In this document: in pieces, positions 1 through 28,552 of the stretch
How positions within the stretch are numbered: position 1 is the first letter of the stretch
Layout: each line of letters opens with the position of its first letter
From: a virus
Virus record (IMG/VR): IMGVR_UViG_3300042922_001447
Span: 1 to 28,552 of that record
Strand: one strand, 5' to 3'
DNA: 28,552 nucleotides
Program-made: the position numbers and the translations under genes
Notes under the pieces: generated by a model
The model's input: only the letters and a program-made list of their open reading frames with translations
Databases searched by the model: none
What the model was told of the DNA's origin: nothing

Positions 1-1725
1 TTAGGCAATCAGGGGGCTGTATTTTGCTTTTAAAACGTTTGTTTTTTCAGCAGTTCCGGTGAACTGTGTTGCCTGCCCGCTGGTCCCGGTGTTGGGGTGT
101 GTGTGGCTGGCGCATATCTGCGCCAGTTCGCGCACTACGTCCAGCGTGTCGGTCAGCAACGTCAGGACGTTTATGTCCTCACTGCCCAGCTTAACGGATG
201 CTCCGACTAACTCCTGCGCGGCGGCAACACTTTTACGTATGCCGTTAATTTTCTCTGTTAGCGCTCCGGCCACGGTGAGATCAACATTACCTTTGACATT
301 GTCTTGCAGCCTGCCGCCGACGTCGCGTTTTACGTTCTGGCCAACACTGACAGAATTGTCCTTGCTGCAAGTTACAGTCAGGTTGCCGGACGTGCCGATG
401 CTGTAATCTCCCTCGCTTATATGTACAACCGCACCGGCCAGAAGTGTTGCCGTTCCCAACACGGTTGTTTTATCCGTTGCCTGGACTGTCGTTTCACGGG
501 CAACCAGTTTTCGCTTTTCATCATCTGCGGTCACTTCCCGCGTCATGGATGTTTCGCTAATTGTCTGGTCAGTCTGGCGCACCCAGTCACCAGCCACAGT
601 CACGCGCTGTGATACGCCATCGCGCTGTTGCTGTAATTGTTCGCCAGGCTTCACCGCTGGCAGGCTATGCCCCTGCGGCATGATCTGGCGAATAAACGGT
701 TTATCCTGTCGCCCCTCCACAAAACCAACTTCAACCAGCGTGCCAGGAGGGGGAAACTGAAACATTCCCGACTCACTACCGGCCATTGGAACCGGCAACG
801 GTACAGCAGAGTAAACCGGCGTATTTGCCGCCGCGTTACCGTCCTCATCCAGTAGTTGCAGGTCCACAGCGTAGCGCGGGCGAAATGGGTCTGCGATATT
901 TCCCCCGGATACATCCTCGCTTGGGGCTTCAACCCTGGCGAGTTTCGGCAAATGCAGCCCCGAAGCCAGCTCTGGGTAAACGCTTTCTATCTGGCGCTGA
1001 ATCGGTGATTTCTGCAAAGGCTTTCCGGTTACCTTATTGCGGGGCAACCATGTGATAGTCATGTCGTCGTTATTAAGCTGAACCTGGCTTAGTCGCTGGC
1101 CGTTAACCTCAACTCCGGGGCGCAGGCTCTGGATCATTGGCACAACCATTGAATTACCGGCAGCGGATGCCTGGCTAAATTCATGCGGGATCTCCACGGG
1201 CTTTCCGGCAAAAAGGCTATGCTCAGCAGCGCCCGTAAAGACAGCCCCGTCCGGCAACTGATACCAGACGTAATCTGTTATTGAGAATGCGCGGCCCAGG
1301 CTAGCCAGTAGCTGGTAACCGGTGCCGCTGTGGGTGAAGTGGGGGATCGGCTTATCAGCATAAGCCACACCGGCAGGCGGTGCGATAGTTAATCCGCTTT
1401 GTTCGGTCATCCAGTCAGTGATCTGGCGCAATGTGGGATGCTGGAACGAACACGGCCACAGCTTATCGAACACGCCGACAAGCTCACGGACGAATAAACG
1501 GCATGTGCCATTATCGGCAGGCTGCGAGCGCTCAACGTACCCGGTGAACCAGCGAAGGACCAGACCGTCATAACCCACATCGACCCGAACAACCTTGCCG
1601 GTGTAATCCGTTTCAGTGCTGGCCGTAATGAATCCGCGCCCGCATGCGTTCAATTCCAGCACGATATTACAATCCACCATGTGGATCGGGTCGCTGGAAA
1701 GAAAAAGGCGTTTGATTGGTTTCAT
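1..1725 (-). CDS. Fused baseplate hub and spike protein (D-like plus V-like, VgrG-type)
   Basis: A 574-residue protein, last gene of the late operon; its TAA stop is the first three bases of the window. Residues 1 to about 270 look like a tail hub (P2 gpD/late control type). About 275-350 resemble the OB-fold of spike proteins, with a proline-rich turn and a GTLVEVGFVEG strand pair. About 370-520 are short Thr/Val-rich repeats expected of a beta-helix spike. H541 and H543 in SHTHP near the C-terminus match the HxH iron-binding tip motif known from P2 gpV. In P2 hub and spike are separate genes (D and V); here no separate V gene is seen, so one polypeptide probably forms the membrane-piercing centre of the baseplate. 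The ATG has GGGG upstream and starts 3 nt after the previous stop. Family assignment is inference from motifs and position. Confidence 0.8.
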   Translation of the reverse strand: MKPIKRLFLSSDPIHMVDCNIVLELNACGRGFITASTETDYTGKVVRVDVGYDGLVLRWFTGYVERSQPADNGTCRLFVRELVGVFDKLWPCSFQHPTLRQITDWMTEQSGLTIAPPAGVAYADKPIPHFTHSGTGYQLLASLGRAFSITDYVWYQLPDGAVFTGAAEHSLFAGKPVEIPHEFSQASAAGNSMVVPMIQSLRPGVEVNGQRLSQVQLNNDDMTITWLPRNKVTGKPLQKSPIQRQIESVYPELASGLHLPKLARVEAPSEDVSGGNIADPFRPRYAVDLQLLDEDGNAAANTPVYSAVPLPVPMAGSESGMFQFPPPGTLVEVGFVEGRQDKPFIRQIMPQGHSLPAVKPGEQLQQQRDGVSQRVTVAGDWVRQTDQTISETSMTREVTADDEKRKLVARETTVQATDKTTVLGTATLLAGAVVHISEGDYSIGTSGNLTVTCSKDNSVSVGQNVKRDVGGRLQDNVKGNVDLTVAGALTEKINGIRKSVAAAQELVGASVKLGSEDINVLTLLTDTLDVVRELAQICASHTHPNTGTSGQATQFTGTAEKTNVLKAKYSPLIA

Positions 1726-1728
1726 GAT

Positions 1729-2271
1729 TTACCCCAGCGCATCGTTGACAGGTTTCAGGACTTTTTCTTCAAACCAACTCATTTTGTCCGCTGGTTCGTC
1801 GGCGGCAGTAGCGCCACCTTTGCCCGCTGTACCGGTTTGTTTAGTGCTGGCGGTTGCATTTCCCTTTCTGGCCTGGCGCTTTTCCGGCACGCTGTTTTTT
1901 TCACGCAGCGTAAAACTAACCTGCCAGGCGAGGCGGTCCTCCTGGGGAACGGCATCAATCTGACCGGTGAAAGTGGCTTCGCGGAAGTTGATCGCAGTCG
2001 CTGTGGCGTTGGCTACGCGATACGTTTTCAAGGCTCCGCTGGCCTCGGTAGCGGATGCCAACTGGAAAAGACGCTGCAAAACCGCTTCGTCATCAAATGT
2101 CACCAGACCCGACACGCGCAATTCTTTGGCTTTGATGCCCTGTTCGGAATTGGTCGTGCTCGATGTCTGCCCGGACTGGTCTTTTTCCTGAAATTGCATC
2201 GAAGGTGAAACCAGCATGTTTTGCATGGTAATCCCTTCGCCGTTAAGCGCCAGTAGCGCGGTCTGGCTCAT
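1729..2271 (-). CDS. Baseplate complex protein of unknown precise role (U-like position)
   Basis: A 180-residue protein directly upstream of the hub-spike gene. The N-terminal two thirds alternate short beta strands (for example RVSGLVTF, ATFTGQID, WQVSFTL), as in small tube-like or baseplate adaptor proteins. The C-terminal third (about 130-165) is Ala/Gly/Lys/Thr-rich and probably flexible, ending in a short amphipathic segment. It sits where P2 carries gpU before gpD, so a role in joining hub and tail tube is plausible, but no sequence match to gpU is evident. The ATG overlaps the preceding gene by 29 nt, with AGGA about 10 nt upstream. It could equally be a chaperone or peripheral baseplate part. 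Confidence 0.7.
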   Translation of the reverse strand: MSQTALLALNGEGITMQNMLVSPSMQFQEKDQSGQTSSTTNSEQGIKAKELRVSGLVTFDDEAVLQRLFQLASATEASGALKTYRVANATATAINFREATFTGQIDAVPQEDRLAWQVSFTLREKNSVPEKRQARKGNATASTKQTGTAGKGGATAADEPADKMSWFEEKVLKPVNDALG

Positions 2272-2965
2272 GGATCATTTTTCCTAAGTCTGTAAGTGAA
2301 TCGCCGATAAATAACATTGCCGCTGTATGTACAGCGGTAGTGCGCGGGATGTCTTTAAGTAGCTCCACGGCGGCACCGCGATGGGGGCCGCTGTAAGAGA
2401 AAGACAAGATCTCAGCGCTGGCCCCTTTCAGGTCTTCCAGTGACTCGCTGACCGATTTCAGCAGGCTTGCCCGGTCACGAACAAAACCGGAAATCTGGTT
2501 TTGTAGCTCTGTAACACTGGTTGGCAAGGCGGCTGCAAGCTGCGCGGCGGCGATCCTTTGGGCATTGACGGCTAAACGGCTAGTCGATACGGACAACGGG
2601 GCCGCAGCCGGTAGCAAGCTGGCTTTTGAAGGTAACTGCATTTTAACCGTAGCCAGTTCCGCAGCAGCGGCGGCCATTCGTCCAACCTGTGTAAATACGG
2701 GGGTCGGAAATACCGTCGCAAGATTGTTCAGGGATTTCATAAACGCGGCGTGGGTATTTTCTGCAACCATCATGATGATCACGTCACCGCTTCCACTACT
2801 GGATGTCAGCCTGCCCGCAAGATATCGAAGCGCATTGGCTGGGCTGAGGTATCCGCCAGAATCGGCAGACTGACCCAGCCCATAGACCCACGGATGCGCC
2901 GGAATGATTGAGCAACTCAACGACGCCATATCATCGGCAATCTTAATAACCGATTCCTGCCACAT
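2243..2965 (-). CDS. Hypothetical tail/baseplate-associated protein
   Basis: A 240-residue protein whose family I do not recognise. It is Ala/Ser/Leu-rich. The middle (about 85-150) has several Ala-rich helical stretches, and about 150-200 reads as an amphipathic helix or coiled coil, so a fibrous or structural part is likely. No signal peptide or catalytic motif is visible. It lies between the fibre assembly gene and the baseplate gene, with a strong GGAGG about 10 nt before its ATG. The ATG overlaps the previous stop (TAATG), indicating translational coupling. HP1-like phages carry an unnamed gene in this position, so a conserved baseplate role is likely, but that is inference. Confidence 0.6.
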   Translation of the reverse strand: MWQESVIKIADDMASLSCSIIPAHPWVYGLGQSADSGGYLSPANALRYLAGRLTSSSGSGDVIIMMVAENTHAAFMKSLNNLATVFPTPVFTQVGRMAAAAAELATVKMQLPSKASLLPAAAPLSVSTSRLAVNAQRIAAAQLAAALPTSVTELQNQISGFVRDRASLLKSVSESLEDLKGASAEILSFSYSGPHRGAAVELLKDIPRTTAVHTAAMLFIGDSLTDLGKMIHEPDRATGA

Positions 2966-3483
2966 TATTGCGGCACCTCCGGCCAGTTAACGGGTAATAT
3001 CGTGGTGTCCAGACTTTCCAGTGCGTCGATATAATCCAGCCAGATATTTAGCGTATTTAGTTGCTCATCCGTCAGCATGCGTCCGGTCAGTAATTTGGTC
3101 TGAGGAACAACAATTCGCTCTTTAGCTTCACGCAGCAGTCGATCACGATTTTCCTCAGCCTGTAGCTGTAATTCTTCCTGGCTATAAACAAAAGGAACTA
3201 TTTTTTTACCATCAAATATCCAGCGCGTGCCGGGTTCAAAAAATGCTGCCGGTACACTGGCTTTCCGAACTTCGGCCACAGATAAATTTTCCGGTGCCAG
3301 CATGGAAACATCCCAGGACGCGGCAACAATATTCCCTTTTTGGTCGAACATAAATTTCAGACTGGTAGGCGAAAAATTATCCTGAGATTCATACCAGTCG
3401 TTACCGTTCTCATCGGTAAATACCATGACCGGAATATCACCAATTTGTTTTGTTGTAGCGGTAAAATTTTTCATTAACATCAT
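2965..3483 (-). CDS. Tail fibre assembly chaperone (Tfa/gpG type)
   Basis: A 172-residue protein with the layout of the Caudovirales tail fibre assembly family. The beta-rich N-terminal part includes a DENGNDWYES segment. The central part has a short Trp-containing motif (RWIFDGKKIVPF), then a long charged helix (about 125-148) and a typical C-terminal end in which LLTGRM precedes a WLDYIDAL helix and a final NWPEVPQ. Such proteins assist trimerisation of the fibre C-terminus and are specific for the partner fibre, which is the gene immediately upstream. AAGGA precedes the ATG. Further ATG codons at residues 2 and 4 leave the exact start open by a few residues. Confidence 0.88.
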   Translation of the reverse strand: MMLMKNFTATTKQIGDIPVMVFTDENGNDWYESQDNFSPTSLKFMFDQKGNIVAASWDVSMLAPENLSVAEVRKASVPAAFFEPGTRWIFDGKKIVPFVYSQEELQLQAEENRDRLLREAKERIVVPQTKLLTGRMLTDEQLNTLNIWLDYIDALESLDTTILPVNWPEVPQ

Positions 3484-3494
3484 GTGAATTATCC

Positions 3495-5708
3495 TTATGC
3501 GTAGGCCGCAGTAACCCAGGAACCACCATTAATCTGGTATTGAAGCGGACGAAGACGCATCCAGTAATTAGAACTCCCCCGGTCAGCCCATGACGTCATG
3601 ACACCGCCTGTCATGCGCTCAGTGTTGCTTCGCTCGTTATATTCAGTTGATGCCCCGAAACGAATTCCGGTTATATAGCTTCCCTTGGCCTGATAACGGG
3701 CATCACTTTCAGCTTTTGTATAAGCCTGACCAGCAGGGGTGTAGTTGCCTTTTGGCTGGTAGCGTGCGTCAAAGTTAGCGTAGTTGGGCGGGATAAACTG
3801 TCCTGACTTATCAAACGTAAATGATTTTCCAGCGGTGTCGCTTTTGGACAGATAGAACACCTGGAAATTTCCTGCGTTGATTATCGTTCCTAGTGACCAA
3901 GTGCCTCCGCCTTGGGTGAATCGTTGTTTTAGAATTGGATAAAACTTTGAAGATGATGTGTCATTTATCAACTGAAAAAAAGGCGCTAAACTTCCACTGT
4001 CATTCTGTGAAGCATATGAGCCCGCACCAACAAAGTGGCCGTTAATTGCACCAGGGCAGGTCAGCGTTCCATCCTCACCAAACACCCAGTCCCCTGAATT
4101 AGTGGTATTCCCTTTGTCTTTATTGGGGGTCGCGCAATTAATTCTGATGCCAGGGCGACGAGTCGGGCTATCAACACCATCTTTAAAAATGTAACCGTCA
4201 GTAGCCCAGGTGCCATCATTTTTGAGGTACTCGAAACGAACATGGCGGTTTGCGAGGTTACGAAAAAAGTGATCCCCGGTGTTAATGATTCCCGGAACCG
4301 TCAACGCCCCCGTCATAGTGTCGCCTGTTTTGGCAACCGCACCAATATCACCGGGAGTGGGTTTCTGAAATTCAGTATAAATTTTCCCCCAGCGCCCGAA
4401 CACCCCTTGAGGAGTTGAGCCACAAACTCCAAGAACAGGAGCCTGTCCGCCCTGCTTTGCAATAATATGAACCTGTGAGCCAGAGTCGTACCCGAAGCTA
4501 ATCAGCGCAGCGTTTCCATATGTAGGCTCAGTCTGTACGCCGTAAAATCCATTGCGCAGAGGTTTTATTGCATCAGCACCCGCAATCATATTATCTGTGC
4601 CGTATCCACCGAGACTCATCCAACCGACGATTGGCACACGCCCCGCTGTGGTATCGGTCTTAGATGTAACAATATCTTTTTCCGAAGCGCTCCCAAGACT
4701 GTTTTTTACTTTCGTCAGTTCATCGTTTACCGCCTTGACTGCTTTTGGCGTTGCAGCAAGGGATTCAGACGCACTATCTACCGCGCTACTTAGTTTTGTG
4801 AACCCTTTTTCGGTAGTGGTAGCATCAGGGTGATTGCGTGATTTTTCATGTTCTTTTAATGCCTGGTCATCCAATCCACCGACAGGACGCAGATCGGTAA
4901 TATTCCCGTTAGCGTCAATGCTCGCCAGCGCAAACACATAATGCTGGACTCCACCTTCCACATAATTGGAAAGGTTCGCGGCCACTGTGATTTTGCTCTT
5001 GACTGTCCATACACTTGTTAACGTTCCAGCCCATGAAACATCCAGCCAGACTTTTACCGGCTTCGTTGATACAGCAATGTTCTGGTTTGCGAGTAGCTCA
5101 GTGCGTAACCCGGCAACGTAGCCCGCACCTTTCGTCACAAAATACTGGGTGTTGTTTTTACCAACCAGGTAGCCGGTATCAAAAAATGCGGCTGCACCAT
5201 ACAGATCAATATTCTCCACACGCTGGCGCTCATCCATTGAGGCCAGGCGGGCCGTAAAATCAATCTGCCAGGTCTCTGCTGGCGTGGTGATGTTGGTTGC
5301 CGCTTCTGCGCCGCTGTACTCCATCAGCATGGAACGCACCAGGACGTTACCCTGCTGGCCGCTGGCATTTTTGATTTTTCGCTGCGTCGGCGCGTGGATA
5401 ATCATTGCCAGCGTGCCGGTCGCTTTATTTACAAGCCCGATCCAGTTGAAGTCAAAATCCCCGACATCAGCGCCCAGCGTCACGGAATAGACAACGGAAT
5501 CACCGTTAATCACACCGGACTTACTGACCGCCTGGCGGTGGACAATCTTATCCGCGGGTGGCGTGGTTTCGGTGTCATCAATCGGTTTTTCGATATCCAG
5601 ATCAGGGATAAAGGCGAAAATAAATTCATCCAGCGTGACAGGCTTGTTATCTACAGCCTGCTGCGCTTTCCATTCCACAAATGCTTTTGTAATTACGGCC
5701 TGTGACAT
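3495..5708 (-). CDS. Tail fibre protein (receptor-binding, gpH-like)
   Basis: A 737-residue fibre. The N-terminal about 150 residues match the phage tail-collar fibre type that docks on the P2-like baseplate. The middle contains collagen-free fibre spacers, including a KGFTKLSSA...AVNDEL repeat near 315-345. The C-terminal part has two ARYQ(A/P)KG repeats typical of long fibres, and ends in a beta-rich tip that likely contacts the host surface. It sits between gpI and the fibre assembly chaperone, exactly as P2 H lies between I and G. AGGA is placed well before the ATG. This is the gene most likely to vary between relatives; only one fibre set is present, with no invertible or duplicated tip. 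Confidence 0.9.
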   Translation of the reverse strand: MSQAVITKAFVEWKAQQAVDNKPVTLDEFIFAFIPDLDIEKPIDDTETTPPADKIVHRQAVSKSGVINGDSVVYSVTLGADVGDFDFNWIGLVNKATGTLAMIIHAPTQRKIKNASGQQGNVLVRSMLMEYSGAEAATNITTPAETWQIDFTARLASMDERQRVENIDLYGAAAFFDTGYLVGKNNTQYFVTKGAGYVAGLRTELLANQNIAVSTKPVKVWLDVSWAGTLTSVWTVKSKITVAANLSNYVEGGVQHYVFALASIDANGNITDLRPVGGLDDQALKEHEKSRNHPDATTTEKGFTKLSSAVDSASESLAATPKAVKAVNDELTKVKNSLGSASEKDIVTSKTDTTAGRVPIVGWMSLGGYGTDNMIAGADAIKPLRNGFYGVQTEPTYGNAALISFGYDSGSQVHIIAKQGGQAPVLGVCGSTPQGVFGRWGKIYTEFQKPTPGDIGAVAKTGDTMTGALTVPGIINTGDHFFRNLANRHVRFEYLKNDGTWATDGYIFKDGVDSPTRRPGIRINCATPNKDKGNTTNSGDWVFGEDGTLTCPGAINGHFVGAGSYASQNDSGSLAPFFQLINDTSSSKFYPILKQRFTQGGGTWSLGTIINAGNFQVFYLSKSDTAGKSFTFDKSGQFIPPNYANFDARYQPKGNYTPAGQAYTKAESDARYQAKGSYITGIRFGASTEYNERSNTERMTGGVMTSWADRGSSNYWMRLRPLQYQINGGSWVTAAYA

Positions 5709-5718
5709 AATTTTATTC

Positions 5719-6312
5719 CTACAGCAAACTGGCGCTATATGTCGCGCTTGATTCGTTTGTTACATCGCCCAGTGTGGCGGGCCAGCAAACATAGTCGCCC
5801 TGATACCAGCCAATATTGATATGCACCGGCAGGGTGGTGATCACTTCGAAGCGATACCGGCGACACGTCCGGCCATACTTGCGAATAATTTCTAACAGGA
5901 GATCACTGTTATCTGAGATCTGACTGTCTGTGACCCTGACCGTGATGACATCCCAGTCCATGCCCTCCTGACGTTCCTGAATCTCGACATACCCGATCCC
6001 CAGCCGCTCAAAAATGGCAATAAATCCCGCCACCTCTCCGGCCTGCTGCGCGTTGATGAACGCATAACTTACGCGCTTGCGATACAGGTCGAGAGGCTCG
6101 CCCCTGAAACGGGTAATATCCCGCTCCCAGGCGATAAGGTTTAACAGTGGCTCCGTGCAGGTCAGCGGATCAAACTGTTTAAGCGGCCAGGTGATCCAGC
6201 CGTAGACCAGTGACCAGAATTTCACACAGGCCCGCAGCAGCCTGGCGGGGTCGCCTCGGTCCATCCATGTGGGGAGTTTCAGACCGGCCAGCTTTCGGGA
6301 AAACTCAGTCAT
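5719..6312 (-). CDS. I: Baseplate/tail protein I
   Basis: A 197-residue protein of the P2 gpI family. The N-terminal segment has a conserved Trp-rich helix (FWSLVYGWITWPL), then LIAWERDITRF and the family's FRGEPLDLYRKRVSYAFINAQQAG motif. The C-terminal half is less conserved. In P2, gpI is a wedge-like protein connecting gpJ with the fibre. Gene order J-I-fibre is identical here. The start overlaps the end of J by 8 nt, consistent with coupled translation. The protein is slightly longer than the P2 one. Confidence 0.88.
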   Translation of the reverse strand: MTEFSRKLAGLKLPTWMDRGDPARLLRACVKFWSLVYGWITWPLKQFDPLTCTEPLLNLIAWERDITRFRGEPLDLYRKRVSYAFINAQQAGEVAGFIAIFERLGIGYVEIQERQEGMDWDVITVRVTDSQISDNSDLLLEIIRKYGRTCRRYRFEVITTLPVHINIGWYQGDYVCWPATLGDVTNESSATYSASLL

Positions 6313-7489
6313 TCACGATCTCCACGGTAAGCCCGGCCAGACGTGGCACAGACAGCTCACTGACAATATCGGTCAGGGAAAAACTCAGCGAATCCACCAC
6401 CGGAAACGCCTTATGGATTTCTCGCCCAAGGTTTGAAAAAGAGAAGCGCCCATAAGGCCACGTTTTTTTCACGTCATAATCGGCATTCTCGCGAAACGCG
6501 CAGCGGATCAGGTTTGTTATGTTGTTCTTTAATGCGCTCAGGGCTTCCGGCTCCATGTTTTCAATGCTTTCCACATACACCGTGACCGCCAGCGTGTGGC
6601 TGGTTTCCGGCATGGCGAAACACTGCATGTCGTCACCATGCCCGTGGTGACCCTGGCTATTCACATAATCGTTAACCGCATCAATAAAGGGCTGCGAAGC
6701 TTCACCGCTATCCAGTAATAAATAGGCGTTTGCTGTACCCGGTCCGCGTGGGGCGTCGTGCAAAAAGAAGATGCGATCCACGCTCAGGCCCACCACACCC
6801 GCAATCATGCTGCGGTAGATGGCGTCCGTGTGATAACTGCCAACCAGGTTAAACTGATTGCGGGCGCGGTCGCGTAGCTCGTCGTCGGACTCCTCATTTG
6901 CTCCCGGCGTCACTAACCAGTCTTCCTCATTCACTGCGCTGGCAATTCCCGCGACGGCGACCGGCAGAATACGGTAGTAACCTGGTGCAAGGTTATAACC
7001 GCTGCCGCTGCCTGTTGCCGCGACCGGCACAAGACCACTTTCAACACCTTCCGGTAACGTCGTGTCTTCTGTGACGGCCAGCGAATACACCACCCCGTTG
7101 ATGCGTTCGGTTTGAACTATCGTTCCGGCAGGTACGACAGTCTCATTATCCGCATTCTCTTTATAGAATCGCAGCACCCCAGCGGCAGGACTGGCGGGCT
7201 TTGCTTCAATATTCACAGCCCAGGCCAGGAGGCGCAGCATTGGCCCTGTAGCTGTCGCAACGAACATATTTTGCAATACCACGTTGATTAACGCGTCGCG
7301 CAGCCACATCACCGGGGTAGTGACAATTTTCGCAATCAGACGCCAGAAAGGGGACATTCTCGACGTATTGGTGACGAACCCTTCCGCCTCAACGGTTTTC
7401 TTGAAAATCGCCGTAGCTTCGGCCTCTGTTGACGGCATGCCGCTGTCATTCAGTACCTGCTCAAAATCGACGTTTGGTTTCTCAGTCAT
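6305..7489 (-). CDS. J: Baseplate assembly protein J (gp47/JayE family)
   Basis: A 394-residue wedge protein. It shows the J-family central core: GTIVQTERINGVVYSLAVTED, then GYNLAPGYYRILPVAV, and LVTPGANEESDDELRDRA near 200. The start at 7489 is chosen because its ATG follows GAGG at a 6-7 nt distance and overlaps the W-like gene by 8 nt. An in-frame ATG 11 codons upstream lacks a good ribosome site and would add residues coded inside the preceding gene. It forms the baseplate wedge periphery together with the gp25-like and I proteins on either side. Confidence 0.92.
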   Translation of the reverse strand: MTEKPNVDFEQVLNDSGMPSTEAEATAIFKKTVEAEGFVTNTSRMSPFWRLIAKIVTTPVMWLRDALINVVLQNMFVATATGPMLRLLAWAVNIEAKPASPAAGVLRFYKENADNETVVPAGTIVQTERINGVVYSLAVTEDTTLPEGVESGLVPVAATGSGSGYNLAPGYYRILPVAVAGIASAVNEEDWLVTPGANEESDDELRDRARNQFNLVGSYHTDAIYRSMIAGVVGLSVDRIFFLHDAPRGPGTANAYLLLDSGEASQPFIDAVNDYVNSQGHHGHGDDMQCFAMPETSHTLAVTVYVESIENMEPEALSALKNNITNLIRCAFRENADYDVKKTWPYGRFSFSNLGREIHKAFPVVDSLSFSLTDIVSELSVPRLAGLTVEIVND

Positions 7490-7817
7490 AATTAACCTCA
7501 GTTCCCACGCTGCCGAACTCATAGGTTTCTGCGGTGACGTAAAGCCTGGTGAGACTTTCTTCGGTGATCACCACCGTGCCAGGGATCAGACGTTCATCGC
7601 TTTCCACCAGAAGGGAAAGCTGTGTCAGCACATCACCGCGCATCGTTGGACTACGTTCGCCTATCAGGCGGGTGGTAACACCACTTTCCAGAATGCTGTG
7701 AATGATGTCCTGGGCGATGCTGTCACGGTTGTTACAACGTTGCGGCTCGTTGCCGCTGTCCAGCGTGAAATCGCCGTCTGTGATCAGCAGATCGATATAA
7801 AGTGGCTCAGTACTCAT
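7482..7817 (-). CDS. Baseplate wedge protein, gpW/gp25-like
   Basis: A 111-residue protein in the place of P2 gpW (about 115 residues). It has the expected pattern of a gp25-like sheath initiator: an N-terminal strand pair, a central helix with GERSPTMRGD (an SxxxxxxGx loop) and C-terminal beta strands. Sequence likeness to gpW itself is weak; it looks more like the DUF2590 version found in HP1-type phages. It overlaps the tape measure stop (ATGA) upstream and gene J downstream, so the three are translationally coupled. The identity as sheath initiator is inference from position and size. Confidence 0.75.
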   Translation of the reverse strand: MSTEPLYIDLLITDGDFTLDSGNEPQRCNNRDSIAQDIIHSILESGVTTRLIGERSPTMRGDVLTQLSLLVESDERLIPGTVVITEESLTRLYVTAETYEFGSVGTEVNYD

Positions 7818-9928
7818 CCGGCGTTAAGCTCCTGCCATTCGGCCAACTGGGCCGGGGTGATTCCGTTCGGGGCGTTGATATAGGTGTCGCCCCATGTTTT
7901 ACGGCTATCCACAACGGTTTTGCTGTCAGATTTAACCTGGCTCATCAGGCCCCCGCGTGGGATATCCGCATTGATTTTGTTGCCCGCCAGCAAAGACGGC
8001 GCGTTCAGCGCTGGCGGACCAGCAGCACCATCAGAAATAACAGTGGGTGCCGGTATCGCCGACCCGGCAGACGGTGAAACGGTCTTGAGATCGATATTGA
8101 CGCCGGGGATTTTGTTAAGCTTCTCGGCGATCCAGTTATAGGTAGACGCAAAGGTGTTTTTTAGGACATCAAAAAGCTTACGGAATACACCGCCGATGGT
8201 ATCCGCGAACCCTTCAAAGGCGGCAAGCGGTGACAGACCAGAGAAGAATTCAACCACGGCGGCCCAGCCGTCAGTGATGGATTGCCAGACGCTGGCAAAC
8301 ACCTGGCCGACCTGCGCGGCTACACTCATCACCCATGCAAAGGCCTCGGTGTTCATCACTGCCGCTTTCAGTTCTTCCCAGTGGTTGACGACATACCAGA
8401 CACCCAGCCCCAGCAATGCCAGGGCGGCAATAATCAGGGTGATCGGGCTGGTCAGCAGTTGCATGGCCGCACCGGCAAACATGGTTGCCACGCCATACAC
8501 ACGCATGGCAACGGCTCCGGCTTTTAACACGACATTCCAGGCAACCAGCGCGACACGGCAAACACCGGTCCACAGGGCTAACAGCTTCGACTGGATCCAC
8601 AGTGCAGCCAGACCAATGCGGGTTGTCAGCAGCGACGGACGCAACAAGTTAAGCGTCCATACCAGGGCTTTCCAGGCTCCGCCCAGCACTTTTGCGATTG
8701 CACTCAGGCCCACCATAGTGAATCCAAAAATGCCCATCACGATATTCGTTGCCGCACCGGCCAGCCCGAAGGACAGCACGCCCAGGGTGATATAACCCAG
8801 CCAGCGGGCAATGTTGGGGAACATTTCCAGCCAGCGGGCGAATTTCGCCCCTACATCGGCAACGCGGTTCATCATCGGTGTAAGGATAGGGATCAGCGTA
8901 TTGCCCAGCGCGACACGCATCGCGTAAAACGTCGCGACGATCCGTTCCCACGGCTTCGCCATACGTTCGGCCATTTCCTGAGCGCGCTTCATGCCATCAT
9001 TGCGCCCCAGTTCTGTGATATTGCGGTTTAAAATTGCCTGCTGGCCGTACAACTTTTTGATGACATCAGCACCGCCACCGAAAGCGGCGTCCAGCGCCTG
9101 CTGGGCTTTGACGTTCCCTTCAATGCTGGCTCCGTATTTATCTTGCAGCTTTTGCAGGATGTCGCCCATTGGCAGCATTTTGCCGGTTGCATCAACGAAG
9201 CTCATTCCCAGTTTTTCAGCCGCAGCCGGTGCGCTTCGCAAAAACTGCTCGTAGATGCCGCTTGACTCAGTGCCCAGGGTGCGCGAGAGGGTGCCCAGCA
9301 CCGCGAACTGTTCATCCATGCTAACGCCGAAGTCAGCCCCGGCATTTTTGGTGCCCTCGATAAGCTCCTGCATGGTCTGCATTTTCACGCCGAAGTTTTG
9401 CACCATGTAGGCCGTTTTTCCGGCCAGTTCTTCGGCAAACCTGACATGACCCAGGCTGGACAGTTCCGAATTGAAACGGGAAGCCATCGCGCCGATATAT
9501 TCGCCCGCTTCCTCGCCTGTGGCTTTTACGCCTGCCGCCAGAGTGTTGGCCGCCACTGTCACACGTGGCAGATCGGCATCAGAAAGACCAGCCATTGCGC
9601 CTTTCATTGCATAACTGGAATTCACCACATCAACCGCGCTTTTACCGTAGCGAATGCTGAATTTAAGCGCTTCGCTGGACAGCCTTTTGAGGGTTTCTTC
9701 GGCCACGCCTTTGGCACCCACTTCCGAAAGTGCTGCATTCATTTCATACGCAGGGCCAACCACCCCCGCGATGGACTGGGCAACACCCCAGACCGCCGCC
9801 GCACCGATACCGATTTTTGTAAAAGACGCCTGCGATTTTTCGGCAAAGCCAGTCAGCGAAGACTGGGCCGTTTTTAATGGCCGTGTCAGCTTGTCAATCA
9901 GGCTCAGCGTAAAATCCAGGTGACTCAT
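7814..9928 (-). CDS. Tail tape measure protein (gpT-like)
   Basis: A 704-residue protein with the phage tape measure signature in the N-terminal half (ALSEVGAKGVAEETL; SYAMKGAMAG; MASRFNSELSSLG). Strongly hydrophobic segments run from about 375 to 520, including LITLIIAALALLGLGVWYVV-type stretches, which are thought to cross the inner membrane during DNA injection. A Gly/Pro/Ala-rich C-terminal tail follows. Length fits a short P2/HP1-class contractile tail. The GGAAG ribosome site sits in the end of the chaperone extension, and the ATG lies just 2 nt past the extension's TGA. Confidence 0.95.
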   Translation of the reverse strand: MSHLDFTLSLIDKLTRPLKTAQSSLTGFAEKSQASFTKIGIGAAAVWGVAQSIAGVVGPAYEMNAALSEVGAKGVAEETLKRLSSEALKFSIRYGKSAVDVVNSSYAMKGAMAGLSDADLPRVTVAANTLAAGVKATGEEAGEYIGAMASRFNSELSSLGHVRFAEELAGKTAYMVQNFGVKMQTMQELIEGTKNAGADFGVSMDEQFAVLGTLSRTLGTESSGIYEQFLRSAPAAAEKLGMSFVDATGKMLPMGDILQKLQDKYGASIEGNVKAQQALDAAFGGGADVIKKLYGQQAILNRNITELGRNDGMKRAQEMAERMAKPWERIVATFYAMRVALGNTLIPILTPMMNRVADVGAKFARWLEMFPNIARWLGYITLGVLSFGLAGAATNIVMGIFGFTMVGLSAIAKVLGGAWKALVWTLNLLRPSLLTTRIGLAALWIQSKLLALWTGVCRVALVAWNVVLKAGAVAMRVYGVATMFAGAAMQLLTSPITLIIAALALLGLGVWYVVNHWEELKAAVMNTEAFAWVMSVAAQVGQVFASVWQSITDGWAAVVEFFSGLSPLAAFEGFADTIGGVFRKLFDVLKNTFASTYNWIAEKLNKIPGVNIDLKTVSPSAGSAIPAPTVISDGAAGPPALNAPSLLAGNKINADIPRGGLMSQVKSDSKTVVDSRKTWGDTYINAPNGITPAQLAEWQELNAG

Positions 9929-9929
9929 A

Positions 9930-10387
9930 TCATCTTCCGTTCAGTGCAATGGCGATGCCTTCCGCCGTTTTGTTCGCCCTGGTTCTGGCGAAATACTCAT
10001 CCAGCCAGATAGCGCGGGCGATGCTCTCTTCGTCGTCAGGTTCGTGCGGGAGGTAGTAGCGGCGAAGGGCAAGGTATTGCTCCAGTCCGTTCGTGCGAAT
10101 GGCCGCCACCCGCGCCGCTAGTTTTTTACTTCGATCTCAAGCTTCGGCGAATAAATTTCATTAACCTTTTCGACGATCTGCATTTCGCAGCCTGGGTAAT
10201 CTTCCATCAGCTTGTTTAAAGCGTCTTTTGACTCAGGATCAACAATGCGGCCCAGATAGGTAGCCATCGGTGCAACCTTGTTGGTCATGGTCATTTCGTT
10301 AATCAGGTTGTTATAAGCGGTTTTGTTCGGCTCAAAGCTCAGGCTGACACCGTCTACGGTCATGACAATTTTTTTTGACTTGCTCAT
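9930..10387 (-). CDS. Tail assembly chaperone, -1 frameshift fusion product (E+E'-like)
   Basis: Predicted 152-residue product. Ribosomes read the 89-codon gene to codon AAC (10123-10121), slip back one base on A AAA AAC, and continue for 63 codons to a TGA at 9932-9930. Reading the extension by hand gives an uninterrupted acidic/Arg-rich peptide beginning LAARVAAIR and ending AIALNGR, which contains a YLALRRYYLPHEPDDEE segment. The design matches P2 E/E+E' and lambda G/GT, in which the long form binds the tape measure and tail tube protein during assembly. The slip is inferred from the site and the open frame, not observed. Confidence 0.85.
10118..10387 (-). CDS. Tail assembly chaperone, short form (gpE-like)
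   Basis: An 89-residue zero-frame product that ends EVKN then TAG. It is small and mixed in charge, with the LSFEPNKTAYNNLINEMT segment typical of tail chaperones of P2/HP1 relatives. It should bind the tape measure protein and be absent from mature virions. AGGAAG lies 8 nt before the ATG, and the ATG overlaps the Rz1-like stop (ATGA). It is immediately upstream of the tape measure gene, the standard place. Confidence 0.88.
   Translation of the reverse strand: MSKSKKIVMTVDGVSLSFEPNKTAYNNLINEMTMTNKVAPMATYLGRIVDPESKDALNKLMEDYPGCEMQIVEKVNEIYSPKLEIEVKN
10121..10127 (-). promoter_or_regulatory. Programmed -1 ribosomal frameshift site (AAAAAAC)
   Basis: On the minus strand the codons are GTA AAA AAC TAG, so the heptamer A AAA AAC is exactly in the X XXY YYZ register, one codon before the zero-frame stop. 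AAA-AAC/AAG-type sites are among the most efficient in Escherichia coli (established knowledge). The sequence immediately downstream is very GC-rich (GCGGCGCGGGTGGCGG), which may form a stimulatory structure. Confidence 0.85.
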
Positions 10388-10680
10388 TTGGTTACTTCCT
10401 TTCGTTGTCGAATGATGCCCACCAGGGCGTTATGTCGCACGGCGCAATCGGCATACATCAGCCGATAGGCAGTTAATGCCGCGTCAAAGTCGTTACCGGT
10501 TGGCCCCGCCAGTCTGGGCAGGCTTACCGGGCAAAGGGTTAACTGGTTTTCCTGATAAGGTTCGCTCGGTGCTGGCCGCCATTTCGTTGAACAACCGGAC
10601 GTAATCATCAGAAGCACACACATTGTTAAAAACCGGTTTAATGGTTTCGGTACGGATAATCCGTTCGGTGTGGATCTCAT
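10384..10680 (-). CDS. Rz1-like outer-membrane spanin lipoprotein
   Basis: A 98-residue protein nested in the Rz gene in another frame; the two share 188 nt. It has a basic n-region, a hydrophobic stretch (FLTMCVLLMITSG) and a lipobox-like ITSGC with Cys at residue 30, followed by a Pro-containing region as expected of o-spanins. The start at 10680 has GGAG 10 nt upstream; an internal ATG at 10623 has no clear ribosome site, although it would give a shorter signal. It joins the i-spanin to fuse inner and outer membranes in the last lysis step. P2 LysC has the same nested arrangement. Confidence 0.82.
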   Translation of the reverse strand: MRSTPNGLSVPKPLNRFLTMCVLLMITSGCSTKWRPAPSEPYQENQLTLCPVSLPRLAGPTGNDFDAALTAYRLMYADCAVRHNALVGIIRQRKEVTK

Positions 10681-10873
10681 TGGCTTTTAACTCCGCGAGT
10701 TTCTTTTCCAGCGCTTCGCCTGACTGCCGCGTGACCTCCACGACAATCTGGCGGGTTTGCTCTGCCGATTCATTGGCGGCCAGCTTTAACTTTGCGTCAT
10801 GCCAGTCGTGTGCCTGCCATCCCGCTGACATGGCAGCAATCAGAATTAGCAGTAACCCCAGCAAGTTACGCAT
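10493..10873 (-). CDS. Rz-like inner-membrane spanin
   Basis: A 126-residue protein with an N-terminal membrane anchor (LLGLLLILIAAMSAG), then a charged helical periplasmic domain (about 25-95, with KLKLAANES... and EALEKKLAELKANEI heptads) and a Pro/Gly-rich end. This is the architecture of i-spanins (Rz, P2 LysB). It overlaps the endolysin stop by one base (TGATG) and contains the start of the Rz1-like gene. Together with the Rz1-like lipoprotein it disrupts the outer membrane after the peptidoglycan is cut. Confidence 0.85.
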   Translation of the reverse strand: MRNLLGLLLILIAAMSAGWQAHDWHDAKLKLAANESAEQTRQIVVEVTRQSGEALEKKLAELKANEIHTERIIRTETIKPVFNNVCASDDYVRLFNEMAASTERTLSGKPVNPLPGKPAQTGGANR

Positions 10874-11211
10874 CAGCGGACCCCGTTATGCTCAAGGGAA
10901 AAGTGATTGCCGTCTGGCCTGCTGAACCGGCCACCCCATGCCCCGCCAATGGACTCCCAGTATTCGCCCAGCGGGCGATAGGCTTCGCTGTCGGTCTGAT
11001 ATTCACCGTTGATAAACAGGTTGAAATCCACGGCCAGGCGCTGGGTGTGCAGGCTGTTTGCAATCCCACTGCCTTTTTTGGCATTCAGCGCGGCCTGCTC
11101 TGGCGTGCGGTACGCCTCGCCAAATGTCAGGCGGTAGCCTTTTTCCTCCGCGAAGTGGATCAGATTTGCGATCATCACGGTGAAAAGCTGTTGTTTCTCA
11201 CTCAGTTTCAT
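10873..11211 (-). CDS. Endolysin, M15-family peptidase
   Basis: A 112-residue peptidase. H55 and D62 lie in SLHTQRLAVDFN and H103 in DGNHFSLEH, the two zinc-binding motifs (SxHxxxxAxD and HxxxxH-like) of M15B/C peptidases such as L-alanyl-D-glutamate endolysins. It has no signal peptide, so it needs the holin upstream to reach the cell wall. It differs from the P2 K lysozyme, which cleaves sugars. GGGGAAG precedes the ATG, and the start overlaps the holin end by 14 nt. Confidence 0.92.
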   Translation of the reverse strand: MKLSEKQQLFTVMIANLIHFAEEKGYRLTFGEAYRTPEQAALNAKKGSGIANSLHTQRLAVDFNLFINGEYQTDSEAYRPLGEYWESIGGAWGGRFSRPDGNHFSLEHNGVR

Positions 11212-11509
11212 GACGTTTGCTTCCCCATCGTTTAATCCAGTATTCCGCGAGGCGCTTTAAACCGGCCTCGATAAAGGCGCTCCCCAGGATGCCCAGGGCG
11301 CAGGCAATGCCCACGACAACCAGTTCCGGCATATCCGGGAATTTCAGCAGCGGGATTGCGGCAAGCGGGGCCACCGCAGCCCCCAGAATCATCCGCCCGA
11401 CCAGCAGGCGGGTTGTGATCTGCTCACTGCTGACCATCAGTTGCCCCAGACCAATCACGGCCCCAATCAGCAGCAACTTTGCCAGTAGTGACGTTTCTCC
11501 ATTTGGCAT
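11198..11509 (-). CDS. Holin (three membrane segments, class I-like)
   Basis: A 103-residue protein with hydrophobic segments at about 8-26, 35-55 and 63-84, a short N-terminus and a basic C-terminal tail (KRLAEYWIKRWGSKRH). This is the class I holin pattern. It precedes the endolysin and spanins, and AAAGG lies before the ATG. It should trigger lysis timing by opening the inner membrane. It has no sequence likeness to P2 gpY that I can see, and the exact holin family is not assigned. Confidence 0.85.
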   Translation of the reverse strand: MPNGETSLLAKLLLIGAVIGLGQLMVSSEQITTRLLVGRMILGAAVAPLAAIPLLKFPDMPELVVVGIACALGILGSAFIEAGLKRLAEYWIKRWGSKRHETE

Positions 11510-11513
11510 CGTG

Positions 11514-11972
11514 TTAACCTTTCAGATCGCGAGTGTCGCGGGCTGACAGGTAAGGCACGCCGTCAATCGCTACAAAATCGGGGCTGGTCACCATGAATTT
11601 AATTTTCTTCGTGGTCTTGCTGGCCTCGTTGGGGTTGATGTTCACGATGTCAGACAGCGCAGGCACGCAGCCGAACACCTCGATTTTTTCTTCGTCGTCT
11701 CCGGCGTTGGCGTAGAACAAAAAGTCCTTTGCCGGGATACCGCGCCACGAACCGGCAGATCGGGCCACAGCGGTAAACTTTTTAAAGTTCTGGGAATCGA
11801 CTTCGATTTCCACGTCCGCCGAAACTGACCCTTTTGTATGTCCGTTCGGTACGCCGCGTGTTTGCGCCACGGCGCTGTTATCGGTGATCGTAACGGTGGC
11901 GTTTTCGACGTGAATCATGATCCCGTCATAGTTCACATCAAACGATCCGCCGCTAATGCGCTCTCCACTCAT
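11514..11972 (-). CDS. Major tail tube protein (DUF2597-type)
   Basis: A 152-residue beta-rich protein directly after the sheath gene, the usual sheath-tube order. It shows the pattern of HP1/K139-type tube proteins (SGGSFDVNYDGIMIHVENATVTITDN at the start, then repeated short strands). It differs from P2 FII in sequence. The ATG overlaps the sheath stop (ATGA). The family name is recalled from relatives and rests mainly on position and length. Confidence 0.82.
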   Translation of the reverse strand: MSGERISGGSFDVNYDGIMIHVENATVTITDNSAVAQTRGVPNGHTKGSVSADVEIEVDSQNFKKFTAVARSAGSWRGIPAKDFLFYANAGDDEEKIEVFGCVPALSDIVNINPNEASKTTKKIKFMVTSPDFVAIDGVPYLSARDTRDLKG

Positions 11973-13117
11973 TGCTGGCTCTCCAGTGATGTATCCAGTT
12001 CGATGCTGACGCCGATTTCTTTCGCACTCTCATACGGTCGAACAACAATAAAAATTTGCACCGCAACGTTACTGGTCCAGGTGATAGTGATGTCGCCCTC
12101 TTTTGGCGGTTTCACTTCTCCGGGGAATTCGACCCCGTTGATCTGCGTGGCAATCGACATTTCACGCAGCGGCTTACCGAAATAGGTCTCATGCGCCGCA
12201 ATACTGCCTGGTGTGCTGTTCAGCGAGCGATCCGCAATCTTGGGAATGGCTCGCAAACGGATTCGGCGGGAAGCCTTATCCACGACGCGGACGTTTTCGA
12301 TTACCTGATAATCGCCGCCCTCAACATCCAGCGTGCGACCGTCTGACCAGTAAATGCCGTCATAGTCGTGATACCACATCGGCACGCTGTATCGGCTGAC
12401 CTGAAGTGATTGCAGGACGGCCAGATCCAGCACTTCGCCGGTGCCATCTTTCGGCAATTCATCACTCCCCAGGGCCGTGACTGCCCCCGTTGCCACACGG
12501 GCCGGACTATCGGCCACCGTCACCGAACGGTTGCACAGGCGACCCGCCAGGACGCCGGGTTCGTTACCCCACAGACGCGGTGTAAGCTGTACGCCTGGTG
12601 ATGCAATCCCATCCTGTAGCGCCGTCAGCCTGGTCACATAATCAGCCCATGACTCTGCCTCTGCCGGACCACCCACAGACAGGACAAACCAGACGAAACG
12701 ACCAAATTTTGCCTGTAGCGTTGAACGCATTTCTGTTGCGCGGTTAATAGTGGCTTTTGTTGATGCATCGAATGCCAGGACGACCCCTTCCGTGGATGCC
12801 ACGTTCTGGGCCACCGTGACAGCGTTCATCCAGTCCGCGTCCTGCTCGTAGTCCGGTGCCTCCGTATCTGGCTCCGGCAGTACATGAACATAGGCAAACC
12901 AGTTCTGACCGGCGTTATTGGCGGCAGCAGCCACAACCCGTTTTAACAGGCTGTCGCTGTCACCCAGCGCCTTATCCAGATCGGTTCCGGTGTTAACCGG
13001 CTGGGTTTTGCCGGTGTTGGTGTCGCCATAACCCACAAACAGGACAACGCGTTCGATATCGTTCGTTGTGCCGTTGTAGCGGTTTTTCTGACTAACTGTG
13101 ACTGTCGGCCAGGTCAT
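11969..13117 (-). CDS. Tail sheath protein (DUF2586-type)
   Basis: A 382-residue contractile sheath protein. The N-terminal half has a FVGYGDTN segment and the DLDKALGD motif seen in sheath family members. The C-terminal half carries LNSTPGSIAAHETYFGKPLREM and a final beta segment used for neighbour exchange between sheath subunits. It is about the same length as P2 FI (396) but of a different family branch. It forms the contractile sheath around the tube encoded by the next gene. Start ATG 13117 lies 3 nt after the preceding stop. Confidence 0.9.
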   Translation of the reverse strand: MTWPTVTVSQKNRYNGTTNDIERVVLFVGYGDTNTGKTQPVNTGTDLDKALGDSDSLLKRVVAAAANNAGQNWFAYVHVLPEPDTEAPDYEQDADWMNAVTVAQNVASTEGVVLAFDASTKATINRATEMRSTLQAKFGRFVWFVLSVGGPAEAESWADYVTRLTALQDGIASPGVQLTPRLWGNEPGVLAGRLCNRSVTVADSPARVATGAVTALGSDELPKDGTGEVLDLAVLQSLQVSRYSVPMWYHDYDGIYWSDGRTLDVEGGDYQVIENVRVVDKASRRIRLRAIPKIADRSLNSTPGSIAAHETYFGKPLREMSIATQINGVEFPGEVKPPKEGDITITWTSNVAVQIFIVVRPYESAKEIGVSIELDTSLESQQ

Positions 13118-13119
13118 TT

Positions 13120-13815
13120 TTACCCCCTGATATCCTGCGCGTTGACATCCCAGCCGAAGCCGATTGCCTGCATTTGCCGCGCAATGATTTGGTTAAATTC
13201 ATCGTTACTGACTCCCAGAAAGACGCGCCCCGGAATGTCTATGGTCCATGTGCCCTTGGCTGGCGTACCTTTAAGCTTTCGGATTAATAGCCCCGCCTGC
13301 GCCATGCTCATGGTTTCCATGATTTGTTTGCTGGACGGCTTCACCCAGCGTTTGCCCTTGCGGACTTTGTACCCCAGCGCCCGCAGACGCTTTGCCTGAC
13401 GCGGTAATGCGGGCTGGTTTGCCTGCGGTTTGCGCGGGGCGGTGTTGGCTTTCATCTGGATCCGCGCACCGTCCTGCTGGACGGCACCGACCAGACCCGC
13501 CGCGACGGGCTTGTTTCCGTTGCGGTAGTTTCCGCCCTTGAGATAAACCCTGACGCCCTGAATTTCGGGCATTTCCCGCACGGCCAGCAGTCTGGGCAGA
13601 CCCTTAAGCATTTTCCCTTTGCCGCGCTTACGCGGTGCCCACGGCGTGCCATCCGGGGCCGCCTGCTGGCGCTGGTGACGTTTGGCCGCTGTGATAATGC
13701 CCAGCTTTGCCACGCGCCATAAAAGACGCTGCCGCTTGCGCGGGGGAAGATCGGCTTGGGCCAGCTTTTCACGCATCAGCTTTAGCTGTTGCTGATTTAG
13801 CTCTCCACGGATCAC
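13120..13815 (-). CDS. Virion morphogenesis / tail completion protein S-like
   Basis: A 231-residue basic protein (many Lys/Arg; RKRQRLLWRV, PRKRGKGKM) of the P2 gpS/virion morphogenesis type. The characteristic RHQRQQAAPDGTPWAPRK segment lies near the N-terminus. P2 gpS is 150 residues, so this one is longer. It completes the tail terminus and head-tail joining (by homology). It begins with GTG at 13815, overlapping the R-like stop (GTGA); the ribosome site is weak, so the coupling may matter. An ATG at residue 14 is an alternative start. Confidence 0.82.
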   Translation of the reverse strand: MIRGELNQQQLKLMREKLAQADLPPRKRQRLLWRVAKLGIITAAKRHQRQQAAPDGTPWAPRKRGKGKMLKGLPRLLAVREMPEIQGVRVYLKGGNYRNGNKPVAAGLVGAVQQDGARIQMKANTAPRKPQANQPALPRQAKRLRALGYKVRKGKRWVKPSSKQIMETMSMAQAGLLIRKLKGTPAKGTWTIDIPGRVFLGVSNDEFNQIIARQMQAIGFGWDVNAQDIRG

Positions 13816-14288
13816 GATGCATCACCGATATGGACAATGACTTCGGCGTCCTCTGCGACCCAGATTTCCGGGTTGACGATATCCCACGTTTTATCCCTGA
13901 ACGGGATCGGGCCGTCTGCCACTTCACGGATGACCACCGGGTCAGCCAGTCCGATGACTACATCAAGGATGCACGTTCCCTCGTCGTCGAACTCCGGGTC
14001 CACGGTCGGATCGGCTAATTTCAGCTCGTCGCGCAGCTCGTTGGCGTGCTCATCCACCCAGGCCAGCACCAGGGCGTAAATCAGGCCTGGCGAATATTTG
14101 CGAAACGGGAAGTTATCCCATGACAAGCGGGCGCTGTATGTCAGCACGCCGATCCGCCGCTGGCCGTTCCCCAGCGCTTTTGCACTGCGGACCAGTTCGC
14201 AATCATCCATTGAACTGGAAAACATCTGCATGGCATCGTGTGGCAGGTTTGCCGTGATAAACGCCGTCAGGCTTTCCAGTTGGCTCAT
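13812..14288 (-). CDS. Tail completion protein R-like
   Basis: A 158-residue acidic protein in the place of P2 gpR, directly before the S-like gene. It starts MSQLESLTAFITANL and carries DNFPFRKYSPGLIYALVLAWVDEHANEL, a segment typical of the gpR/tail-completion family. The C-terminal part is acidic (DPTVDPEFDDEGTCILDVVIGLADPV). It is expected at the tail-head interface. The ATG overlaps the L stop (ATGA). No catalytic motif is expected or seen. Confidence 0.78.
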   Translation of the reverse strand: MSQLESLTAFITANLPHDAMQMFSSSMDDCELVRSAKALGNGQRRIGVLTYSARLSWDNFPFRKYSPGLIYALVLAWVDEHANELRDELKLADPTVDPEFDDEGTCILDVVIGLADPVVIREVADGPIPFRDKTWDIVNPEIWVAEDAEVIVHIGDAS

Positions 14289-14758
14289 ATCAAATGCACC
14301 CCTACGCGTGGCTGTTGCAGCATGTTGCGCATCACGTTGGCCGCTTCGGCCAGCAGGTTGGCGCGGGTGTCCAGGCTTTCCTGTCCCGGGTGTGACTCAC
14401 GCCGTCCGATGGTGGCGAACTCGCCCAGCAAGTCGGCTTTGGCGCGGGCGTATACCGCTTTTTTGTACTGGGCTGTTAACTGAGTTTCGCCTCCCAGCTT
14501 TGCGCCCGGCACGTCGGCTGCCCGTTCGCATCCTTTCCCGTTCCAGTAGGCCACCACGTCGGCCAGCGTCGTGTTGACCTCTGCAATTGCCGCCAACAGG
14601 GCAACGCCTGCGGTATCTGGCGGCAGGTCTGCGGGCAGGGTGCGCGATACCTGAAATTCAGCCAGATCCAAATCAGGCCAGAATGTCACGCCGTTGGTGA
14701 TAACGGTCGGCGTGACCGTTAACGGTTTGCCGCTGATACTGAAACTTGGGCCACTCAT
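14285..14758 (-). CDS. L: Head completion protein L
   Basis: A 157-residue protein of the P2 gpL family. The FWPDLDLAEFQVSRTLPADLP segment and QLTAQYKKAVYARAKADLLGEFATIGRRE near 90-130 are family hallmarks. P2 gpL acts at the portal vertex to stabilise packaged DNA. It is separated from M by the only sizeable gap inside the operon (103 nt), which contains a small hairpin. It overlaps the R-like gene by 4 nt. Confidence 0.93.
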   Translation of the reverse strand: MSGPSFSISGKPLTVTPTVITNGVTFWPDLDLAEFQVSRTLPADLPPDTAGVALLAAIAEVNTTLADVVAYWNGKGCERAADVPGAKLGGETQLTAQYKKAVYARAKADLLGEFATIGRRESHPGQESLDTRANLLAEAANVMRNMLQQPRVGVHLI

Positions 14759-14808
14759 CGTTTACACCTTGTCTGCAAAAGAAACGGGCTAACGGGATCC
14801 ATAGCCAA

Positions 14809-14823
14809 CAACCCAGAGGGTTG
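14809..14823 (-). repeat. Perfect hairpin in the M-L intergenic gap
   Basis: CAACCC-AGA-GGGTTG on the plus strand (6-bp stem, 3-nt loop) lies about 40 nt after the M stop and about 50 nt before the L start on the minus strand. A GC-rich run lies on its upstream side. There is no T-run after it, so it is not an intrinsic terminator; it may be an RNA-processing or stabilising element. Confidence 0.45.
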
Positions 14824-14861
14824 ATGCCTCCCCCGCGCCCGTCCCGGCTCTGCGGGAGTCG

Positions 14862-15566
14862 TTATTGCTTGTTCAGGCTGTTAATACGGGCGCGGATCTT
14901 GTCGCGCATGGTCCTGACACCGGCGTTTTTGTTGTACGCGTGCGCCTGGGCCAGCAGGGCATCAGCCCGTTCAAGCGTTTCGACGTCATCCACGGCAGTG
15001 GCACGCGGCTGGCCTTTCTCGTCACGCAGCATGTAAAGCCCTGCGAACTTGAACCATTTTGCGTTTATGTCTTCGTGAAGACGCCACTTTTCACGGATGC
15101 TTTCGAAAGTGCGGCTGAAATATGGCTCAACGCTGTGACCGGCTTCCGCCTGGGCCTCTGCCCATTCCAGCACCGTATCAGCCACGAATGCGGGCATGGT
15201 GCTTTTGAAGTTCTCCGGCATCGACTGGTTTTCAGTGATAGCCACGTCGGCCCAGTCCAGCGCCTTACCCATTTCCCCCGTGTCGAACAACCAGATCACG
15301 CAGTAAACCAGGGCCGGATTTGCGAATCGGGTCTCACCGGCAAGATAGGTCTCAACGGTCGGCATCCAGCGCGGCAACAACACATCGCGTTTAAATTCGA
15401 TGCGATCTTCGGTACGCGGCAGGCTGCGGAGTTGCTCCACATCTTTTTCCAGTTCCAGCTTTTGCAGGTGGAAGCTAACCGGCGAGGACGCCAGGGCTTC
15501 GCGGTTATCCAGCGCCTTTGCAGTTTTGACGCGTGCGCGGTGTCGCTGACACGGGGACATAGCCAT
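14862..15566 (-). CDS. M: Terminase small subunit M (endonuclease partner)
   Basis: A 234-residue protein of the P2 gpM family. The N-terminal helix carries SPCQRHR; DRIEFKRDVLLPRWMPTVETYLAG occurs around 55-80 and VIWLFDTGEMGKALDWADVAI around 90. P2 gpM binds cos and supplies the cleavage activity while P is the ATPase. Start ATG 15566 has GAGG 10 nt upstream; a second ATG two codons on would give nearly the same protein. The stop is followed by the hairpin gap before L. Confidence 0.95.
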   Translation of the reverse strand: MAMSPCQRHRARVKTAKALDNREALASSPVSFHLQKLELEKDVEQLRSLPRTEDRIEFKRDVLLPRWMPTVETYLAGETRFANPALVYCVIWLFDTGEMGKALDWADVAITENQSMPENFKSTMPAFVADTVLEWAEAQAEAGHSVEPYFSRTFESIREKWRLHEDINAKWFKFAGLYMLRDEKGQPRATAVDDVETLERADALLAQAHAYNKNAGVRTMRDKIRARINSLNKQ

Positions 15567-15568
15567 CT

Positions 15569-16612
15569 TTATTCACCCTCGCCCGGTGCTGGTTCTGGCG
15601 CTGGCTCATCTGTAGCCAGGGTGATTTTGTCGAACGCTGCATAAAGCTCGTCATGCTCGACAGCGTACCCTTCCATACGCAGATAGCTGTTTTCGAACTG
15701 TTTGCGGTCGTCGCTCCAGTCTGCCTTACGCTTGCGGGTTCCTGCCTGGGTGTAAATATGCAGGTTGCTCAGCGTGGTAATAATCAGGCGACCTTCCGGC
15801 ATGAACGGCGGGGTATAAACCTGTTTACCGGCAATCTGACGATTCATCAGTTGCGCGGCCACTTTCTCAGTAGGGCGATCAACCATGTTCATCATGGTGG
15901 TGGCATCCTTACCGATCAGGTCACCCGAAATGAGGACGCACAGATTTGGATCGTTGCGATAATGCTCCAGGATGCACGTATGAAGCAGGTCGGTAACTGC
16001 CGCATCCAGCGAAACATAATCCGCACCGGCCCCGCCCAGCGTGACTTCATCGGTGATGATCTGACCCGGCGAGCGCGTTTTAACAATCTGGTGCCAGCCG
16101 ATGTTGACGTCTTCACCGTTCGGGTTGGCTTCCGGGTCGGTGTTTTCTGCGGCGCTGATACCGTTGAACGCAACGCGCAGCATATCGAGTGCAAATTGCT
16201 CATTGCTGAACGCCTGGATCAACTGGAAGAATTCATCTTCACTGCCGGAATTCGCCCAGTTAGTCAGGGTGTTGTAATCCAGATAAGAGCCGGAATCAGT
16301 TTCGGCCAGCGCATAGGTATTGCCATCCACACCCAGAGGACGCTGGAAGCGACCGCCTTTTTTACGACCGGTATAAATACCTGGCTTACCGGTGCTGACA
16401 ACCTGGCCGGTGGTTTGCTGCACGTCTCGCACGTTCACCAGGCGAAGGAATTCGGAGGATTCCAGAAGCGCCTGACGCAGCAGGGTTTCCTTGGGTGGGG
16501 TGATCGCAAAGAATTTCGATGTATCACGTACACCATAAGATTTCGCCAGTTCCGTCGTGAACTTATGCAAAAGTCCTTCGGCCTGGGGTGACAACTGTTG
16601 CGCGTTTTGCAT
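15569..16612 (-). CDS. N: Major capsid protein precursor N
   Basis: A 347-residue capsid protein of the P2 gpN family. The N-terminus (KFTTELAKSYGV) is removed in P2 by the O protease. Family motifs include RQALLESSEFLRLVNV, NVDTQ-like VNVGWHQIV (here DVNIGWHQIV), LISGDLIGKD and DRPTEKVAAQLM. A C-terminal acidic Pro/Glu tail (EPAPEPAPGEGE) is unlike P2 and probably flexible. AAAGGA precedes the ATG. The next gene is M, as in P2. Confidence 0.97.
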   Translation of the reverse strand: MQNAQQLSPQAEGLLHKFTTELAKSYGVRDTSKFFAITPPKETLLRQALLESSEFLRLVNVRDVQQTTGQVVSTGKPGIYTGRKKGGRFQRPLGVDGNTYALAETDSGSYLDYNTLTNWANSGSEDEFFQLIQAFSNEQFALDMLRVAFNGISAAENTDPEANPNGEDVNIGWHQIVKTRSPGQIITDEVTLGGAGADYVSLDAAVTDLLHTCILEHYRNDPNLCVLISGDLIGKDATTMMNMVDRPTEKVAAQLMNRQIAGKQVYTPPFMPEGRLIITTLSNLHIYTQAGTRKRKADWSDDRKQFENSYLRMEGYAVEHDELYAAFDKITLATDEPAPEPAPGEGE

Positions 16613-16636
16613 GTACTTTTCCTTTCAAAGAGCGCT

Positions 16637-17698
16637 TTAAACTAATTCGCGTTTTTTCTGTTCGCCTGCGGGTGCACGACTTGGGCGGCGGGTATTACCA
16701 TCCTCACTCGCGGAAAGCTTCGTCAGCACCGTGGACAGTTGCGCAGAAAGATCAGCCAACTGGTTATCAGCAGGCTGGCGACGTGCAGAGAATTCGCGGC
16801 GACGGCTGCGGCGCGGGCGTTTCGACGGGGTCACGTTGAACGCTTTCATTGCTTTTACCAGGTTGGCTTTTGCAACACTGAATTCTTCCGCTTTGACTTC
16901 GTCTTCCGGGTTCTCTGCCACTTCCTCTGCAAGGTCGGCCACTTCGGCCGCAGCGTCGGCAATGTCACCCGCAATCTCTGCCACTTCGTCGGCGGCCTGC
17001 TCTGGCGTGTCAACGTCGGTGGCATCGCCGCTGGCAGCGTCTTTTCCGCTTTTAACTAAATCCAGCAGTTGCTGAATGAGGGCTTTTAATTCTTCCATCT
17101 TTTGTTCCTCGCCCTCGTTGGGCTTGTCGGTGTTAGGTTCTGGTGTTGGCGTTAATTCTTTGCTGGCCGAAAATAACCGCGTCCAGAAAGAATCTTTTTT
17201 ATCCGGCTTGCTCGTCTGCAATTTACCCAGACTGAACGTTTCCAGGCTTCCGCGTTCGCCGTCCTTTTCTTCTCCAGCGAGAATAAACTTAAGTCGCTCA
17301 GTCCCAAGACTTGCCGGAATATCTGTTACCGCCAGTCCGAAAAGATAATCCCGTCCGCTACCGCCGAAGTCAGGAATAAACTCAGCAGACGTAAATAACT
17401 TTTGTTCCATTCGGTTGGCATCAATAAGAAACTGATTAGGGATTAACTGGGCATATAATTTAGTGACATCACCTTCCGTCTCCACTTTCAGTGCATCCAC
17501 AGTACCCAGATTGCATGTAAATTCACGCTCCCCGATATCGTGCTGAGGATGATGCGGCCATATCATGGCTGTGTAGGTTTTTGGGGTGTATGTTTCTGCC
17601 GCGTCAATTAACCATTGTGGCTCAATGATGCGTCCGTCCACGGCCTTGCCGGATGTGGCAATACATAGCCAATCAGTTCGGTAACTGGGTTGTGGCAT
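16637..17698 (-). CDS. O: Capsid scaffolding protein and maturation protease O
   Basis: A 353-residue protein. The N-terminal serine protease domain shows VDGRIIE (D21), IWPHH (H50) and FTSAEF (S104), lining up with the P2 catalytic triad D19, H48, S107. AVTDIPASLGTERLKF follows. The middle and C-terminal part (about 175-260) is a long acidic Ala/Glu/Asp stretch of likely coiled coil that builds the scaffold, then a basic Arg/Ser tail that should bind the capsid protein. P2 gpO is 284 residues, so the scaffold arm is longer here. It is the first gene of the leftward late operon, with AAGG upstream of the ATG. Confidence 0.95.
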   Translation of the reverse strand: MPQPSYRTDWLCIATSGKAVDGRIIEPQWLIDAAETYTPKTYTAMIWPHHPQHDIGEREFTCNLGTVDALKVETEGDVTKLYAQLIPNQFLIDANRMEQKLFTSAEFIPDFGGSGRDYLFGLAVTDIPASLGTERLKFILAGEEKDGERGSLETFSLGKLQTSKPDKKDSFWTRLFSASKELTPTPEPNTDKPNEGEEQKMEELKALIQQLLDLVKSGKDAASGDATDVDTPEQAADEVAEIAGDIADAAAEVADLAEEVAENPEDEVKAEEFSVAKANLVKAMKAFNVTPSKRPRRSRRREFSARRQPADNQLADLSAQLSTVLTKLSASEDGNTRRPSRAPAGEQKKRELV

Positions 17699-17872
17699 AA
17701 CTGACCTTCGATAATAGGTTAATTAAATGATTCTTCTGTGGTGGTCAGTATTGCCAATTAAATAAAACAGCGCGACCGCTTTATTTCTTATGCATTCGGT
17801 TATGAAAGGTTAACCACCTTCTGCCGATATTTAATTATCAGTCTGGTCAAATAATCCCGTCATAATAGCCTC
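17699..17872. promoter_or_regulatory. Divergent late promoter region between O and P
   Basis: 174 bp separate the divergent O and P genes. They contain GGTGGTCAG (plus, 17740-17748) and GGTGGTTAA (minus, 17818-17810), facing outward to the two operons and sharing 7 of 9 bases. A TTTATTT box lies about 40-50 nt past each on the same strand. Activator-dependent promoters of P2 type have a site centred near -55, which fits this spacing for the minus side best. No exact P2 Ogr consensus (TGT-N12-ACA) was found. The function is inferred from position and symmetry. Confidence 0.5.
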
Positions 17873-19690
17873 ATGGCTAAATATTCCGATGAATTAAAAG
17901 AAGCGGCCCGCACGCTATACATTAAAAGCTGGTCGCCGAAAGATATTGCGCAGGAATTGAATATTCCACCACGCACCATTTACCACTGGGCTGACGTCGG
18001 CGAGTGGGCATCACTGCTGCCCGTCGAATCAGTGGAAAACGTCATCGCCCGCCGCATCGACCAGCTTTCCCGACGTGAGAAAAAAACGGCGCTGGAACTG
18101 GAAGAACTCCGCGATCTGATTGCCCATCACGTCAAGCTCATGGCGCAGCGCAACAAGCATGCCGAAAAACTGGCCGAAATTCAGGCCAAAAAAGCATCCT
18201 ATGACGGGGAGGGCTATTGTCTCAGCAGCGCAGGTGGGGAACCAGGGGAACGGGAAGGAAAGCGCCGGTATAAGAAAAACGACGTTTCCGGGCTGACGCC
18301 TGAAATGCTCGACACCTGGGCGCGGGAACATCTTTTCGAATATCAGCTACATTGCCGCGAGCACAAAGGCGAAGACTGGCGCTTTATCCTTAAAAGCCGT
18401 CAGGTCGGCATGACCTACTATTTTGCATGGGAAGCCTTTGAAGACGCTGTCATCAGCGGTGATAACCAGGTGTTTTTCTCCGCATCACGTGCTCAGTCGG
18501 AAATCTTCCGCGAATACATTGTCCAGATTGCGCAGAACCATTTCGGCATCACGCTGACCGGCAAAAATATCCGCCTCAGTAACGGCGCAATCCTGCGCTT
18601 TCTGTCCACGAACGCCAGCACCGCGCAGGGCTTTAACGGCCACCTGTACGGTGATGAAGTCTTCTGGATCCCGAAATTCACGCGCCTGCATGAAGTTGCC
18701 AGCGCAATGGCAACGCACAACAAATTCAGGACGACCTACTTTTCTACGCCCAGTGCCAAAACGCACCAGGCGTACCCGGTATGGACCGGCGACGAGTGGC
18801 GCGGTGATGATGCGAAGCGCAAAGGGATTGAGTTTCCCAAGGAAAGCGCCATGCGCCAGGGCATCATCTGCCCGGATGGGATCTGGCGTTACATCATCAC
18901 AATGGAAGACGCGATCAAAGGCGGACTGGGTGCGCTCGTCGATATTGAACGCCTGCGCAACAAATACAACCCGACTGCGTTCGCCATGCTTTACATGTGC
19001 CAGTTCGTTGACAGTAAAGACGCGGTCTTCAAATTCTCGGCGCTGGTTGGCTGCGAAGTGGACCGCGCAACATGGGGGGATTATGACCCGACCGCCGCAC
19101 GGCCCTTTGGTAACCGCGAAGTGTGGGCAGGCTTTGACCCGTCGCGCTCCGGTGACAACTCCACCTTTGTGATTGTCGCGCCCCCTATCCACGATGGCGA
19201 ACGCTTCCGCGTCCTGGCCTGCTGGCAATGGCAGGGCTTCAACTTTAGCTGGCAGGCGGACCAGATACGGCAGCTTATGCGCCGTTTTAATATTACCTAC
19301 ATCGGGATCGACACAACCGGCATCGGGAAAGGGGTGTATGACCTGGTCAGCAAGTTTGCCCCACGCGAGGCGAACGCCATTCTTTACAGCGTCGAAAGTA
19401 AAAACCGCCTGGTAATGAAGATGATCGACGTCGTGGAACGTAAGCGCATTGAATGGGCGAAAGACGCCATAGACGAAACCAACAAAGAGCGCGTAGAAAT
19501 CCCGGCGTCATTTATGGCTATCCGTCGCACCACGACTAACAGCGGCAACGCGCTGACGTTCGTCGCGGAACGCTCAGACGCAACCGGCCACGCGGACGTT
19601 TTCTTCGCTATCTCGCACGCCGTAATCAACGAACCTATCGATCACGAATTTGACCGCCCATCGACCTGGGCTTTTGGGAAAGCAGCATGA
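17873..19690 (+). CDS. P: Terminase large subunit P (ATPase)
   Basis: A 605-residue DNA-packaging motor of the P2 gpP family. The N-terminus has a helix-turn-helix-like segment (SPKDIAQELNIPPRTIYHW, 21-39). Walker A is K174SRQVGMT, Walker B is HLYGDEVFW (D261, E262). FDPSRSGDNSTFVIV near 415 is the start of the nuclease-type C-terminal domain, and GIDTTGIGKGVYDLV follows. It cuts and threads concatemers or circles at cos together with M. It is translated divergently from O and overlaps Q by 4 nt. Confidence 0.97.
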   Translation: MAKYSDELKEAARTLYIKSWSPKDIAQELNIPPRTIYHWADVGEWASLLPVESVENVIARRIDQLSRREKKTALELEELRDLIAHHVKLMAQRNKHAEKLAEIQAKKASYDGEGYCLSSAGGEPGEREGKRRYKKNDVSGLTPEMLDTWAREHLFEYQLHCREHKGEDWRFILKSRQVGMTYYFAWEAFEDAVISGDNQVFFSASRAQSEIFREYIVQIAQNHFGITLTGKNIRLSNGAILRFLSTNASTAQGFNGHLYGDEVFWIPKFTRLHEVASAMATHNKFRTTYFSTPSAKTHQAYPVWTGDEWRGDDAKRKGIEFPKESAMRQGIICPDGIWRYIITMEDAIKGGLGALVDIERLRNKYNPTAFAMLYMCQFVDSKDAVFKFSALVGCEVDRATWGDYDPTAARPFGNREVWAGFDPSRSGDNSTFVIVAPPIHDGERFRVLACWQWQGFNFSWQADQIRQLMRRFNITYIGIDTTGIGKGVYDLVSKFAPREANAILYSVESKNRLVMKMIDVVERKRIEWAKDAIDETNKERVEIPASFMAIRRTTTNSGNALTFVAERSDATGHADVFFAISHAVINEPIDHEFDRPSTWAFGKAA

Positions 19691-20751
19691 CGACTAAAAA
19701 ACAGCGGAAAGCGAAAAAATTCAGGGCTGCAACCGGCAGCAACATTGAAACATTCACGCCCGGACGCGGCAGCGTAATAACCTTTGGTGAACCTGAACCC
19801 ATACTCACAACCGGTACCGACTATCACAATATCTGGTATGACAATGAATATGACCACTGGCGACTCCCGATTGACCGTCTGGCGCTGGCTCAGTTGCCAA
19901 ACCTCAACGGCCAGCATGGTGGCGTTTTGTATGCACGGCGCAACATGGTTGCCGGTGGCTATATCGGCGGCGGCCTGACGCCTGACCAGGTCGAACAAAT
20001 GGTTTTTGATTATTTGCTGTTTGGCGACGTCGCTATCCTGAAAATTCGTAACGTTTTCGGGGAGGTGATCGACCTGCTGCCGCTGCCGTCGCTTTATCTC
20101 CGCTGCCGGAAGGACGGGACATTCGCCATTCTCCAGGAGGGACCGGCGCTGATTTATGACCCGCAGGACATTGTCTTCTTTAAAATGTATGACCCGCGTC
20201 AGCAGGTCTATGGCCTGCCGGATTATATCGGCGGGATCCATTCCGTTTTACTTAACAGCGAAGCGACCATCTTCCGCCGCCGCTACTACAACAACGGTGC
20301 ACACATGGGCTTTATTCTGTATACCAGCGACCCAAATTTAACGCTGGAAATGGAAAATGAAATCAAAGACAAGATTGCGCAGTCGAAAGGGCTGGGCAAC
20401 TTCCGCAACATGTTTATCAACATCCCGAAAGGTGACCCGGACGGGGTCAAAATCCTGCCGGTAGGTGAAGTCAGCGCAAAGGATGAATTCCAGAACATCA
20501 AAGGGATCACCGCGCAGGATATCTTTACCGCTCACCGCTTCCCCGCAGGGCTGGCGGGCATCATCCCGACGAACGGCGCGGTAATGGGCAACCCTGAAAC
20601 CGCCCGCACAACCTACCGGAAAGATGAAGTTATCCCGCTTCAACGTAAATTTATGAACGGGGTGAACAATGACCCGGAGATCCCGCCACGCTTACACCTG
20701 AATTTTGATGTTGAATTGCCGGTAATTACCGCCGATAAGGGCGAAAAATGA
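19687..20751 (+). CDS. Q: Portal protein Q
   Basis: A 354-residue portal of the P2 gpQ family. Family segments seen are DNEYDHWRLPIDRLALAQL, YLLFGDVAILKIRN, YDPQDIVFFKMYDPRQQVYGLPDYIGG and RRRYYNNGAHMGFILYTSD near 195-215. It forms the 12-subunit connector through which DNA enters and leaves the head. It overlaps P by 4 nt (ATGA). In P2 the same pair Q-P is divergent from O-N-M-L, and that arrangement is kept here. Confidence 0.97.
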   Translation: MTTKKQRKAKKFRAATGSNIETFTPGRGSVITFGEPEPILTTGTDYHNIWYDNEYDHWRLPIDRLALAQLPNLNGQHGGVLYARRNMVAGGYIGGGLTPDQVEQMVFDYLLFGDVAILKIRNVFGEVIDLLPLPSLYLRCRKDGTFAILQEGPALIYDPQDIVFFKMYDPRQQVYGLPDYIGGIHSVLLNSEATIFRRRYYNNGAHMGFILYTSDPNLTLEMENEIKDKIAQSKGLGNFRNMFINIPKGDPDGVKILPVGEVSAKDEFQNIKGITAQDIFTAHRFPAGLAGIIPTNGAVMGNPETARTTYRKDEVIPLQRKFMNGVNNDPEIPPRLHLNFDVELPVITADKGEK

Positions 20752-20807
20752 GCATAATTAGTTTAAAATCATCCCCATTGTTAGCAATGGCGTGCGGGGT
20801 GGTGAAC

Positions 20808-21074
20808 ATGCGAGTTTTTAAGATTAAATGTCCTGAATGCGGCCAACCGGCCATCATTCGTAAATCAGACTGGAAAGATAAAAAACTGGCGGATTTATAC
20901 TGCGCGTGCACCGAAGTTGAATGCGGCCACACGTTTGTTTTTAACGCCACGTTTTCTCACACGCTCAGCCCCAGCGGGCTGACCGGTAACAAGTTGGTCA
21001 AATTCCTGATTGACCGGCTCAAGCCAGAAGAGCGCCAGTTCGCACTGGACCTGCTCAACGGCCAGACCGCATAA
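20808..21074 (+). CDS. ogr: Late gene activator, Ogr/Delta zinc finger family
   Basis: An 88-residue protein from the chosen ATG, which has GGGGTGG about 6 nt upstream. A start at 20748, overlapping Q by 4 nt, would add 20 residues with no family likeness. Cys8-x2-Cys11-x22-Cys34-x4-Cys39 reproduces exactly the zinc ligand spacing of P2 Ogr and 186 B-type activators, and HTFVFN follows as in the family (CSATFIT). Ogr proteins bind upstream of late promoters and contact the RNA polymerase alpha subunit. In P2 ogr follows D at the far end of a tail operon; here it follows the portal gene. Confidence 0.88.
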   Translation: MRVFKIKCPECGQPAIIRKSDWKDKKLADLYCACTEVECGHTFVFNATFSHTLSPSGLTGNKLVKFLIDRLKPEERQFALDLLNGQTA

Positions 21075-21077
21075 AAG

Positions 21078-21102
21078 AAGCCCGCCTCACGCGGGCTTTT
21101 TT
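21078..21102 (+). terminator. Rho-independent terminator after the P-Q-ogr operon
   Basis: AAGCCCGC-CTCAC-GCGGGCTT, an 8-bp GC-rich stem with a 5-nt loop, is followed by a T-run (positions 21097-21102) just after the ogr stop. The minus strand also has a T-rich flank (CTTCTTTTAT), so it may stop transcription coming the other way from the small gene at 21121-21339 as well. Confidence 0.92.
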
Positions 21103-21120
21103 ATATGCACCATCTGCTAA

Positions 21121-21339
21121 TCACCATACCTTCATTAAATTTAAGATTGCGACCCTTACAACATAGGGATTCCTGTCTTGGGCAACCTTCAAAAGATGCT
21201 CGCAGCACCCGTCCAACAACTCAGTTGGATTAATCCCAACCGTATCGTCGTATTCAATCGAGGTTGAACCATTGCCATTAAAAACCAGCCGGCCGTTTGC
21301 GTCGTAACCCTCAAAGTAACTGATATAACTTGATTTCAT
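21121..21339 (-). CDS. Hypothetical small protein between cos region and ogr terminator
   Basis: A 72-residue protein that I do not recognise. It starts MKSSYISYFEGYDANG; AGGA lies 9 nt before this ATG, whereas an in-frame ATG 6 codons upstream has no ribosome site. The N-terminal half reads as beta strands (YFEGYDANGRLVFNGNGSTSIEYDD), the C-terminal half as two short helices with two adjacent Cys (CCEHLLKVAQ). It is the last gene of the leftward early transcript after A, in the place where P2 has orf91. It may be an accessory or packaging-linked gene. Candidate cos lies immediately upstream of it. Confidence 0.6.
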   Translation of the reverse strand: MKSSYISYFEGYDANGRLVFNGNGSTSIEYDDTVGINPTELLDGCCEHLLKVAQDRNPYVVRVAILNLMKVW

Positions 21340-21380
21340 CTTTCTATTCCTACTCATTTTAAACCAAAAACATGCGGACT

Positions 21381-21396
21381 CTTTGCCGCCCGCACC
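21381..21396 (-). other. Candidate cos (cohesive end) site
   Basis: On the minus strand the sequence GGTGCGGGCGGCAAAG agrees at 11 of 16 positions with the P2 cohesive end as I recall it (GGCGAGGCGGGGAAAG). It has the same orientation relative to Q as in P2 (reading from cos toward the portal gene end) and lies between the A/orf91 side and the Q side, as expected. GC-rich dyad sequence flanks it. No cut was observed and my recollection of the P2 sequence is not verified here. Confidence 0.4.
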
Positions 21397-21415
21397 CGCA
21401 GAATCCCGCCGACCA

Positions 21416-21431
21416 CCGCAACCAGTTGCGG
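21416..21431. repeat. Perfect inverted repeat near candidate cos
   Basis: CCGCAA-CCAG-TTGCGG, a 6-bp dyad with 4-nt centre, 17 nt beyond the stop of A and about 20 nt from the candidate cos. There is no T-run, so it is probably not a terminator. It may be part of a terminase-binding (cosB-like) region, which is inference. Confidence 0.4.
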
Positions 21432-21448
21432 CGGCCCGCGAGATTTAC

Positions 21449-24058
21449 TTATCGTTTTGGTGGTTCACTCTCAGCGGCGGCCACCATCTTTCTGTATTCG
21501 CCGACTGGATCGAACCGCAGCCGCGACACATCAACGCCGTGGTTATCCCTCAGCCGTTCCCACAATTTATTTACTGTGTCGGATTCGTCGTATTGCTGAC
21601 GTGTGAGTATCTCGCCGTCCGAACTGGCGCGATAAACCCTCCCGTTTATTGCCAGTCTGCTGCCTTTCAGCAGTGAAATTGCCTGCGCTTCGGAAATATC
21701 CAGCGCATAAAGCGAGGCATCCGCCAGCAATCTGGCAACCGCTGGCGCAAATGCGGCCCGTCTTGCGTTTTCTTCCGCCGATTTTGATTCGATTTTTTCC
21801 ACCGCAGCACGCCAGGCAACATCCAGATCACTGCCGGGGTCATACGGTGACCCTGTTTTCACTCTCCTGACGGGCATTTCCCGTAACCGGCGAACCAGCT
21901 TGCGCCGCGTGGCTGCGTCCATATTTTCAAAATCGACTATTTCTTCCGCTGAATCTTCTGTCATACCCTCAACGTCAGGCGGTAAATCGGTGATTTTTTC
22001 GTCTTCCGTAGAGTTATTGACAGAACTCCAAGCGTCGCCGGGTGGCGACGGCAAAACGTCAACCCCCAAACCGGGGCCGCTTTTGGCCCCGGTGGTGGCT
22101 TTGGATTTGGCGCGGATTGTCCACTTAACCAGACGCGTGCAAATGCGGGAGGACTCACCCAGACGGGGCGACCAGACGCCGAAGACCTTTTCCGGGATCT
22201 CACAGTAGGCGTTCATTTCATCGGCTGGTTGGTAGGCGAGACGAACAACATAATTTTCACGCGGGATCAACACACCGCCCTGGCGCAAAATGTATGTTGC
22301 GAAGCAACCCACATCGGCAGCGGCACAGACTGCATCCATTTCGGGATCGGCAAGCATGGCCGCGCCACGCTTGAAGGTGTTCGCAATTTTGCGCTGGTTG
22401 GTTAATTGGTTGCTCAGTTTGCGCAGTTCGCGATAAACGGACACAGGCGGCTGGCCCAGCGGCTGAAACTGGCGGATGCGGTGAAGCGATGCCCACGCCA
22501 TTGCATATCTGGCCGTTTCATTCAGCGGCTTGCCCGTCTCGTCGTCCAGCTCACCGGCCAGCGCGTGGCCGTCGATATTCTTGGAAATATATTTCGCGAT
22601 ATAGGCCGTTGCTGACCCCTTACGCGGATCCATTTTTTTGGACTTGAAACGAGCGCCGGTATTGCGGCCCAGTTCGTCGCGGTCCTCCGCAATGAAGTAA
22701 GCGCGAAGGATCGCGACAGTGGCTTTTACTTCCGCTTGCGGCATGAATAACAGGGCGTGCCAGTGCGGCGTACCGTCGTGGTGTGGCTCTGCGACACGGA
22801 AGCCATAAGGGCGCAAATCTTCACGTTTCAGTTTTGCGGTTGCGCGGTTCCAGACGCGGCATAAATACCGCTGCGCCTGGGCAACGGTGGTGTGATTCCA
22901 CTTGCCGTTATGGTGACCGGATTCGACATTGCTGTGATATTTGGACGGGCAAGTGATGGTCAGGAAGATGCCCACATCGCCGCGCTGTTGTGCGACAAGC
23001 TCCACGCCAGCCATACGCGCCATTAGCTCATGGCGGCGGATCGCCGGATTGGACGTGGACTTGTTAATCATATCTTCAAGCGATGAAACGTTGCCGTCTT
23101 CGTCTACAAGCTCATGACTCTTGAAAAATTCGCGGTTCTTCCGGCGCTGTTCCTGCCACTCAACCAGGCTTGATGCGCTTACATAGGCGTGGGCCTTGCG
23201 GTGAACTGCGCCGACTGCACGCAACTGGTTTTCGCGCCAGTCGCAGCGAAGACGCCAGATTTTACGGCCCCACCAGTCCGGCGAGCACATACGCAGAATG
23301 GCGGTAAAGATCCGCTCACGTTCCCACGGCGCAGTCCATGCAGGAGGCACAACGCGCAAGGCCAGCATTTCGCGGCCCAGGTGGCAATAGATCCAGTCCA
23401 GTTCCTCAACGCTCATGCCCTCGGCGGTCAGGCCCAAAGCGGCGCACTCGGTTTCAAGCATTTCAGCCAGGCGGCTGGCAATCTCATGCGCGGCGCTTAA
23501 CGTTTCCCGTTTGGTGAAATCTGCCAGGCGTTGCCAGCGGTTATGCCAGTAGGCGGCCAGTTCGCTGTTGACGTCTGTCGCAACGCCTTGTTTGCTGCGC
23601 ACGGCATCAAGACGCAGTAATGATTTTTTCACGGTCCCCATAAGAAAATCATTAATGTGTCGGGCTTCGCGGTTGACGCGTAACCAGTCGATTTTTTTGC
23701 GCCAGACTTCGCGGATAAAGAACGGCTCAGACAGCAAACGGGCCTCCACACCTTCCGGCGTGCTGGCCCATGCGGCTGCGGCGGCCTTTGCTTCGGCCAT
23801 ATCTTTTCTGACGATCTCTTGATGTACTGAAAACGGCAGGCCGTGCGGCTCGTATTTGTCCAGCGCATTGATCAGCGCTTCACGATTGCGAACCTCTGCC
23901 GGGTTGTAACCGGCGCGTTTGATAAGCCGGTCGATATGCTTTTCAACGGCGGGGTGATGCGCCACCGCCCCGGCGAGCGGGGCGAGTTTTGCCGATTCAA
24001 AGATAAACACCCCAATTGCGGGGCGTGGCTTATTCCAGGGCCAGGCGAAATCCGTCAT
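21449..24058 (-). CDS. A: Replication initiation protein A (rolling-circle endonuclease)
   Basis: An 869-residue protein of the P2 gpA family. Motif I is FLTITCP (365-371). The HUH-type metal site is GTPHWHALLF (H432, H434). The catalytic pair is AYIAKYISK (Y486, Y490, K493), matching P2 Y450 and Y454 which nick and rejoin the origin. The N-terminal half is helical and the C-terminal about 200 residues are charged and Ala-rich. P2 gpA is 761 residues; this one is longer mainly at the ends. By homology it nicks within its own gene at the origin (P2 ori lies in A). The ATG overlaps the preceding stop (ATGA), so it is coupled to the early operon. Confidence 0.96.
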   Translation of the reverse strand: MTDFAWPWNKPRPAIGVFIFESAKLAPLAGAVAHHPAVEKHIDRLIKRAGYNPAEVRNREALINALDKYEPHGLPFSVHQEIVRKDMAEAKAAAAAWASTPEGVEARLLSEPFFIREVWRKKIDWLRVNREARHINDFLMGTVKKSLLRLDAVRSKQGVATDVNSELAAYWHNRWQRLADFTKRETLSAAHEIASRLAEMLETECAALGLTAEGMSVEELDWIYCHLGREMLALRVVPPAWTAPWERERIFTAILRMCSPDWWGRKIWRLRCDWRENQLRAVGAVHRKAHAYVSASSLVEWQEQRRKNREFFKSHELVDEDGNVSSLEDMINKSTSNPAIRRHELMARMAGVELVAQQRGDVGIFLTITCPSKYHSNVESGHHNGKWNHTTVAQAQRYLCRVWNRATAKLKREDLRPYGFRVAEPHHDGTPHWHALLFMPQAEVKATVAILRAYFIAEDRDELGRNTGARFKSKKMDPRKGSATAYIAKYISKNIDGHALAGELDDETGKPLNETARYAMAWASLHRIRQFQPLGQPPVSVYRELRKLSNQLTNQRKIANTFKRGAAMLADPEMDAVCAAADVGCFATYILRQGGVLIPRENYVVRLAYQPADEMNAYCEIPEKVFGVWSPRLGESSRICTRLVKWTIRAKSKATTGAKSGPGLGVDVLPSPPGDAWSSVNNSTEDEKITDLPPDVEGMTEDSAEEIVDFENMDAATRRKLVRRLREMPVRRVKTGSPYDPGSDLDVAWRAAVEKIESKSAEENARRAAFAPAVARLLADASLYALDISEAQAISLLKGSRLAINGRVYRASSDGEILTRQQYDESDTVNKLWERLRDNHGVDVSRLRFDPVGEYRKMVAAAESEPPKR

Positions 24059-24282
24059 TTCTTACTTTCCACGTTGTACTTTTCGTGGGTCATAAGTGAC
24101 CAAACCTTGCCGCCGTCTTTACTCAACAAGCGCCAGCGGCAACCCAGACGGATCACCAGGTAATGATGTGGCACGATGCGGGAATAATTTTTCCGGCCTT
24201 TCGCGTACTGGCTTAATTCAGCCGTTGCACGCTTGCTTACGCACAGCGGTGCGGCGCATGAAATCTGCAAACGGGTAGTCAC
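24055..24282 (-). CDS. Small basic early protein of P2-like phages, function unknown
   Basis: A 75-residue basic protein starting with GTG at 24282. The chosen start has GGAGG 7 nt upstream and overlaps the Dam stop (GTGA). The frame runs 40 codons further upstream, but that part is coded inside the dam gene and lacks a ribosome site. The RIVPHHYLVIRLGCRWRLLSKDGG segment looks like a compact DNA- or protein-binding unit. I recall similar short proteins before A in P2-like prophages, but no function. It sits between Dam and A with 4-nt overlaps on both sides. Confidence 0.7.
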   Translation of the reverse strand: MTTRLQISCAAPLCVSKRATAELSQYAKGRKNYSRIVPHHYLVIRLGCRWRLLSKDGGKVWSLMTHEKYNVESKK

Positions 24283-25265
24283 TGGAAAGCCTCCACACCA
24301 TTCGCGGCAGCCGTTGAGATCATCTCTTTGTATGTAGCTTCCCCCATTACTGGGCCGCAATCCGGGCAGCAACCACCACCGGCACGCCCGCAGCCGTCGC
24401 ACACTTTGAGGACGCCGATCACCTCGCTGGCGACTCCCCTGGTAATGCTGTTCGCACTAACCGAACGGTTAACGCTGATTTCCTGGAACTTGAATTTGTT
24501 GTAAATCTCGCGAGTGGTGGGGGTATCGCTGTTTGACAGGATCACCGGCGAACCAGTCAGACGATTGGCTGCCAGCAAGGCCGCAGCTAACTGACGGTGT
24601 TGTTTCTCACCAAAGGGGGCGGTGTGATACTGGGTAAAATTGGCGGTTTCGCTAACAGGCAGGTACGGCGGGTCACAGTAGATCACGGCATCACTGCCAA
24701 TCATGATTTTTAATGTGCTCTGGTAGTCGCAACAAACGAAAATGGCTTTTGTGTCGTTGGCCTTTTCAGAGAACAAACGGATCTGTTCTTCCGGGAAGTA
24801 AGGCGGGTTTTTGTGCTGACCAAAGGGAACGTTATATCCGCCCTGGCGGTTGTAGCGCACAACGCCGTTATAACCGTGGCGATTCAGATAAAGGAATTGC
24901 GCTGCGCGAAGAATCTTGCCCGTGTCCGGGCCGTTTTCGAAAACTTCACGCGAAGTAAGATTATCTTTGGCACGGGCGTTGAAATCACCACGGACCCACA
25001 GATAACCGTCTTTATTTCCATACACTTTAAACAGAGGGCGAGCAGCGTCGATTACTGCATCCGGCCAGCGCGTTATCTGGCGGTAAAGGTTGATGAGATC
25101 TGGATTGATATCACCCAGGATATAGCGGCGATATTCAGTATTGAGGAAAACAGAAGCACCGCCGACGAACGGTTCAACAAGGCAATCAGCCTTAGGCAGT
25201 ACCGGCAGCAGATCGGGAATTACGCGACTTTTACCACCAGGCCATTTTACAAGCGAACGTATCAT
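24279..25265 (-). CDS. dam: DNA adenine methyltransferase (Dam) with cysteine-rich C-terminus
   Basis: A 328-residue methylase. KWPGGKS (7-13), EPFVGGASVF (31-40, AdoMet-binding FxGxG-like) and DPPY (198-201, catalytic) are the D12/Dam class motifs; it methylates adenine, probably in GATC. From 289 on, C-x2-C (289, 292), CC (299, 300) and C303 form a likely zinc knuckle absent from usual Dam proteins (about 270 residues). The ATG at 25265 has GGAG 8 nt upstream; a TTG seven codons earlier is less likely. It may protect phage DNA from restriction or control A/early gene expression. It is part of the early operon, following a 69-nt gap after the DUF5347-like gene. Confidence 0.92.
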   Translation of the reverse strand: MIRSLVKWPGGKSRVIPDLLPVLPKADCLVEPFVGGASVFLNTEYRRYILGDINPDLINLYRQITRWPDAVIDAARPLFKVYGNKDGYLWVRGDFNARAKDNLTSREVFENGPDTGKILRAAQFLYLNRHGYNGVVRYNRQGGYNVPFGQHKNPPYFPEEQIRLFSEKANDTKAIFVCCDYQSTLKIMIGSDAVIYCDPPYLPVSETANFTQYHTAPFGEKQHRQLAAALLAANRLTGSPVILSNSDTPTTREIYNKFKFQEISVNRSVSANSITRGVASEVIGVLKVCDGCGRAGGGCCPDCGPVMGEATYKEMISTAAANGVEAFQ

Positions 25266-25334
25266 TTTACTTTCTCCAGGGTGCAAGAAGCCCGACGCGT
25301 TAGCGCCTGTTTCTTTTTTGTGGTCAGTTATTTG

Positions 25335-25724
25335 TTAATTGGTTGGTTTGTCTGGCTCTGGCGGCTTGTCACGTAACGCCTGCATTTCAGCGCGGGGCGC
25401 GGCGTAGTCCTCAAATTCCCACGGCATTGACGCGGCGAACTCTGAAAGGCGCTTAATGCCTATCAAAAGGCATGTTTGTTCCTTTTCAGTCAGATTTTCG
25501 TAGGTACGATCCAGATGCTGGGCTGTCAGCTTCGGCATTCCGGCTATGTATCTGGCCGCATCGTTCGCCAGGATGAAGATCACTTTTTTACAGGCCTCAT
25601 CCAGGCGATTGAATCGGGTTGCCGTATCGTTCATGCGGTTGGCATTCAAACTGGCTTGCAGCCTGGCGCGTTGTTCCAGAAAGCTGCGGCGGCCTGGTTG
25701 CTGTCCTGTTTTATCCATGAACAT
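25335..25724 (-). CDS. Hypothetical early protein, DUF5347-like
   Basis: A 129-residue protein starting at ATG 25724 (GAGG 5 nt upstream, just after the Fil-like stop). The frame extends upstream over the Fil-like gene, but those 54 codons make no sense as protein. The centre (LDEACKKVIFILANDAARYIAGMPKL...NLTEKEQTCLLIGIKRLSEFAASMPWEF) is helical and resembles DUF5347 proteins of P2-like phages in my memory. The tail is Pro/Glu-rich. It is soluble, with no membrane segment or catalytic motif. Function unknown; possibly a regulatory or replication accessory factor. Confidence 0.6.
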   Translation of the reverse strand: MFMDKTGQQPGRRSFLEQRARLQASLNANRMNDTATRFNRLDEACKKVIFILANDAARYIAGMPKLTAQHLDRTYENLTEKEQTCLLIGIKRLSEFAASMPWEFEDYAAPRAEMQALRDKPPEPDKPTN

Positions 25725-25740
25725 ATCCACCTCACCAGAA

Positions 25741-25962
25741 CTAAGCGAAGATGCCCATAAGACGGGCGAACCAGCGGCGCTTGTTGCGCGGGCGAGACAT
25801 AAACGGCAAACGTGACTGTTTGATGAATTGCACGTCGGTTGCCTTTGGCTGGAAGAAACGACCGTCAGGGGTTTCAATCCAGCCACGAGTGTGGGCGCGG
25901 TGTGTTATCTGCTGGCCTTTAGTTAACAGGCTGGCGAACGAAGGGCAGTGCGTCATATCCAT
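25741..25962 (-). CDS. Fil-like small protein (phage filamentation family)
   Basis: A 73-residue basic protein. The start at 25962 (MDMTHCPSFASLL) has GGAG 6 nt upstream; an earlier TTG overlaps that ribosome site. The N-terminal CPSFASLLTKGQQITHRAH and the WIETPDGRFFQP segment match the pattern of P2/186 Fil-type proteins as I recall them, and the end is basic with Trp (KRRWFARLMGIF). 186 Fil blocks host cell division when expressed; here the same effect is only inference. It is the first gene of the inner early block, 18 nt before the DUF5347-like gene. Confidence 0.6.
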   Translation of the reverse strand: MDMTHCPSFASLLTKGQQITHRAHTRGWIETPDGRFFQPKATDVQFIKQSRLPFMSRPRNKRRWFARLMGIFA

Positions 25963-25987
25963 TATGTTCTCCAAATAATCAGAAGGC

Positions 25988-26013
25988 TGCCGGGAATATC
26001 CCCAGGCCCGGCA
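25988..26013. repeat. Inverted repeat in leader of Fil-like gene
   Basis: TGCCGGG (25988-25994) and CCCGGCA (26007-26013), a 7-bp perfect stem with a 12-nt loop that can also pair internally (GGG-AATAT-CCC). It lies between the Fil-like gene (minus) and the antisense gene (plus). No T-run follows on either strand. Confidence 0.45.
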
Positions 26014-26037
26014 CGTGTTTACTGTGTTAACATCGCC

Positions 26038-26071
26038 ATGCCTGCGTAACTTTGAGCGGTGAAACAGGCAT
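26038..26071. repeat. Inverted repeat upstream of the plus-strand gene, possible operator
   Basis: ATGCCTG (26038-26044) and CAGGCAT (26065-26071) form a 7-bp dyad with a 20-nt spacer, directly before the ribosome site of the plus-strand gene. Such a dyad could be an operator or a riboregulator stem; no clear -35/-10 pair was found. Confidence 0.35.
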
Positions 26072-26098
26072 AACTAACGACTGCACAGAGGAAAACTT

Positions 26099-26320
26099 AT
26101 GAGTTATAAGATTGATAACATTACATTCAACGTAGATCTCAATGACGTCAGTAGTGAGATAAATGCTTTAAAGATGGCGCTGGCCCTTTCCATTTTTTCG
26201 CACTCTAATGAACATGCTTTGAATGTCTTGAAATCGTTAAAAGAAATTAATGATCCTCACATCCAGAAAATCTATAAGGAACTTCTTCAGTTCAGCCCAG
26301 CAAATGCGGCTAAAATCTAA
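26099..26320 (+). CDS. Small AT-rich gene antisense to the early operon, unknown function
   Basis: A 73-residue protein with a good ribosome site (AGAGG 8 nt before the ATG). It reads as an acidic helical protein: a short beta-like start (YKIDNITFNVDL), then two helices (EINALKMALALSIFSHSNEHALNVLKSL and the KIYKELLQ end). No signal or motif is recognised. It is clearly more AT-rich than the structural genes and lies on the opposite strand from all other early genes, converging on the 83-residue gene (8 nt apart) and diverging from the Fil-like gene. This is the usual look of a moron gene expressed in the prophage. It may encode an immunity or host-interaction protein, but no evidence decides this. 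Confidence 0.65.
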   Translation: MSYKIDNITFNVDLNDVSSEINALKMALALSIFSHSNEHALNVLKSLKEINDPHIQKIYKELLQFSPANAAKI

Positions 26321-26328
26321 CGAATAAT

Positions 26329-26580
26329 TTATTGTTTAAGTTGTACCCATTCTGCTATTTGTTCTTCTGTTAATGGATGGGCGCAACTTATTACTACAGG
26401 CCCGCAAGAAAAATTGCGTTTAAAGTTAAGCCCTTTAATGAACTCCCCTACAAGACGAATAACTTCATCTTCGACGGGTTGACTATTCATTCCCCAGCCC
26501 TCAACGCGCAAATATACGTTTCCGGCGTGTGCTCCATCTCGGTAGTAATGAATGCAATGTGTATTACCATCATTTTTCAT
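26329..26580 (-). CDS. Hypothetical early protein following Cox
   Basis: An 83-residue protein that I do not recognise. It starts MKNDGNTHCIHYYRDG and ends LTEEQIAEWVQLKQ, with one clear helix (VEDEVIRLVGEFIKGLNF) and a beta strand pair (VYLRVEGWG, GPVVISC). The ATG overlaps the Cox stop (ATGA), so it is translated with Cox. It sits where P2 has orf78 but shows no likeness I can state. It is rather AT-rich and could be a control factor or an anti-host protein. Confidence 0.6.
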   Translation of the reverse strand: MKNDGNTHCIHYYRDGAHAGNVYLRVEGWGMNSQPVEDEVIRLVGEFIKGLNFKRNFSCGPVVISCAHPLTEEQIAEWVQLKQ

Positions 26581-27038
26581 GCGGCAGTCCTCGCAGAGTT
26601 TCGGCGGGTTCGTTTGTGTGCCTGGTGGTTGTTCCCGGTGACACGGCGATATGTCGCCTTGTCACGCATCAGCCGATCAATGAAGTGCTTTTCCTCTGGG
26701 GTGATCAATGCGCGGCAATGTGCAACTGCATCCCAATATTCTTGCAGCATGATGAAACGTTTAGGGCGTTTCGAACCAGGCATCCCTTCGCGATGAACTG
26801 GCAATTGTGCGCGGTCCATCAGGTTGCGAACGCTCTTTAACGTGCGGCCAGTCAGATAAGCAAACTCGACCGGCGTAACGAAAATCTGTTTTTGCAGTTC
26901 TTCGGTATTCATATCCCGGATGCTTTCAGCCTGCGCGGTGGTCATTTTGCATGTGCGAGCAACGCGAGCGTTGTCTAACGGGAACTGGCGCAAATGTTGA
27001 GATCCCGCTGTTAAATCAATTTCTCGTAATTGTGTCAT
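26577..27038 (-). CDS. cox: Cox-like regulator/excisionase
   Basis: A 153-residue protein, first gene of the early operon. The DNA-binding helix-turn-helix is FVTPVEFAYLTGRTLKSVRNLMDRAQLPV (about 52-80), of the same form as P2 Cox (EFAKLIGKSTGAVRRMIDKGKLPV). P2 Cox is 91 residues; here a 50-residue N-terminal and a basic C-terminal part (TGNNHQAHKRTRRNSARTAA) are added. Cox represses the C/int promoter and is needed with Int for excision. GGAG lies 8 nt before the ATG at 27038. A divergent pairing with C, as in P2, supports the identity. Confidence 0.78.
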   Translation of the reverse strand: MTQLREIDLTAGSQHLRQFPLDNARVARTCKMTTAQAESIRDMNTEELQKQIFVTPVEFAYLTGRTLKSVRNLMDRAQLPVHREGMPGSKRPKRFIMLQEYWDAVAHCRALITPEEKHFIDRLMRDKATYRRVTGNNHQAHKRTRRNSARTAA

Positions 27039-27160
27039 TTGTTAGACTCCATAATTAGCCATTCATGAGGCTTGTTAAGTCCAGTTTTGGCAATGTCAAC
27101 ACAAATGCTAAATGAGTAAATTGTGTTGTGTTCGGTTAATTATGTTGAGAACTCTAAATT
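27039..27160. promoter_or_regulatory. Lysogeny switch region between cox and C
   Basis: 122 bp of AT-rich divergent control region. CTAAAT occurs at 27108-27113 and 27154-27159; its minus-strand version TTTAG is like the core of P2 C operators (TTTAGATA). A palindrome TGTCA-A-TGACA overlaps the C start (27162-27172). These are candidate C or Cox sites; none is proven. Confidence 0.5.
27072..27099 (-). promoter_or_regulatory. Early promoter (Pe-like) for the cox operon
   Basis: A perfect sigma-70 -35 box TTGACA at 27099-27094, a 16-nt spacer and a -10-like TAACAA at 27077-27072, reading into cox 34 nt further on. Strength rests on the -35; the -10 is weak, as is common for a promoter under repressor control. 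Confidence 0.6.
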
Positions 27161-27460
27161 ATGTCAATGACACAAGGTGAGAAGTTAGCTCTTATTCGTG
27201 ACTCTGAAAGATTAACCAAGAGGCAACTAACTGATTTAGTTGCTATTAACTATGGAACCTATCACGGATATGAAAGTGATAAATCCAAAATGACTTTGGA
27301 ATCAGCTGTGAAAATCTTCGGACACCCCAGATTTAACAAATATCAAGACTGGTTCATGTATGACCGGATCGACCCAAGCCGGGGCCAGATCGCACCGGCT
27401 CTCGCACACTGTGGGCAAGAAACAACGCAATCAGACCAATCCGGGAAACAGACTGGTTAA
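27161..27460 (+). CDS. C: Immunity repressor C (P2 C-like)
   Basis: A 99-residue repressor, the same length as P2 C as I recall it. The helix-turn-helix (RLTKRQLTDLVAINYGTYHGYESDK, about 17-41) and the C-terminal tail GQIAPALAHCGQETTQSDQSGKQTG closely follow P2 C (GQIAPALAHFGQ...SGQKTG). It binds direct operators at the early promoter to keep the prophage silent. The ATG at 27161 is followed by another at residue 3; neither has a strong ribosome site, in keeping with low repressor output. Int lies 69 nt downstream in the same direction. Confidence 0.95.
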   Translation: MSMTQGEKLALIRDSERLTKRQLTDLVAINYGTYHGYESDKSKMTLESAVKIFGHPRFNKYQDWFMYDRIDPSRGQIAPALAHCGQETTQSDQSGKQTG

Positions 27461-27480
27461 CGTTATATAAACATTACATT

Positions 27481-27507
27481 TTCACTATTTGTTACCAAGA
27501 TAGTGAA
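27481..27507. repeat. Inverted repeat between C and int
   Basis: TTCACTAT (27481-27488) and ATAGTGAA (27500-27507), an 8-bp perfect stem with an 11-nt loop, about 23 nt before the int start. There is no T-run, so it is not a terminator by itself; it may lower or regulate int translation, or be a protein-binding site. Confidence 0.45.
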
Positions 27508-27529
27508 CTGACGATCGGAGGGTCTTCTT

Positions 27530-28552
27530 ATGTCCGTTAAGAAACTCGAAGATGGTCGCTATGAAGTGGATGTAAGGCCGCGCGGACGTGATGGAAAACG
27601 CATTCGGCGGAAGTTTGACAGAAAGGCAGAAGCGCATGCATTTGAGCGCAGTATCATCGCCAAATTTCAGAATCATGATTACCTGAATAAACCGGCAGAT
27701 AAACGAAAGCTGAGCGAGTTTATTGCGCTTTGGTGGCAGTTAATCGGACGAAACAAAAACTATGCGAACCGCAGATTGAGCGCGGTTAACTGTATTTGTC
27801 AGGATATGGGTGACCCTATGCTTTACCAGCTTGATGCGCGATGCATTATTGATTACCGGGCATACCGGCTGGAGCAGGGGATCAAGGCTTCAACGATAAA
27901 TCATGACCTTTTCGCCTTGAGTGGGATTTTCAAGTCAATGGCTGAGATCGACGAGTTCCACGGAGAAAACCCCGTGACGTCGGTTGCAGCGTTGAAAGAA
28001 CCCAAAACAGAAATGTCATACCTGACCCAGACAGAAGTTGATCGGCTCTTGTCGCTATGTTCCGGTGATTACTACCGCATTGCGATTTTACTGCTGGCTA
28101 CCGGTGCGAGGTGGGGGGAGGCATACAATCTGAAAGCGGAAAATATTGTCGGTAACAGAGTTATGTTTACCCTAACGAAGAACGGCGAAAGGCGCGTGGT
28201 TCCGATATCGGATGATATCGCCAGGATTATAAAACACAGGGAGTCAGGGCGGCTTTTCCGGGTGAGTTATAAGACGTTCCGCTTGAGGATGAAAGAGGCC
28301 AAACCTAATTTGCCAGATGGACAGGCGGCCCACGCTTTGCGACATACATTCGCTACACACTTCATGATGAAGGGGGGCAACATCATTGCCTTGCAGCGAA
28401 TTTTGGGCCATGCGGATATTTCTCAGACGATGGTTTATGCGCACTTCGCACCAGACTATTTGCTGGACGCTGTGAGCTATAATCCTCTCAGCGGAATGTC
28501 CACATTGTGTCCACACTCTGGAGGCAAAGCGGGGGATTTGAGGGTTAGTTAA
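27530..28552 (+). CDS. int: Integrase (tyrosine recombinase, P2 Int-like)
   Basis: A 340-residue integrase (P2 Int is 337). The N-terminus (KKLEDGRYEVDVRPRGRDGKRIRRKF) matches the P2 arm-binding domain. Catalytic residues are R194 (TGARWGEA), K217, H268 and R271 (AHALRHTFATH), H294 (ILGH) and Y303 (TMVYAHF). GGAGG lies 9 nt before the ATG. The TAA stop is the last codon of the window; the 3' end also carries two arm-type sites, so the attachment core lies just beyond the edge. Specific for host attB not visible here. Confidence 0.98.
   Translation: MSVKKLEDGRYEVDVRPRGRDGKRIRRKFDRKAEAHAFERSIIAKFQNHDYLNKPADKRKLSEFIALWWQLIGRNKNYANRRLSAVNCICQDMGDPMLYQLDARCIIDYRAYRLEQGIKASTINHDLFALSGIFKSMAEIDEFHGENPVTSVAALKEPKTEMSYLTQTEVDRLLSLCSGDYYRIAILLLATGARWGEAYNLKAENIVGNRVMFTLTKNGERRVVPISDDIARIIKHRESGRLFRVSYKTFRLRMKEAKPNLPDGQAAHALRHTFATHFMMKGGNIIALQRILGHADISQTMVYAHFAPDYLLDAVSYNPLSGMSTLCPHSGGKAGDLRVS
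28497..28515 (+). promoter_or_regulatory. Two tandem arm-type Int binding sites (attP arm)
   Basis: TGTCCACA occurs twice, at 28497-28504 and 28508-28515, in direct repeat with an 11-nt period. Its reverse complement, TGTGGACA, is the P2 Int arm-type consensus as I recall it. Both copies lie in the 3' end of int, where one attP arm starts in P2-type phages. Confidence 0.75.

Follow-up and report, generated by a model that had tools for sequence, protein, structure and literature searches.

A programmed −1 frameshift very probably extends the tail assembly chaperone of an HP1-like phage to 152 residues

Frameshifted tail assembly chaperones are well known in lambda and in many other phages, and in lambda the two chaperone products are made at a ratio near 30:1 (PMC5009743). 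In phage P2, E and E+E' are annotated as a joined −1 frameshift in NC_001895, where the slip site reads T_TTT_TTG; a passage of PMC3931495 citing Christie et al. 2002 states that P2-related phages conserve this E/E' arrangement. The divergence between tail modules of the HP1 type and those of the P2 type is ancient (PMC10612066). Beyond phage tails, the insertion sequence IS1 uses the heptamer A_AAA_AAC at about 2% slippage (PMC12428005); this is the same heptamer as at the locus described here, and as InsA/InsAB' is a transposase, an unrelated protein, the likeness extends only to the recoding signal.

The locus lies in a window of 28,552 nt (the whole stretch of DNA analysed), which is an entire IMG/VR record and represents a temperate Peduoviridae phage (the P2 family) of the HP1-like branch. 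Among phage records the closest is Salmonella phage SI7 (genus Irrigatiovirus), which shares 82.1% DNA identity with a 25-kb query across 78% of its length. In minus-strand order, the late genes run from the tail sheath (PF10758, phrog_907) through an HP1 Orf24-type tail protein (PF10772), a holin, an M15-type endolysin, Rz and an Rz1-like protein to the chaperone and the tape measure protein; the stop of the Rz1-like gene overlaps the chaperone ATG. The tail operon encloses the lysis genes (holin, endolysin, Rz and Rz1; 10384-11509), with the tail tube on one side and the chaperone on the other.

The chaperone ORF, read from 10387 to 10118, closes with the codons GTA AAA AAC TAG, and the −1 frame that overlaps its end stays open up to a TGA at 9932-9930, a single nucleotide away from the tape-measure ATG at 9928 (Table 1). 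The predicted chaperone-extension fusion is 152 aa long, and peptides within the predicted extension include TNGLEQYLALR, YYLPHEPDDEESIAR and AIWLDEYFAR. An earlier note on this DNA had given the same coordinates and the same length, both of which hold when the ORF, the phase of the heptamer and the 63-codon −1 frame are re-read from the window. The best explanation of this layout is, very probably and as judged from sequence, a programmed −1 frameshift: most ribosomes would stop at the TAG and release the 89-aa chaperone, and a minority would shift back by one base at A_AAA_AAC and continue for 63 codons to give a 152-aa form that, according to the models described below, would gain a helical C-terminal domain (DUF6890).

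Table 1. Features at the chaperone/tape-measure junction, with window coordinates
Feature	Coordinates	Strand	Basis and remarks
Rz1-like outer-membrane spanin gene	10384..10680	-	phrog_2425; weakly Rz-like spanin phrog_456; position; overlaps Rz gene 10493-10873
Zero-frame tail assembly chaperone gene, 89 codons / 89 aa	10118..10387	-	PF10963 Phage_TAC_10, E=1.1e-31; AlphaFold2 model
Slippery heptamer A_AAA_AAC	10121..10127	-	Read directly; right tandem-slip phase; abuts stop
Zero-frame stop TAG	10118..10120	-	Directly 3' of heptamer; adjacency kept though stop identity varies
Predicted −1 frame extension, 63 codons + TGA (DUF6890, phrog_7050)	9930..10121	-	PF21830, E=1.2e-20; coding selection; helical hairpin model
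Candidate downstream RNA structure, may aid slippage	10043..10117	-	MFE -29 kcal/mol, z -1.4 vs dinucleotide shuffles
Tape measure protein gene	7814..9928	-	PF10145, phrog_28, TIGR01760; starts 1 nt past extension stop

Considered alone, the window makes a weak case that does not go beyond chance, because AAAAAAC occurs 10 times against 8.1 expected and the −1 frame is open for at least 63 codons in 12.7% of composition-matched shuffles. Three other in-phase copies of AAAAAAC lie inside genes of the window, and codon usage gives a chance of about 2e-4 for an in-phase A_AAA_AAC at the very end of a gene. The proportion of shuffles with an equally long open frame would fit a frame opened by chance or left by a decayed gene, but it describes this sequence alone, and the same arrangement recurs, with purifying selection in the −1 frame, in 39 lineages that share less than 85% DNA identity at the junction; chance or decay is thus an extremely improbable account. 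The comparative sequence data place the frameshift arrangement far beyond chance. Elsewhere in the chaperone gene, an A8 run in codons 4-7 (TCA AAA AAA ATT; 10369-10376) may be a second slippage spot.

Relatives were drawn from phage records and IMG/VR, some scans relying on the chaperone alone and one on the extension alone. These searches gathered 293 loci, 290 of which hold both chaperone and extension; the extension lies in the −1 frame in 289 of the 290 and is fused in frame in one. The earlier note had staked its proposal on a −1 frame free of stops in relatives, and an early stop is found in only 1 of 191 unique loci, an HP1/HP2-type locus of the Haemophilus group (L291, 1446-1577) whose extension breaks off at 44 codons, which suggests a decayed copy or a sequencing error. 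The HP1/K139-type phages that the note had singled out for comparison bear it out as well, since HP1, HP2, K139, F108, ESSI-2, phiO18P and SI7 have the same two parts, the same −1 arrangement and the same slip site as the window. An additional search of 395 species genomes of one bacterial order, made with a 44-position DUF6890 profile only, returned 29 new loci, which make 32 together with 3 from the earlier searches; all 32 carry the extension in −1, and the heptamer abuts the stop in 31.

Across 193 unique junctions, A_AAA_AAC or A_AAA_AAA is placed against the zero-frame stop in 192, the last eight bases before that stop being TAAAAAAC in 165, TAAAAAAA in 27 and another sequence in one, and the stop itself varies (TAA 89, TGA 62, TAG 42). 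The sole exception is a distant relative, L094, which has A_AAA_AAG at the homologous codons and its stop 36 nt (12 codons) downstream of the heptamer. In the single locus with an in-frame fusion, a Vibrio-group relative (L269), an A8 at about 1449-1456 replaces A7 and joins chaperone and extension in one frame; this is either an error of sequencing or a form that is naturally fused at all times. Readthrough of the stop codon was also considered and rejected, as further zero-frame stops follow within 58 codons in 181 of the 191 loci.

The slip sites are uninterrupted runs of six or seven A, and together with the A8 of L269 this raises the question as to whether the frame is changed by RNA polymerase slipping on the run rather than by the ribosome. 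For transcription to slip efficiently in bacteria, a run of six A is short. Slipping polymerases would favor longer A runs, whereas no such growth is seen: the run stays in the phase of the heptamer and most lineages close it with a C, and L094 keeps A_AAA_AAG, the best ribosomal heptamer in Escherichia coli (PMC5009743), so that a transcriptional origin of the frame change is highly improbable.

Selection on both sides of the junction can be read from the 39 lineages. The AAA is invariant, and the codon that precedes it, for V, L or I, has A as its third base throughout. Measured against codons simulated from the usage of the gene itself, the three slip codons show the strongest shortage of synonymous variation among the last 60 codons of the chaperone, a ranking that weighs more than the z values themselves (about -15, -11 and -20, against -7 for the next codon) because the simulation treats lineages as independent. 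The extension has a pN/pS of 0.32 in the −1 frame, compared with 1.16 and 1.70 in the other two frames, and this ratio is already 0.35 at codons 3-18, before the point where annotated starts usually lie. In RefSeq and several phage records, the extension is given as an independent small gene, a DUF6890 family protein, which would be translated from an internal start or by reinitiation after the chaperone stop. However, no start codon is conserved within its first 20 codons (no position has one in more than 8 of the 39 lineages), and the absence of a conserved start together with the early −1 selection points to translation running through the junction. An independent gene would also leave the fixed heptamer unexplained, and we regard it as very unlikely.

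The earlier note had called A_AAA_AAC a strong site, which is true of eukaryotic ribosomes, but E. coli ribosomes slip on it with low efficiency (PMC4066793, PMC5009743). Such a low slip rate would suit a chaperone with a minor extended form; our guess for the rate is a few percent. RNA just past the slip site is more stable than codon shuffles across the 39 lineages, with a mean z of -1.37 (s.e. 0.19), the largest effect of all segments tested; the window's own RNA at this place has a small excess (z about -0.4), and the tape-measure start region, as a ribosome-binding site should, has a z of +1.05. In close relatives, the clade of the window, the predicted stem is unsupported by covariation, with two-sided change in 1 of 21 pairs. 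Upstream of the slip site, Shine-Dalgarno-like pairing shows no excess over background (-3.08 vs -2.88 kcal/mol), and a search of Rfam gave no match; the window has no clear stimulator.

The product of the zero frame is a tail chaperone by family and, as modelled, by fold. Chaperone and extension were folded as separate chains, the latter from an alignment of relatives' loci and the window. The AlphaFold2 model of the chaperone (pLDDT 92.8) consists of two strands and four helices; its best match among solved structures is 3fgx, an uncharacterised Bacillus protein (Z 10.5), and its match to the tail assembly chaperone of HK97 (gp13, 2ob9) is moderate (Z 5.6). Against viral models, many of its matches are annotated as tail assembly chaperones, none of them with an E value below 0.001. 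The extension scores 73.5 bits against DUF6890 (PF21830), whose curated cut-off is 23.6, and also matches phrog_7050, a family listed without function. It is modelled as a helical hairpin (pLDDT 85), for which a fold search returned chance-level matches only; a sequence search of solved structures gave nothing useful.

In layout, the locus resembles the G/GT-type systems of lambda and HK97: a small gene of chaperone family and fold sits directly upstream of the tape measure in the tail operon, a conserved in-phase heptamer lies near its end, and the extension is under coding selection in the −1 frame. As in lambda gpG/gpGT and in HK97 gp13-type chaperones, the −1 extended chaperone would be the minor form, and 2ob9 is the moderate fold match to the common part noted above. 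If the likeness to lambda gpG/gpGT extends to function, the part shared by both forms would bind the tape measure protein, and recruitment of tail subunits would fall to the rarer extension. The extension differs from that of lambda, and the tail of the window phage is contractile, unlike the flexible tails of lambda and HK97. The lambda slip site, G_GGA_AAG, is likewise unlike that of the window.

The likeness to P2 E/E' proposed in the earlier note stands as far as the logic goes, in that P2 gpE/gpE+E' also pairs a small gene just before the tape measure with a −1 extension near the gene end, but kinship between the two is unproven. The P2 slip site lies 21 nt before the stop, whereas that of the window is placed against it and has no T run of the T6G or T7G type. 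Neither the P2 E nor the GpE Pfam family matches the chaperone or extension of the window up to E 1, and hhalign against P2 E/E' gives a probability below 1%, a weak test as it used single P2 sequences; the P2 relatives retrieved by a scan were nearly identical copies.

The placing of both stops invites a more elaborate reading. In 22 of the 39 lineages, the extension stop reaches at most 4 nt into the tape-measure gene or lies at most 1 nt ahead of its ATG (spacing -4 to +1 nt). A design of a slippery run set on a stop could be imagined for HP1-type phages, where a weak heptamer would be kept against the stop so that delayed termination helps to set the slip rate, and where slipped ribosomes would end at the tape-measure start and couple synthesis of the fusion to that of the tape measure. 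The adjacency of heptamer and stop (192 of 193) and the spacing between extension stop and ATG allow such a stop-assisted or coupled design, but do not show it, and we hold it to be unlikely. The spacing is a hint that translation of the fusion and of the tape measure may be coupled.

Frameshifting of this kind is already known in phages; in the present case it very probably accounts for a conserved protein segment that databases enter as a gene of its own, with unknown function. A programmed −1 frameshift would give DUF6890/PF21830 and phrog_7050 a role as the C-terminal domain that frameshifting adds to a tail chaperone, and would mean that the anciently diverged contractile tail of HP1-type phages retains the G/GT strategy, with a different slip site. 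It also exposes a systematic gap in annotation that includes E. coli prophages in RefSeq, one copy of which is annotated as a 'putative phage tail assembly chaperone' next to a separate 'DUF6890 family protein'. HP1-like phage records leave the extension unannotated or give it as a separate protein, and a joined gene is found in none of the eleven records examined; Xu et al. 2004 or Christie et al. 2002 may already list HP1 or K139. A literature search found no mention of PF10963 or DUF6890. The finding has real value for annotation and would not greatly surprise a specialist. In these junctions, nature further provides a collection of weak heptamers next to stop codons, suited to the study of how bacteria tune frameshifting.

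Two features of the record lie apart from the tail operon. The ends of the window (1 and 28552) coincide exactly with the stop codons of the terminal genes, which indicates that the provirus was probably trimmed at gene edges, with loss of its att sites. Beside the replication gene A, the window carries a gene for a D12-class adenine DNA methyltransferase (24279-25286; PF02086, E=1.9e-59).
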